From assembly GCA_947631665.1 (NCBI GenBank), contig CANRMF010000004.1:1-64000 (forward strand): a stretch of 64,000 bases of DNA, read 5' to 3'. Below the pieces are notes generated by a model that was given only the letters and a program-made list of their open reading frames with translations, searched no databases and was not told the origin of the DNA. The position numbers were made by a program, and so were the translations under genes. This document shows, piece by piece, positions 1 to 64,000 of this stretch (positions are counted from its first letter, which is position 1; the number at the start of each line of letters is the position of its first letter). The stretch is from an uncultured Lachnospiraceae bacterium. Its GTDB lineage: Bacteria; Bacillota; Clostridia; Lachnospirales; Lachnospiraceae.

Positions 1-76
1 TAACGAATTTCTATTTTCTTTTAATATTAGATATGATAATATGAATTTACAAAATATTTTAGGAGGGACGTATGAT

Positions 77-766
77 ATGATGAAAAAATGGATTATTTTT
101 GCTGTAATGATTTTATTGAGCGGCGCTTGTCTGTCAAATAATGTCAATGCCGCTGCAAAACAGTCAAAACCAAAACTATCAGAAACAAAAATCACACTGA
201 AAGTAGGCACTAAGAAAACAATTAAGGTGAAAAAGATTGGAAAAAATGCGAAAATTAAATGGAGTTCCAACCGGCCTAAAATTGTAACGGTTTCCAAAAA
301 GGGTGTCGCTTTTGCAAAAGCTTCGGGCAATGCGGTGATTAAAGCCACTGTAAAGCAGAAAGGAAAAAAGATTGTTTTGAAATGTAAAATAAACGTTCCA
401 AAACCTGTCAAAGACTCCGTCAATCCTCTGCCGGTGGCAGATGTATACAAGAAAAACACTTTATTTGATACATATCTGTCCGGTGGAGTATCCGCAATAC
501 ACTATAATATAAACAACACCCCTTATGTTGTAACCGACACAAAAAAGATTACTTCCATTCTCACATATATGTCATTGCTGGAAGTGGAACAGACAACAAA
601 TCCGAACGTGGCAGGTGGATTTTCCATGATATTATCCGTACCTGACCGGCCAATGGTAACCATCGGCTTACTGAATGATACGTTTAGTATTGATGGACAA
701 TATTATAAAATAAAAAATTCCACTCTTGACATCACAACTGTAATTCAATTGTTTTTAGGGCTTTAA
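77..766 (+). CDS. Putative lipoprotein with bacterial Ig-like (BIG2-type) domain
   Basis: AGGAGG just upstream of ATG; N-terminus MMKKWIIFAVMILLSGAC resembles a lipoprotein signal; KITLKVGTKKTIKVKK...IKWSSNRPKIVTVSKKGVAFAKASGNAVIKA is BIG2-like. Confidence 0.75.
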   Translation: MMKKWIIFAVMILLSGACLSNNVNAAAKQSKPKLSETKITLKVGTKKTIKVKKIGKNAKIKWSSNRPKIVTVSKKGVAFAKASGNAVIKATVKQKGKKIVLKCKINVPKPVKDSVNPLPVADVYKKNTLFDTYLSGGVSAIHYNINNTPYVVTDTKKITSILTYMSLLEVEQTTNPNVAGGFSMILSVPDRPMVTIGLLNDTFSIDGQYYKIKNSTLDITTVIQLFLGL

Positions 767-811
767 TTCTTCAGCTCATGTGATGATTTAAAAAAATGTT
801 TCTGATAACAG

Positions 812-849
812 GAAGGCGTCTCAAAAGTATACCTTTTGGGACGCCTTCT
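812..849. terminator. Bidirectional intrinsic terminator between convergent genes
   Basis: GAAGGCGTCTCAAAAG-TATAC-CTTTTGGGACGCCTTC hairpin with flanking A/T runs. Confidence 0.8.
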
Positions 850-868
850 TTATCTTCATATAAGTTTT

Positions 869-3283
869 TTATCTCATGACAATATTGATAATTCTTCCCG
901 GAACATAAATTTCTTTTACGATTGTGCCGGTCAGTTTTCCTGCAAGCGCTTCTTTTCCTTTTGCAAGCGCGTCGTCTTTTCCGATTTCCGCAGGAACGCT
1001 GATGACTGCTTTGGTCTTTCCGTTAATCTGTACCGGAATTTCAATCTCGTCGTCTTTCATGAGTTCCTCGTCTGCGGACGGCCATGCGTTATTTTCAAAA
1101 ACGCTGCCCTCTTTGCCCAGTCTCTCCCAGAGTTCCTCAGCAATATGCGGCGCAAACGGAGCGAGCAGTGTCGTAAACACTTCTATCGTTTCTTTATCGA
1201 CTCCGCCGGACTTTTTCGCAATCTCCGTCAGTTTATTGTTGTACTCCATAAATCCAGATACAACCGTATTCAGACTGAAATCTTCCAGACGCTTTGTAAT
1301 CGTATGAATGAGCTGATGACGCACTTTAATCATCTCTTTGGTCGGCGCGACATCTTTTTCAATACTTTCCGTAGCCAGTTTCCAATATTTTGTAATAAAA
1401 CGGTATACGCCGTCAATGCCGCGTTCGTCCCACTCGGAGTCTAATTCCGGAGGGCCGACAAACATTTCATACAGCCTGAGCGAATCACAGCCGTAATCCC
1501 GTACCAAATCGTCCGGGGAAACGACGTTCCCTTTTGATTTACTCATCTTAATGCCGTTTTTACCGGTAATCATGCCCTGATTAAAGAGTTTTTTAAACGG
1601 TTCTTCAAAATCAACCACTCCGATGTCATATAAAAATTTGGTATAAAATCTGGAATAAAGCAGATGTAAAACCGCATGTTCCACGCCGCCGATATACATA
1701 TCCACCGGAAGATTGTCATGCGCCTTCTGCTTGGACACCAGTTCTTTGTCATTTTTATTATCTACATAGCGCAGGAAGTACCATGAGGAGCCTGCCCACT
1801 GCGGCATCGTATTCGTCTCTCTTTTTGCCGGCTTTCCGCAGCATGGACAAGTCGTGTTTACCCACTCGTCAATCGCCGCAAGCGGAGATTCGCCGGTACC
1901 GGTAGGCTCATAAGATTCCACCTCCGGCAGCAATAACGGAAGTTCTTCCTCCGGAACAGGAACTGCGCCGCAATCCGGACAGTGCACAATCGGAATCGGT
2001 TCTCCCCAGTAACGCTGTCTGGAAAATACCCAGTCACGCAGTTTATAGTTGACTGTCGCCCTGCCAAATCCTTTTTCTTCAATGATATGAGGCGCTTCTT
2101 TTTTGAGTACGGCGGACTCCATGCCATTCCATTCGCCGGAGTTAATCATTGTACCCGCAGCGTCGGTGTAAGCTTCCGTCATATTTTCAATTTCCACGCC
2201 GTCTTTTGCGATAACCTGAATAATCGGAATATCGAATTTCTTTGCAAACTCAAAGTCACGATCATCATGCGCAGGAACGCACATAATCGCTCCCGTACCG
2301 TAATCTGCCAGCACATAATCGGAAAGCCAGATTGGAACCTTCGCGCCGTTTAACGGATTGATTGCATAACTTCCGGTAAAGACGCCGGTCTTTTCTTTTC
2401 CCTGCAGTCTGTCTACGGAGGATTTGTTGGCAGCCATCTGGATATATGCTTCAACGTCAGCTTTTGTTTCTTCCGTTGCCAAATTTCCTGCCATCGCATG
2501 TTCCGGCGCAAGCACCATAAAGGTAGCGCCATAAAGGGTATCCGGTCTGGTCGTGTAGACGGTGATTTTTTCCTCAGAATTTTCCAATTTAAAATCAACT
2601 TCCGCACCGTAAGATTTTCCAATCCAGTCCGTCTGCATTTTTTTAACCTTTTCCGGCCAGTCGAGTTTGTCTAAATCATTCAGCAGTCTGTCTGCGTACG
2701 CCGTAATCTTCAGCATCCACTGCTTCAGATTTTTCTTTGTCACCTCAGCGCCACAACGCTCACAGCAGCCGTTGACAACTTCCTCGTTTGCAAGACCTGT
2801 TTTACAGGACGGACACCAGTTAATCGGCATTTCCTTCTGGTAGGCAAGTCCTTTCTTAAACATCTGTACAAAAATCCACTGCGTCCACTTATAAAAAGAC
2901 GGATCAGTCGTATTGACCTCCATATCCCAGTCGTACAGTGCGGCGATTTCATTGATCTGCTTTTTGATGTTTTTAATATTCTGCGCCGTAGAAATTGCCG
3001 GGTGGGTTTTCATCTTGATGGCATAATTTTCAGCAGGAAGCCCAAACGCGTCCCAGCCCATCGGGTGAATAATATGGTATCCATGAAGCATCTTGTATCT
3101 GCTCCAGACATCGCTGATGACATACCCTCTCCAATGTCCTACATGAAGTCCGGAGCCTGACGGATACGGAAACATGTCAAGACAGTAATATTTCGGTTTG
3201 CTCTTGTCGGCGTTAATTGGGGAAACGTCCCAGTTGTGACGCCATTTCTTTTCAATCTCCTTATGGTTATAAGATACTGCCAT
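869..3283 (-). CDS. leuS: Leucine--tRNA ligase
   Basis: Class I motifs (PYPSGSGLHVGHWRGY; KMSKSKGN); AGGAGG upstream of MAVSYNHKEIEKKW. Confidence 0.97.
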   Translation of the reverse strand: MAVSYNHKEIEKKWRHNWDVSPINADKSKPKYYCLDMFPYPSGSGLHVGHWRGYVISDVWSRYKMLHGYHIIHPMGWDAFGLPAENYAIKMKTHPAISTAQNIKNIKKQINEIAALYDWDMEVNTTDPSFYKWTQWIFVQMFKKGLAYQKEMPINWCPSCKTGLANEEVVNGCCERCGAEVTKKNLKQWMLKITAYADRLLNDLDKLDWPEKVKKMQTDWIGKSYGAEVDFKLENSEEKITVYTTRPDTLYGATFMVLAPEHAMAGNLATEETKADVEAYIQMAANKSSVDRLQGKEKTGVFTGSYAINPLNGAKVPIWLSDYVLADYGTGAIMCVPAHDDRDFEFAKKFDIPIIQVIAKDGVEIENMTEAYTDAAGTMINSGEWNGMESAVLKKEAPHIIEEKGFGRATVNYKLRDWVFSRQRYWGEPIPIVHCPDCGAVPVPEEELPLLLPEVESYEPTGTGESPLAAIDEWVNTTCPCCGKPAKRETNTMPQWAGSSWYFLRYVDNKNDKELVSKQKAHDNLPVDMYIGGVEHAVLHLLYSRFYTKFLYDIGVVDFEEPFKKLFNQGMITGKNGIKMSKSKGNVVSPDDLVRDYGCDSLRLYEMFVGPPELDSEWDERGIDGVYRFITKYWKLATESIEKDVAPTKEMIKVRHQLIHTITKRLEDFSLNTVVSGFMEYNNKLTEIAKKSGGVDKETIEVFTTLLAPFAPHIAEELWERLGKEGSVFENNAWPSADEELMKDDEIEIPVQINGKTKAVISVPAEIGKDDALAKGKEALAGKLTGTIVKEIYVPGRIINIVMR

Positions 3284-3310
3284 AATATATTCCTCCTCAA
3301 TCTGTATCAT

Positions 3311-4717
3311 TTATTCTGATTTTGCTGTAGTTTCCACAGCTTCTTCAGTTTCCTTTGTGACATTTTCTTTTTTCTTTTTGGTCGTTTCTTCTTTTGATTT
3401 TTTTGTCGCTTTCTGATTTTCCTTCGCTTTTTCCTTATTCATTTTTAATAAAGATTCTTTTTCTTTATCCGACAAAACTCCTTTTGCCTTCAGAGCTGAC
3501 TCATTGATTTTTACTTCGACCAAAACCTGACAGGAGCCGATATTGCCCGCTGCGTCTTTTGCCGTAATAATCACCGGAAAGGTGCTGAGTCCAAGTTCAT
3601 TTTCCACTACGGTATGCACAGTAATCGTACAGTCCGCCTCATCGCAGGAAACGTAAGGTTTTACCATGCTCTCAATTTTTGCCACGTTTTCTTTTTTGTT
3701 GATATCCTTTGCAGTCCGGCTGGCGACCTCTAAAGTAAACATGCTCTTGGAGCAGGAAACCTTTGGGCAGGTCGTGTCTGTAACCTGAAACTCCTGCTTG
3801 ATTTCCAGTTTTTTTCCGGCGGTATCCGTATAAGAATATTTTACGGTATGTTTTCCGGTTTCCGCCGTTGAAAATTTTTTGTATTTAAGATGTCCTAAAA
3901 TATTTTTCCCTTTTTCATCAAACGCAAGTAGATTGGCAAGGTAGTTGATACTGCTTCCCTTTTCCACCACTACTGTTTTGCTGCCCGAAACAAGTTTCCC
4001 CGGCTTGATTTTAAGATACGGATTTTCCGATGAGGAATCTGTCGGATCCCAGCCGCAGTACTTTTTTAAGTTTATCGTTTCCGCCGGCTGCATCGGAAGC
4101 CTGTCCGTCTTTTTTCCTTTCAGCACCCTGACCTGCGTAGCGTCTTTACAGTGCTCGTAAATCCATGCGGCGTCTCCGGAATACAGGCAGACGCCGGCTC
4201 CGGAAATTTTTTTCCCGATATTCTGATAATCCTTCCGGTTGAGCGTGTATGGATAGCGCTCCCTGTAACTGACAGATTGAATCCACGCTCCCTCTTTCAG
4301 TTTTGTATTGTACTGGTGCCAAGCGCCGTCATTTTTAATCCATATATAATCCGATACCGTCTTATATTTTCCATTTTTCAGATTTTTACCGACGGAACAT
4401 GGAAAAACCTTCACCGCATTTTTTTCTGTGCGCTTTTTATCCGTATATTGATAAACAATCAGCGCATTTTTGGAGCGGTTAATTTCTAAATAGTAATCTT
4501 GCGGATTTGCGCTTTTCTTTTCCCCGCTGTCTGCGGAATTTGCATCTGACACATGAACTGTTCCGCTTTTTGCGTCACTGTTGACTTTGTGATACACAAA
4601 CATCAGTGCGCCGAAAATCAGTCCGGCGACAATCAGGATTTCCAAGAGCGTCAGAAGTCCGTTTTTTACTTTTTCAGATTTTAATAGCGTTTTGATATCC
4701 ATTTCATTCCTCAACAC
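3311..4717 (-). CDS. L,D-transpeptidase (YkuD)-like membrane protein with degenerate active site, Ig-like domain and charged tail
   Basis: N-terminal TM helix; YYLEINRSKNALIVYQY; SGAGVCLYSGDAAWIYEHC aligned to S-H-G-C-I/V-R-L...DAxWIYDxC; GWDPTDSSSENPY; C-terminal K/E-rich tail. Actual start may be MDIKTLLK (codon 6). Confidence 0.75.
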   Translation of the reverse strand: MLRNEMDIKTLLKSEKVKNGLLTLLEILIVAGLIFGALMFVYHKVNSDAKSGTVHVSDANSADSGEKKSANPQDYYLEINRSKNALIVYQYTDKKRTEKNAVKVFPCSVGKNLKNGKYKTVSDYIWIKNDGAWHQYNTKLKEGAWIQSVSYRERYPYTLNRKDYQNIGKKISGAGVCLYSGDAAWIYEHCKDATQVRVLKGKKTDRLPMQPAETINLKKYCGWDPTDSSSENPYLKIKPGKLVSGSKTVVVEKGSSINYLANLLAFDEKGKNILGHLKYKKFSTAETGKHTVKYSYTDTAGKKLEIKQEFQVTDTTCPKVSCSKSMFTLEVASRTAKDINKKENVAKIESMVKPYVSCDEADCTITVHTVVENELGLSTFPVIITAKDAAGNIGSCQVLVEVKINESALKAKGVLSDKEKESLLKMNKEKAKENQKATKKSKEETTKKKKENVTKETEEAVETTAKSE

Positions 4718-4724
4718 ACATTAC

Positions 4725-4787
4725 AAAAAAACTCTGCAATGCCATATCAAACATACCTGTTTATTATAACGCATTACAGAGTTTTTT
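4725..4787 (-). terminator. Hairpin terminator downstream of thiT containing a promoter in its loop and distal stem
   Basis: AAAAAACTCTGTAATGC...GCATTGCAGAGTTTTTT inverted repeat with 28-nt loop. Confidence 0.65.
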
Positions 4788-4826
4788 CAAGAATCCCTTT
4801 AGAAAAAATGCAGGTTTCTCTTTGAT

Positions 4827-5537
4827 TTATTCATTGACCATGTTTTTTACGCGGGACAGGGCTTTTGCTACCGGCGGCAGGGCAATCACAATCAGCGTAA
4901 TCAGCGCCTCCACACCAAGGTATGCGCCGTTGTACGCCAGCGAATAAGGCACTGCGCCCCAGCCTTCCCATGCATATTCGCCAAAGAAAATCCAGCCGGA
5001 GATAAATGCAAAAAAGTATCTTCCAAGCACGCCCAGCAGATATCCGATTTGAAGTCCGCCAAATTTCAACACTTTGCAGTCAAATGTTTTATGGATATGA
5101 TAGCCGATACCGGAAAGTCCCAGCGCGCCGAATGCAAGCGGGTAATCAACGAGCATCTGCGGAATTGTCAGAATATACGGATCGACAATCAACTGCAAAA
5201 GACCGTAAGCAACGCCGGTCAGAACGCCCGCGCCAATTCCGTACCAGTAACCGATTAAGGCAATAAAGAGCATACTCAGCAACGTAATAGAGCCGCCCAT
5301 CGGCATCTCAAACAGTTTAATATTGGACGTCATAAACGCAAGCGCAACGCAGACGGCAGAAACCGCAAGCTGTCTTGCCGAAATGCGGTATTCCTTTTTC
5401 CCAATCAGAAAAGAGGCAATCAGCAAAGACACCACCATCACTATAACCAGCGCAACATAACCGGCTGTCGTCGGAAGATACATAATTCCGCCGTATCCGT
5501 CGTCGACGCCCTTTGCAAAAAATGATAACATTTCCAT
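4827..5537 (-). CDS. thiT: Thiamine ECF transporter substrate-binding protein ThiT
   Basis: Multi-TM ThiT/YuaJ-like protein (SNIKLFEMPMGGSITLLSMLFIALIGYWYG...); preceded by a TPP riboswitch. Confidence 0.85.
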   Translation of the reverse strand: MEMLSFFAKGVDDGYGGIMYLPTTAGYVALVIVMVVSLLIASFLIGKKEYRISARQLAVSAVCVALAFMTSNIKLFEMPMGGSITLLSMLFIALIGYWYGIGAGVLTGVAYGLLQLIVDPYILTIPQMLVDYPLAFGALGLSGIGYHIHKTFDCKVLKFGGLQIGYLLGVLGRYFFAFISGWIFFGEYAWEGWGAVPYSLAYNGAYLGVEALITLIVIALPPVAKALSRVKNMVNE

Positions 5538-5620
5538 AAAAAAAAATCCTCCTTTGAATTTTGTTCGCCAGAGAATTCCATCACAGTAAGAAACCCGTAA
5601 ACGGATTTTGCATACTATTA

Positions 5621-5772
5621 CGCTTCCTTTCGTCGGTACTAACCGAATCAAGTTATGAGGGATCTGAATACAGCATATCAACTCCGTCCGCGCAAAGTCT
5701 TTTCTGACAAAATCGCGGTTCGGCTATGCGGTATCAAACTCAGTCTCAGCACATGGCACCCCTAGCGAGTTA
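5621..5772 (-). promoter_or_regulatory. TPP (THI) riboswitch upstream of thiT
   Basis: Minus strand: AGGGGTGCC...GCTGAGA...GATCCCTCATAACTTGATTCGGTTAGTACCGACGAAAGGAAGCG, with an extended P3 region. Confidence 0.93.
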
Positions 5773-5814
5773 TTTACTTTTCATGTAGCAGTGTATCGTC
5801 TTTTTTTCCTTCTG

Positions 5815-6600
5815 TCAATCCTTTTCTGCCGCAAGACAGGCTGCCTTCATTTCTTTTACATACGGGCCTACAAACGCCGGCGCGTCTTTTCCATGTTGGG
5901 CAATGATTTTGACAATCGCGCTTCCGACGATTGCGCCGTCAGCATAACGGCACATTTTTTCTGCCTGCTCAGGCGTTGCGATACCAAAACCAATCGCACA
6001 TGGCACGTCGGAGAATTCCTTCACAAGCCGCGCGATGGATTCCAAATCGGTTGTAATATTTTCCCGCACGCCGGTTACTCCAAGCGAAGACACAATATAG
6101 ACATAACCCTGCGCCGTCTTCGCAATCTTTTGAATCCGGTCTTTGGAAGTCGGGGCAATCAGCGGAATTAAATCAATTCCTGCGGCGTCGCAGTATGGAG
6201 CCATCTCGTCCCTTTCTTCATACGGACAGTCTGGAATAATCAGGCCGGAGATACCGCATTCCTTGCAGCGTCCCATAAATTTTTGCGTGCCATACTTAAA
6301 TACGGCATTGGCATAAGTCATAAAAATCAGCGGAATGTGAATTTTATCCTGAATGTCTTTGATGGCGTCAAACAATTTGTCGGTCGTAGTTCCCGCCTTG
6401 AGCGCCCGCAGGTCTGCTTCCTGAATGACCACGCCCTCCGCAATCGGATCTGAAAATGGAATCCCGATTTCTATGATGTCCGCTCCGTTTTCCTGCATTT
6501 CCAAAATCAGTTTTTTAGTCGTTTCCAAGTCCGGATCTCCGCCGGTAATAAATGGAATAAACGCTTTGTGATTTTTAAAAGCTTCACTTATCTTACTCAT
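5815..6600 (-). CDS. trpA: Tryptophan synthase alpha subunit
   Basis: [36 protein letters not shown]. Confidence 0.97.
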
Positions 6601-7777
6601 AAATCTGTACTCCTCTATATCTTGCAATGGCAGCGACGTCTTTATCTCCACGCCCTGACACGTTAATGACTACGATTTTATCTTTATCAAGCGTTGGCAC
6701 ATATTTCATCGCATAGGCGACGGCGTGAGAACTCTCAATCGCCGGAATAATGCCCTCCACTCTCGACAGATACTCAAACGCCTCGACCGCTTCCTCATCA
6801 GTAACCGGCACATAGACCGCTCTCCCCGTATCGTGGAGATTTGCGTGCTCCGGCCCGATTCCCGGATAATCCAGTCCTGCGGAAATCGAGTAAACCGGTG
6901 CAATCTGCCCGTCGTCATTCTGACAGAACATGGATTTCATTCCATGAAAAATTCCCTCTGTCCCGTTTGCAATCGTGGCGGCATTTTTCGGGGTATCCAC
7001 GCCAAGTCCCGCCGCCTCGCAGCCAATCAGCGCCACATCTTTGTCTTCAATAAAATGGTAAAACGCGCCCATTGCATTGGAACCGCCGCCCACACAGGCA
7101 ATCACCGCGTCCGGCAGTCTTCCTTCCGCCTCCATCAACTGCTGTTTGATTTCTTTGCTGATAACGCTCTGGAAATCCCTTACAATCGTAGGAAACGGGT
7201 GCGGCCCCATAACGGAGCCCAACACATAAAGCGTATCGTCCATTCGGTTAGTCCATTCGCGCATCGCCTCATTGACCGCGTCTTTTAACGTCATGGTACC
7301 GCTTGTTACCGCGTGAACTTTTGCGCCGAGCAGTTCCATTCTGAAAACATTTAACGCCTGACGTTCACAGTCCTCTTTTCCCATGAAAATTTCACATTCC
7401 ATATCCATGAGCGCTGCCGCTGTGGCGGTTGCCACGCCATGCTGTCCTGCTCCCGTCTCCGCAATTACTCTGGTCTTCCCCATTTTCTTTGCAAGAAGCA
7501 CCTGTCCGAGCACGTTGTTAATTTTGTGCGAACCGGTGTGATTCAAATCTTCCCGCTTTAAATATACTTTGGCGCCGCCCAAATCTTTAGTCATTTTCTC
7601 TGCATAATAAAGAAGCGACGGTCTTCCGGCATAATTGTTCAACAAATCCTGCAGCTCTCTGTTAAATTCCGGATCCTTTTTATAATAATCATACGCTTTT
7701 TCTAATTCATTTACAGCCGTCATCAGTGTTTCAGGGACATACTGCCCTCCATGAATACCGAATCTTCCCTTGCTCAT
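6593..7777 (-). CDS. trpB: Tryptophan synthase beta subunit
   Basis: [38 protein letters not shown]. Confidence 0.98.
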
Positions 7778-7805
7778 CGCGTTATCCTCCTATTTATTCG
7801 TTTCA

Positions 7806-8591
7806 CTATCTATTTGTTTCACTGTCTAATTCTTTTAACATTTTCGCTTTGTCTTTTGCTCTCATCAACGTTTCGCCAATCAGCACGCCGTTTACATACG
7901 CTTCCTTCAGCCGGCGGACGTCCTGCGGATACCGGATTCCGCTTTCCGCAATAAACAGAATATCAGACGGAACCAGTTTTCGCAATCGTTCGCTGTTGGA
8001 AATATCCACCGTAAATGTTTTCAAATCCCTGTTGTTGACGCCGATAATTCTTGCTCCCGCGCCAAGCGCCTGACGGATTTCCGCTTCATCATGCGCCTCA
8101 ACCAGCGCTGAAATTCCCAGTGCATCACAAATCTGAATATCCCGCCGGATCGTCTGTTCGTCCAGCAGCGCGCAAATCAGCAGCACTGCCGACGCTCCAT
8201 GTACTTTCGCGTCATAAATCATATAATCGTCAACCACAAAATCCTTCCTCAGAAGGGGAACGGATACTTTTTCGCTGATTGCCTTTAAATATTTTTTGTC
8301 TCCCTGAAAATATTCCGGCTCCGTCAGCACTGAAATACAGCCGGCGCCGGCTTTTTCGTATTCCTGCGCAATTTCCACAAACGGAAAATCTTTTGCAATC
8401 ACGCCTTTGGACGGAGATGCTTTTTTTACCTCGCAGATAAAAGTCATGCCGTCCTCTGCCAGTTTTTTCTCAAAAGAAAAATCTCCCTTTGGCATGGCAA
8501 GCGCTCTCTCCTTGATTGTTTCGAGCGATATTTCCTTTTTTTCCTTCTCCACTCTTTTTCTGGTGGACTGTGCAATTTCTTCTAAAATCAT
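7806..8591 (-). CDS. trpC: Indole-3-glycerol phosphate synthase
   Basis: EVKKASPSKG, LRKDFVVDDYMIYDAK, GVNNRDLKTF. Confidence 0.97.
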   Translation of the reverse strand: MILEEIAQSTRKRVEKEKKEISLETIKERALAMPKGDFSFEKKLAEDGMTFICEVKKASPSKGVIAKDFPFVEIAQEYEKAGAGCISVLTEPEYFQGDKKYLKAISEKVSVPLLRKDFVVDDYMIYDAKVHGASAVLLICALLDEQTIRRDIQICDALGISALVEAHDEAEIRQALGAGARIIGVNNRDLKTFTVDISNSERLRKLVPSDILFIAESGIRYPQDVRRLKEAYVNGVLIGETLMRAKDKAKMLKELDSETNR

Positions 8592-8614
8592 TTCCGGTTC
8601 CTCAATTCCGCTTC

Positions 8615-9628
8615 TTAAAATTGGTTTGTCGCAGCGACAAATTCTTCCAACTTCTGCGCCGCTTTTCCACTGTCAATCATCTCTGCCGCAATCTTTATCG
8701 CCTCGCCGTAAGAAATTCCCTCACGATATACATAAATACATGCTCCGGCGTTTAACAGGACTGCGTTTCGTTTTGCACCGGTAATTTTTCCGCTCAGAAT
8801 ATCTCTCGTAATCTGTGCATTTTCTGCGCCGTCGCCGCCTTCGAGCTCGCTCTTTTTACAAAGCGGTATTCCATATGCCTCCGGATTTAATTCATAAGTG
8901 GTAGTCGTACCGTTTCTGATTTCGCAGACTGTCGTCTTGGCGCTTGCAGAAATTTCGTCCATCGTATCCTGACCGAATACGACCATTCCTTTTTTAACGC
9001 CGAGTTTAATGAGCACCTGCGCAATCGGCTCGACCAGCGCCTCGTCGTATACGCCGATAATATCCATGCTTGCTCCGGCCGGATTTGTCAGCGGCCCAAG
9101 AATATTAAAAATCGTTCTGATGCCAAGCGCCGCTCTCACCGGCCCCACAAACCTCATTGCAGTATGATATTTCTGCGCGAATAAAAACGTCATACCGGTT
9201 TCTTCCAAAACCTGTTTTGCCTGCTCCGGCTCGATGGTGATGTTGGCTCCGAACGCCTCTAACACATCTGCCGCGCCGGATTTGCTGGAAACGCCGCGGT
9301 TTCCATGCTTGGCAATTTTGCACCCTGCCGCCGCCGCTACAATGGCCGACGTCGTGGAAATATTAAATGTGTTTGCTTTATCGCCGCCGGTTCCCACAAT
9401 TTCCAGTAAATCCATCGAATGTTCAAGTCTTGTTCCGTTATCTCTCATGCCCTGCGCGGAACCGGTAATTTCATCAATCGTTTCCCCTTTCATGCGCAGA
9501 GCAACCAGATAAGCGCTGATGAGCGCTTCCGGCGTGTTTCCGCTCATAATTTCGTTCATACATTCCTTTGCTTCCCCATAAGTTAAATCCTGATTTTCCA
9601 CTAATTTGCCAATCGCTTCTTTAATCAT
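8615..9628 (-). CDS. trpD: Anthranilate phosphoribosyltransferase
   Basis: EIVGTGGDKANTFNISTTSAIVAAAAG, KHGNRGVSSKSGAAD; GGAGG upstream of MIKEAIGK. Confidence 0.97.
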   Translation of the reverse strand: MIKEAIGKLVENQDLTYGEAKECMNEIMSGNTPEALISAYLVALRMKGETIDEITGSAQGMRDNGTRLEHSMDLLEIVGTGGDKANTFNISTTSAIVAAAAGCKIAKHGNRGVSSKSGAADVLEAFGANITIEPEQAKQVLEETGMTFLFAQKYHTAMRFVGPVRAALGIRTIFNILGPLTNPAGASMDIIGVYDEALVEPIAQVLIKLGVKKGMVVFGQDTMDEISASAKTTVCEIRNGTTTTYELNPEAYGIPLCKKSELEGGDGAENAQITRDILSGKITGAKRNAVLLNAGACIYVYREGISYGEAIKIAAEMIDSGKAAQKLEEFVAATNQF

Positions 9629-9660
9629 CTTTCTTTCCTCCATTTCATTTCATTTTGATA

Positions 9661-9788
9661 TTTTCATGTATCAGACCGATTGAAATTACTTTCACATCAG
9701 CCGATTAAAATTGCTTTCACGTCAGACTGCTTAAAATTGCTTTCACATCAGACTGCTTGAATTTGCTTTCGCGTCAGACCGATAAAAA
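9661..9788. repeat. About 26-bp imperfect tandem repeat (about 5 copies) between trpG and trpD, overlapping the trpG stop
   Basis: TTGCTTTCACGTCAGACTGCTTAAAA / TTGCTTTCACATCAGACTGCTTGAAT / TTGCTTTCGCGTCAGACCGATAAAAA plus two more diverged copies. Confidence 0.85.
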
Positions 9789-10346
9789 GTTTTTCATCAT
9801 TGTTTTTCCTTCCGGCGTCAGTACGGATTCCGGGTGAAACTGCAGCCCGTAAATCTTGTAATCCCGGTGCTGTACCGCCATCACTTCATTGTCCGACATA
9901 TCCACTGCGGTCACTTCGAGTTCCTCCGGAATGGTATCTGCTTTTGCGGAAAGGGAGTGATAGCGCGCTCCCTGAAATGTTTTCCCAAGACCGGCAAACA
10001 CCGGCGAATCTTTGAGAACTGTCATCTCGCTTTTCTTTCCATGCATCAGTTGTTTTGCATAAGTAACGGTCGCGCCGAACACTTCACAGATGCTCTGATG
10101 TCCCAGACAGACGCCCAATATCGGATATTCTCCTTTGAGTTTTTCTACGACTTCTTCACAAATCCCCGCATCTTTCGGTTTGCCCGGCCCCGGCGACAAA
10201 ATGATGTGGCTCGGATTACATGCTCTGATTTCGTCGATGGTAATTTCGTCATTGCGGACGACTTTGATATCCCCATGACTGATTTCTCCCACCAACTGCA
10301 CCAGATTGTAAGAAAAACTGTCATAATTGTCGATTAAAAGTACCAT
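9774..10346 (-). CDS. trpG: Anthranilate synthase component II (glutamine amidotransferase)
   Basis: LIDNYDSFSYNLVQ, SPGPGKPKDAG, GVCLGHQ, GLQFHPES. Confidence 0.97.
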   Translation of the reverse strand: MVLLIDNYDSFSYNLVQLVGEISHGDIKVVRNDEITIDEIRACNPSHIILSPGPGKPKDAGICEEVVEKLKGEYPILGVCLGHQSICEVFGATVTYAKQLMHGKKSEMTVLKDSPVFAGLGKTFQGARYHSLSAKADTIPEELEVTAVDMSDNEVMAVQHRDYKIYGLQFHPESVLTPEGKTMMKNFLSV

Positions 10347-11803
10347 TACAGTTTCACCTCGCTTCCTCTCACCACTGCGTCGATTACCGCGCCCGCTTTA
10401 TGCGCACATTCCATATACTCATTTTCCGGAATGCTGTCGGCGACAATGCCCGCGCCTGCCTGCACGCAGACGGTATCGTCTTTTTTGACTGCGGTGCGGA
10501 TTGCGATACAGACATCAAGATTTCCGGATAAATCAATATAACCGATTGCCCCGCCGTAAACGCCTCTCGGCTCTACCTCCAGTTCGTTGATAATCTCACA
10601 CGCGCGGAATTTCGGCGCGCCGGAAAGGGTTCCTGCCGGAAGCAGTGCGGAAACGGCGTCACATGCGTCGTACTGCTTTGCAAGCGTTCCGCAGACCGTC
10701 GACGCAATATGCATCACTTTGGAAAAACGGTGGATTTTCATGTAATCCTCAACCACAACGCTGCCGTACTCCGCAATTCTTCCAATATCGTTACGAGCCA
10801 AATCGACCAGCATATTGTGTTCGGCAAGTTCTTTCTCGTCCCGCATAAGATTTTCTTCCAGCGCAAGGTCTTCTTCATCAGTCTTTCCACGCGGTCTGGT
10901 TCCCGCCACCGGAAAGGTCGTCAGTTTTCCGTCAACCAGTTTTACCATAGTTTCCGGAGAGGCGCCCGCAATCTGAAGATTTTCCGCCTGAATAAAATAC
11001 ATATACGGCGACGGATTGGTCGTGCGGAGTACCCGATACGGATTGAGCAGCGAACCATGATATTTTGCTTCAAACTTTCTGGACACCACGCCCTGAAAAA
11101 TATCGCCCTCTCGAATATAATGTTTTGTCTTTTCTACCATTTCGCAATATTCTTCTTTGGTCATATTGCTGTGAAACTCTACCGCTTCATCAACGGCGTT
11201 CTTCGGCAGCGGCGTCTGGTCATAAATGAGCGCCGTCATTTTTTCGATTTCCAACAGCGCCGCATTGTATCCCTGAAGTCCGTCTTTTGCTTTCATATTG
11301 GCAATCAGAATAATTTTCTGGCGGAAATGGTCAAACGCAATCACTTTGTCAAAAAGCATCAAATGATAATCATCGACGTCGCTGCTTTCCAGCTTCAGCT
11401 TCGGTTCTGCATAACCGATCATGTTGTATCCGAAGTAACCGACAAAGCCTCCGGTAAATGTCGGAAGACCGTCTATTTTCGGAGATTTATATTTCTCAAG
11501 CAGATTTCTGAGAGCGTCCATCGGATTTCTTTTTTCCGTCGTCTCAATTTCTCCGCTTTTCTGCATTACCTTTCCGTCCTTGCAGGTAATATGAAGCACC
11601 GGCTCGTATCCCAGAAAAGAATACCGCGCCCATTTTTCTCCTCCCTCCACACTTTCCAGCAGGAAAAAGTTTTTGTCAAATGCTTCGAGCTTTCTTAAAA
11701 GGGTAATCGGCGTAATGACGTCGGCGTAAATTTCCTTTGCAATCGGAATCAGGCTGTAATCCGAAAGATACTGCTCAAGTTCTTCAAAGGGTTTCGTGTT
11801 CAT
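10346..11803 (-). CDS. trpE: Anthranilate synthase component I
   Basis: FTGGFVGYFGY, GRIAEYGSV, GTLSGAPKFRA, RTAVKKDDTVCVQAGAGIVADS. Confidence 0.97.
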   Translation of the reverse strand: MNTKPFEELEQYLSDYSLIPIAKEIYADVITPITLLRKLEAFDKNFFLLESVEGGEKWARYSFLGYEPVLHITCKDGKVMQKSGEIETTEKRNPMDALRNLLEKYKSPKIDGLPTFTGGFVGYFGYNMIGYAEPKLKLESSDVDDYHLMLFDKVIAFDHFRQKIILIANMKAKDGLQGYNAALLEIEKMTALIYDQTPLPKNAVDEAVEFHSNMTKEEYCEMVEKTKHYIREGDIFQGVVSRKFEAKYHGSLLNPYRVLRTTNPSPYMYFIQAENLQIAGASPETMVKLVDGKLTTFPVAGTRPRGKTDEEDLALEENLMRDEKELAEHNMLVDLARNDIGRIAEYGSVVVEDYMKIHRFSKVMHIASTVCGTLAKQYDACDAVSALLPAGTLSGAPKFRACEIINELEVEPRGVYGGAIGYIDLSGNLDVCIAIRTAVKKDDTVCVQAGAGIVADSIPENEYMECAHKAGAVIDAVVRGSEVKL

Positions 11804-11828
11804 CGTTTCTATCCTCCTGTTATATAAA

Positions 11829-12100
11829 AAAGAAAAAGCCCCTGTCCCCTGAAAATCAAGGGACAAGAGCTGTCATATACTCCTGCGGTGCCACCCAATT
11901 TAATGCATCACACATTCACTCATCGCATACCATCATATGCTTCCCTCTTTAACGGTAGGGCTCCGTCAGCGTCTACTCTCATCTGCATGATTTCAAGCTG
12001 CCCTCTCAGGGCCATTCACAACCGGCTATCTGTTATCTCTCACCAACCGATAACTCTCTGTATCGAATCGTCCGGAAGCTACTCCTCCTAATCAACGGTT
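11829..12100 (-). promoter_or_regulatory. T-box leader (tRNA-Trp) upstream of trpE, with terminator
   Basis: Minus strand: GGTTGGTGAGAG..., GAA-TGG-CCCTGAGAGGGCAGC (specifier TGG, complement of 12012-12014), GGGTGGCACCGCAGGAG T-box, then CTTGTCCCTTGATTTTCAGGGGACAGGGGCTTTTTC terminator. Confidence 0.93.
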
Positions 12101-12118
12101 TTTCTAAAACTAAATATT

Positions 12119-12147
12119 ATTTTATAATGGAAACACTATTCTGTCAA
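12119..12147 (-). promoter_or_regulatory. Sigma-A-type promoter for trp T-box/operon
   Basis: TTGACA (12142-12147) - 17 bp - TAAAAT (12119-12124) on minus strand. Confidence 0.7.
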
Positions 12148-12198
12148 ATCTTTTTTTATTCTTCCCGCTTTCTTTCGTATGTCAATCTTATAATTCAT

Positions 12199-13386
12199 TT
12201 ATTCTTTCTCAGTGTCATCAACAATATAGACAATAACGCCAATCTCTTTTCCAGCAATCTCATGAATATATTGGTACATTCCGGAAGGTCTTTCTCCAAA
12301 ACATTCCTTCACCGGTACTGTAATGGTAAAACTGCCACTTCCCGTTAAGGTATGAGTCTCACCCTGCATTTCTCCTTCATTCGGCCATGGGAGAATGTCA
12401 TGCACTGTATCCCCATACTGAACCAAACAGTATGGCCGGGTATTGTATTCATACGCTTTTTCACTCTCTGTCACAACCGTATAGGTAATTTCCAGATTAT
12501 CCGTATTTTTTATTTTAGGATTTTTCACCTTTGCGGTAATATAATATTCTGGATATGTGACATCAAATTCCACTGAGATATCTTTTCCTTCATATGGATT
12601 TACTCCCTTATAACTCCAATGGCTTTCAAACCTTACCGTATATCTGTAATGGCCCGGTCTGTAATCTTTATATGTTTTTGAGAAATCATATCTGTTATAA
12701 GTAATCGGAGTGTTCCAAGATAATGTCTCTAATCCAAAATCCACCAAGCCGCCTCTTTCTAGAATAAGATAATCTTCCCTATACTCTAACTGTTTCCATT
12801 GTCCTTCTTCATAAATTTCCAGCTTGTATTCGCCGACGTCTCTCATCAATACCACATCTGTCGGCCCGTCAAAGTAATATTTCAACTGCAGTGTATCGTC
12901 CGTTGTCAGGCCATCATTTAACACCTGTGCCACAAGATGAACCTCCGGCTCCTTTGTTTCCTGTATTTGGCCGGTTGCTCCGTCCGGCTTTGCTGTCGGG
13001 GTTTCCTGCGCAGGAGATTGCGGTTTTTGAACTTTTTTCTGCTGTACCGTCACCTTAATCTTATAAGTTTTTTTCCCATGCTTTGCCTGAACAACAGCCT
13101 TTCCGGCCTTTTTCCCCTGCAGTTTTATGATATTTTTGTACTTGCCGGATTTTTTGACCACCCTGATATTTTTCTTTCCGCTCAGAATTTTCCACTGTAC
13201 TTTTCGGGAAGCATTTTTCAGTTTAACGGTTTTCCTGCTTCCTACCGTCACCACGACCTTTTTCTTATCCAGCGCAACTCTCTTTGTTTTTGCCTGCACG
13301 CTAAAAGGAGCATTGATAAAAATACCGCTCAATATCAATGCGATCATCAGAACATAAACTGACATTTTCTTAATCATAGATATCAC
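12199..13386 (-). CDS. Secreted protein with N-terminal Ig-like domain and C-terminal beta-sandwich domains
   Basis: Signal peptide MISMIKKMSVYVLMIALILSGIFINAPFSVQA; Lys-rich KKVVVTVGSRKTVKLKNASRKVQWKILSGKKNIRVV. Confidence 0.65.
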   Translation of the reverse strand: MISMIKKMSVYVLMIALILSGIFINAPFSVQAKTKRVALDKKKVVVTVGSRKTVKLKNASRKVQWKILSGKKNIRVVKKSGKYKNIIKLQGKKAGKAVVQAKHGKKTYKIKVTVQQKKVQKPQSPAQETPTAKPDGATGQIQETKEPEVHLVAQVLNDGLTTDDTLQLKYYFDGPTDVVLMRDVGEYKLEIYEEGQWKQLEYREDYLILERGGLVDFGLETLSWNTPITYNRYDFSKTYKDYRPGHYRYTVRFESHWSYKGVNPYEGKDISVEFDVTYPEYYITAKVKNPKIKNTDNLEITYTVVTESEKAYEYNTRPYCLVQYGDTVHDILPWPNEGEMQGETHTLTGSGSFTITVPVKECFGERPSGMYQYIHEIAGKEIGVIVYIVDDTEKE

Positions 13387-15461
13387 CCCTTATTTTCAGC
13401 AACCTGCTTTGCCTGAACATCGCCCGGCGCCTGCTCATACTTGGATACAACGTATTCAAAGTCTCCGCTGCCGCCCGTAATGGAACGGAGCGATGTAGAG
13501 TATCCGTATAACTCAAGCATCGGCACTTCCGCCTCAATCATCTGCTTTCCGCCGTCTACGGAGGTCATGTTCATCACACGTCCTCGCCGCTTGTTTAAAT
13601 CTCCCATAATATCTCCGGAAAATCTGTCCGGAGCGGTAACGGTCAATGCGGCAATCGGCTCTAACAGAACAGGCCCCGCTTCCATAAAGCCTTTCTTAAA
13701 CGCCATAGACGCGGCGGTCTTGAATGCCATTTCCGAAGAATCCACAGGGTGGTATGAACCGTCAATCAACGTCGCCTTAACGCCGACAACCGGATAGCCT
13801 GCCAGCGGGCCTGCTTTCACACATTCCTGAAGTCCCTTCTCGACAGCCGGAAAATAATTTTTCGGCACTGCTCCGCCGACAATCTTTTCCTCAAAAACAT
13901 AGGCTTCTGAAAGGTCGCCGGACGGCTCAAATTCCATGATAACATCTCCGTACTGTCCATGACCGCCGGACTGCTTTTTATATTTTCCCTGAACCTGTGC
14001 TTTCTTTCGGATTGTCTCGCGGAATGCAATTCTCGGCCTGCACAGTTCGATTTCCACTTTATATTTATCTTTGAGTTTTGAAGCTACAACCTCTAACTGC
14101 TGCTCGCCAATCCCATATAAAAGCGTCTGCTTGTTTTCATCATCAACAATAAATTTCAGCGTCAAATCTTCTATGGCAAGTTTTGTTAAAGCCTGCGCCA
14201 CCTTATCCTCGTCTCCCTTATTGACCGCCCGGTACGCCATATATGTATAAGGCTTTGACATCGTCGTCGGGTGATACTCAATCGGCCACGCGCGGGTGGC
14301 AAGCGTATCTCCGGTACGGGTACTGTCCATCTTTCCGATTGCGCCGATATCGCCGGAATGAAGCTCCGGCACTTCAATCACATTTTTTCCTCTCATGACA
14401 TAGAGCTTACTCAGTTTTTCCTCTACGTCTTTCGTTGCGTTATATACGGTATCTCCTGCTTTCAGAATTCCGGTACGGACTTTCACAAGAGAATATTTTC
14501 CAACAAACGGATCCATAATGGTCTTAAACACATAGGCTGAAACCGGCTTCGTGGAATCGAAATCTGCCACAACCTCCTCGCCGGTATCAATATTTGTCGC
14601 CTTTTTTAATACTTCTGCATTGTCTGCTGACGGGAAGTATTTTTCACAGGTCTGCAGAAAACTGTTGACGCCCTGACAGGTAATTCCGGAACCGATCTGC
14701 ACCGGAACAATATCGCAACTGATAACATTCTGCCTGAGCGCTTTGGAAATTTCCTCAGTGGTAAACTCCTCACCCATAAAATACTTATCCATCAATTCCT
14801 CGTCAGATTCCGCAACTGCTTCCATCAGATGCTCCCTGCAAGGCTCTAAATCCGGCATAACTGCTTCCGGAATCTCTCTCTCTGTATAATTTCCCAAATC
14901 ATCAACAAACTGCCGTCCACCCATTTTTACGACATTGACATATCCTGTCAGTTTTTCATTTTCAATAATCGGCAGATGGAATGGCGCAACCTTCTTTCCG
15001 AAATTTTCTTTGAGCTGCTCTACGGTCTGCATATAATTTGCATTCGGATCGTCCATATTGGTAATGAAGAAAATTCTTGGAATCTGTCTGCGCTCACAGA
15101 TTTCCCACGCCTTAATCGTTCCGACCTCGACGCCGGCTTTTCCATTGACTACAATAACCGCCGCATCTGCCACGCTCATGGCGTCCTCCATCTGTCCGAC
15201 AAAATCAAAATATCCCGGCGCGTCTAAAATATTGATTTTTAATCCGTTCCATTCTACCGGAATGACTGACGCACTGATGGAAAATTTACGGTTGATTTCC
15301 TCCCTGTCATAATCGCTGATTGTATTTCCGTCCGCGATTTTTCCCATACGGTTAATCGTTTTTGTGGCAAAGGCAACTGCTTCGGCTAAAGTAGTCTTGC
15401 CCGCCCCTCCATGACCTAAAAATACAACATTTCTGATACTCTCTGTTTTATAAACATTCAT
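13383..15461 (-). CDS. Elongation factor G-like GTPase (EF-G paralogue)
   Basis: P-loop GHGGAGKT; G3 DAPGYFDF; EF-G C-terminal domains; 692 aa; non-canonical G3/G4. Confidence 0.9.
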   Translation of the reverse strand: MNVYKTESIRNVVFLGHGGAGKTTLAEAVAFATKTINRMGKIADGNTISDYDREEINRKFSISASVIPVEWNGLKINILDAPGYFDFVGQMEDAMSVADAAVIVVNGKAGVEVGTIKAWEICERRQIPRIFFITNMDDPNANYMQTVEQLKENFGKKVAPFHLPIIENEKLTGYVNVVKMGGRQFVDDLGNYTEREIPEAVMPDLEPCREHLMEAVAESDEELMDKYFMGEEFTTEEISKALRQNVISCDIVPVQIGSGITCQGVNSFLQTCEKYFPSADNAEVLKKATNIDTGEEVVADFDSTKPVSAYVFKTIMDPFVGKYSLVKVRTGILKAGDTVYNATKDVEEKLSKLYVMRGKNVIEVPELHSGDIGAIGKMDSTRTGDTLATRAWPIEYHPTTMSKPYTYMAYRAVNKGDEDKVAQALTKLAIEDLTLKFIVDDENKQTLLYGIGEQQLEVVASKLKDKYKVEIELCRPRIAFRETIRKKAQVQGKYKKQSGGHGQYGDVIMEFEPSGDLSEAYVFEEKIVGGAVPKNYFPAVEKGLQECVKAGPLAGYPVVGVKATLIDGSYHPVDSSEMAFKTAASMAFKKGFMEAGPVLLEPIAALTVTAPDRFSGDIMGDLNKRRGRVMNMTSVDGGKQMIEAEVPMLELYGYSTSLRSITGGSGDFEYVVSKYEQAPGDVQAKQVAENKG

Positions 15462-15646
15462 ATCTGTTACCTCCTGTTTTATTTATTTTTTGAGCGTTCC
15501 GCTCTCACGTCCATTCATTTTATGTATATTTTACCTTATATATCAGTTCATTACAATAATGGTTAAAACTTTAACAATTTTATCTTTTCTTCGACGAAAA
15601 AAAGCATTATAATATATTTAACATACGAAAAAAAGGAGTTTTATCA

Positions 15647-16738
15647 ATGCGTTCAGTCAATAAATTATATTACATTTCTGCGGCTTTCATTATCAGTTGC
15701 GGAGCAGTTCTTTTATTTTTAATTCCGCTTTTAAAAGTACATGGAAATACGACCTCATCTTCCGCTGCGGCAGCGCAGACGGAAACCACGGCAAAACCGT
15801 CCGCCACCACTGCGCCGGCGGCGACAAAAGCGCCAAAAGAAACTACCGCCCCGCCAAAGAAACCGGCAATGAAGAAGGTCAACAAAATTAAGTCAATCCG
15901 GCTGAGCGAAGAAAATATCCGCTTAAATCCAAAAGATCACCGCTATCTGAAGGCAAGGATTACTTATAAAAGCAGGAAACGCAAAACCAATGAAAAATTT
16001 GTCTGGAAAAGCCAAAATAAAAAGATTGCAACCGTATCCCAGAAAGGGGTTGTGACGGGCAGGAAAAAAGGCAGTACATACATTGTCGTCCAATCAAAAC
16101 TTACGGGCGTAACCGCAAAATGCAAAGTAACCGTAGGAAAAACAAAATATATTGCCATTACCTTTGACGACGGCCCCGGCATTTACACAAACAAACTGTT
16201 GGACGCATTGAAAAAATATGACAGTAAAGCGACATTTCTGCTGGTAGGCGCGAATGTCAATTCTTACAAAAAACAGGTACAGCGGGAATATGACCTGTTT
16301 ATGCAGATTGGAAACCATTCATGGAGCCATGCAAATCTCAAGGCAATTTCCAAAGAGCAGGTAAAAAGCCAGATTAACCGCGCAAAAGAAGCAATCCAGA
16401 ATGTCACCGGCGAAAAGCCTTCGATTTTCAGACCGCCTTATGGAAATTATAACAAAACGGTATCCTCCATCGTAGATGTCCCGATGATTTATTGGAGTGT
16501 CGATACGCTGGACTGGAAATACAGGAACACCAACTATGTCAGTTCGACTATTCTGAAATATTCCGGCGAAGGCGCAGTTGTTCTGCTGCATGATATCCAC
16601 AAAACCTCTGTGGACGGATTTATCAAAGCCCTGCCGAAGCTGGTCAAAAAACATTACGAACTGGTGACGGTCAGCGAATTGTTTAAAATTCATGGAACGA
16701 CAATGAAAAAAGGCGTCATGTATTTCAGCGCAAAATAA
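15647..16738 (+). CDS. Polysaccharide deacetylase with N-terminal BIG2-like domain
   Basis: TFDDGP, NHSWSHANL, FRPPYGNYN, SVDTLDW, VLLHDIH motifs; N-terminal TM helix. Confidence 0.92.
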   Translation: MRSVNKLYYISAAFIISCGAVLLFLIPLLKVHGNTTSSSAAAAQTETTAKPSATTAPAATKAPKETTAPPKKPAMKKVNKIKSIRLSEENIRLNPKDHRYLKARITYKSRKRKTNEKFVWKSQNKKIATVSQKGVVTGRKKGSTYIVVQSKLTGVTAKCKVTVGKTKYIAITFDDGPGIYTNKLLDALKKYDSKATFLLVGANVNSYKKQVQREYDLFMQIGNHSWSHANLKAISKEQVKSQINRAKEAIQNVTGEKPSIFRPPYGNYNKTVSSIVDVPMIYWSVDTLDWKYRNTNYVSSTILKYSGEGAVVLLHDIHKTSVDGFIKALPKLVKKHYELVTVSELFKIHGTTMKKGVMYFSAK

Positions 16739-16856
16739 TTCTTTGGCACCTGAAATGAACAGGCGAAAGATTTCCTATTGAAATAAATGAAATCCTGTTA
16801 TAAAATAGATAGGAAGTTATTTCGCTTTAAAGCGTTAAAGTTTAAACTATGAAAGT

Positions 16857-17966
16857 GTGATGATTATGAGATTTCTGACATTCGGTTTTGTCGGGATTGG
16901 TCTGATTGGCGGCTCAGTTGCCAAATCACTCCGCTCCGTTTATCCCGGCTGTAAAATCATTGTATACAATCGAAGCGCCGAACCCCGCGTTATGGCGCTC
17001 AACGACGGCACAGCCAACGTTGCCGTCAGCGAGGTTCATGAGGCCTTCGGGGAATGTGATTATATTTTTCTCTGCACTCCTGTCGAGAAAAATGTGGAAT
17101 ATCTGAAAAAATTGAAACCATTGGTTAAAGATGACTGTATTATTACCGATGTGGGAAGCGTCAAGGGAAATATCCATCAGGCGGTCGCAGAGTTAGAAAT
17201 GCAGTCCATGTTTATCGGCGGTCACCCGATGGCGGGTTCTGAAAAAACAAGTTATGAACATTCTTCCGATAAACTTCTCGAAAACGCTTATTATGCGCTG
17301 ACTCCTGAGGATTGCGTTCCGTCGGAACGCGTGGAGGAATTTACGCAGATTATCAAAGATATCGGGGCAATTCCAATCCGTCTCTCTTTTCAGGAGCACG
17401 ACAGGGTTGTCGCTGCCATCAGCCACCTCCCGCACCTGATTGCCTCCAGTCTGGTAAATCTGGTGAAAAAAAGCGATTCGCCTCAGGAATATATGAAAAT
17501 GATTGCCGCCGGCGGATTTAAAGATATTACCCGTATCGCTTCTTCTTCTCCTGAAATGTGGGAGCAGATCTGCATGACAAATACGGAAAATATTGCCGGA
17601 ATGCTGCAGTCTTATATCAACGATCTGACTGATGTAAAAAAAGCATTGGATCAGAAAAACGGTCATGCGATTTATCAGATGATTTCTGAGAGCCGCGACT
17701 ACCGCGACAATCTCGACGACCATTCCAACAGCATTATTCAGAAAAGCTACAATGTTTACTGCGATATTATTGACGAATCCGGCGCCATCGCTACGATTGC
17801 CACCATTCTTGCAACAAACGGCGTCAGCATCAAAAATATCGGTATTATCCACAACCGCGAATTTGAAGAAGGCGTATTGAAAATTTCATTCTACAATGAA
17901 GCCTCCGCCGATCAGGCAATCGAACAGTTGGAAAAACACCGATATAAAGTATTTAAGCGAAATTAG
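16857..17966 (+). CDS. tyrA: Prephenate dehydrogenase with C-terminal ACT domain (alternative start 16866)
   Basis: GFVGIGLIGGSVAKSLR Rossmann motif; TDVGSVKG; GGHPMAGSEKTSYEHS; ACT-like SGAIATIATILATNGVSIKNIGI. Confidence 0.93.
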   Translation: MMIMRFLTFGFVGIGLIGGSVAKSLRSVYPGCKIIVYNRSAEPRVMALNDGTANVAVSEVHEAFGECDYIFLCTPVEKNVEYLKKLKPLVKDDCIITDVGSVKGNIHQAVAELEMQSMFIGGHPMAGSEKTSYEHSSDKLLENAYYALTPEDCVPSERVEEFTQIIKDIGAIPIRLSFQEHDRVVAAISHLPHLIASSLVNLVKKSDSPQEYMKMIAAGGFKDITRIASSSPEMWEQICMTNTENIAGMLQSYINDLTDVKKALDQKNGHAIYQMISESRDYRDNLDDHSNSIIQKSYNVYCDIIDESGAIATIATILATNGVSIKNIGIIHNREFEEGVLKISFYNEASADQAIEQLEKHRYKVFKRN

Positions 17967-17973
17967 AGTTCCG

Positions 17974-19260
17974 TTATTTCTCCGTCAGCCGGTCTAACAC
18001 ATTAAAATATTCTTCAAATGTTTTTCTACAGCAGAGCGGATTTCGGATTACGACGCCCTCTACCGCCAGACCTGCCATTGCGAAGCTCATCGCTACCCTG
18101 TGGTCGTCATAAGTTTCAATGACTGCGCCATGAAGCGGTTCCGGAATAATTTCCACATCAGTGCGGTTTTCTTTTTCAACGATCCTTGTCCGGCAGCCCA
18201 GCCGTTCCAGTCCGTTTACCATCGCCTGTACGCGGTCTGACTCCTGTTTTCTGATATGTCCGATATTTTGAATGACCGTCTTTGATGTTGCAAATGCCGC
18301 GACCACCGCCATTGTGAGCGCCTGATCGGAAAAATCAGACATATCCACAGTAATGCCCTCAAAGGCTTTAAGGTTTCCGGCGTCCACTGTAACGCCCTGC
18401 TCTGTGTCGGCGATTTTGGCTCCCATCTGTTCCAGCACGTCAAGAAATTTCCGGTCGCCCTGCATCGAATTTTTATGCGTTCCGAAAACCAACGCTTTCG
18501 TCTTTAAAATCATTGCCATTGCATAAAAATAACAGGCGGCGGAAAAATCAGGTTCCACAAAATATTGCGGTATTCCAAAGTTCTGCGCCGCGATTTCGTA
18601 GGTATTGTTTTCCCTTTTCCATGAAATGCCAAACTGCTCCATCATGCGAAGCGTCATTTGAATATAAGAACCCTCTGTCCGCGAACCGGTCAGCGTGATT
18701 TTCATTCCATGAATCGGCGCTGCCATCAAAAGTCCGCTGGCATACTGGCTGCTGGTAGTCGTGTCAATCTCTGTTTCCAACTGCCGCATTCCTAAAGAAT
18801 GTATCCGGAACGGAAAATGGTCTGGTTCTTCCAGAAATTCAACCGCAACGCCCTGCGCCCTGATTTTATCAAGCAGCTCTTTCATCGGCCGCTTTTTCAT
18901 CTGCTCTGATGCGTTTAACACATATGTCCCGCCGGCAGCCGCAAGAAATACGGTAAGAAATCTCGCCGCAGTTCCGGCGCTTCTCACATTGATTTCAACA
19001 TTGGAATTTGGGATTTTTCCGTTTTCACCAAAGACTACCACCCGATGTTCCTTCTCGTCAATCTCCACCCGAAATCCCAGCGTTTTTAAGCAGTCCAAAA
19101 ATGCTCTGGAATCTTCGCTGAATAACACGCCCCGCAGTTCGCAGACCGTATCCGACATTGCCGCAAGCATGAGCGCTCTGTTTGTGATGCTTTTGGAACC
19201 CGGCACCAAAACCTGTATATTCTTTTTTTCCTTCAATAATCTGACAGCATACTGTTCCAT
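17974..19260 (-). CDS. aroA: 3-phosphoshikimate 1-carboxyvinyltransferase
   Basis: VPGSKSITNRALMLAA, RSAGTAARFLT, YDDHRVAMSFAMAGL; AGAGG upstream of MEQYAV. Confidence 0.96.
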   Translation of the reverse strand: MEQYAVRLLKEKKNIQVLVPGSKSITNRALMLAAMSDTVCELRGVLFSEDSRAFLDCLKTLGFRVEIDEKEHRVVVFGENGKIPNSNVEINVRSAGTAARFLTVFLAAAGGTYVLNASEQMKKRPMKELLDKIRAQGVAVEFLEEPDHFPFRIHSLGMRQLETEIDTTTSSQYASGLLMAAPIHGMKITLTGSRTEGSYIQMTLRMMEQFGISWKRENNTYEIAAQNFGIPQYFVEPDFSAACYFYAMAMILKTKALVFGTHKNSMQGDRKFLDVLEQMGAKIADTEQGVTVDAGNLKAFEGITVDMSDFSDQALTMAVVAAFATSKTVIQNIGHIRKQESDRVQAMVNGLERLGCRTRIVEKENRTDVEIIPEPLHGAVIETYDDHRVAMSFAMAGLAVEGVVIRNPLCCRKTFEEYFNVLDRLTEK

Positions 19261-19326
19261 TTGATTTCCTCTTATCATCAATCTTTCTTCCTGCACCGCG
19301 CTTTTAGAGGTACAGGCATCAAACCG

Positions 19327-20367
19327 TTACCGGATAAACATTGCGTCGCCAAAACTGAAAAACCGGTACTTTTCTTTTACCGCCTCCTCATACGCCGCCA
19401 GTATATGCTCCCTTCCGGCAAGCGCTGACACCAGCATCAGCAGGGTCGACTCCGGCAGATGAAAATTTGTAATCAGTCCGTCAACCGCTTTAAACGTATA
19501 TCCCGGATAAATAAAAATCTGCGTCCAGCCGCTTCCTGCATGGATTACGCCGTCAACGTCCGCCACCGTTTCCAATGTCCGCGTGCTGGTCGTTCCCACA
19601 GAAATCACTCTGCCACCGTTTCTCTTTGTTTCATTGATAATCGCCGCGTCCTTTTCATCGACCATGTAAAACTCCGAGTGCATATGATGTTCGAGAATAT
19701 TTTCCACCTTTACCGGCCGGAACGTTCCCAGCCCTACATGCAGCGTTACATGGGCAATCCGAATTCCTTTATTTTCAATTTCAGCAAGCAGTTCTTTCGT
19801 AAAATGCAGTCCCGCCGTCGGCGCCGCCGCAGAACCCTCATATTTGGCATACACCGTCTGATAACGGTTTTTATCCTTCAGTTTGTGGGTAATATACGGC
19901 GGAAGCGGCATTTCTCCAAGCCTGTCCAGAACCTCCTCAAAAATCCCCTCGTAGTGGAATTTTATCAGCCGGTTTCCTTCCTCGACAATTTCCAGAACCT
20001 CTCCGGTCAAAAGCCCGTCGCCAAAAGAAATCTTTGTACCCGCTTTACATTTTTTTCCCGGTTTTACAAGTGTTTCCCAAATATCATTTTCTTTTCTTTT
20101 CAAAAGTAACACTTCAATTTTTGCATCGGTTCCGACTTTGCTTCCAAAAAGTCTTGCCGGAATTACTTTGGTATCGTTGATTACCAGACAGTCCTCCGGC
20201 CTCAATTCGTCAATAATTTCCCGAAATACGCGGTGTTCTGTTTTTCCCGTTGTTTTATCCAGCACCATCAGCCTTGAACTGCTCCGGTCATCTAACGGAT
20301 CCTGCGCAATCAACTCCTGCGGCAGATTATAATCATAATCATGCAGGCTCATTTGCTTTTTCATCAT
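19327..20367 (-). CDS. queA: S-adenosylmethionine:tRNA ribosyltransferase-isomerase
   Basis: [55 protein letters not shown]. Confidence 0.96.
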
Positions 20368-20475
20368 CAAATTCCTTTTCTCACTTTCATGGATTGAATA
20401 TTTCAATCAGTTTCTATCAGCTCGTTATTATATCACTTCATCATTCATTCAATCAAATATTTTCCATAAATAAGT

Positions 20476-20922
20476 TTACAGCGCTTCACTATCCAGTACG
20501 ATAGTAAATGGCCCGTCATTGGACAATTGCACCTTCATGTCGGCGCCAAAGATGCCTTTCTCTACTACCGGCACCGCTTCTTTGCATTTCTGAATAATAT
20601 ATTCGTACATTTCATTTGCCATGTCCGGCCCGCCGGCCTTTACAAAAGATGGACGGTTTCCTTTTTTGCAGTCCGCATAGAGCGTGAACTGGGAAATCAA
20701 CAGCAGTTGTCCGTCTACATCGGAAAGTCCCAGATTGGTCTTTCCGTTTCCATCATCGAAAATACGCATATTGCAAAGTTTCTTTACCATTTTATCTGCA
20801 ATCTCTTTTGTATCATCTTCTGCCACTCCAATCAACACAAGGAAGCCTTTTCCTATCTGTCCGACGATTTTTTCATCTACAGTTACAGAAGCCTCCGTAA
20901 CTCTTTGTATTACAAATTTCAT
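20476..20922 (-). CDS. dtd: D-aminoacyl-tRNA deacylase
   Basis: [33 protein letters not shown], [23 protein letters not shown]. Confidence 0.96.
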
Positions 20923-20938
20923 TGAAATTCCTTCTCCT

Positions 20939-22276
20939 TTAATCTCTTTCTTTTAAATATCTTTTTAGAAGAAAACTGCAAAAATACGGAAAAGTATAGA
21001 CATTGTCGCTATATCCCACATTACCGTCACATAATTTAATTCCATATTTGATATCTTTATATTTCTCACTGCGAATCAATGTCCGCAAGGACTTTGAACG
21101 ATTGTTTGTAGCTTTTACTTCTACCGGAATCAATGCGGACTTTGTCCTCACGAAAAAATCTTCCTCCAATGTGGAATCACCCCGCTTATAATAATATAAA
21201 TCATATCCGCTTTTTGACAAGGCTTCCCCGACAATATTTTCAAACAATGCACCTTTATATACCCCAAGATTTTTATTTGCTCTCAAATCGTCCTGAGTTT
21301 CGTCGTCCAACATTGCAACAAATAATCCTGTATCCTTTAAATATATCTTGTATTTTGTCTCATCAAAATTGCCCTTTAAAGGAAGTTCCGGAAAGTGAAG
21401 ACAATAACATACATTGATTATGCCGGCATCATTTAACCATTCGATACAGCCTCTGTAATCCTTGAATCTCGCTCCATGCGCCACCTTGGATATCTGAAAC
21501 TTTTTATTCTCTTTCGATAACTGTACCGGAATATGATCAAACACATTTAATATTCTGGTCTGATCCAGTCCTTCAGCATATTTTCTAATATCCTCCCGAT
21601 AATCTGATATCAACTGTCGTTGTTGTTCCAATGTCCCTTCAAAAGTCCCTCTGGTCACATAATCCCGGACAACCGCCGGCATTCCTCCTAAAATGCAGTA
21701 ATCAACCAACAGATTATGATATATATTCATTTCCAAAGAATTAAATGGTTTTAATTCTTTCATATGGTTTAACATATCCCCAATGACTTCTGCACCATAT
21801 TCCTTCGCCCATAAAAATTCCTCAAAATCCATAGAATACATTTCATAATCTATTTTATATCCAACGCTATTGCTCTCGATCCGCTTGTATTGAATCCCTA
21901 ATAAAGAACCGCTGCATATCACATCATACCTTCCATCAAGTTTAAAGAATTTTAGCGAAGTCGCTATTTCCGGAAAATCCTGAAGTTCATCAAAGAAAAT
22001 CAGAGTCTTGTCCGGCTCAAATCTTTTTGTAGAGTCAATCCGGGAAATATTTTTTATGAGATAATCTACCTTATACCCATCTTCAATAATCATTTTATAT
22101 TTTGGTTCTTCATAAAAGTTAATGTAAATCACATTCTCATAATATGCTTTGGCAAAATGACTAATGGATTCTGTCTTTCCCACCTGTCTCGGCCCTTTTA
22201 CAATTAAGGGCAGGCGGTCGGGATTATTTTTCCATTTGATTAAATAATCATCTATTTTTCTTTTTAAATATTTCAT
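20939..22276 (-). CDS. AAA_14 / DUF4143 ATPase
   Basis: Walker [11 protein letters not shown]; Walker [15 protein letters not shown]-terminal DUF4143-like [29 protein letters not shown]. Confidence 0.9.
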
Positions 22277-22340
22277 AGTCACCTCGAACATTCGTTGCTT
22301 TCTTTGTTTATTATAGGCTTATTTGCTTAAAAATACAACA

Positions 22341-22439
22341 TTTTTACAAAAATTAGAGCGAATTATTACTATATTTTTACAAAAAAATGAGGGAATATTC
22401 ACTATAAATGTACAAAAAGATGAGGGAATTATCAAAAAG
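22341..22439. repeat. 33-bp imperfect tandem repeat x3 upstream of the AAA_14 ATPase gene
   Basis: TTTTTACAAAAATTAGAGCGAATTATTACTATA / TTTTTACAAAAAAATGAGGGAATATTCACTATA / AATGTACAAAAAGATGAGGGAATTATCAAAAAG. Confidence 0.8.
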
Positions 22440-22481
22440 CATCATTTTGGATACCGTTTCTTCCAAATCATTTTTCTATAC

Positions 22482-22505
22482 AAAAAACAGGAGCTTCTGC
22501 TCCTG
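22482..22505 (-). terminator. Intrinsic terminator downstream of pheT
   Basis: Minus strand CAGGAGC-AGAA-GCTCCTG-TTTTTTG. Confidence 0.85.
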
Positions 22506-22530
22506 CTTTCTGGATTCATAGAACTCTTGA

Positions 22531-24948
22531 TTATCCTCTCAACTGAATACCTAATCCCTCAAGACCATTCAAAATTTTCTTCATGACACTGGCAATATCA
22601 TTTTCTTCCAATGTTCTGTCTTTTGCCCTAAAGACAATATTGTAAGCAACAGACTTGAAACCTTCCTCAATCTGGTCTCCCTCGTATATATCAAACAAAC
22701 GATAATCTTCAAGAATCTTTCCGCCGCGCTGTTCAATCACTGCCTCAATCTGTCCCACTAAAATTTCTTTTGGAACAACCATGGAAATATCTCTTGAAAC
22801 AGCCGGGAACTTGGCAATGCCCTCGTACTTGATATTAAAATCAGCCATTTCATAAATGTATGGCATATCAATGACTGCCACATAAGCTCTCGTTTTCATA
22901 TTATAATTTTCGGCAACCTGCGGGTGCACTTCGCCGAGATATGCGATAACCTTGTTCTCATAAATAATTTCCGCCTGACGTCCCGGGTGCAGGAACGGCT
23001 TTCCGGCATCGGCATTGTAAGTAAGTTTCTTTTTCATGCCGACCTGCTCCAGAAATTCCTCAACAACGCCCTTCATGGTAAAGAAGTCACCCTCTCCGTA
23101 AAAACCAAGCGTAAACTGCATTCTCTCGTCCGGTAAATCCTTCAGCGGCAGTTCTTTTGGCAGGTAGACATTCCCCATCTCAAACAGTCTGACGTCCTTA
23201 TTTCTGTGATTATAGTTTGCGGCAAGGGAATTTAACATTCCGTCAAGAGAAGTCGTTCTCATAATACTGAAATCCTCTCCCAACGGATTTGAAATAGTAA
23301 TCGCCTGACGCAGCGTTGAATCTTCCGGAATGAGCAGTTTTTCAAATACCTTCGGGCTCTCAAACGAATAGGACATTCCCTGTGAAAAACCACAGTACAG
23401 CGCCACGCTTCTTGCAATCTCGTCAATCCGCAGTTTCTCAGACAACTTCCCGGTCGTCGCTTCGCCGGACGGCAGCGTGGTCGGAATATTGTCGTAACCG
23501 TAAAATCTTGCGATTTCCTCTGCAATGTCGCACATACCGATTAAATCCTGTCGGAATGTCGGTACGGTAATCATTTTTGTCTCCGGATTGTATTTTAATT
23601 CCAACGCCGGAAAATAGGAAATCATCTGCTCCTGCGTCAAATCAAATCCAATCAGTTTATTAACTCTTTCAGGCTCAAACAAAATCTGGCGTTCTTCCCG
23701 CTTGTCCGGATATACGTCCACAATTCCTGCCACAACTTCTCCGGCGCCAAGTTCCTCGATCAACTGGCACGCGCGATTGATGGCTTCCTCAGCATTATTC
23801 GGATCCAACCCTTTTTCAAATTTACCGGAGGCGTCCGTCCGAAGTCCGACTCTCTTGGAAGAAAGACGGATATTCGTTCCGTCAAAACATGCCGCCTCAA
23901 ACAGAACTTCCTGCACATCATCAGTAATCATGGAATTTTCTCCACCCATAATGCCGGCAAGTCCGACTGCGCGCTTTCCGTCGCAAATCATCAGCATTTC
24001 AGAATCAAGGCTTCTCTCCTGTCCGTCTAACGTGACAAATTTTTCTCCGTCCTCTGCGCGGCGGACAACAATTTTATTTTCTGCAATCGTCGAAAGGTCA
24101 TACGCGTGCATCGGCTGACCGTATTCTTCCATGACGTAGTTTGTGATATCGACCAGATTGTTAATCGGTCTGATGCCGCAAGCGGAAAGACGTCTCTGAA
24201 GCCATTCCGGCGACGGCGCAATTTTTACATTTCTGACAACTCTGGCGCAGTACCGCGAACACAAATCAGAATCTTTAATCTCTACGGAAATATAATCATT
24301 GACATCGCCCTGCGTGCCGGTTTCGTTCACCTGCGGCGGGCAAAACGGTTTTTGAAAGGTTGCCGCAGCTTCTCTTGCAATGCCGATTACGCTGTAACAA
24401 TCCACGCGGTTTGATGTAATCTCATATTCAAAGACAGTTTCATGAAGACCGAGCACCTCGATTGCATCAGCGCCGACTTCTACGTCATCGTCAAACACAT
24501 AAATTCCATTTTCCGGCGCTTCCGGATAAAAATCCCGCGTAGAGCCGAGTTCCTCAATCGAACACATCATTCCATTGGAAGGAACCCCGCGCAGTTTTCC
24601 TTTTTTGATTTTAATTCCGCCTTCCGTTTTTGAACCGTCGTGTCCTCCGGCAACGCGTCCACCGTCCAGTACGACCGGAACCTTCTGTCCTTCTGCCACA
24701 TTCGGCGCTCCGGTAACAATCTGAATCGTCTCATTTCCGATATTGACCTGACACACCACCAGTTTGTCTGCATCAGGGTGTTTTTCTATTTTTTCAATCT
24801 GCCCGACAACAATTTTATCAAGGTCTTTGTCCAATCTCTCATAACCCTCGCATTTTGTGCCGGATAATGTCATTTTATCCATATATTCCTGATCCGTACA
24901 TTCCAAGTCCGGAACATATGCTTTAATCCATGATAACGGTGTATTCAT
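22531..24948 (-). CDS. pheT: Phenylalanine--tRNA ligase beta subunit
   Basis: MNTPLSWIKAYVPDLE..., EITSNRVDCYSVIGIAREAAA, C-terminal FDX-ACB domain. Confidence 0.97.
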   Translation of the reverse strand: MNTPLSWIKAYVPDLECTDQEYMDKMTLSGTKCEGYERLDKDLDKIVVGQIEKIEKHPDADKLVVCQVNIGNETIQIVTGAPNVAEGQKVPVVLDGGRVAGGHDGSKTEGGIKIKKGKLRGVPSNGMMCSIEELGSTRDFYPEAPENGIYVFDDDVEVGADAIEVLGLHETVFEYEITSNRVDCYSVIGIAREAAATFQKPFCPPQVNETGTQGDVNDYISVEIKDSDLCSRYCARVVRNVKIAPSPEWLQRRLSACGIRPINNLVDITNYVMEEYGQPMHAYDLSTIAENKIVVRRAEDGEKFVTLDGQERSLDSEMLMICDGKRAVGLAGIMGGENSMITDDVQEVLFEAACFDGTNIRLSSKRVGLRTDASGKFEKGLDPNNAEEAINRACQLIEELGAGEVVAGIVDVYPDKREERQILFEPERVNKLIGFDLTQEQMISYFPALELKYNPETKMITVPTFRQDLIGMCDIAEEIARFYGYDNIPTTLPSGEATTGKLSEKLRIDEIARSVALYCGFSQGMSYSFESPKVFEKLLIPEDSTLRQAITISNPLGEDFSIMRTTSLDGMLNSLAANYNHRNKDVRLFEMGNVYLPKELPLKDLPDERMQFTLGFYGEGDFFTMKGVVEEFLEQVGMKKKLTYNADAGKPFLHPGRQAEIIYENKVIAYLGEVHPQVAENYNMKTRAYVAVIDMPYIYEMADFNIKYEGIAKFPAVSRDISMVVPKEILVGQIEAVIEQRGGKILEDYRLFDIYEGDQIEEGFKSVAYNIVFRAKDRTLEENDIASVMKKILNGLEGLGIQLRG

Positions 24949-24965
24949 TTTCGATTCCTCCTATC

Positions 24966-25985
24966 CTAAAACTGTCCCAAGAAACGGTCGTCGTTTTCAT
25001 ATAACAATCTCATATCGTCAATTTCATATTTCAGCAGCGCAATTCTCTCCAATCCGACGCCAAACGCAAATCCCTGATACTCGTTCGGATCAATATTGCA
25101 CATTTCCAAAACATGCGGGTGCACCATGCCGCAGCCGAGAATTTCAATCCAGCCTTCGCCCTTACAGAACCGGCAGCCTTTTCCACCGCACTTAAAACAA
25201 CTGACGTCCATTTCCGCGCTCGGCTCCGTAAACGGAAAATGATGCGGACGGAATTTAATTTTGGTATCCTTCCCAAACAATTCCTTTGCAAAGTTCTCCA
25301 GCGTTCCCTTCAAATCGGCAAACGTAATATTTTTATCAATCGCAAGTCCCTCTACCTGATGGAAGGAAGGGGAATGTGTCGCGTCCACCTGATCGGAACG
25401 GAATACCCTGCCCGGTGAGATGATCCGGATCGGCGGTTTGGATTTTTCCATCACTCTCGCCTGTACGGAGGAAGTCTGCGTCCGCAGCACGATATTTTTA
25501 TTGATATAAAACGTATCCTGCTCATCTTTTGCAGGGTGGTTTGCCGGAATGTTCAACGCTTCAAAGTTATAGTAGTCAAATTCGACCTCCGGTCCTTCCA
25601 CGACCTCATAACCCATGCCCGTAAAAATGCGTTCCAGTTCTTCGAGCGCGAGCGTGTTCGGGTGTTTGTGTCCGATTTTATTCTTCTTCGCCGGCAGTGT
25701 CACATCAATCACTTCCGCCTTGAGTTTTGCCTCTCTCGCTTTCTTCTGAAGTTCTGTTTTTACTTCTTCGAGTTTTTCTTCAATCGCTTTTCTCGTATCA
25801 TTGACCAGTTGTCCCACCTTTGGGCGTTCCTCCGGCGCAACGTCCTTCATGCCTTTCATAACTTCGGTCAGTCTGCCCTTTTTTCCGAGAATTTCAACTC
25901 TAATCTCATTTAATTTGTCCAGATTATCGGAATCTGTCAATCTGGCAATGGCTTCTTCTCTAATCGCCTGCAGTTTCTCTTTCAT
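24966..25985 (-). CDS. pheS: Phenylalanine--tRNA ligase alpha subunit
   Basis: HPNTLALEELERIFTGMGYEVVEGPEVE; FHQVEG; GFAFGVGLERIALLKY. Confidence 0.97.
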   Translation of the reverse strand: MKEKLQAIREEAIARLTDSDNLDKLNEIRVEILGKKGRLTEVMKGMKDVAPEERPKVGQLVNDTRKAIEEKLEEVKTELQKKAREAKLKAEVIDVTLPAKKNKIGHKHPNTLALEELERIFTGMGYEVVEGPEVEFDYYNFEALNIPANHPAKDEQDTFYINKNIVLRTQTSSVQARVMEKSKPPIRIISPGRVFRSDQVDATHSPSFHQVEGLAIDKNITFADLKGTLENFAKELFGKDTKIKFRPHHFPFTEPSAEMDVSCFKCGGKGCRFCKGEGWIEILGCGMVHPHVLEMCNIDPNEYQGFAFGVGLERIALLKYEIDDMRLLYENDDRFLGQF

Positions 25986-26114
25986 AATACTATCCTCTCT
26001 TTAAATTTTTTCTTAAAACAGCCGGTGTCAATCCGCTTTCACACTTTCCGCGCCTCTGCGGGCCTTGCAAAGCATTTTTATATCGTAGGAAATTCAGAAG
26101 GATTTCTTATAATA

Positions 26115-26415
26115 TAAAAAGTCCCTCCGAAATATCGAAGGGACGAAAACTTTCCGCGGTACCACCCTGATTTTTGTAAAAATTACAAACACTCTGTATG
26201 CTTAACGCGCATCATACGTCATTTCCTAATAAGAATTTCTATTCAGAATCTGTTCAGAAATGCGGCTCATGTGGGAAATTCAAAAATTATCCGAACCTGA
26301 AAGACCTTTCAGCCCGCGAGTCTTTCTCTCTGAAGGGTAATAATCTTTTACTGACACATTCTCAGCCTTTCATCACAGTCCTGCCAACAGAACTGCTCAA
26401 CAATATTGAAATTTT
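26115..26415 (-). promoter_or_regulatory. T-box leader (tRNA-Phe) upstream of pheS with terminator
   Basis: Minus strand AGGGTGGTACCGCGG (26154-26168) followed by GTCCCTTCGATATTTCGGAGGGACTTTTT; upstream GAATTTCCCACATGAGCCGC compatible with a Phe specifier (UUU/UUC). Confidence 0.9.
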
Positions 26416-26452
26416 ATCACACAATAAAATTCGTGTCAATCATTCGTAAATA

Positions 26453-26495
26453 ATTGGTGGCGATAGCGTAAATGATTGGTGGCGATAGCGTGCAA
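26453..26495. repeat. 21-bp direct repeat x2
   Basis: AATaATTGGTGGCGATAGCGT AATgATTGGTGGCGATAGCGT. Confidence 0.75.
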
Positions 26496-26634
26496 CCGGC
26501 AGGTTTTTTCAAAAATCCCCCTGCTACATAAAATTCCCCTTGTTGCAAAAACATATAAAAAATTTTTCCCCTGCTGCATTTTACCCCTTAACGAATCTCC
26601 CTAATAATGCTATAATTTTTTATAGTATTTTTTT

Positions 26635-27498
26635 ATGAGGTTGCAGATGAAACGTTTGGAAAATATTTGGTTATTCAGAAAATTATATCCTCCGGTGAGC
26701 AAATTGATTGGGACTATGGGCAAAGACCGCGTCGGCGTCTATACTGCGCAGGCTTCTTTTTTTATTATTTTATCGATTTTCCCATTTGCGCTGCTGGTTT
26801 TAAATCTTCTTGCGCATACGGCGTTTGACGAATCCTACGTCATTTATTTAATCAATACCTATATTCCTCATTCCATGAATCCGATTTTAATTCAGATTGT
26901 CAATGAACTGTATGCAAACGTATCCGGCACCCTTGTTTCAATTACCGCGATTGTCACCGTCTGGACGGCGTCAAAAGGCGTTTTGTCCGTCATGTATGGC
27001 ATTTATGAAATTTTCAATCTGCATCGCGGAAGAAATTATTTTATTTCCCGATTTGTTTCCATGTTTTACACCGTACTTTTCATGCTGATTACAGCGATTT
27101 CGCTGACGCTGCTCGTATTCGGCAACCGTCTGCTGAAGCTGTTTATTTCATATATTCCATGGCTTGGAGATATGTCCCTGATATTAAATATAATCCGGTT
27201 CAGTTTTTCTTTTCTGATGCTGACATTTTTATTTACACTGATTTACCGGTTTACGAATTTTAAACGCTCTACCATTCACACAACATTGCCCGGCGCGGTT
27301 TTATGTTCTTTAGGCTGGGTCGTTTTTTCTTTCGCGTTTTCCATCTATGTGGACAATTTCTCTAATATGTCCTACATCTACGGAAGTTTTACCGGACTGA
27401 TTGTTTTCATGCTGTGGATTTATTTCTGTATCTACATCTTCTTTATCGGCGCGGAAATCAACAAATATTTCTATCCTGAAATTGAATACCGTCCGTAA
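26635..27498 (+). CDS. YihY/BrkB-family membrane protein
   Basis: Multi-TM; AQASFFIILSIFPFALLVLN; WTASKGVLSVMYGIYEIFNL; FTGLIVFMLWIYFCIYIFFIGAEINKYF. Confidence 0.9.
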   Translation: MRLQMKRLENIWLFRKLYPPVSKLIGTMGKDRVGVYTAQASFFIILSIFPFALLVLNLLAHTAFDESYVIYLINTYIPHSMNPILIQIVNELYANVSGTLVSITAIVTVWTASKGVLSVMYGIYEIFNLHRGRNYFISRFVSMFYTVLFMLITAISLTLLVFGNRLLKLFISYIPWLGDMSLILNIIRFSFSFLMLTFLFTLIYRFTNFKRSTIHTTLPGAVLCSLGWVVFSFAFSIYVDNFSNMSYIYGSFTGLIVFMLWIYFCIYIFFIGAEINKYFYPEIEYRP

Positions 27499-27525
27499 AT
27501 TTTTTTAGCCGGACAGATATTCTTT

Positions 27526-28878
27526 TTACAGGGCTTCTATTTGAATATCCGCATAAAACTTTTTCAAAATCTGCTTGCAGTCGGCGCCTTTTTGCGCCAT
27601 TTCGATTGCGCCGTTCTGACTCATGCCGGAACCATGCCCAAAACCGCCGCCGTAAATTTTCAGTCCGACGCTCTGATTTCCATTGTAAATTGTTTCAAGG
27701 CAGATAAACGCGCTTGGCAGCAGCAATCCGCCTCTCTTTTCACTTCCGTCGTTTAATTCCACCGTCATATACATCGAAGACAAAACTTTCCGTATCTGAG
27801 TCTGGTTATTGATGACAACCTGCCGCCTGTCGCCGTAAATCGTAATTTGCGAAGCAATTCCCCCGACGCCTCTGGCGTTTACCTCCGCTTTTAGAAAACT
27901 TCCAATATTGACATTCATATAATTAAAAACTGCGTTTTCAATCTGCTGCGCGGATAAATATGTACGCCATCGGAAATACGGATAATCTTTTTCGTATCCG
28001 CTTCCCTTTCCCTTGATAAAACGGGCAAAAACCTGTTCCTCCCGAATATTCTGCCCTGATTTATGCTCCGCGACCTGACAGCCTTTTAAATAATCCAGTT
28101 TTTCTTTTCCCCAAATCCGGTAATTCGTCGTATAACCGCATGAAGTGGAAAAATAAAAGGCTTTAATCGGTTTTCCCCCGCAGGTCATGACGAGATTTTT
28201 GGTTGCCTGCGCCGCCTTTTTACATGCTTCGGAAGGCGGTACGGCATTGTAAACCTGATCCTCCGTACTGTCGTTTGCGACTGCGTCGAATTTTTTGTAA
28301 TCCTGATTTTTTGTATTTATGATATAGGTTCTGGCGCAGACCGCCTGTGCTTTTAAGGCTTCCTCCGGCGCGTTTGTTCCAATCTCGCTCGAAACCACCG
28401 CCGCCACATACTGCTCCAGCTCGACATCATTTACAACAACCAGTCCGCTTGGCGTATCATAAATATAAAAGCTTCCCGGATACCTGCGGTTCCCCGTATC
28501 CCGCTCCAACTCCAGTCCCTTTCCGCTTTCAAGCTTTACAACGGAATTTTTTTTAAAATATCTGCTGTCCGGCTTGACCTGTACCTCTTTCACTTTTTTC
28601 TTTGTCGAAAAGTTTTTCCCGTAATAGAAATTCATTTCTGACGCTTTTATCTGAACCGAAGAATAATAAGGCGTGTTGTTACCGGAATTTAAAATTACAA
28701 TTCTCACATGACGGTTCTGTTTTTTTTCGCTGCTTTTTTCTGTCTGCGCAATCGTCTGCGCTGCGGGCGCGCTTAAATCCGTTAAAGTCAGTTTTTTTAA
28801 TAATTCCGCAGAATTGATTCGGAACAACGTGACTGTCAGCAACAGCACAATCGTAAGGCATAAGGCTGCTTTTTTCAT
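27526..28878 (-). CDS. SpoIID/LytB-domain protein
   Basis: VVNDVELEQYVAAVVSSEIGTNAPEEALKAQAVCARTYI; FYFSTSCGYTTN; YGGGFGHGSGMSQNGAIEMAQKG. Confidence 0.92.
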   Translation of the reverse strand: MKKAALCLTIVLLLTVTLFRINSAELLKKLTLTDLSAPAAQTIAQTEKSSEKKQNRHVRIVILNSGNNTPYYSSVQIKASEMNFYYGKNFSTKKKVKEVQVKPDSRYFKKNSVVKLESGKGLELERDTGNRRYPGSFYIYDTPSGLVVVNDVELEQYVAAVVSSEIGTNAPEEALKAQAVCARTYIINTKNQDYKKFDAVANDSTEDQVYNAVPPSEACKKAAQATKNLVMTCGGKPIKAFYFSTSCGYTTNYRIWGKEKLDYLKGCQVAEHKSGQNIREEQVFARFIKGKGSGYEKDYPYFRWRTYLSAQQIENAVFNYMNVNIGSFLKAEVNARGVGGIASQITIYGDRRQVVINNQTQIRKVLSSMYMTVELNDGSEKRGGLLLPSAFICLETIYNGNQSVGLKIYGGGFGHGSGMSQNGAIEMAQKGADCKQILKKFYADIQIEAL

Positions 28879-28918
28879 ACTTTACTCCCTGTCTTAAATT
28901 ATTTTATTGCATAAGAAA

Positions 28919-28941
28919 ACGCAGTATAAAAAATACTGCGT
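28919..28941 (-). terminator. Intrinsic terminator for the upstream structured RNA
   Basis: Minus strand ACGCAGTATTTTTTATACTGCGTTTTCTT. Confidence 0.75.
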
Positions 28942-28959
28942 CCATTAAAAATCTTTCGT

Positions 28960-29157
28960 AAAAACCCAAAATGTCAGGTCTGTTTTTTGAGTCCTAGCTT
29001 CCGCCAGGTGGGCAACCGCATCTAAAGTTCTGCCTTCCACTGATTTTATGAGGCCTGACATCTCTTTAGAGATTAGGAATCCCTTAATTCATACTGTAGG
29101 TTCAAAATTAACAGTGTCCCTAACAATTCAGGTTACAAAACAGAAAACTGTTTTGAT
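28960..29157 (-). ncRNA. Structured non-coding RNA, possibly 6S RNA (ssrS)
   Basis: No supported CDS; own promoter (TTGCAA-17 bp-TATAAT), 5' hairpin CAAAACAGTTTTCTGTTTTG, ATGTCAGG...CCTGACAT closing stem, internal GTGGAAGGCAGAAC...GTTGCCCACC stem, downstream terminator. Confidence 0.6.
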
Positions 29158-29163
29158 ACTATT

Positions 29164-29192
29164 ATTATATGTGAATGGCTATTATTTTGCAA
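29164..29192 (-). promoter_or_regulatory. Sigma-A-type promoter for the structured RNA
   Basis: TTGCAA (29187-29192) - 17 bp - TATAAT (29164-29169) on minus strand. Confidence 0.7.
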
Positions 29193-29240
29193 TCATTTTT
29201 CATCTACAAATTCTGCTAATAAAATTCATAAAAATAACAA

Positions 29241-29273
29241 ATACCGGAAAGAACATTGCGCTCTTTCCGGTAT
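29241..29273 (-). terminator. Intrinsic terminator downstream of pckA
   Basis: ATACCGGAAAGAGCGCAATGTTCTTTCCGGTAT hairpin followed by T-rich sequence. Confidence 0.75.
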
Positions 29274-29321
29274 AAACTTTTACAGAATTTTTTTCATGTA
29301 TTCTGCGCTTTGCAAAACAAT

Positions 29322-30932
29322 TTACGCATCAAGCTGCGGGCCTGCCGGCACCAGTGCTTTTCCTGCTGCGTTTCCTGTGTATTTTACAAAGTTCTTGTTA
29401 AATCTTGCCGCCAGATCTTTTGCCTTTTCTTCCCATTCGGAAGCGTCAGCGTAAGTATCACGCGGATCAAGAATTGCAGAATCCACGCCTGCAAGTTCTG
29501 TCGGAACTTCAAAATTGAAAATAGGAATTTTCTTTGTCGGTGCATTGTTAATGTCGCCGTTTAAAATAGCGTCAATAATTCCACGCGTATCCTTAATGGA
29601 GATACGTTTTCCGGAACCGTTCCAGCCTGTGTTTACCAGATAAGCCTTTGCGCCGCTCTGCTGCATTTTCTTTACCAGTTCTTCTGCATACTTCGTCGGG
29701 TGCAGTTCCAAGAACGCCTGACCGAAACATGCTGAGAAGGTCGGCGTCGGCTCTGTGATTCCACGCTCCGTACCTGCCAGTTTTGCAGTAAATCCGGAAA
29801 GGAAATAGTACTGTGTCTGCTCCGGCGTCAGGATAGATACCGGCGGTAATACGCCAAATGCGTCTGCGGAAAGGAAGATTACCTCTTTTGCAGCCGGCGC
29901 TGAAGATACCGGACGGACAATGTTGTTAATATGACTGATTGGATATGACACACGCGTATTTTCCGTAACGCTCTTGTCGTCAAAATCAATCTTTCCGTTG
30001 TCATCTACAGTTACATTCTCTAAAAGAGCGTTTTTCTTAATTGCATTGTAAATATCCGGCTCAGATTCTTTGTCAAGGTTGATAACCTTTGCGTAGCAGC
30101 CGCCCTCGAAGTTGAACACGCCGTTGTCGTCCCAGCCATGTTCATCATCGCCGATTAACAGTCTCTTTGGATCTGTGGAAAGCGTCGTCTTTCCGGTACC
30201 TGACAGACCGAAGAAAATAGCCGTATTTTCACCGTTCAAATCAGTGTTTGCGGAGCAGTGCATTGATGCAATGCCCTTTAACGGCAGATAGTAGTTCATC
30301 ATGGAGAACATACCCTTTTTCATTTCTCCGCCGTACCATGTATTTAAGATTACCTGCTCTCTGCTTGTGATATTAAATACAACGGCTGTCTCGGAATTTA
30401 ATCCCAATTCTTTATAATTTTCTACCTTTGCCTTAGAAGCGTTGTATACGATAAAGTCCGGCTCAAATACTTTCAGTTCCTCGTCTGTCGGAACAATAAA
30501 CATATTTTTTACAAAATGCGCCTGCCATGCAACTTCCATAATAAAACGGACATTCATGCGGGTATCTTTGTTCGCGCCGCAGAATGCGTCAACGACATAC
30601 AGTTTTTTATTGGAAAGTTCCTCGATAGCCAGCTTTTTACATGCTTCCCACGCCTCTTTTGATGCCGGGTGGTTGTCGTTTGGATATTCTTCACTAGTCC
30701 ACCAAACAGTATCCTTTGAGTTTTCATCTTCTACAATAAATTTATCTTTTGGCGAACGTCCGGTATAAATACCTGTCATAACGTTTACTGCGCCAAGTTC
30801 CGTCACCTGTCCTTTTTCGTATCCCTCTAAGGAAGGATTTGTTTCATCTTCATATAATTTGTCAAATGAAGGGTTGTAAACAATTTCTTCGACACCGGTA
30901 ATGCCATATTTGCTTAAATCGATTTCTGCCAT
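29322..30932 (-). CDS. pckA: Phosphoenolpyruvate carboxykinase (ATP)
   Basis: [73 protein letters not shown]. Confidence 0.98.
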
Positions 30933-31059
30933 TTTTCTCTACCTCTTTCCTTTTCGTATTGCGAAATTATTGAATTGTGCCTCTAAAAACATTTTCATAA
31001 TAACTCCAAAATGCATTATATACGAAGCCTTTGGGATTGTCAAATATTCCCTGCGGCTT

Positions 31060-31722
31060 TTACACCTTTTTAACAATATCATTTTTGCCCTTAAAAATAC
31101 TCATTTCAGGGACAACGCCTCGTACGCTCGAAAGCGGATAAATGTTTGTATGTCTTCCAATCACCGTACCCGGATTTAATACGGAATTACAGCCGACCTC
31201 GACATAATCTCCCAGCATTGCGCCAAATTTTTTCAAGCCGGTTTCAATCCGGTTTTCACCGTCTTTTACCACAACCGGCGTTTTGTCGGACTTTACATTC
31301 GAGGTGATGGAGCCTGCGCCCATATGCGCGTGCGTACCCAGAATACTGTCCCCGACATAATTATAATGCGGTACCTGCACAGTGTTGAACAGTACGACAT
31401 TTTTTAATTCCGTAGAATTTCCCACCACGCAGTTTTTTCCGACAATGACGTTGCCGCGGATAAACGCTCTCGGACGTACCTCCGTTCCCGCATCAATAAT
31501 CAGCGGGCCGTTTAATGAAGCTGTTTCTGCCACCGTCACAGAGCGGTGTATCCATATATTTTCCGTCGGGTGGTCGAACTCATCGGCTGGCAGGGTGCTG
31601 CCGAGTTTTAAAATAAACCCTCCTATTTCCGATAAGACCTCCCAAGGGTATGTTCTGCCCGCAAACAGGTCTGCCGCGATTGTTTCCTTTAAGTCATATA
31701 AATCTTTAATCTGATAACCCAT
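31060..31722 (-). CDS. Left-handed beta-helix sugar-nucleotide (acyl/uridylyl)transferase-like protein
   Basis: Hexapeptide-repeat pattern (GPLIIDAGTEVRPRAFIRGNVIVGKNCVVGNSTELKN...VEVGCNSVLNPGTVIG); no N-terminal nucleotidyltransferase domain. Confidence 0.8.
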   Translation of the reverse strand: MGYQIKDLYDLKETIAADLFAGRTYPWEVLSEIGGFILKLGSTLPADEFDHPTENIWIHRSVTVAETASLNGPLIIDAGTEVRPRAFIRGNVIVGKNCVVGNSTELKNVVLFNTVQVPHYNYVGDSILGTHAHMGAGSITSNVKSDKTPVVVKDGENRIETGLKKFGAMLGDYVEVGCNSVLNPGTVIGRHTNIYPLSSVRGVVPEMSIFKGKNDIVKKV

Positions 31723-31791
31723 AATTCTTTCTCCCATAGATAGAGGTGAAATGTATCCGTAATCCGCGCTACACTTCACCTCCGTTATTTT

Positions 31792-33612
31792 TTATTCTAC
31801 TGTAACTGATTTTGCCAGATTTCTCGGTTTGTCTACATTCAGCCCTTTCAGAACGGTCGTATAATATGCCACAAGCTGCAGTGGAATTACCGTAAGCATC
31901 GGCATCAGCACGTCCTCAAGCGCCGGCACCTCGATAATCTCGTCCATAATGCCTTCACTGAACTCCGTTCCCTCTTTACATACGGTAATGGTAAACGCGC
32001 CTCTTGATTTTACTTCAACAATGTTGCTGACCATTTTTTCCATCAAATCGCTCTGTGTGGCGACGCTGATGACAGGCATTCCGTCCTCCACCAGAGAAAT
32101 CGTGCCATGCTTTAACTCTCCCGCCGCATAAGATTCCGAATGAATATAGGAAATCTCTTTGAGTTTGAGAGAGCCCTCCATGCTGAGCGCATAGTCGAGA
32201 CCCCTTCCGATATATAAAAGGCTCTGGGCAGTGACAAGTTTGGAAGCAACGTATTTACACCGCTTTTCACACGCCATTGTCTGCTCGATTTTCTCCGGAA
32301 TATCCGCCAACGCTGCGGTCAGTCTTTTACATTCCGCTTCATCAATATGTCCCTTTGCATACGCCATCTCAAACGCCAGCAGATACATAATGGACATCTG
32401 TACCGAAAATGCTTTGGTAGACGCAACGGAAATTTCCGGCCCCGCATGGGTGTAAAGCACCATATCCGCTTCTCTGGCAATGGAAGAACCCTTGACATTG
32501 ACTACCGCAAGCACTTTTGCTCCCCGCTCGTGCGCCAGATGCAGCGCCGCTTTTGTATCTGCGGTTTCTCCGGACTGTGAAATCACAATAACTAAATCGT
32601 CTTTTTCAATAATCGGATTGCGGTACCGGAACTCTGAGGCAATATCGACAGTCACCTCTGTTCTCGCAAGCCGCTCAATCACATATTTTCCTACCGTCCC
32701 CGCATACATTGCCGTACCGCACGCCACAATAAACAGCTTCCGGTAATTTTTCAAAGTATCGACGGTCAGTCCGCACTCGGACAAATCCGGCATTCCGTTG
32801 ACAATGCGCGGCGCAATCGTCGTCTTAACCGCATTCGGCTGCTCGTGGATTTCCTTCAGCATGAAATGCTCATATCCGCCTTTTTCAGCGGCGTCCATAT
32901 CAAGATTTGACTCCTGCACTTCTTTCTGGATTTCCTGACGGTGAATGTCGCAGAACTCAACGCGGTCTGCCTTGATGGTCGCAATCTCATTTTCCTCTAA
33001 CAGATAATACTTTCTCGTATACTGCAGAATGGCCGGCACATCGGAAGCAATGAAATTTTCATTTTCCCCGACACCGATAATAAGCGGGCTGTCCTTTCTG
33101 ACAGAGAAAATACAGTCCGGATAATCCTTAAAAATAATACCGAGCGCATAAGCGCCTCTGACGTCTGCCAACGTCTTTATGATGGCGTCAACCGGATCTC
33201 CATGATAATAGTAATCCAAAAGTTTTGCGACCGTTTCCGTATCGGTCTCGCTCTCAAACGTATATCCCTTCCGGATCAGAAATTTTTTAATATCTTTATA
33301 ATTTTCAATAATCCCATTGTGGACAATGGAAACTCTCTTACTGCCATGCGGGTGGGAGTTAATATCGGAAGGCTCCCCATGGGTAGCCCATCTCGTATGT
33401 CCGATGCCGCAATGTCCCTCCGGCCGATGGTTTTCCTCTAATTTCTTTCTGAGATTTTTCAGTTCGCCCTTTGATTTTTCAACGGCAATCTTTCCGTTTT
33501 CAAAAACCGCAATACCGGCGGAATCATATCCCCTGTATTCCAGTTTTGTCAGCGCGTTCAGCAAAACCTCCGTACAATCTCTGTCTCCTGCATATCCGAC
33601 AATACCACACAT
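31792..33612 (-). CDS. glmS: Glutamine--fructose-6-phosphate aminotransferase
   Basis: MCGIVGYAG; GHTRWATHG; SQSGETADT; KPRNLAKSVTVE C-terminus. Confidence 0.98.
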   Translation of the reverse strand: MCGIVGYAGDRDCTEVLLNALTKLEYRGYDSAGIAVFENGKIAVEKSKGELKNLRKKLEENHRPEGHCGIGHTRWATHGEPSDINSHPHGSKRVSIVHNGIIENYKDIKKFLIRKGYTFESETDTETVAKLLDYYYHGDPVDAIIKTLADVRGAYALGIIFKDYPDCIFSVRKDSPLIIGVGENENFIASDVPAILQYTRKYYLLEENEIATIKADRVEFCDIHRQEIQKEVQESNLDMDAAEKGGYEHFMLKEIHEQPNAVKTTIAPRIVNGMPDLSECGLTVDTLKNYRKLFIVACGTAMYAGTVGKYVIERLARTEVTVDIASEFRYRNPIIEKDDLVIVISQSGETADTKAALHLAHERGAKVLAVVNVKGSSIAREADMVLYTHAGPEISVASTKAFSVQMSIMYLLAFEMAYAKGHIDEAECKRLTAALADIPEKIEQTMACEKRCKYVASKLVTAQSLLYIGRGLDYALSMEGSLKLKEISYIHSESYAAGELKHGTISLVEDGMPVISVATQSDLMEKMVSNIVEVKSRGAFTITVCKEGTEFSEGIMDEIIEVPALEDVLMPMLTVIPLQLVAYYTTVLKGLNVDKPRNLAKSVTVE

Positions 33613-35681
33613 TACTTTTTAGCCCTCCTGTAAAATTGTGCTACATAATTATAATATCGGGACATCTGCCCCGCATTATTCAGATTGATTACATTTCTAA
33701 ATCTTCCGATAATAAATTCGTCAAGTTTTTGCATATACTCCTCGGAAGACAATTCGCCCTCCGCTACTTTCGTCAGTCCCATTTCCCAACTGGCGGTGAG
33801 TTCGGGATTGAGCAGCGACTTAATCGAGCCATGTACGACGCCGAAAATCATCTCTCCGAGCTGCGTCGGGGTAATGACCTGCGTTTTTTTGTTTAAGGCG
33901 AGATATTTGATGTTGGTCAGTTTTTTGATAATCTCCGCTCTCGTCGCGCTGGTTCCGATACCGGAGCCCTTAATCTGCGCGCGCAAATCCTCGTCTTCGA
34001 TGAGCTGTCCCGCGTTTTCCATCGCTAAAATCAGGGAGCCTGACGTATACCGTTTTGGCGGCGTCGTTTCCCCTTCTTTGATATAAAGTCTGCTGACTAT
34101 AATTTTATCACCTTTCCCTATTTTATTCAATAAAGCAAAAAATTCTTCATCAGGTTCCGGATTTTTTGTTCCGCCATCATCAGCAGTCTGGTTTAAGTCT
34201 TCCTTTCCGGCGTCGCCGGTTGCGGCGGCTGTCTTCTGTTTTGGCACGCCCGTAATTTCGAGGTAGCCTTTTTGGACGAGAATTTTGAATGACGCGCCAA
34301 ACTGTTCGGTCGTCGTCCTGTCCTCAAAAACTGCCGGCATAACGCCTGTGAAAGTCGCTTTTTTATAAATTGCCGGCGGATAAAAGACGCTTAAAAATCT
34401 GCGCACAATCAGCATATAAACCTTTTGATTAACCGGTTTTTGTTTTCCAAGACCGGAAAGTCCCTGACCGGTCGGAATAATGGCGTAATGGTCTGTAATT
34501 TTCTTGTCGTCGACATATTTGGTCTTTTCGATACCGCGATAACTTCCGCTCTGCAGAATATTTTCCGCAAAAGACGCGCATGGCGCATAAGCCTTTAATC
34601 CCGCAATGTTTTTTCTGATTTCCTTTGCTACGGCGCCGGACAATACTCTGGCGTCGGTTCTCGGATAGGTAATCAGTTTGCTCTCGTAAAGCTGCTGGGC
34701 GGCATTTAACGTCTCGTCAGGACTGATTTTAAACATCTTCGAGCAGTCGTTCTGCAATTCTGCAAGATTATATAAAAGCGGCGGCTGTTTTTTCTCATCT
34801 TTCATGCTGATAGATTTGACCGTCATTGTAAGCGGACTGTTTTTCTCCAATGCGTCAATCAGAGCGGTTGCGGTCGTTTTTTCCTGAAAGCCGTTTTCCC
34901 GATAAAGCAGGGGCGATTCAAAAAATTTTGAGCCTTTGACCGCTTTCCACTCGGTATCAATACTCCTTTGGCCGATGTCTGCCTGCGCCAGCACGCGGTA
35001 AAACGGGGTTTTGACAAAACTTCTGATTTCCCGCTCGCGGTTACAAATCATGCCGAGCACACAGGTCATAACGCGTCCGACGTTGATGGATTTCCAGCCG
35101 TCCTTTAAATAATTTTGAATGGAATTGCCATATTTGAGCGTCAGAAGTCTTGAAAAATTGATGCCCATCAGATAGTCTTCTTTTGCCCGCAGATACGCCG
35201 CGTCGGAAAGCGCGTCATACTCGCTTAAATCTTTGGCTTCGCGAATTCCCCTGAGAATTTCCTCCTCCGTCTGGGAGTCAATCCAGACTCTTTTCTGCGT
35301 TTTCCCTTTTACGCCCGCCTCCTGCGCCACGAGCCGGTAGATATATTCGCCTTCCCTTCCTGAGTCGGTGCAGACATAAATGGTATCGACGTCGTCGCGC
35401 GTCAGGATTTTTTTGACAATCTCAAACTGCTTTTTCACGCCCGGAATAATTTCATACTTCCACTCCTGCGGAATAAACGGCAAATCCCTGAGGTTCCACT
35501 TTTTATATTTTTCGTCATATGCTTCCGGATAACTCATCGTCACCAGATGCCCGACGCACCATGTAACAATCGCCTGTCCGTCCTCCATATAACCGTCTTT
35601 TCTTGTTGTTTTCAGTTTTAATGCTTTTGCAAACTCCGCCGCCACACTCGGCTTTTCTGCAATAAATACGGATTTTCCCAT
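33612..35681 (-). CDS. topB: DNA topoisomerase III
   Basis: VFIAEKPSVA; CTDSGREGEYIYRL; LITYPRTDARVLS; TAPDE-like GIGTSATRAEII; stop overlaps glmS start (TAATG). Confidence 0.93.
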   Translation of the reverse strand: MGKSVFIAEKPSVAAEFAKALKLKTTRKDGYMEDGQAIVTWCVGHLVTMSYPEAYDEKYKKWNLRDLPFIPQEWKYEIIPGVKKQFEIVKKILTRDDVDTIYVCTDSGREGEYIYRLVAQEAGVKGKTQKRVWIDSQTEEEILRGIREAKDLSEYDALSDAAYLRAKEDYLMGINFSRLLTLKYGNSIQNYLKDGWKSINVGRVMTCVLGMICNREREIRSFVKTPFYRVLAQADIGQRSIDTEWKAVKGSKFFESPLLYRENGFQEKTTATALIDALEKNSPLTMTVKSISMKDEKKQPPLLYNLAELQNDCSKMFKISPDETLNAAQQLYESKLITYPRTDARVLSGAVAKEIRKNIAGLKAYAPCASFAENILQSGSYRGIEKTKYVDDKKITDHYAIIPTGQGLSGLGKQKPVNQKVYMLIVRRFLSVFYPPAIYKKATFTGVMPAVFEDRTTTEQFGASFKILVQKGYLEITGVPKQKTAAATGDAGKEDLNQTADDGGTKNPEPDEEFFALLNKIGKGDKIIVSRLYIKEGETTPPKRYTSGSLILAMENAGQLIEDEDLRAQIKGSGIGTSATRAEIIKKLTNIKYLALNKKTQVITPTQLGEMIFGVVHGSIKSLLNPELTASWEMGLTKVAEGELSSEEYMQKLDEFIIGRFRNVINLNNAGQMSRYYNYVAQFYRRAKK

Positions 35682-35695
35682 GAATACTCCTATCG

Positions 35696-36268
35696 TCAGT
35701 TAATTTCATCTAAGGTCATATGATAAGCCGGAAGAAAATGCTCGATAAAATAATCGAGTTCCTCCATATTCATATCCTTCACATACTGATACAGGGTTTT
35801 TTCTGCTTTGGAAAAATCTTCATTGCCCATCTTCCGTTCCTCAACACATTTGATATAAGCGGAAAGTTTGTCTGCCGCCTTGACATAACGCCACGCCGTA
35901 CCCTCGTCCTCCAGCAGGATCTTTTCATATTCCGGCCGCATCTCCTCCGGAAGTTCCCGAAGCAGTTGATTTGCCGCAGTATGCTCCACTTTTTTGTAAG
36001 CGTCGCGGATTTCCGGCGCATAGTACTTAATCGGCGTCGGCAGATCGCCCGTAATAATTTCGGTCGTATCGTGCATAATCCCAAGCATTGCAATATGTTC
36101 AGCGTTCAGATTTTTCCCGAAGTATGTATTTCCAATCACCGCCAGCGCATGGGCGATTACCGCCACGTCAAGGCTGTGCTCTGCAATATTCTCCGTAATC
36201 GTGTTTCTCATCAGTCCCCAGCGGTTAATATACCTCATGCGGGCAAGCATACCAAAAAAATTGTTCAT
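35696..36268 (-). CDS. yfbR: YfbR-like 5'-deoxynucleotidase (HD domain)
   Basis: RWGLMRNTITENIAEHSLDVAVIAHAL; MLGIMHDTTEIITGDLPTPIKYY. Confidence 0.9.
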   Translation of the reverse strand: MNNFFGMLARMRYINRWGLMRNTITENIAEHSLDVAVIAHALAVIGNTYFGKNLNAEHIAMLGIMHDTTEIITGDLPTPIKYYAPEIRDAYKKVEHTAANQLLRELPEEMRPEYEKILLEDEGTAWRYVKAADKLSAYIKCVEERKMGNEDFSKAEKTLYQYVKDMNMEELDYFIEHFLPAYHMTLDEIN

Positions 36269-36353
36269 TCGTTTTCTCCCATAAATAACAATGTAAATTG
36301 AAAGTCCATCATAACTTTTTTATTATATCAAAGATATGGAAATCCGACCACAA

Positions 36354-36382
36354 AAAAAGAGTAGATTTTTCTACTCTTTTTT
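36354..36382 (-). terminator. Intrinsic terminator downstream of thrC
   Basis: AAAAGAGTAGAAAAATCTACTCTTTTTTTG on minus strand. Confidence 0.75.
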
Positions 36383-36444
36383 GTACCTTTCAGATACGCC
36401 GGTTTTTCATTCCGCTTTCAAATGAAATCAATCCCGCCGCCCTG

Positions 36445-37935
36445 CTATATTGATAAAAATTTCTTTACGATTGCCTCCATCTCGTCAACCCTGACCAGAT
36501 TATTGTGACGGATTTCAGCATTTCTGATTTCCTCAATCGCATTCGGAACTTTGATATTCCCGATTTTGGAGAGCTCGTCAACCAATTCAAAATCGCTGAG
36601 CTTGTCATATTTCGGATCGATGGCATTCATGACGCTTCTCGTAAACTTAAACGGACTTGCCGTTGAAGCAATCACCGTTACTGTGTCGTCGCCTGTTTCA
36701 TCTGTATATTTTTTGTACGCGCAGGCTGCTACCGCCGTATGGGTATCCATGACATAACCTGTTTTTTCATAGGTTTCCCGGATCATCTGCGCAGTTTCTT
36801 CTTCCGTCGCATAATTTCCATAGAAGTCACTGAGGCGGTCTTTCATTTCGTCTGTAACCGCATACTTTCCGTCCGTTGCAAGACGCGTCATCAGTTCATG
36901 ATTTTTTTCTGCATTATCGCCGGCAATTCTGTAAATCAGTCGTTCCAGATTGCTGGAAATCAGAATGTCCATAGACGGCGACGTCGTGAGAATAAATTCC
37001 CTGTTTTTATCATATTCTCCCGTCTGAAAGAAATCGAACAATACTTTATTTTCATTGGAAGCACAAATCAGCTTATCCACCGGAAGTCCCATATTTTTTG
37101 CGTAATATGCAGCCAGAATATTTCCAAAGTTTCCGGTCGGCACAACCACATTCATCTTTTGATTTTGGGCAAGTTTTCCCTCTGCATATAATTTTGCATA
37201 GGCGTATACATAATAAGCCACCTGCGGTATCAGTCTGCCGATGTTGATGGAGTTGGCAGATGAAAACTGAAATCCTTTTTCTGCAAGTTCTTCCGCCAGT
37301 TTTTTATTTCCAAAAATTTTCTTTACGCCGCTCTGCGCCTGATCGAAATTGCCCTCGATGGCTACCACATAAGTGTTATCGCCTTTCTGCGTGACCATCT
37401 GTTTTTCCTGAATCGGACTTACGCCGCCATGCGGGTAAAAGACGATAATTCTCGTACCCTTCACGTCTGCAAATCCCGCCATCGCCGCTTTTCCGGTATC
37501 GCCGGAGGTCGCAGTCAGGATTACAATTTCATTTTTTACATTATTTTTCTTTGCCGACGTCGTCAGAAGGTGCGGCAGAATAGACAATGCCATATCCTTA
37601 AAGGCAATCGTCTTTCCATGAAATAATTCGAGATAATACGCGCCGTCCACTTCTGCAAGCGGAGCGATTTCCGGCGTGTCAAACTTTTCATCATACGCCT
37701 GAGCAATGCAGTTTTTTAATTCTTCCTCCGTAAAGTCCGTAAAGTATAACTTCATCACCTCATATGCCACCTGCTGATACGTCATTTTGGATAACGCTTC
37801 AACAGATACGTCAAGCTCAGGAATTTCTGTCGGAACAAACAGGCCGCCGTCGTCTGCCAATCCTTTTAAAATGGCTTCTGACGCCTTTAAATACCCGCCT
37901 TCGCTTCTTGTGCTCTTATAAAGTATTTCTTTCAT
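36445..37935 (-). CDS. thrC: Threonine synthase
   Basis: YKSTRSEGGYLKASEAILKGLADDGGLFVP; FHGKTIAFKDMALSILPHLL; TATSGDTGKAA. Confidence 0.96.
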   Translation of the reverse strand: MKEILYKSTRSEGGYLKASEAILKGLADDGGLFVPTEIPELDVSVEALSKMTYQQVAYEVMKLYFTDFTEEELKNCIAQAYDEKFDTPEIAPLAEVDGAYYLELFHGKTIAFKDMALSILPHLLTTSAKKNNVKNEIVILTATSGDTGKAAMAGFADVKGTRIIVFYPHGGVSPIQEKQMVTQKGDNTYVVAIEGNFDQAQSGVKKIFGNKKLAEELAEKGFQFSSANSINIGRLIPQVAYYVYAYAKLYAEGKLAQNQKMNVVVPTGNFGNILAAYYAKNMGLPVDKLICASNENKVLFDFFQTGEYDKNREFILTTSPSMDILISSNLERLIYRIAGDNAEKNHELMTRLATDGKYAVTDEMKDRLSDFYGNYATEEETAQMIRETYEKTGYVMDTHTAVAACAYKKYTDETGDDTVTVIASTASPFKFTRSVMNAIDPKYDKLSDFELVDELSKIGNIKVPNAIEEIRNAEIRHNNLVRVDEMEAIVKKFLSI

Positions 37936-37976
37936 AATGCTCTCCTCATCTCTTTTTATGCTATGCTTAAAACATT

Positions 37977-38465
37977 TTATTTTTTGTTGTTAATGTAGTT
38001 TATTAAACCGCCATTACTGATAATATTCTGCATAAATTCCGGAAATGCCTGCCCCTGAAATTCCGTTCCTTTTGTTTTATTGTAAATCTTACCGCTGTCA
38101 AAATCCACTTCGATCCGGTCGCCTTCTTCTATCCCTTTTGCGGCCTCCGGACATTCAATAATCGGCAGTCCGATATTGATTGCGTTCCGGTAAAAAATCC
38201 GCGCAAACGTTTCTGCAATAACGCAACTGACGCCGGCAGCCTTAATCGCAATCGGGGCGTGTTCCCTTGAAGAACCGCAGCCGAAGTTTTTATCTGCGAC
38301 AATGATATCGCCCTCCGATACCTTCCGGACAAATTCTTTATCAATATCTTCCATGCAGTGTTTTGCAAGTTCTGACGGATCCGGCACATTCAGATATCTG
38401 GCAGGGATAATCACGTCAGTATCCACATTGCTTCCAAACTTAAATACTCTACCTTCTGCTTTCAT
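37977..38465 (-). CDS. leuD: 3-isopropylmalate dehydratase small subunit
   Basis: [33 protein letters not shown]. Confidence 0.95.
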
Positions 38466-38474
38466 TTCTGCCTC

Positions 38475-39740
38475 CTATAATCCTAATTCTTCCGGCCCTG
38501 AGATCTTTCCGGTAACAGCGCTTGCCGCCGCAACTGCGGGACTTGCCAGATAAACCTCAGACTCAGGATCTCCCATACGGCCGACAAAGTTTCTGTTTGT
38601 GGTGGCAATGGCTCTCTCCCCTTTTGCGAGAATGCCCATATGCCCGCCGAGACATGGCCCGCAGGTCGGCGTACTGACTGCGCAGCCCGCCTTTACAAAG
38701 GTCGTCATAATGCCTTCCTCAATACATTTTAAGTAAATATCCTGCGTTGCCGGAAATACAATACAGCGCACGCCCTTATGTACTTCCCTGCCCTTCAGGA
38801 TTTCCGCCGCAATCCGCATGTCCTCAAGACGTCCGTTCGTGCAGGAGCCAATCACTACCTGATCAATTTTTACTTCTCCGACTTCATCAATCGTCTTTGT
38901 GTTTTCCGGCAGATGCGGAAATGCCACCGTCGGTTTTAACGTGCTTAAATCAATCGTGTATTCCTCATCATATTCGGCGTCCCCGTCCGCCTCGTAAACG
39001 GTAAATTCTTTTACGGAATGTTCTTTCATGTATTCTCTGGTCAAATCGTCTACCATGAAAATTCCATTTTTTCCGCCCGCTTCAATCGCCATGTTGGTCA
39101 TCGCAAACCGGTCGTCCATAGAAAGATAACGGATTCCGTCTCCGACAAATTCCATAGAGCGGTACAGCGCTCCGTCAACGCCAATCATACCGATAATGTG
39201 GAGAATAACGTCCTTGCCGCTAACCCACTTTGCCGGTTTCCCCGTCAGGTTGAACTTTATCGCGGACGGCACCTTAAACCACGCTTTTCCTGTCGCCATG
39301 CCCGCAGCCATATCCGTACTGCCCACGCCGGTGGAAAATGCTCCCAGCGCGCCATAAGTACAGGTATGGGAGTCTGCGCCGATGACAACGTCTCCCGCTA
39401 CTACAAGTCCTTTTTCCGGAAGCAGGGCATGTTCGATGCCAACCCTTCCTGTCTCAAAATAATTTGTAATATCATTTTCTTCTGCAAAATCTTTGACACA
39501 CTTGTAAAGTTCTGCGGATTTAATATCTTTATTCGGGGTAAAATGATCCGGAACCAATGCAATCTTATCCTTACAGAATACGCAGTCCACATTCATTTTT
39601 TTCATTTCACCAATCGCTACCGGCGCAGTGACGTCGTTTCCTAACACCAAATCAAGATCAGCCTCGATAAGCTGTCCCGCCTTGACTTCGGAAAGGCCTG
39701 CATGGGCAGCAAGAATTTTCTGTGTCATTGTCATTCCCAT
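38475..39740 (-). CDS. leuC: 3-isopropylmalate dehydratase large subunit
   Basis: [60 protein letters not shown]. Confidence 0.95.
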
Positions 39741-39895
39741 GATGATTTCCTCCTAATCCTTGTCTTTCCATCAGAATTTTCTGAATAATATCCATATTAT
39801 TTTAAAGCAAAACCCGATAATCGTCAATGGTCAATGCTTTTTCCTTCGCTTTTCAACATAATGCCTTTTTCCCATGCTTTGAAAGGAAGTATAAA

Positions 39896-39927
39896 AAAGA
39901 TACCCCTTCTCTCAAAAGGGTATCTTT
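39896..39927 (-). terminator. Intrinsic terminator downstream of the RsgI-like anti-sigma gene
   Basis: AAAGATACCCTTTTGAGAGAAGGGGTATCTTTTTTAT on minus strand. Confidence 0.85.
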
Positions 39928-39991
39928 CACATACGGTAACGCTATACCGTAAAAATATTTGAGACTTTTATCTCCGTATTCCTGCGGTTGT

Positions 39992-41014
39992 TCAAAAATT
40001 GCTGCGGTTTACAGGATTTTGCGGCGCCGTTTCCGGAATAGTCGTTTCGGGACTATCCGTAATCAATTCTGACTCCTCCACCGTCTCTCCGAAATCTTCT
40101 GAGACTGTTTCCCCTGTGTTTTCCTCCGTTGTTTCATCAAGCATACCGCTTTCCATTTCCATTGTGGTTTCTTCACCTTCCAAATCCTCAGTGAAAATCT
40201 CTCCTTCTTCATAATCGTCGGAGTCTAAGGTGCCGCTGTCTTCCGCTTCCTGCACCAGAGAGGAAATTTCTTCTTTACACAGATTTTCCACCTTGCTTTT
40301 TTTCTTCTCTGCCAGTTTGATGCAAAGAGCGGCTTTTCCTACAGAAATTTTGTTCTTCTCAGCTACTTTCTGCACTTTCTTTGTGATAACGCATTTCTGG
40401 TACAAAGTCTTGCAGGATACCTTCTGCTCTTTCTTGATTTTATCCGTAACCTTTTTGACTTCTTTTGTTTTCCCCTGAATGTTTTTTTCATTTTTTGAAG
40501 CGACAGACACAAGCATTGCATGGTTTGACTTCTTAAAATACTTTTGCTTCAACTGATGTATAATCTGCGTAAGCGCTTTGTCGTAAGACGTATTTTCTGA
40601 AATTTTCCTGTTTACGGAAGCGACAATTTTCTTTGCGTCCTTATTGATATTTTTAATCCGGACTACATTCCCGTCTTCATTGACGTCAATACAGATACTT
40701 GGATTTACGTCAATAAAAATGGAATATGCGACCTGTTGCTTCATTTTATGAGCAGAACCGCCGCCAAAATTGTTTGAGATCTGAAGGAATGAAACAATCA
40801 GCACTACAACAGCGAGAACTGCCGCAACTGCAGACGCCCATACATACGGGTGGAATTTCATTTTTTCCTTAAAAAGAGGGCCCTGCTCCCCGTATAATTC
40901 TTCTTCACTTTTGATCGGAACTCTTGGCTCTGCGAGAATTTTCTGCAAAATATCAGGAGCCACTTCTGACAGTTCTTGATCTAATTTCTGTTTCATATCT
41001 TTTTCCTGCATCAT
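39992..41014 (-). CDS. RsgI-type transmembrane anti-sigma factor
   Basis: N-terminal cytosolic region, single TM (VWASAVAAVLAVVVLIVSFL), RsgI-like AYSIFIDVNPSICIDVNEDGNVVRIKNINKDAKKIV; acidic Ser/Thr-rich C-terminal tail. Confidence 0.82.
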   Translation of the reverse strand: MMQEKDMKQKLDQELSEVAPDILQKILAEPRVPIKSEEELYGEQGPLFKEKMKFHPYVWASAVAAVLAVVVLIVSFLQISNNFGGGSAHKMKQQVAYSIFIDVNPSICIDVNEDGNVVRIKNINKDAKKIVASVNRKISENTSYDKALTQIIHQLKQKYFKKSNHAMLVSVASKNEKNIQGKTKEVKKVTDKIKKEQKVSCKTLYQKCVITKKVQKVAEKNKISVGKAALCIKLAEKKKSKVENLCKEEISSLVQEAEDSGTLDSDDYEEGEIFTEDLEGEETTMEMESGMLDETTEENTGETVSEDFGETVEESELITDSPETTIPETAPQNPVNRSNF

Positions 41015-41021
41015 GACCTCC

Positions 41022-41579
41022 TTATTCCTCTAAATGCTTTTTCATTTTCTTCAGGCTTCGATTGTATTTTGTAATGACGGTATTCTGCGAAAGACCGGTC
41101 AGTTCGGCGATTTCCCGATGTTTTAGTCCGTCTACCATATGTAAGATAAAAATAGTGCGCTCCTGCCGGCTCAGGACGGATAATGCCGTCTTCAGAATAA
41201 CCTTATTTTCTATGCTGTCGGCGACTTCCTCCTTTGGCGTCCCCGCCACATAATTTTCCATCTCCGCCAAATCAACGGTTTTTGTCCTATTATTTTTTCG
41301 GACAAAATCAAGAAACTGATTTTTTGCTATCGCGCAGATCCATGTCATCGGCGTCCCCTGCTTTTGATAGAGATGCGCTCCGTTCCTGATTTTGATATAA
41401 GTATTCTGCAACAAATCTTCTGCGTCTTCCTTATTCTTTGTCAATGAAAGTAAAAATCCATATATTTTTTGATATGTGGCGTAGTACAGCTCGGTAAAAG
41501 CATCATCGTCGCCCTGCGCAATCCGCTCAAATATTTCTTCATTGATTTCCTGATTTTCCGGGTTTGTTTTCATATCCAT
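41022..41579 (-). CDS. ECF-type RNA polymerase sigma factor
   Basis: Region 2 DDAFTELYYATYQKIYGFLLSLTKNKEDAEDLLQNTYIKI; region 4 LSRQERTIFILHMVDGLKHREIAELTGLSQNTVITKYNRSLKKMKK. Confidence 0.92.
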   Translation of the reverse strand: MDMKTNPENQEINEEIFERIAQGDDDAFTELYYATYQKIYGFLLSLTKNKEDAEDLLQNTYIKIRNGAHLYQKQGTPMTWICAIAKNQFLDFVRKNNRTKTVDLAEMENYVAGTPKEEVADSIENKVILKTALSVLSRQERTIFILHMVDGLKHREIAELTGLSQNTVITKYNRSLKKMKKHLEE

Positions 41580-41779
41580 TTCCTATCTTCAATGTTTTCT
41601 TCTGTAATACTATATTAAATAGCCCAAAAAATCAAATAGATTTTTCATACTCCACCCTCAGGAAATCCCATATTCTGTTTTTCTGTCTACTCAACCTGTA
41701 TGCTAAAATGATTTTTTCATTTCAACAATATAAACGTTTTGTTTCTTTAAAATATTTCACGAATTTAAAAAATTTTAAA

Positions 41780-41820
41780 AAAAGAGGTTTTAAGAAAAAA
41801 ATTTTTCCCAAAACCTCTTT
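41780..41820 (-). terminator. Intrinsic terminator downstream of aspS
   Basis: AAAGAGGTTTT...AAAACCTCTTT hairpin. Confidence 0.75.
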
Positions 41821-41844
41821 TTTTCTGCCGTTATTTTTAACGAA

Positions 41845-43638
41845 TCAGTCCGTCTGTTCGTCCACCTGCGCAATTTCAAGATGCAGTTCTTCCAACTGTT
41901 TTGCGTCCACTGCGGCAGGTGCTTCCGTCATCAGACACGACGCGTCTTTTACTTTCGGAAATGCGATAACCTCCCGGATATTATCCTCGCCGGTCATGTG
42001 CATAATCAGACGATCCAATCCATATGCAAGACCTGCGTGCGGCGGTACGCCATAGCGGAAGGCATCTAACAGAAAACCGAACTGCGCATACGCTTCCTCT
42101 GCGGAAAATCCCAGCGCCCGAAACATTTTCTCCTGAACATCTGCCTGATGGATTCTCACGCTTCCGCCGCCGATTTCCGAACCGTTCAGCACAATATCGT
42201 ACGCCTTTGCGCGCACCTTTCCCAAATCTGTTTCAAGATATTCAAGGTCTTCTTCCATCGGCATCGTAAACGGGTGATGCATTGCAAGAAAACGTCCCTG
42301 CTCGTCAGACCATTCAAACTGTGGGAATTCCACCACCCACAGAAAATTCCATTTGTTTTGATCAATCAATTCCAACTGCTGCGCGAGTTCAAGCCTCAGG
42401 GCTCCCAGCACATTCCACACAATTTTATCGCGGTCTGCCGCAAAGAGCAGTAAATCCCCCGCCTCGCCTGAAAGCGCAGACACCAGACTGTTTAATTCCT
42501 CCTGCGTCATAAACTTTGCAAAAGAAGATTTGAACGTACCGTCTTCATTGATACACAGATACGCCAGTCCTTTTGCACCGTTTCCCTTTGCAGATTCGAC
42601 CAGTTTATCAATCTTCTTTCTCGGCATGGCACCCTGTCCTTTGACATTGATTGCGCGGACAGAACCTCCATTTTGAACGGCGCCGGAAAAGACGCCGAAG
42701 CCGCAGTCTTTCACAAGCTCTGTCACATCAACCAGTTCCATGCCAAATCGCGTGTCCGGCTTGTCGGAACCATAACGGTTCATTGCTTCCTGCCATGTCA
42801 TGCGCGGGAACGGAATCGGGATATCAATTCCAAGAATTTCCCGAAACAACGCCTGAAGCATTCTCTCATTGATATCAATGACATCGTCGATGTCAACAAA
42901 AGATAATTCCATATCGACCTGCGTAAATTCCGGCTGGCGGTCAGCCCGTAAATCCTCGTCGCGGTAACATCTGGCAATCTGCATATAGCGGTCATAACCG
43001 GAGCACATCAAAAGCTGTTTGAAAAGCTGAGGCGACTGAGGCAGCGCGTAAAAACTTCCCTGATGAATCCGGCTCGGCACCAGATAATCCCGCGCGCCCT
43101 CCGGCGTACTCTTACAGAGCGTCGGCGTCTCGATTTCCAAAAAGCCTTCGCGCGACATAAAATTTCTGATAAATGTCGTCACGTCGCTGCGCATTTTCAA
43201 ATTCTTTTGCAGATGCGGCTTTCTAAGGTCAAGATAACGGTACTTTAATCTTAACTCCTCTCTTGTATTGGCGTCTTCTTCAATCGGAAACGGCGGTGTC
43301 TCGGATTCAGACAAAATACGCAGGGTATCTACGGTAACTTCAATTTCCCCCGTTGCCATCGTCTCATTGACAGCGCCTTCTCTTTTTCTGACATGCCCCT
43401 GCGCGGCGATAACATACTCGCTTCTGAGGAGTTTTGCCTTTCCAAAAACCTCTCCGTCGTTTTCGTCAAAGACGAGCTGCAGCAAACCGGAACGGTCTCT
43501 TAAATCAATAAAAATCAGACTTCCCAGATTTCTTCTTTTCTGCACCCAGCCCATCACAGTGACATTTTCTCCGATATTTTCTGCGGATACTTCTGTACAG
43601 CGATGGCTTCTGTGAAGTCCCTGCATGGATTCTGCCAT
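41845..43638 (-). CDS. aspS: Aspartate--tRNA ligase
   Basis: GWVQKRRNLGSLIFIDLRDRSGLLQLV; FTQVDMELSFVD; GLAYGLDRLIMHMTG. Confidence 0.98.
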   Translation of the reverse strand: MAESMQGLHRSHRCTEVSAENIGENVTVMGWVQKRRNLGSLIFIDLRDRSGLLQLVFDENDGEVFGKAKLLRSEYVIAAQGHVRKREGAVNETMATGEIEVTVDTLRILSESETPPFPIEEDANTREELRLKYRYLDLRKPHLQKNLKMRSDVTTFIRNFMSREGFLEIETPTLCKSTPEGARDYLVPSRIHQGSFYALPQSPQLFKQLLMCSGYDRYMQIARCYRDEDLRADRQPEFTQVDMELSFVDIDDVIDINERMLQALFREILGIDIPIPFPRMTWQEAMNRYGSDKPDTRFGMELVDVTELVKDCGFGVFSGAVQNGGSVRAINVKGQGAMPRKKIDKLVESAKGNGAKGLAYLCINEDGTFKSSFAKFMTQEELNSLVSALSGEAGDLLLFAADRDKIVWNVLGALRLELAQQLELIDQNKWNFLWVVEFPQFEWSDEQGRFLAMHHPFTMPMEEDLEYLETDLGKVRAKAYDIVLNGSEIGGGSVRIHQADVQEKMFRALGFSAEEAYAQFGFLLDAFRYGVPPHAGLAYGLDRLIMHMTGEDNIREVIAFPKVKDASCLMTEAPAAVDAKQLEELHLEIAQVDEQTD

Positions 43639-43658
43639 ATTTATTTCCTCCTGTATTT

Positions 43659-44924
43659 CTATCCCTGCTTTAACGGATTTTTATAAAATTCCCTGAAATT
43701 TTCATATCCCTGTAAAGCAAGCTGTTCTTTCTGAAATTTTTTGTTTTTATTCATGCGTGTGACGAGTACCTGCGTTCCCGTCTGCCGCTCCTGCTGCGCC
43801 TGTGCGATTACGTCGCAGAGCGCCTGTCCCTTCACGCCCTTTTCAATCAGATACGCAACCTTTTCATACTCCTCCGGAACCTGAAATCCCTGCTCTAAAA
43901 GCAGCAGGACAATCCGTTCAAACCCGATTGAAAAACCACATGCCGGCACATCATGTCCGGTAAATTTGCCGACCATTCGGTCGTATCGTCCGCCGCCTCC
44001 GCAGCTTCCGCCAAATTCCGGTATTGCAATCTCAAAAATCGTTCCCGTATAATACGACATTCCCCTTACGAGCGTCGGATCAAAAACAATCTCAAAATCA
44101 GACGACTTTGTCGCCCGCACGCTGTCAATAATTTCATCAAGCCACTGTCTTACGTCGTCTTCCATAAATCCGCCGAGCGTTTCGGCAAGATACGCAATCG
44201 GCGCCTTTTGGTTTTCCAAGTCGGCAAAAAGCTGCATATATTTTTCTACGCTCTCTGCGGCAAAACCGGACGCAAGCAGTTCCTCCCTGACACCCTCAGC
44301 ACCAATCTTGTCCATCTTATCCAAAATGATAAATACGGTGTCAAAAGCTTCCTCAGGAAACCCGCTGTAAGCCGCCATCGCCTTTAAAATCCGTCTGTCA
44401 TTGATACGGATCTGAAAATTTTTAAATCCAAGTTTTCCAAGCGTTGTGGTGGTCGCAAGAATCAGTTCAATCTCTGCCAGATTTCCGGTGTCGCCCAAAA
44501 TATCAATATCGCACTGCATAAACTGGCGGTATCTGCCACGCTGCGGTCTGTCTGCCCGCCAGACGTTTCCCATCTGAAGCGCCTTAAACGGATTCGGCAG
44601 TTCATTGGCATTTTTTGAATAATACCGCACGAGCGGAACAGTCAAATCATACCGAAGCCCGTTGTCCACGACGTCAACTTCCGTCTGTGCCGTTTCGAGA
44701 TTGAGCTTTTCTCCTCTCTTTAAAATCTTAAAAATCAGTTTCTCATTTTCTCCGCCCTGTTTGTTCGTCAGATTGGAAATATGTTCTACACAGGGCGTTT
44801 CAATCTGGGTAAACCCAAACGCTTTGTAGGTTTCTTTTATAACATTTTGTACATAATTTCTGATTTTCATTTCCTCCGGAAGAATGTCTTTCATTCCTGT
44901 CACCGGTTTTTTACTTAACGCCAT
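43659..44924 (-). CDS. hisS: Histidine--tRNA ligase
   Basis: KPVTGMKDILPEE; YDLTVPLVRYYSKN; FQIRINDRRIL; GGSCGGGGRYDRMVGKFTG. Confidence 0.97.
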   Translation of the reverse strand: MALSKKPVTGMKDILPEEMKIRNYVQNVIKETYKAFGFTQIETPCVEHISNLTNKQGGENEKLIFKILKRGEKLNLETAQTEVDVVDNGLRYDLTVPLVRYYSKNANELPNPFKALQMGNVWRADRPQRGRYRQFMQCDIDILGDTGNLAEIELILATTTTLGKLGFKNFQIRINDRRILKAMAAYSGFPEEAFDTVFIILDKMDKIGAEGVREELLASGFAAESVEKYMQLFADLENQKAPIAYLAETLGGFMEDDVRQWLDEIIDSVRATKSSDFEIVFDPTLVRGMSYYTGTIFEIAIPEFGGSCGGGGRYDRMVGKFTGHDVPACGFSIGFERIVLLLLEQGFQVPEEYEKVAYLIEKGVKGQALCDVIAQAQQERQTGTQVLVTRMNKNKKFQKEQLALQGYENFREFYKNPLKQG

Positions 44925-45030
44925 CGTTTCCTCCTTCATCTGAGACAAATCGTTTCTCTCAAATCAGTTTTTCTAAAACCCTTTCTTTCCCACAAATCTA
45001 AATTTTACTATTTTTTTTACGGTTTCACAA

Positions 45031-45114
45031 CCTCAATTACAAATTTTATGTGCCGACACCTCGATTACGAATTTTATCTGCTGACATCTCGATTACAAAT
45101 CTTGTCTGCCAACA
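45031..45114. repeat. 28-bp tandem repeat x3 between hemZ and hisS
   Basis: CCTCAATTACAAATTTTATGTGCCGACA / CCTCGATTACGAATTTTATCTGCTGACA / TCTCGATTACAAATCTTGTCTGCCAACA. Confidence 0.9.
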
Positions 45115-45145
45115 TCACTTTTCTGTTTTCCGACGTTGCCGCCGC

Positions 45146-46594
45146 TCACAGAACTTTTGCTTTTCTCTCTATCATTTCATCAATCCGCTCGATATACAAA
45201 TCCACGTTTTTCAGGGTTTCAATCCGCGTTCCCTCCCTGCGGTCTTTTGACAGCAGTTTGGTCACCGCGCCGGCGCCGACTGCAAAAACGTCCTGATAAT
45301 CGCCCATCATCAGGATATTGTAAATGCCCTCGCAGCCCTCTCTGGCATATCCCACATTTTCCTGATTGCCCGCCATATTTTTCTGACGGTACAGATAGTA
45401 CGGGAACATTCCCATTTTTGCCGCATAGTCGGCAGTCAGTGCCATCATCGCCTCATCGTTCTGCAGTTTCAGACCGGCATATTTTTCCGGATTCATGCGC
45501 AGTCGGGAGGCGCGTTTTACAGCCATTGCGTGTATGGTCAGCGAATCCGGCTTCAACGCCTGCACTTCCTCCATCGAATGGCGCACCATCGTTTCATCTT
45601 CCTGCGGGAGCCCGACAATAAAGTCCATATTGATATTATCCATACCACATTCCCGCGCAAGGAAAAAGGCTTCCCGTACCTGCCACACCGAGTGTTTCCT
45701 TCCAATCAAATCAAGCGTCCCCTGATTCATCGTCTGCGGATTGATTGAAATTCTTCCCACGCCGTTTTGTTTGAGAACGCACAGTTTTTCTTTTGTAATA
45801 CTGTCCGGACGTCCCGCTTCAACCGTAAATTCCCGCACCTCTTTGAAATCAAAATTTTCTTTGATTTCTTTTATGAGCCTGTCTAATTGCCCCGCATGAA
45901 GCGTTGTCGGCGTTCCACCGCCGATATAGACGCTGTTTAAAGTTCTGCCCTGCAGCTTTTTGCCGAGAAAACGAAGTTCCCGCGTCACCGCGTCGAGATA
46001 CGCGTCAAACTTTTTCTCATACAGTTTCATCGGATAGGAAGTAAAAGAACAGTACAGACAGGTCGTCGGGCAAAACGGGATTCCCACATACAAACTGTAT
46101 CCGTTTTCATAGGGAATCGCACTCAGAAGCTTTTCCTGCGTTTTTGCAATTTCCATGACGAGGTCTGCTTTTTGGTCGGAAATCAAATAGGTTTCCTTCA
46201 TAAATCTGCGGATTTCCGCTTCTTTCATTCCTTCCCGAAGCATCATTTCCGGAATTTTTGCAGGGCGGATACCGGTAAGTGTGCCCCATGCAAGCGTTTT
46301 TTTCGTGTCCTTGCAAAGCAGTCCATACACAACCTGTTTCAGCACATTTTTTATTTCCCGGCGGGATTTTCCCTGAAAATGCGCGCAGTCGCACGAAACG
46401 CTCTCCTGAAACAAAACGCCCTGTTCGTCTGCAAGTTCTGCCATAATTTGATTTTCCAAAAAACGGATTGTTAGTTTCCGAAAAAAATTCGAGACCTCCT
46501 GATTAACTTTAAACGGACGTCCCGGATAAAATGCCTGCACTAAAGACTGCACGTCATATTCAAACTGCGCAGGTTCAATGACAATCTGAATCAT
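45146..46594 (-). CDS. hemZ: HemZ-like radical SAM coproporphyrinogen dehydrogenase
   Basis: YVGIPFCPTTCLYCSFTSYP (CX3CX2C); YIGGGTPTTL; HAMAVKRASRLR; about 480 aa. Confidence 0.88.
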   Translation of the reverse strand: MIQIVIEPAQFEYDVQSLVQAFYPGRPFKVNQEVSNFFRKLTIRFLENQIMAELADEQGVLFQESVSCDCAHFQGKSRREIKNVLKQVVYGLLCKDTKKTLAWGTLTGIRPAKIPEMMLREGMKEAEIRRFMKETYLISDQKADLVMEIAKTQEKLLSAIPYENGYSLYVGIPFCPTTCLYCSFTSYPMKLYEKKFDAYLDAVTRELRFLGKKLQGRTLNSVYIGGGTPTTLHAGQLDRLIKEIKENFDFKEVREFTVEAGRPDSITKEKLCVLKQNGVGRISINPQTMNQGTLDLIGRKHSVWQVREAFFLARECGMDNINMDFIVGLPQEDETMVRHSMEEVQALKPDSLTIHAMAVKRASRLRMNPEKYAGLKLQNDEAMMALTADYAAKMGMFPYYLYRQKNMAGNQENVGYAREGCEGIYNILMMGDYQDVFAVGAGAVTKLLSKDRREGTRIETLKNVDLYIERIDEMIERKAKVL

Positions 46595-46637
46595 AAAAAA
46601 TCCTTTCATGACTGCTTAAAAAGAGGCTGACGCTCTT

Positions 46638-47267
46638 TTAAACTGCATAGTAAATTTTTTCATCGCCAATCGTGGTCTGCCCCATATGGCCTGCAAGCAC
46701 CTCTGTTTCGTCAGGAAGCGTCAGCAGTTTTTCACGAATGGATCTGATAATCTGCGCCTCGCTCCCACCCGGAAAGTCCGTCCTTCCGCGGCTTGCGCAA
46801 AACAACGTATCCCCGCTGAAAAGCAGTTGATTTTCTTCAAGATAATAGCAACCGCTGCCCGGCGTATGTCCCGGCGTCAAAATAAACCTGACCGGAATTC
46901 CCGCGACCGTAAACTCCTCGCCGTCGCCAAGAAAACGGTCGGCGTGCACTTTCACCGGCTGCTCATAATGGTAAAAGGTCAGATTTCGTTTTCCGTCCAA
47001 AAGCGTTTCTTTTTCCGCTTCCGCCGCATATGCCGGAATATGATAGCGCTCTTTCAGCGCTTCGACTGCCCCGATATGGTCAAAATGTCCATGCGTCAGC
47101 AGAATTGCCACAGGCTTCATATCCATTCTTGTAATATGCGCGAAAAGTTTCACCTCATCATCGCCCGGATCGACGAGAAAGCCCTCGCCGGTTTCGGAAT
47201 TTTTTACCAGATAACAGTTTGTGTACGCCTCGCTGACTGTTACCGTTCTGATTTCTATTTTATTCAT
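46638..47267 (-). CDS. MBL-fold metallo-hydrolase (glyoxalase II-like)
   Basis: LTHGHFDHIGAVEAL; LTPGHTPGSGCYYL; LFSGDTLFCASRGRTDFPGGSE; LAGHMGQTTIGDE. Confidence 0.92.
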   Translation of the reverse strand: MNKIEIRTVTVSEAYTNCYLVKNSETGEGFLVDPGDDEVKLFAHITRMDMKPVAILLTHGHFDHIGAVEALKERYHIPAYAAEAEKETLLDGKRNLTFYHYEQPVKVHADRFLGDGEEFTVAGIPVRFILTPGHTPGSGCYYLEENQLLFSGDTLFCASRGRTDFPGGSEAQIIRSIREKLLTLPDETEVLAGHMGQTTIGDEKIYYAV

Positions 47268-47285
47268 TGTGTTGCCCTCCATTTC

Positions 47286-49586
47286 TTAACCTGTCGTTCT
47301 CTCAATGTCAATAATACTGTCTATGGTTCTCAGCTTTGCAATCAGACCGCTCAGTTCGTCGGTTCCCTGAATTTCAAAAGACATGGAAATCGTCGCGATC
47401 TCAGACTTGCTGATCCGGCTGCTCATGGTCACCACGTCAATATTTCGCTCTGTAAACACTTTGGACAGGTCTGCCAAAATACCGACTCTGTTATGCGCAT
47501 AAATCGCAATTTCCGCCATATATTTTCCGTCCTGCTCGCCCTCGTCCGCAGCCCAGCTCGCCTCAATCAGTCTGGCGCGGTCTAAATCCGGCAGGTTGAG
47601 GATATTGATACAGTCGGTTCTGTGAATGGAAACGCCCCTGCCTCTGGTCACAAAGCCGACAATCTCATCGCCCGGCACCGGCCCGCAGCATTTTGAGAAC
47701 CGTACCGCCACATCGTCCATTCCCTCGACAATAATGCCGCTCTTGGACGAGGTTTTCTGACTGTCCTCCTTCCGGTTTTCCTGCGCCTTATTTAATATGT
47801 CTTCGTCAGTCAGTTGTTTCTGATGGTCTCTGTCATATAAATCCAGAAGTTTGTTGACAATCTGCCCTTCCTTCAGTCCGCCATGACCGATGGACGCCAT
47901 CAGTGATTCCCAATCTTTATAACTGTATTTTAACCGTACCTTCTCCATGTATTCCGGTTTGAGAATTTCCGCCAAATTGATGTTTTTCGCCTTACAGTAT
48001 TTTTCAACCAGTTCCTTTCCCTTGACGACATTCTCCTCGCGGTTCTGCTGTTTGAACCACTGATTGATTTTGTTTTTTGCCTGCGTGCTCTTGACAATCT
48101 TGAGCCAGTCCATGCTCGGCCCGGAGGAATTGTTTGAAGTCACGATTTCCACCCGGTCGCCGTTTTGAATCTGATAATCAATGTTGACCATTTTTCCATT
48201 GACTCTGGCGCCAATCATTTTATTGCCGACGGCGCTGTGGATACTGTAAGCAAAATCAATCGGCGTAGAACCGTTCGGCAGATTTTTCAAATCTCCGTTC
48301 GGCGTAAAACAATAGACGTTTTCGGAAAACATATTCAAATCGTCTTTTAACAGATTTAAAAATTCGTGATTGTCCGATAAATCCCTCTGCCATTCCAAAA
48401 TCTGCCGGAGCCATGCAATTTTCTGTTCTTCATTATCGCCGTCTCCGGTAATATTTTCCTTATATTTCCAGTGTGCCGCGATACCATATTCTGCGGTTTT
48501 GTGCATTTCCATCGTCCGGATCTGGATTTCAAACGGCTGGCCTCCCGGCCCAATCAGCGTCGTGTGAAGGGACTGATACATATTCTGCTTCGGCATCGCA
48601 ATATAATCTTTAAATCTGCCCGGCACCGGCGTATATTTTTCGTGAATTACACCGAGCGCGCCGTAACATTCCATAACGGAATCCACAATAATCCGAATGG
48701 CAAACACGTCGTAAATCTGGTCGAGCGTCTTATTCTGATTGACCATTTTTTTGTAAATGCTGAAATAATGCTTCACTCTGCCGTCAATCGTCGCCTTGAT
48801 GCCCGCTTTTTCCACATGTCCGGCAACCTCGGCAATCAAATTCGCCATAAATTCTTCGCGGTGTTCGAGCCGTTCATGCACGCCGTCTACAATCTCTCGG
48901 TACTTTTCCGGTTCGAGATAGCGCAGCGCCAGATCGTCCAGCTCAATTTTAATTTTGGAAATACCGAGCCGGTCTGCAATCGGAGAATAGATATCCATGG
49001 TTTCCCGCGATTTTTCCTTTTGTTTTTCCGGCGTCATATACTGGAGCGTCCTCATATTGTGAAGACGGTCTGCAAGTTTAATCAAAATAACGCGGATATC
49101 TTTTGCCATCGCAAGAAACATCTTACGGAGATTTTCCGCCTGCTTTTCGACCTTATCCATGTCGTAATCCAGCTTGGTCAGTTTCGTCACGCCGTCAACC
49201 AAATCTGTGACTTCCTCCCCAAACTCCTGAATCATACGCGCTCTTGTCACGCTCGTATCTTCCATAACGTCATGCAGCAGTCCTGCCATAATGGATTCCT
49301 TATCGAGTTCCAAATCCGCAAGAATCAGCGCTGTGTGAAGCGGGTGGATAATATAAGGCTCTCCGGATTTTCTGCGCTGGTCTCCATGCGCATCTCTGGC
49401 AAATTCATAAGCCTTTTTTATCAGCGCCATCTCGTCTGCCGACGGGTGGTAATGCCTGATTTTGTCTACCAGCCTCGCATATAACTCCTCCGGAAGCGCC
49501 TGTTCTTCTTCTTTCGGAATAACTCCATGATTTTCAATTTTTACATTTCTAATTTCTTCACTCATAGACAACTCCATATTTTCCAC
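47286..49586 (-). CDS. relA: Bifunctional (p)ppGpp synthetase/hydrolase
   Basis: HD domain GLLHDVMEDTSV; synthetase domain YQSLHTTLIGPGGQPFEIQIRTMEMH; TGS and ACT domains. Confidence 0.96.
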   Translation of the reverse strand: MENMELSMSEEIRNVKIENHGVIPKEEEQALPEELYARLVDKIRHYHPSADEMALIKKAYEFARDAHGDQRRKSGEPYIIHPLHTALILADLELDKESIMAGLLHDVMEDTSVTRARMIQEFGEEVTDLVDGVTKLTKLDYDMDKVEKQAENLRKMFLAMAKDIRVILIKLADRLHNMRTLQYMTPEKQKEKSRETMDIYSPIADRLGISKIKIELDDLALRYLEPEKYREIVDGVHERLEHREEFMANLIAEVAGHVEKAGIKATIDGRVKHYFSIYKKMVNQNKTLDQIYDVFAIRIIVDSVMECYGALGVIHEKYTPVPGRFKDYIAMPKQNMYQSLHTTLIGPGGQPFEIQIRTMEMHKTAEYGIAAHWKYKENITGDGDNEEQKIAWLRQILEWQRDLSDNHEFLNLLKDDLNMFSENVYCFTPNGDLKNLPNGSTPIDFAYSIHSAVGNKMIGARVNGKMVNIDYQIQNGDRVEIVTSNNSSGPSMDWLKIVKSTQAKNKINQWFKQQNREENVVKGKELVEKYCKAKNINLAEILKPEYMEKVRLKYSYKDWESLMASIGHGGLKEGQIVNKLLDLYDRDHQKQLTDEDILNKAQENRKEDSQKTSSKSGIIVEGMDDVAVRFSKCCGPVPGDEIVGFVTRGRGVSIHRTDCINILNLPDLDRARLIEASWAADEGEQDGKYMAEIAIYAHNRVGILADLSKVFTERNIDVVTMSSRISKSEIATISMSFEIQGTDELSGLIAKLRTIDSIIDIERTTG

Positions 49587-49651
49587 AATTTATGAATATG
49601 CTCGTTTTTTCGATAGTGTCATGAATACAATCCTCTGCGTCGTGGTTTCCT

Positions 49652-50227
49652 TTATTTTCCCTCGTAAATGACTACGGACTCTACCGGATAATCGCTTAAT
49701 TTTTCTCTCCCCTGTAATCCGGCAAGTTCAATCAAAAACAGACAACCGACAACCTCGCCGCCCAATTTTTCAATCAGCCGGATTCCTGCCTCAATCGTGC
49801 CGCCCGTAGCAATCAAATCGTCAACTAAGAGTACTTTCTGTCCCGGCCTGATGGAATCCGTATGGATTTCAATTTCCGCGCTCCCATACTCCAAATCGTA
49901 GGTCTGGGAAACCGTTTCGCATGGCAGTTTTCCTTTTTTCCGAATCGGTACAAAGCCCTTGTGGAGATCTCTTGCCACCGGCATACCAAAAATAAAACCG
50001 CGTGATTCTAATCCGACTACCACGTCAATCTCGTCCTTCAGCCATTCCACATGCGCTTCCAGAGCGTCAATCGCAGTCTGAAGTCCTTCCGGATTCTGGG
50101 TTACCGTCGTAATATCCCGAAAAATAATTCCCTTTTCCGGAAAATCCGGTATACTCCTCACATAACTGTCCACTTTCCGCGCCCATTCATTTTTCTTTTC
50201 CTCTGTCAATTTTAAATGTTCCTGCAT
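49652..50227 (-). CDS. apt: Adenine phosphoribosyltransferase
   Basis: IPDFPEKGIIFRDIT; GLESRGFIFG; VLLVDDLIATGGT; GGGAGG upstream of MQEHLKL. Confidence 0.97.
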   Translation of the reverse strand: MQEHLKLTEEKKNEWARKVDSYVRSIPDFPEKGIIFRDITTVTQNPEGLQTAIDALEAHVEWLKDEIDVVVGLESRGFIFGMPVARDLHKGFVPIRKKGKLPCETVSQTYDLEYGSAEIEIHTDSIRPGQKVLLVDDLIATGGTIEAGIRLIEKLGGEVVGCLFLIELAGLQGREKLSDYPVESVVIYEGK

Positions 50228-50247
50228 TGTTTTCCTCCCGATGATTT

Positions 50248-51993
50248 CTAACAAAACCGGTCAATGACAATCTGAAGATTCTGACAGCCCCGATATTCGT
50301 TGACTGACGGATAAAACGTCGCCATAAACCGGATCTCATTTTTTCTTCCTGCCAGCGCTTTGTCAATTTCTTCCTGTCCGAAGCGTTCTTTAAGAAACTC
50401 CAGAAATTCTCCCGCCCGATTGAAGATTACCGCCCGAATCCGGCTGTGCGAAGCATTTTCCACATTCAAACTTAAAACCTTCTCCCGAACGTCCAATTTT
50501 AAAATTTTTAAATCCTTCTCTGCAAAAACGGGTTTTTCATTTCCCTTTCCACAGGGCTGTATAACATTCAGTTCTTCTACAAGCTGTGTTGTGATATATT
50601 CAAGCGGAAGCTGCATATCAATCCATACCTTTAAATATAAATCATCTTCCGTCAAATTACAATTTTCATTTAACTTCCTTTTCAATAATTCGAGATTTTC
50701 TTTTTCCAACGAAACGCCCGCCGCCATCGCGTGGCCGCCGAATTTCGTAAACAAAGACTTCACTTTGGAAAACTCGTGAAACATATGGTACGCCTCAATC
50801 GAGCGTCCGGAGCCCTTGAGACCATGCTCTGCGTCGGTGAGTACCAGCGTCGGCCTGTGAAACTTCTCCTTCACTCTCCCCGCGACAATTCCTGCAATAC
50901 TCTCATGGCAGCCCGGAAGATAGAGCACCAGCACCCTGTCTGTCATTTCCTGCGCCATTTCAAAAGCCTTTTTTTCGTATTCCTGATTCATGGCTTTCCG
51001 TTCTTCGTTTAATTTTTTCATATTCTCCGCCAGCATACCGGCGCGTTCCGCGTCCTGACATTGAAGAAGCGAAATCGCCCTCTTTGCGGTATCCAGTCGT
51101 CCGCTCGCATTCAGGCAGGGCCCCAAGACAAATCCGAGATGATAAGTGCCAAGATGTTCTTTATCCAGATTGCAGGCGTCAATCAGCGCATTCAGACCAA
51201 CGTCTTTTATTTTTTTCATCTGTTCCAGTCCAAACCGGACGACCATACGGTTTTCTCCGGTTAAATCGACCACATCGCAGACCGTTGCAATCGCCGCGTA
51301 CACCAAAAGGTCGTGCAGTTTCAAAAGCGGATATCCCAACGAATCGTAAAGCGCGTGAATCAACTGAAACGCTACCATCGTCCCGCAGAGTTCCTTGTAC
51401 GGATATGGGCAATCCGGCTGTTTTTGGTTAATCACCGCGTCTGCATGGGGCACCAGATAAACTTTTTCGCCGTTTTCTTCCTCAAAAGGCACTTCATGAT
51501 GATCTGTAATAATCACCGTCATGCCTAAAGATTTTGCAAATTCCACCTGATGGAAAGCGGCAATGCCGTTATCGCAGGTTAAAATGGTATCCACGCCGTC
51601 GTCATAAGCTTTCTGAATCAGTTTTTCATTGATACCGTATCCGTCTGAAATCCGGTGGGGAACCACAATATCCACCTCCGCCTGAAGTTCTTTCAGTGTG
51701 CGGTAAAGCAGATACCCCGAACAAATCCCATCGACATCATAATCGCAGATAATCCGTATTTTATTTTTTCCATGAATTTTAATTTTGAGCAGTCCCACAG
51801 CAATGTCCATATCTTTCAAAAGCCATGGGGAATTGAGCTGTTTGATGTCGGGATACAGATATGCCCTGATTTCCTCCTCCCCCACCACATCTCTGTTGCG
51901 GATCAGCCTTGCAGTGATGGGACTGATATGAAATTTCGCTGCAATCCCGTTAAAATCTGCTTTTTTTGTTTGAATATACCATTGTTCTTTCAT
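50248..51993 (-). CDS. recJ: Single-stranded-DNA-specific exonuclease RecJ
   Basis: IICDYDVDGICSGYLLYR; ITDHHEVP; LGPCLNASGRLDTAKRAI; GHAMAAGVSL. Confidence 0.96.
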   Translation of the reverse strand: MKEQWYIQTKKADFNGIAAKFHISPITARLIRNRDVVGEEEIRAYLYPDIKQLNSPWLLKDMDIAVGLLKIKIHGKNKIRIICDYDVDGICSGYLLYRTLKELQAEVDIVVPHRISDGYGINEKLIQKAYDDGVDTILTCDNGIAAFHQVEFAKSLGMTVIITDHHEVPFEEENGEKVYLVPHADAVINQKQPDCPYPYKELCGTMVAFQLIHALYDSLGYPLLKLHDLLVYAAIATVCDVVDLTGENRMVVRFGLEQMKKIKDVGLNALIDACNLDKEHLGTYHLGFVLGPCLNASGRLDTAKRAISLLQCQDAERAGMLAENMKKLNEERKAMNQEYEKKAFEMAQEMTDRVLVLYLPGCHESIAGIVAGRVKEKFHRPTLVLTDAEHGLKGSGRSIEAYHMFHEFSKVKSLFTKFGGHAMAAGVSLEKENLELLKRKLNENCNLTEDDLYLKVWIDMQLPLEYITTQLVEELNVIQPCGKGNEKPVFAEKDLKILKLDVREKVLSLNVENASHSRIRAVIFNRAGEFLEFLKERFGQEEIDKALAGRKNEIRFMATFYPSVNEYRGCQNLQIVIDRFC

Positions 51994-52008
51994 GATTTCC
52001 ACCTGCCA

Positions 52009-52045
52009 TGAAAAAGAAAAGGGTACCGCCCAGCCGGCGATACCC
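52009..52045 (-). terminator. Intrinsic terminator downstream of secDF
   Basis: GGGTATCGCCGGCTGGGCGGTACCCTTTTCTTTTTC on minus strand. Confidence 0.88.
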
Positions 52046-52059
52046 TATGAGAAATCTGT

Positions 52060-54321
52060 TTATTCTTCTAATTGTTTATCGTACTTTCTTCCCTTTAATA
52101 CATACCACAGGGAACCGGTCATAAATACGGAAGAATACATACCGACAATAATACCTACCATCAATGGAAGTGTAAATTCCCTGATGGAAGACACGCCCAT
52201 AATGAAGATCATAAATACCATCACAAAGGTCGTCAGCGTCGTATAAATACTTCTCGTCAATGTCTGCGTAATACTGTTGTTTACCACATCAATCATCTTA
52301 TCTCCACGCTTCATCAGACTTCTGTTCTCACGAATTCGGTCGAAGATAACGATGGTGGCGTTGATGGAATAACCGACAATCGTCAACAGGCAGGCAATAA
52401 ACGTCGTACCTACGGTCACTCCTGATATCGCATAAAATCCTACGACAATCAGCACGTCGTGAACCAGCGCAGCTACGGCGGCTACGGCGAACTGAATATT
52501 CTTGAAACGGATCCAGATATAAATCAACATACAAATCGTTGCAAAAATCGTAGCAATCACCGCGTCTTTACGCATCTCGGAACTGATGGTGTCCGAAATT
52601 TCCGTATTACCGAAATTCTCCTCTTTATCGGAAGCCTGATGTTTTTCAATTAACGTCTGTTTTATCTGATTAAACTCATCTTCCGTCACCTGTCTTGTCT
52701 TAATCGTAAACAGTTTTTTGTTGTTCGTATCCTGCTGTCCCTGAATATCCGGCGTGTGCAGAATATCTTCCAGATCCGGCTTGATTTTATCGTTGAAGTA
52801 GTCAATGTCATATTCTTTTTCAAATTCCACGCTGATGGAAATTCCACCCTTAAACTCGATACTGTAATCGAACGGAGAATGTTTTGCTACGCTGTTGTAT
52901 GCGATAGAACCAAGTCCGACCAGAATTACGACAATGGAAATTGCAAACCAGATTGCTTTTTTCTGAACAAACTGAATGGTTCTTTTTACTTTTTCTTTAC
53001 CATACATAACAGCCTTCTGGAAGCCCATATAATAGAGCAGCCATACGAGCGCTCTTGAAATCACCAGAGATGTAAACAACTGAACTAAAATACCGATGGC
53101 AAGAGTCGTTGCAAATCCCTGTACAGTACCGGATCCTCTCCAGAGAAGCACCAGAGCGGCAATCAGGGTTGTGATATTTCCGTCCACAATCGCTGAGGTC
53201 GCTTTGGAAAATCCGGTATGAATTGCTGTCTTGACCTGTCTTCCGGCGGCAATTTCCTCCCGAATACGGGCATATATGATAACGTTTGCATCAACCGCCA
53301 TACCGATGTCAAGGATAATACCTGCGATACCCGGCAGCGTCAGCGTCAAATCAAATCCGTTTAATGCAAGCAGCATTAAAATAACATATGCAACCAGAGA
53401 TAATGCAGCGGCAAACCCCGGAACGCGGTAAACGAAAATCAGGAAAATGCAGATAATGATAAAACCAATCAGACCTGCCTGAAGACTCTTTGAAAGAGCG
53501 TCATTACCAAGCTGCGCGCTTTGTACGCTATGGCTTAACTCCTCAATCGTAACCGTCAGACCGCCGATACGGATATTAGAAGCAAGCTGATTTGCCTCGT
53601 CAATATCTTTCTGTCCGTCAATAATCGCCTGTCCGCCGGAGATTGCCTGTTTAATACTCGGTGCGCTGATAATTTCATCATTGTAAATAATATAGGTCTG
53701 CTGTCCCACATACTGGGAAGTCATGTCATAAAATGCGTCTGCGCCGGCATCGCTAAACGTCAGGGAAACAACATACTGTAACTGTTTCGTATCCTGATCT
53801 GTCTGGCTTTCACCCTGCGCGTCTACAACGTCATTACCGGTAAGCCATACCTGATAATACTGGTCGTTTAATTTAATGTACTCCTCGTTCTTTAACTGCT
53901 CGTCCGTCGGTGTGACATCGGACGCCAGCGTACAGAAATACATTTTACCCGGCTTTCCGAGTTCATCAATCACCTTGTCTGCATCATAGGCGCCCGGAAT
54001 ATCCACTGTAATCCGGTCGTCGCCTTCACGATATGCAGTCGCTTCAGAGCTGAACTGCTGTACTCTCTTTTCCAGTTTGTTTCTCGTATCGCTGATTTCC
54101 TCACCGGTCGCCCCTTTTTCTACCTGATAGGTAATACTGGTACCACCCTTCAGATCGAGGCCCTGCGTGATATTTGCAGCGCTTCCTCTACCGCCGAAAT
54201 CGGTCTTGGCAATGGTGACATTCGGCAGTCCCCACAGCACGATGGCCCCTCCGGCGATTACAACTAAAAGCATTACCACAAATAAAACAATACTTTTTTG
54301 TCTGCTCATTTTTTTATTCAT
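52060..54321 (-). CDS. secDF: Fused protein-export membrane protein SecD/SecF
   Basis: LDLKGGTSITYQVEKG (SecD), GFSKATSAIVDGNITTLIAALVL, second half FKGGISISVEF...SINATIVIFDRIREN (SecF). Confidence 0.95.
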   Translation of the reverse strand: MNKKMSRQKSIVLFVVMLLVVIAGGAIVLWGLPNVTIAKTDFGGRGSAANITQGLDLKGGTSITYQVEKGATGEEISDTRNKLEKRVQQFSSEATAYREGDDRITVDIPGAYDADKVIDELGKPGKMYFCTLASDVTPTDEQLKNEEYIKLNDQYYQVWLTGNDVVDAQGESQTDQDTKQLQYVVSLTFSDAGADAFYDMTSQYVGQQTYIIYNDEIISAPSIKQAISGGQAIIDGQKDIDEANQLASNIRIGGLTVTIEELSHSVQSAQLGNDALSKSLQAGLIGFIIICIFLIFVYRVPGFAAALSLVAYVILMLLALNGFDLTLTLPGIAGIILDIGMAVDANVIIYARIREEIAAGRQVKTAIHTGFSKATSAIVDGNITTLIAALVLLWRGSGTVQGFATTLAIGILVQLFTSLVISRALVWLLYYMGFQKAVMYGKEKVKRTIQFVQKKAIWFAISIVVILVGLGSIAYNSVAKHSPFDYSIEFKGGISISVEFEKEYDIDYFNDKIKPDLEDILHTPDIQGQQDTNNKKLFTIKTRQVTEDEFNQIKQTLIEKHQASDKEENFGNTEISDTISSEMRKDAVIATIFATICMLIYIWIRFKNIQFAVAAVAALVHDVLIVVGFYAISGVTVGTTFIACLLTIVGYSINATIVIFDRIRENRSLMKRGDKMIDVVNNSITQTLTRSIYTTLTTFVMVFMIFIMGVSSIREFTLPLMVGIIVGMYSSVFMTGSLWYVLKGRKYDKQLEE

Positions 54322-54386
54322 CTTTAACCTCTTTCTAAGCTGCCAAAGGCAGTCTTATTTTATTTCCAGACTTTCGTCTTTTTGTT

Positions 54387-55745
54387 CTAATCTTCTGCCA
54401 GCGCAGCTTTAATCATAATCGAGCACTCGACTCTCTTTTTTTCCATCTCGCAGCCGACATCATACGCGTCGTGGATATCTCCATGAAAATGATATGCGTT
54501 TGCCGCGCAGCCTCCGCTGCAGTAAAATCTGGCAAAACAGTTTTTGCATTTTTCTTTCGTGTACACATTACAGGAAGCAAACTGTTCCCCGATTTCCTTT
54601 TTGACAATGCCCTCGTCTACGTTTCCCATCAGGAACTTTTCATCTCCCACAAACTGATGGCATGGATAAAAATCTCCCCATGGCGTCACCGCCAGATATT
54701 CTGTCCCCGAACCGCAGCCGGACAACCGTTTATATACGCAGGGCCCCTGATTTAAGTCAATCATAAAATGAAAGAACTGAAATCCGTTTCCCTCTTTCTG
54801 CCGCTTGATATATTCCAGCGCGAGTTTATCATATTCCTCAAAAATCTGCGGCAGATCCTCTTTTTGAATCGCGTAAGGATCTTCCTTGGTTCCTACCACC
54901 GGTTCGATGGATATCTGCTGAAATCCCAAATCGGCAAAATGCTTTACATCTTCTGAGAAATCAAGATTATTTTTCGTAAATGTTCCCCGAATATAATAAT
55001 TTTTCTGATCTCTGCTCTGCGCAAGCTTCTGAAACTTCGGTACAATCAGATCATAACTGCCTTTTCCATTCCGGAAAGGACGCATCTGGTCGTTTACTTC
55101 CTTTCTGCCGTCTAAACTCAGCACGACGTTCGACATTTCGCGGTTCAGAAAATCTGCGATTTCGTCATTTAACAGCACTCCGTTTGTCGTCAGGGTAAAC
55201 CGGAAACGTTTATGATGCTCTTTTTCAAGGCTTCTGCCGTAAGCCACCAGTTGTTTTACGACGTCCCAGTTCATCAGCGGCTCGCCGCCAAAAAAGTCCA
55301 CTTCGAGATTGACTCTGTTTCCTGAATTTGCTACCAGAAAATCAAGCGCTTTCCTGCCAACTTCAAAACTCATGAGGGCTCTCCTGCCATGATACTCCCC
55401 CTCCTCAGCAAAACAATACCGGCACGCCAGATTGCAGTCATGGGCAATGTGCAGACACAACGCCTTGACAACCGGCTGCCTGTTTTCCTGAAACTGTTCA
55501 ATAAAAGGCCGGTAAATATCTTCCGTAAACAGTTGACCATCACTTTTTAACTGCTCCACTTCCGTTATGGCTTCGCGAATTTCATTCCGGTCGTACTGAC
55601 CGGACAAATGCTCCACAACCGCTTCCGGAGACAGCGTTTCATAGCAGGCAATAACATCGTAAGTAACATCATCAACGACATGTACCGCACCGCTTTCCAC
55701 ATCTAGAACAATGTTGTACCCATTGCTCTTATACTGATGAATCAC
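54387..55745 (-). CDS. scfB: Thioether cross-link-forming SCIFF peptide maturase (radical SAM/SPASM)
   Basis: CNLACRYCFAEEGEYHG; DFFGGEPLMNWDVV; SPASM Cys motifs CKNCFARFYCSGGCAANA; adjacent to a SCIFF precursor gene. Confidence 0.95.
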   Translation of the reverse strand: MIHQYKSNGYNIVLDVESGAVHVVDDVTYDVIACYETLSPEAVVEHLSGQYDRNEIREAITEVEQLKSDGQLFTEDIYRPFIEQFQENRQPVVKALCLHIAHDCNLACRYCFAEEGEYHGRRALMSFEVGRKALDFLVANSGNRVNLEVDFFGGEPLMNWDVVKQLVAYGRSLEKEHHKRFRFTLTTNGVLLNDEIADFLNREMSNVVLSLDGRKEVNDQMRPFRNGKGSYDLIVPKFQKLAQSRDQKNYYIRGTFTKNNLDFSEDVKHFADLGFQQISIEPVVGTKEDPYAIQKEDLPQIFEEYDKLALEYIKRQKEGNGFQFFHFMIDLNQGPCVYKRLSGCGSGTEYLAVTPWGDFYPCHQFVGDEKFLMGNVDEGIVKKEIGEQFASCNVYTKEKCKNCFARFYCSGGCAANAYHFHGDIHDAYDVGCEMEKKRVECSIMIKAALAED

Positions 55746-55790
55746 TGTGATTTCCTCCTAATCTCATTATTCGTTTTTAAAACGCACTAT

Positions 55791-55819
55791 AACAGAGTCG
55801 AACAGTTCGGCTCTGTTAT
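55791..55819 (-). terminator. Hairpin between scfA and scfB (attenuating terminator)
   Basis: AACAGAG...CTCTGTT inverted repeat with an inner CGAAC/GTTCG. Confidence 0.7.
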
Positions 55820-55845
55820 AGAAATCATTATGTATGAAATTTTAA

Positions 55846-55986
55846 TTATTTATTCTCACAAGTCTGATTTCCAACGGTACAGGAAGTCTTACATGCAGAC
55901 TGGCATGAAGTCTGACACTCGCCGCAGCCACCTTTTTTCATGCTTTCCTTTAATGTTTTTCCTGTTAATGTCTTAATATGTTTCAT
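55846..55986 (-). CDS. scfA: SCIFF precursor peptide (six cysteines in forty-five residues)
   Basis: MKHIKTLTGKTLKESMKKGGCGECQTSCQSACKTSCTVGNQTCENK; 46 aa, 6 Cys. Confidence 0.97.
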   Translation of the reverse strand: MKHIKTLTGKTLKESMKKGGCGECQTSCQSACKTSCTVGNQTCENK

Positions 55987-56082
55987 GGTTTTCCTCCCAA
56001 TGTATGAATCTGATGTGCCTGAAACGCACAATTCTCATGTTATTATACCATAAGACGCCATAATTTCAACGGATTTTTTTCA

Positions 56083-57888
56083 TCATTCCGGTTGAATTGC
56101 AGCGGTCTGTTTTTTGAGCCACTCTCTCTGCGCGCCGTCAAGATATGGCGCAAGCGTTTCATAGACATTCCGATGATACGAATCCAGCCAGTCCAGTTCG
56201 GATTTTGTGAGCATTTCCGGCACAATCGCCTCTCTTTCATACGGCACCATTGTCAGTGTCTCAAATTTCATAAACTGTCCGCAGGCTGTTTTTTCCGCTT
56301 TTGTACACAAAAGCATATTTTCAATCCGGATACCGTATGCTCCTTCGAGATAAAGTCCCGGCTCATCGGAAATTAACATTCCTTCTTCCAAAACGGCTCC
56401 CGTTTTTCCTCCGGCTTCTTTCTGCCGGACGCCCTGCGGCCCCTCGTGAACATTCAGCAGATATCCGACGCCATGTCCTGTTCCATGATTGTAATCCAGT
56501 CCCATTTCCCACAGCGGGCTTCTGGCTAAAATATCTAAATTTACCCCGCTGTATCCGTATTTAAAATGCGCCGCTGCCAGACGGATATGTCCTTTCAAAA
56601 CAGCGGTGTAATGAATTTTCTCCTGTTCTGATACCTGTCCGATGACCGCCGTTCTTGTGATATCCGTCGTCCCGTAAAGGTACTGCCCTCCGGTATCCAT
56701 CAGCACAAACTGATTTGGTTCCAACGCCTGATTGGTCTGCGCTGTCGGCTCATAGTGTACGATTGCCCCATGCGCTCCTGCCGCGACAATCGGCGCAAAA
56801 CTCTGTCCGAGATAGTGTTCTCCCTCCGAGCGGAACGCTTCCAGTTTTCTGCACACGTCCAACTCCGTCACGTTTGCGCGCTCCTGCAACGCTTCCGTTT
56901 TCAGCCAGTAAAGAAGTTTTGTCACCGCCACGCCGTCCAGAATGTGCGCCTTTTTTACGTTCTCCCGCTCAACCGGATTTTTAATTGCTTTCAGCAGAAC
57001 CGTCGGACTGACGCCCGAAACCTTCACTGCCCGTTCTGATACCGCATTGCAAAGCGCCAGATTGACCGTACTCTCGTCCACCAGCAGCCGGATATTGTCC
57101 AATTTTTTGACGTCACCATAAACCTGCCCATACGGCGCAATCCGCACGCCGACTTTGGACAGCCTCTCCCGCAGCGCTTCCTCAATGGTATCCTGATTTC
57201 TGTATAAAACGGCTTCGTCCTGAAAAACTATCGAGTAAGACAAAAAGACCGGATTGTAGGCAATGTCGCCGCCGCGCAGATTATAAAGCCATGCAATATC
57301 ATCTAAAGACGCAAGTAAAACCGCGTCCGCTTTGTTTTCCCTTAATTTTTCCCGCACAATTTTCAATTTTTCTTTTCTGCTCTGTCCGGCAAACTTCTCC
57401 GGCAGTTCCCAGACCGGCGTTTGCGGAAACGGCGGCCGGTTTTCCCAGAGTGTTCCCGCCAAATCTTTTGTTTCCACATACCGGATTTCAAGCTCTTTTA
57501 ATTCCTCTTTGAGCCGGCGGATTGTTTCAACCCTCATCGTTCTTCCGTCGTAGCCGACGCAGGAATGTTTCGCGAGATGCTGTTTCAGGTAACTTCTGAT
57601 TGTGGGAACCTGTTCTTCTCCCATTTTCATCAAGGTAATTCCCGTATTTTCGAGCTGCTGCCCTGCCTGAAGAAAATATCTTCCGTCCGTCCAGAGCCCT
57701 GCCCAATCCCTGAGAACTAACAGCGTTCCGGCAGAACCGGTAAAACCGGAAAAATACTCCCGGCATTTAAAGTAATCACTGACATATTCGGAACCATGAA
57801 AATCGTCGCTGGCAATCAGATACGCGTCTATCTGATAAGCCTCCATCTGTTCCCGAAGTTGTTTGATGCGTTGTGGTATTGAATTCAT
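56083..57888 (-). CDS. M24-family aminopeptidase P
   Basis: IPQRIKQLREQMEAYQIDAYLIASDDFHGSEYVSDYFKCREYFSGFTGSAGTL; MDTGGQYLYGTTDITRT; DYNHGTGHGVGYLLNVHEGPQG. Confidence 0.93.
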   Translation of the reverse strand: MNSIPQRIKQLREQMEAYQIDAYLIASDDFHGSEYVSDYFKCREYFSGFTGSAGTLLVLRDWAGLWTDGRYFLQAGQQLENTGITLMKMGEEQVPTIRSYLKQHLAKHSCVGYDGRTMRVETIRRLKEELKELEIRYVETKDLAGTLWENRPPFPQTPVWELPEKFAGQSRKEKLKIVREKLRENKADAVLLASLDDIAWLYNLRGGDIAYNPVFLSYSIVFQDEAVLYRNQDTIEEALRERLSKVGVRIAPYGQVYGDVKKLDNIRLLVDESTVNLALCNAVSERAVKVSGVSPTVLLKAIKNPVERENVKKAHILDGVAVTKLLYWLKTEALQERANVTELDVCRKLEAFRSEGEHYLGQSFAPIVAAGAHGAIVHYEPTAQTNQALEPNQFVLMDTGGQYLYGTTDITRTAVIGQVSEQEKIHYTAVLKGHIRLAAAHFKYGYSGVNLDILARSPLWEMGLDYNHGTGHGVGYLLNVHEGPQGVRQKEAGGKTGAVLEEGMLISDEPGLYLEGAYGIRIENMLLCTKAEKTACGQFMKFETLTMVPYEREAIVPEMLTKSELDWLDSYHRNVYETLAPYLDGAQREWLKKQTAAIQPE

Positions 57889-57917
57889 CTGTTTATTCCT
57901 CTGTAAATGAATATTTT

Positions 57918-58280
57918 CTAACTAATCATACCACCGAACGTGCCGGCAAGCAATGAAGGAACAATCATTTTTACCAGCCCGATAGATCCCGACGTAATAT
58001 TTCCCTTCACCGCAAAGGCAATGATTACAATCAGCAGTACATAGAGCGCGCCCGCCAAAAGCCCCCACAAAAATTTCTGTTTTTCCATTGCCTTCCCTGC
58101 GGCAAATCCTCCCGCAAAGGACGACAGCGCATAAATTCCGATAATAAAATAAGTGATGGTCTGGTCTGTCGGCGTCATTTTCAGCACAATAAAGGCGGCG
58201 GCAAAGATTAAAATTGCGCTGAGCACTATCTCTACCAGCAATATTTTTCCCATCGTAAAACACTTTTTCTTTAAAGACAT
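57918..58280 (-). CDS. Small membrane protein (TIGR04086-like)
   Basis: About 120 aa, four predicted TM segments with small-residue-rich helices (SSFAGGFAAGKAMEKQKFLWGLLAGALYVLL). Confidence 0.7.
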   Translation of the reverse strand: MSLKKKCFTMGKILLVEIVLSAILIFAAAFIVLKMTPTDQTITYFIIGIYALSSFAGGFAAGKAMEKQKFLWGLLAGALYVLLIVIIAFAVKGNITSGSIGLVKMIVPSLLAGTFGGMIS

Positions 58281-58346
58281 GTTATCTCTCACTAAAAATT
58301 CTTTATAAATTTATATTGATTATTGTCCATATTTATGCCCTGTTTC

Positions 58347-58375
58347 TTGACTTTGAGATAAGGTTTTTGTAAAAT
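58347..58375 (+). promoter_or_regulatory. Sigma-A-type promoter for the CNNM/CorC-family gene
   Basis: TTGACT - 17 bp - TAAAAT. Confidence 0.6.
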
Positions 58376-58456
58376 CATTGCAACAGGACTATTTACAGAT
58401 TATGTAAGTAGAATAAATTAAGGACTTTTGTCCTGAAAATGTTTAGGAGGAACTTT

Positions 58457-59764
58457 ATGGGACCCAGTGACATAGCCCTGCTATGTATTCTATTGATTTT
58501 ATTACTTTCATCAGCATTTTTTTCGTCGGCAGAGACCGCGCTTACAACATTCAGCAGAGTGCGTCTGCGTATGCTGATTGAAGATGGAAACAGACGCGCC
58601 CTTGTCTTGGAAAAGGTGCTTGCCAATCCGTCAAAAATGCTGAGCACTGTTCTTATCGGCAACAATATCGTAAATATTGCCGCTTCTTCTATCACAACGA
58701 TTTTTACCCAGCACGTATTCAACGACTGGTTTGTCAGTATCGGCGTCGGCGTCCTGACGTTTCTGATTATTATTTTTGGCGAGATTATTCCCAAAACGAT
58801 TGCGTCCATGCACGCAGAACCGATGGCGCTTTCCTATGCAAAAATAATCCGGTTTTTAATGACGGTTTTGACGCCGGTGATTTTTATATTAAATTTATTC
58901 TCAACGGTTATTTTAAAACTGTTCCGCGTGCGCGTAAATCTGAATTCCGGCACGATTACCGAAGATGAACTCCGCACGATTATCGACGTCAGTCAGGAAG
59001 AAGGAATCATCGAGGAAGAAGAACTTGATATGATTCACAATGTGTTTGATTTCGGCGACACCTGCGCAAAAGACATTATGGTGCCGAAGGTCGATATTAC
59101 AATGCTTCCAATCGATGTCAGTTATCGGGATTTGATTTCGGCAGTACAGGAAGACAAATACACCCGTATGCCGATTTACAAAGAAACGACCGATAACGTC
59201 GTCGGAATTATCAATATCAAAGATTTTGTCATCAATCAGGTCGATGAATCCAACTTTGATATCAACGCCTTAATGCGCGAACCATACTATACAATCGGCA
59301 CAAAAGAACTCAACGACCTGCTTTTGGAGATGCGCGGAAACGATACCGGCATCTGCATTGTCCTCGACGAATACGGCCAATGCGAAGGGCTGATTACTTT
59401 AGAAGATATTATTGAAGAAATTATCGGGGAAATCCGCGATGAATTTGACGAGGCGGAAAAGAAGGTAATCCGGAAAATCAGCGATACCGATTATATCGTG
59501 CAGGGTTCCATCAACCTCGACGATTTCAATGAGGAACTGGAGACCGAAATTGATTCCGAGCATTACGAGTCACTTGGAGGCCTGATTATCGAACAGTTAG
59601 AGCGTCTCCCGCAAAAGGGCGACTCCGTAACGATTGACAACTGCAAACTGACTGTCATTAAGATGGACGACAAGAGAATTGACTATGTGAAGGTTCAGTT
59701 AATTCCAAAAGAAGAACCGGAACTTTCCGGCAAGGAAAGCGCTCAGGAAGAAAAAGACGCATAA
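58457..59764 (+). CDS. HlyC/CorC (CNNM)-family CBS-domain membrane protein
   Basis: LLILLLSSAFFSSAETALTTFSRVRLRML; VMVPKVDI-type linker; CBS pair; C-terminal CorC-HlyC domain; AGGAGG upstream of MGPSD. Confidence 0.93.
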   Translation: MGPSDIALLCILLILLLSSAFFSSAETALTTFSRVRLRMLIEDGNRRALVLEKVLANPSKMLSTVLIGNNIVNIAASSITTIFTQHVFNDWFVSIGVGVLTFLIIIFGEIIPKTIASMHAEPMALSYAKIIRFLMTVLTPVIFILNLFSTVILKLFRVRVNLNSGTITEDELRTIIDVSQEEGIIEEEELDMIHNVFDFGDTCAKDIMVPKVDITMLPIDVSYRDLISAVQEDKYTRMPIYKETTDNVVGIINIKDFVINQVDESNFDINALMREPYYTIGTKELNDLLLEMRGNDTGICIVLDEYGQCEGLITLEDIIEEIIGEIRDEFDEAEKKVIRKISDTDYIVQGSINLDDFNEELETEIDSEHYESLGGLIIEQLERLPQKGDSVTIDNCKLTVIKMDDKRIDYVKVQLIPKEEPELSGKESAQEEKDA

Positions 59765-59832
59765 AAAAAGTTGATAGGCTGACAGTTTATATTATTTCTG
59801 ATGTGGCTTATTTTATGAAAAGAACATCGAAA

Positions 59833-59868
59833 AGAACATTCTGCTTTTGGCGGAATGTTCTTTTTTTC
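59833..59868 (+). terminator. Intrinsic terminator of the CNNM/CorC gene
   Basis: AGAACATTCTGCTTTTGGCGGAATGTTCTTTTTTTC. Confidence 0.92.
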
Positions 59869-59883
59869 TGCTGCTAATCCGAA

Positions 59884-60400
59884 TTACATGTATATTTGTG
59901 CGAATCAGTAAGTTTTACATGTAAAAGTCTCTTGCTGCGCATATGTGGCGGAGTGAATTTACATGTATATTTGTACAAATAAGCAAGTTTTACATGTAAA
60001 AATCTCTTGCTGCGCATATGTGGCGGAGTGAAATTACATGTATATTTGTGCGAATCAGTAAATTTTACATGTAAAAGTGCCTTGCAATACATGAGTGGCG
60101 GGGCAAAATTACATGTATATTTGTTTGAATAAGCAAATTTTGCATGTAAAAGTGCCTTGCAATACATGAGTGACGGGGCGAAATTACATGTATTTTTGTA
60201 CAAACAAGCAAGTTTTACATGTAAAAATCTCTTGCTACGCATACATGGCGGGGTAAATTTACATGTATATTTGTACAAATAAGCAAGTTTTACATGTAAA
60301 ATTGCTTTGCAATACATAGGTGGCGGGGCAAATTTACATGTATATTTGTTTGAATAAGCAAGTTTTACATGTAAAAGGCTCTTACTACGCGTGAAATGTG
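59884..60400. repeat. 75-bp tandem repeat array, about 7 copies, each with two TACATGTA palindromes
   Basis: Unit starts (TTACATGTATATTTGT) at 59884, 59959, 60034, 60109, 60184, 60259, 60334: exact 75-bp register. Confidence 0.97.
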
Positions 60401-60479
60401 TTATAATAACGAAGAAAAGGCACCGACGCCTGCGTCAGGAGGCATTTGACGACTAACTGCCATCGAAACGCCAGTCGAA

Positions 60480-60505
60480 ATGGTATAATGGTATAATGGT
60501 ATAAT
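60480..60505 (+). promoter_or_regulatory. Triplicated overlapping extended -10 elements (TGGTATAAT)
   Basis: ATGGTATAATGGTATAATGGTATAAT; 8-bp unit x3. Confidence 0.6.
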
Positions 60506-60535
60506 AGAATAAATTCACGTATGGAGGATAAAATC

Positions 60536-60913
60536 ATGGGAGAAGTTATATGGTATATCATTCTGGGAATTGTGATTATATTGGTTATCTCGATTACGGT
60601 ACTGACAGATAAGGGCGAAAAAAAGCGCAGCAAAAGAATGGAAAAAAACGGATTTGTATGGAAAAATCGCTGCTGCTGTCCTTATTGCGGTTCTGAAGAC
60701 TATACCTCTTTTGAAAATCAGGTATATCGCGGATCGAAGACAAACTCTACGGTGAAATATTCTGTGCACCTGAATCCGTTCAGACCTTTAATTGAGAAAA
60801 AAGAGACCGTTGTGAGCAAACCCAAGGTAACAACCGAAAATATGTATCAATGTCAGGCATGTGGAAATTCCTTTAGGACGCCTAATGGAAAATGGGTTTA
60901 TAAAAATCAATAG
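60536..60913 (+). CDS. Small membrane-anchored zinc-ribbon protein
   Basis: GGAGG upstream of ATG; one N-terminal TM helix; CPYC...CQAC zinc-ribbon motifs. Confidence 0.8.
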   Translation: MGEVIWYIILGIVIILVISITVLTDKGEKKRSKRMEKNGFVWKNRCCCPYCGSEDYTSFENQVYRGSKTNSTVKYSVHLNPFRPLIEKKETVVSKPKVTTENMYQCQACGNSFRTPNGKWVYKNQ

Positions 60914-60933
60914 CGTTACCTGTGCCCGACGAT

Positions 60934-60975
60934 AAAAGAACTCCGGAAAGATTGTTTCCCGGAGTTTCTTTTATA
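60934..60975 (+). terminator. Intrinsic terminator of the zinc-ribbon gene
   Basis: AAAAGAACTCCGGAAAGATTGTTTCCCGGAGTTTCTTTTA. Confidence 0.82.
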
Positions 60976-61033
60976 TATCTTGTTTTATTTTTAGTTTCTA
61001 TCCCTGAAGCAACCTGCCGCACTCATATGGCGT

Positions 61034-61474
61034 TTACAGTTTTTCCCATAATTTGCCCTGTTTTTCTTCACAGTACATGCAACTGTACATTGCATTTTTC
61101 CGATCCGTCAGCACAAAAACATGTTCCAATTCCTGCTCAACGGAGGTAATGCAGCGGGGATTTCTGCAATGCAGGACATTTGTGATTTTCTGCGGAAGCC
61201 GCAGTTCTCTTTTTTCCACTAAAATTCCATTTTCGATGATATCCACAGTAATGTTGTGGTCAATAAATCCAAGCACGTCAAAATCGACAATGTCGAGCGG
61301 GCCCTCCACTTTAATAATGTCCTTCCGCCCCATTTTTTTGCTGCGCGCATTTTTAATAATGGCAATCTGGCAGTCCAGTTTTTCCAAATTCAGATAATTG
61401 TAAATTGCCATAGAGCGCCCTGCCTGAATATGATCCAATACAAATCCGTTGTTAATCTGATCTACATTTATCAT
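61034..61474 (-). CDS. pyrI: Aspartate carbamoyltransferase regulatory subunit
   Basis: [13 protein letters not shown]; zinc-site CRNPRCITS...CMYC. Confidence 0.95.
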
Positions 61475-62385
61475 ACGTCCACCTCCAGCAGAGTTAATAT
61501 CAGCGCCATACGCACATATACGCCATACTGCGCCTGTTTAAAATATACCGCCCGCGGATCACTGTCCACCTCCACCGATATTTCATTTACTCTCGGAAGC
61601 GGGTGCAGTACCAGCATATCCTTTTTTGCCAGTTTCATTTTTTTCCGGTCGAGAATAAAACTGTCCTTTAACCGGATATAGTCTTCCTCGTTAAAGAAAC
61701 GCTCTCTCTGTACTCTCGTCATATAAAGAATATCGAGCGTACCTATGACATCTTCGAGCTTTGTGACCTCCTCATATTCTGCGCCCGCATTTTTTATATT
61801 TTCGATAATATAATCCGGCGCTTTCAATTCCTTTGGAGAAATCAGCACAAATTTTACATTTTCGTAACGGAGCAGGGAGTTAATCAGAGAATGTACCGTC
61901 CTGCCGAATTTCAAATCTCCGCAAAGTCCAATCGTCATATTTCCAAGCCTGCCTCTGAGCGAGTTAATCGTCAGCAGGTCTGTCAAAGTCTGCGTCGGGT
62001 GCTGATGTCCGCCGTCTCCGGCATTGATAACCGGAATCCCGGAGTGGTTTGCCGCTACCAGCGCGGCGCCTTCTTTCGGGTGGCGCATTGCGCAGATATC
62101 CGCATAACAGGAAATGACCCTGATTGTATCAGCGACGCTCTCTCCTTTTGCCGCCGAGCTGGACGTAGCTTCCGAAAAGCCCAACACCTGTCCGCCAAGA
62201 TTTAGCATCGCCGCCTCAAAACTCAGACGGGTTCTGGTACTCGGCTCGTAAAACAATGTTGCAAGTTTTTTCCCCTGACAGGCGTTGCTGTATCGGTCAG
62301 GATTTTTCTCGATATCCCCCGCCAATGCCAGCAGCCGGTCGAGTTCTTCTACGGAAAAATCTAAGGGGCTGATTAAATGTCGCAT
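61471..62385 (-). CDS. pyrB: Aspartate carbamoyltransferase catalytic subunit
   Basis: [54 protein letters not shown] overlap with pyrI. Confidence 0.98.
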
Positions 62386-62443
62386 TTTTTCCTCCTCGTA
62401 TTATTTTATTTGATTGATATGGTCTATCATTGATTTTCTACAA

Positions 62444-62792
62444 ATGAGTAAGGCTGTAAGCCGGGTTCTGTCTTGGATAATCATCTATCTAGACGTATTG
62501 TTGCCAATACGTTCAAGCAACCTACCCGAAAACATGGCGGGCCACCGTTTCGTTTTCTGTTTGGTCTTGCTTCGGGTGGGGTTTACACTGTCCCACACTG
62601 TCACCAGTATGGCGGTAGTCTTTTACACTGCCATTTCACCCTTACCTGCGTACACAGGCGGTTTCATTTCTGTTGCACTTTCCTTAGAGTCGCCTCCACT
62701 GGCCGTTAGCCAGCACCCTGCCCTGCGAAGCCCGGACTTTCCTCACCTGCGTGCTTTCGCCAATAGCAGCTGCGATTATCCACCTTACTCAA
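62444..62792 (-). ncRNA. rnpB: RNase P RNA
   Basis: Minus strand: GTGAGGAAAGTCCGGGCTTCGCAGGGCAGGGTGCTGGCTAACGGCC...GGTGAAACCGCC-like region...GACAGAACCCGGCTTACAGCCTTACTC. Confidence 0.95.
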
Positions 62793-62804
62793 CATATAAA
62801 GTTA

Positions 62805-63488
62805 TCACATATTTTGCAGTTTTTCCATAGTATTTCTTATATTTTGCAGTTTTTCACTGATTTTTCCGGTTTGTCTGCTGTGAGATAACTGCGCATTGGC
62901 GTAAATTTTTGAAAATTTTCGTTCCTGCTCTTTCAGATACTCCATAAGCACAAGGTCTCGATGTTCTATCAGCTTCCGTCCGTAAAGCAGTTCTGCCGTA
63001 TCGTAGGGACGCTCCGTTCCATGCCTGACCTTCATGACGGTGTAATATTTGCCGCCCTCTTTCAACATCACTTCGTCTGTTACGCAAAAATGATTTTGCG
63101 AAAGATAACTGCGCAGCACCTCCGGATTTTTGTGAGGCGATAAAATAAATTCTTTGACAAAATCATTCACTTTGGATTTCCGTAATATCTGCACAATCAA
63201 TTCTCCGCCCATTCCCGCAATAATCACGCTGTCCGCCTGCTCCGGTCTTAAGGCCTCCATTCCGTCTGCAAGGCAGACCGTAATTTTTTCCTGAAGCCCT
63301 TCCCCTGCAACATTTTCCGCTGCGGTTTTTAAAGGCCCTTCATTGATATCCATCGCATACGCCTTCGGGCAGATATTGTTTTTCACGAGATAAATCGGAA
63401 CATAACCATGGTCAGTTCCGATATCTGCCGCCACATATCCTTTTGTCACAAGTCCCGCCACTGCAAGCAGCCTTTTTGAAATCATCAT
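62805..63488 (-). CDS. trmK: tRNA (adenine(22)-N(1))-methyltransferase
   Basis: RLLAVAGLVTKGYVAADIGTDHGYVPIYLV; ADSVIIAGMGGELI; LSPHKNPEVLRSYL. Confidence 0.94.
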   Translation of the reverse strand: MMISKRLLAVAGLVTKGYVAADIGTDHGYVPIYLVKNNICPKAYAMDINEGPLKTAAENVAGEGLQEKITVCLADGMEALRPEQADSVIIAGMGGELIVQILRKSKVNDFVKEFILSPHKNPEVLRSYLSQNHFCVTDEVMLKEGGKYYTVMKVRHGTERPYDTAELLYGRKLIEHRDLVLMEYLKEQERKFSKIYANAQLSHSRQTGKISEKLQNIRNTMEKLQNM

Positions 63489-63603
63489 TTTAACCCTTTT
63501 CGTCCCGTTTTGTCTTTGTCAAGTTGCAAGCGACTATTGCAGCCTTCTTTGAACTCTTTTCGTCTAATGTTATCCTGCCAAACCGCAAGCCGTTATTGCA
63601 GCC
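63486..63603. repeat. About 59-bp imperfect direct repeat x2 spanning the dnaG-trmK gap
   Basis: Minus strand: GGCTGCAATAACGGCTTGCGG...GACGAAAAGAGTTCAAAGAA followed by GGCTGCAATAGTCGCTTGCAA...GACGAAAAGGGTTAAAATG. Confidence 0.65.
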
Positions 63604-64000
63604 GGATATGAATTTTCTGCAGTTCATTCTGCTGCTTAATAATCTGCTGCAATTCTGAAATATCGGACGCGTTTTGCGCGCGATGTTCCAAGCCGGCTTT
63701 CTTAATTCTGTAAACCGCGTCATTGACCGCGCGTTCCAACTGCTCCATTGTCAAATCTGCCTGAATCGGTGAAACAAACAGTTCCGCCACTTTTTTGTGT
63801 TCTTCTTCGTCCTCAAAGTAATTCATAATCTGCGCCGGATTTGCCTGTCCGAGCTCCATCTGCTCCCAAAACAACGTCGCTACCTTTTGATAAAACGGAT
63901 CGACAAAGTCCTGTGGTGAAAGGACTTCCGAAACCTTTTCAAACCATTGGGTGCGGTCTAATAGATATGCCAACAAAATCCGCTGCGTGCGGATTGCGGC
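63593..64000 (-). CDS. dnaG: DNA primase, C-terminal part (truncated by window edge)
   Basis: AAIRTQRILLAYLLDRTQWFEKVSEVLSPQDFVDPFYQKVATLFWEQM resembles the DnaG helicase-binding C-terminus; adjacent to trmK. Confidence 0.78.
   Translation of the reverse strand, partial: AAIRTQRILLAYLLDRTQWFEKVSEVLSPQDFVDPFYQKVATLFWEQMELGQANPAQIMNYFEDEEEHKKVAELFVSPIQADLTMEQLERAVNDAVYRIKKAGLEHRAQNASDISELQQIIKQQNELQKIHIRLQ

Follow-up and report, generated by a model that had tools for sequence, protein, structure and literature searches.

Helically phased repeat arrays scattered through gut bacterial genomes appear to be target sites of an undescribed nuclease family, with its own repeat sequence in each lineage

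An array of inverted repeats and its relatives in the genus

We studied a 64-kb stretch of DNA (the window) from a genome of 2.0 Mb, G000. A tandem array lies in the window between a terminator-like hairpin, which stands 3' of an upstream CNNM/CorC gene (identified by Pfam CNNM), and a promoter-like sequence, so that both flanking features of the original prediction are found in the sequence. The features are as follows.

59830..59870, + strand: intrinsic-terminator-like hairpin, GAACATTC...GAATGTTC followed by a T-run; left border of the array
59882..60390, + strand (orientation from the AAATTACAT...ATGTAAAA asymmetry): tandem array of seven 75-bp units, from TRF and the sequence
59884..59924, no strand: unit 1, 41-bp inverted repeat TTACAT-N29-ATGTAA, from the sequence
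59959..59999, no strand: unit 2, 41-bp inverted repeat, from the sequence
60034..60074, no strand: unit 3, 41-bp inverted repeat, from the sequence
60109..60149, no strand: unit 4, 41-bp inverted repeat; its right-hand site, at 60141, is TGCATGTA
60184..60224, no strand: unit 5, 41-bp inverted repeat, from the sequence
60259..60299, no strand: unit 6, 41-bp inverted repeat, from the sequence
60334..60374, no strand: unit 7, 41-bp inverted repeat; its linker merges into the downstream promoter-like sequence
60381..60412, + strand: putative promoter-like TTACTA...TATAAT, by reading the sequence; right border of the array

TRF returned a period of 75 with 6.8 copies, 0% indels and 83% matches, in agreement with the seven exactly spaced units that had been proposed. 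Exact copies of the palindrome TACATGTA occur 13 times in the 64-kb window, all of them inside the array (dinucleotide shuffles expect 0.39), and the fourteenth site, at 60141, is the one deviant; the palindrome centres are 31 bp apart within a unit and 44 bp apart between units, and the counts and spacings of the original prediction were reproduced on re-checking. The 12 columns of the TTACAT and ATGTAA arms are constant over the seven units. Variable columns number 19 of 34 in the linker and 8 of 23 in the spacer, and register is kept despite this sequence drift. Neither free variation in unit length nor palindromes conserved no better than linkers was seen.

Other short repeats were noted in the window. 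A short AATGGTAT repeat lies at 60479-60512, immediately 5' of a zinc-ribbon ORF, and two further short tandem arrays lie at 9670-9788 (26 bp x 4.6) and 22340-22432 (33 bp x 2.8), at neither of which was a phased inverted-repeat array of the TTACAT type detected.

The genome-wide look for the unit that had been suggested gave, by BLAST with the window array, about 10 additional places in G000. These additional arrays, at 74 bp, follow one common plan of TTACAT, 29 bp, ATGTAA and a 33-34-bp linker, with inner spacer and linker alike within one array and different from array to array. In an alignment of 54 units from 27 arrays in four genomes, the invariant columns are the half-sites TTACA and ATGTAA, with a secondary AAA peak at the centre of the inverted repeat, and the inner half-sites (GTA/TAC in the window array) vary among arrays. 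The 8-bp palindrome, although present in the window array as predicted, is therefore a local form of a larger element, since only its outer half-sites are invariant across other arrays. What is conserved is TTACAT-N29-ATGTAA, an inverted repeat of 41 bp that has an A-tract at its centre.

In the examined part of G000 the longest solo TTACAT array, of 10 units, was found at L096:7624-8328 (G000:C16, about 41.6-42.3 kb), 3' of a large surface-type protein and 5' of a cysD-like gene. An isolated TACATGTA was also noted inside a coding sequence resembling the C-terminal part of Cas9 (L006:1300-1800; G000:C2, about 23 kb).

We compared genomes of the genus, mostly draft MAGs, with a sequence profile. 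Counts were about 143 units in G000, 148 in G011 and 185 in G022, these high values being approximate as the number of scored candidates was limited; 46, 36 and 23 units were counted in G002, G012 and G013, and 0 or 1 in the other 17 members. The arrays sit in gene gaps of every orientation, divergent gaps included, next to unrelated housekeeping genes, which argues against the proposed role of the window array as an operator acting locally on the zinc-ribbon gene.

TTACAT arrays were additionally found in Agathobacter, Dorea and Butyrivibrio. Flavobacterium and Blautia parvula were rejected as carriers, their genome-wide counts being equal to the reversed-pattern control. One real-looking four-unit array of 74 bp, with degenerate TTACATAT/TATGTAA arms, was noted in Blautia parvula (L203:846-1300), in a genome otherwise at chance.

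We identified differences in array content between close relatives. The window array has 7 units in G000, 8 in G011 and 4 in the corresponding neighbourhood of G022. An array between dusB and argH is present in G000 and G011 and missing in G022, and one beside lexA (G000 C1:35 kb) is missing in G011. Similarly, an array of about 560 bp between divergent genes (G000:C1:105 kb) has an alignable, empty site in G011 that holds a short unrelated stretch instead and no clear target duplication; this comparison is compatible with either insertion or loss.

Whole-turn spacing of the units across phyla

In a pattern scan of named genomes, the same plan with other inner arm bases (TTACATACT..AGTATGTAA and TTACATAAATTT..AAATTTATGTAA) was present in Fibrobacter and Treponema among the matches listed. 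Unit counts against the reversed pattern were 30 versus 1 in Treponema G195, 30 versus 3 in Fibrobacter G196 and 11 versus 0 in G194. Unit spacings in these two groups fall at 62-64, 73-75, 83-86, 93-96, 135-137, 168 and 180 bp. Whole arrays with periods of 84-85 and 95 bp are among them, and the values 62-64, 135-137, 168 and 180 are single spacings.

A set of 36 spacings from Treponema, Fibrobacter and others, thinned so that each array contributes a single value for any number of turns, fits a period of 10.46 bp with phase near zero (R=0.89), a fit equalled in 0 of 20000 random sets. The fit holds without the 73-76 class of seven turns (again 0/20000), and as the seed scan demanded about 72-77 bp, spacing classes outside that range were not selected for. 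A second, independent set, drawn from arrays beside homologs of the nuclease described below, gave a period peak at about 10.4-10.5 bp (R=0.77; 0/20000 random). The spacings are thus whole multiples of about 10.5 bp, indicating that units share one face of the double helix; the window array, with its period of 75 bp, has seven turns per unit. The one-face arrangement foreseen for the window array is therefore seen again in other genomes and in other arm families. Within units, AAA/TTT triplets are most frequent at the unit centre and 9 bp to either side of it (positions -9, 0 and +9: 0.39, 0.43 and 0.36, versus about 0.05 between); as these peaks are pooled over 29 loci, phased A-tracts are common to different arm families.

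Two further readings of the arrays were weighed. The units could be transcribed stem-loops of an RNA hairpin array, and the + strand does fold better than shuffles (z = -10), with G-U pairing possible in some linkers. However, Rfam matches are all sub-threshold with none at the gathering score, RNAalifold on 54 units finds the arms alone (covariation term -0.34), whole-turn spacing belongs to double-stranded DNA, and the arrays are found between genes of any orientation, divergent pairs among them, making this reading highly improbable. A neutral satellite, arising from slippage or unequal crossing-over alone, would suit arrays that are homogeneous within and variable in copy number, but the invariant arms beside free linkers, the helical phasing and the association with a nuclease gene leave it scarcely any credibility. 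This accords with the view of the original prediction that the array acts at the DNA level and is not random satellite, the arms being conserved far better than the linkers.

A nuclease-like gene family beside the arrays

By all-against-all comparison of the genes surrounding arrays in three phyla, we identified one gene family adjoining arrays in G000, G011, G022, Fibrobacter and Treponema, at distances of 0-155 bp. The proteins of the three phyla are 273-292 aa long. G000 has a single copy (G000:C10:23691-24527), adjoining another TTACAT array, and the partner gene is absent from the 64-kb window; the window array would be a solo, non-autonomous copy, and its partner is likely the gene on that other contig.

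The family consists of a variable N-terminal domain and a PD-(D/E)XK-like nuclease domain. Three divergent members have no match in Pfam or NCBIfam at the curated cut-off, and no sequence relative of the array-adjoining protein was found in the PDB. Over its C-terminal 115 residues the protein matches the end of PDC-S68, a PADLOC family of candidate defence proteins (5e-26), and, less strongly, the PADLOC HEAT_CxxC_PDDEXK profile (1e-5). An AlphaFold model built with 34 homologs has a pLDDT of 93.7, and its best PDB fold matches are the nucleases Bax1 and DrdV, at E values of 0.005-0.04 that are weak on their own; the N-terminal half gave no recognisable fold match. The acidic residues E168, D199 and E214 are invariant in the 34 homologs, and the predicted core fold and these acids fit membership of the PD-(D/E)XK superfamily. 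Catalysis is uncertain, because the active-site motif reads WEHFG and the canonical ExK (motif III) lysine is not evident.

A profile search of the genus identified close orthologs in G000, G011, G022 and G012, with the gene present as fragments in G012 (an incomplete genome with 36 units), and 1-5 divergent paralogs in seven other members. Up to six orthogonal copies occur in one genome. No cognate gene was detected in G002 (46 units) or G013 (23 units), indicating that arrays can persist without the gene, and these arrays are possibly orphans left by gene loss.

We counted arrays beside homologs blind to arm sequence. An adjacent array of at least 3 units was found at 29 of 37 homolog loci, and two further loci have two units; the detector returned 0/43 control loci and 0/185 shuffles. 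No array was found within about 1.5 kb of homologs L287, L285, L291, L302, L311 and L316, the last on a short fecal contig. Units at homolog loci are 33-44-bp inverted repeats with long spacers. They lie 5' of the gene at 27 of the 29 loci, with totals of 159 upstream versus 51 downstream and some loci flanked on both sides. Beside divergent paralogs we identified arm families with their own periods, of which the following are a part.

GTACCCC/GGGGTAC, period 94 bp
ATTACGTG/CACGTAAT, period 71 bp
ATCTGTACC/GGTACAGAT, period 72 bp
TACGAAT/ATTCGTA, period 53 bp
CTAGTAGC/GCTACTAG, period 54 bp
TGCACCC/GGGTGCA, period 63 bp
GTACCCG/CGGGTAC, period 65 bp
GTGGGTGC/GCACCCAC, period 64 bp

Dispersal is seen in the GTACCCC family too, the complete genome G019 having 40 GTACCCC units in about 13 places (control 0).

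Arm sequence corresponds to the N-terminal domain. In Lachnospiraceae, N-domain identity is 68-93% for same-arm pairs and averages 24% for different-arm pairs, the highest different-arm value being 70%, between the TGCATAG and TGCACCC families. L278 and L280, with different arms, are 96% identical in the C-domain and 49% in the N-domain. As arm differences track this domain, it is likely, to judge from the sequence comparisons, that the N-domain reads the arms. Common ancestry contributes to the correspondence, as the arm labels agree in part with the protein tree. TTACAT proteins of different phyla (G000, Fibrobacter and Treponema) have N-domain identities of only 22-25%, indicating that arm sequence is not simply predicted by N-domain similarity.

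The match to PDC-S68 raises the reading of a defence or toxin-like module, in which the nuclease attacks DNA and the arrays serve as self markers, titration sinks or restraining control sites, and the presence of the same domain in other AAA/helicase proteins would be in keeping with it. We consider it distinctly unlikely, since the C-terminal domain alone is shared, sampled proteins of that kind have no arrays, the arrays, with up to about 180 units, are spread beyond any single defence locus, and inspection by eye of the flanks that were read revealed no defence genes as neighbours. The sampled proteins (L303-L310) served as eight controls with the C-terminal nuclease domain only; none has an array, and their nuclease domain matches PDC-S68. 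They were seen to be larger proteins, several probably helicase/AAA fusions, that end in the nuclease domain of the array partner.

An element of phage or plasmid origin was also considered and rejected. Viral contigs gave five single-match hits to the arm pattern and no relative of the nuclease, there was no full-length plasmid match to the nuclease, and one fecal 'phage' contig has no array.

Proposed mode of action and comparison with known systems

Our favoured explanation, which we regard as probable, sees in the window array a solo copy of a system of two parts, repeats and nuclease, that would work much as REP/RAYT does but from unrelated components. The first part would be a helically phased array of inverted repeats, repeated at whole helical turns, with arms (TTACAT/ATGTAA in the window) about 35 bp apart centre to centre and A-tracts at the unit centre and about one turn to either side. 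The second would be a protein of 260-300 aa, whose variable N-terminal domain most likely reads the arms and is joined to the PD-(D/E)XK-like nuclease domain. One dimer would bind both arms of a unit, and whole-turn spacing would align successive dimers on one face for cooperative binding. The nuclease may then cut or nick in or beside the array, and repair and unequal recombination would follow, by which arrays would expand, homogenise and occasionally spread to new gene gaps. We judge it quite likely that the protein binds its own arrays; that it cuts at them, and so spreads and homogenises them, we hold to be an even call.

The same architecture could instead belong to a protein that is mainly an architectural or regulatory DNA-binder, with the arrays as operator or anchoring sites and the nuclease fold inert or rarely used; phased arrays would then curve the DNA, regulate the gene that encodes the protein and give structure to the chromosome. 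Both the helical phasing and the phased A-tracts are in keeping with a wrapped or cooperative complex, and the upstream excess of units at homolog loci and the dispersal through intergenic gaps point the same way. We nevertheless think this reading unlikely. The patchy distribution within one genus, with presence or absence among close relatives, and the orthogonal copies within single genomes are easier to reconcile with a selfish or mobile element than with a conserved function of the host, as are the invariant nuclease acids.

The closest analogue, by resemblance of organisation, is REP/BIME/REPIN with RAYT. Repeats flank a RAYT gene and evolve together with it, and their number correlates with the gene (PMC2817692). 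Our arrays are likewise dispersed extragenic palindromic repeats with an enzyme gene beside or among them; the repeats flank that gene, although the enzyme differs, and their sequence co-varies with it. Unit counts, taken from few independent genomes, are 143-185 where the gene is present (G000, G011 and G022), 36 with gene fragments (G012), 46 and 23 without it (G002 and G013) and 0-1 in the other 17 members. In contrast, the enzyme here is PD-(D/E)XK-like and RAYT is a Y1 HUH tyrosine transposase, the repeats here are long-spaced and in helix phase where those of REP are short hairpins tagged with GTAG/CGTC, and ours form tandem arrays with periods of 5-9 turns. The Y1 HUH transposase (PF01797) has no match in G000, G011 or G012 and has matches in G004, G013 and G014; with no match in G000 or G011, membership of RAYT/REPIN was rejected.

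The genome-wide family, the nuclease genes with co-varying arms and the presence/absence polymorphism go beyond the original prediction, and we found no prior description in the open-licence PMC literature. Taken together, the repeats and the enzyme look like a type of system in gut bacteria that has so far gone unrecognised. We give equal weight for and against its being an undescribed class of selfish or domesticated repeat-nuclease systems, with exchangeable DNA-reading domains, one-face assembly that expands and spreads arrays, several orthogonal copies per genome and cross-phylum transfer. If true, the REP/RAYT logic would have been arrived at a second time and independently, with a restriction-type fold and the geometry of the double helix in place of an HUH enzyme and hairpins. 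About twenty natural arm/N-domain pairs would offer a readable recognition code, and the whole-turn rule would make it possible to test directly how proteins keep count of helical turns along DNA.

Other systems resemble the arrays in part. The sopC centromere of the F plasmid and iteron centromeres are built of units a few helical turns long, tandemly repeated and each carrying an inverted repeat, to which a protein encoded nearby binds. The present arrays have similar units and a partner gene nearby, with binding predicted; unlike those centromeres they are many and dispersed over the chromosome, with paralog-specific arm families and a nuclease-like partner, and no partition-protein family is among the Pfam matches of that partner. 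The Rpn and PD-(D/E)XK 'transposase' families and TnsA have a PD-(D/E)XK-type fold and a possible role in recombination in common with the partner protein, which, however, has no Pfam match to them; we know of no tie between these families and phased repeat arrays. PDC-S68 has a homologous C-terminal nuclease domain, but it stands at the end of a much larger protein of about 1200 aa, and the sampled genes have no array.

The proposed system would also explain tandem arrays of gut Lachnospiraceae otherwise mistakable for satellite DNA or a stray CRISPR-like array. CRISPR repeats are similarly partly palindromic and regularly spaced. No Cas genes were recognised beside the arrays read, and unlike CRISPR the units are near-copies over their full length with no unique spacers, the intervening segments drifting along the array.
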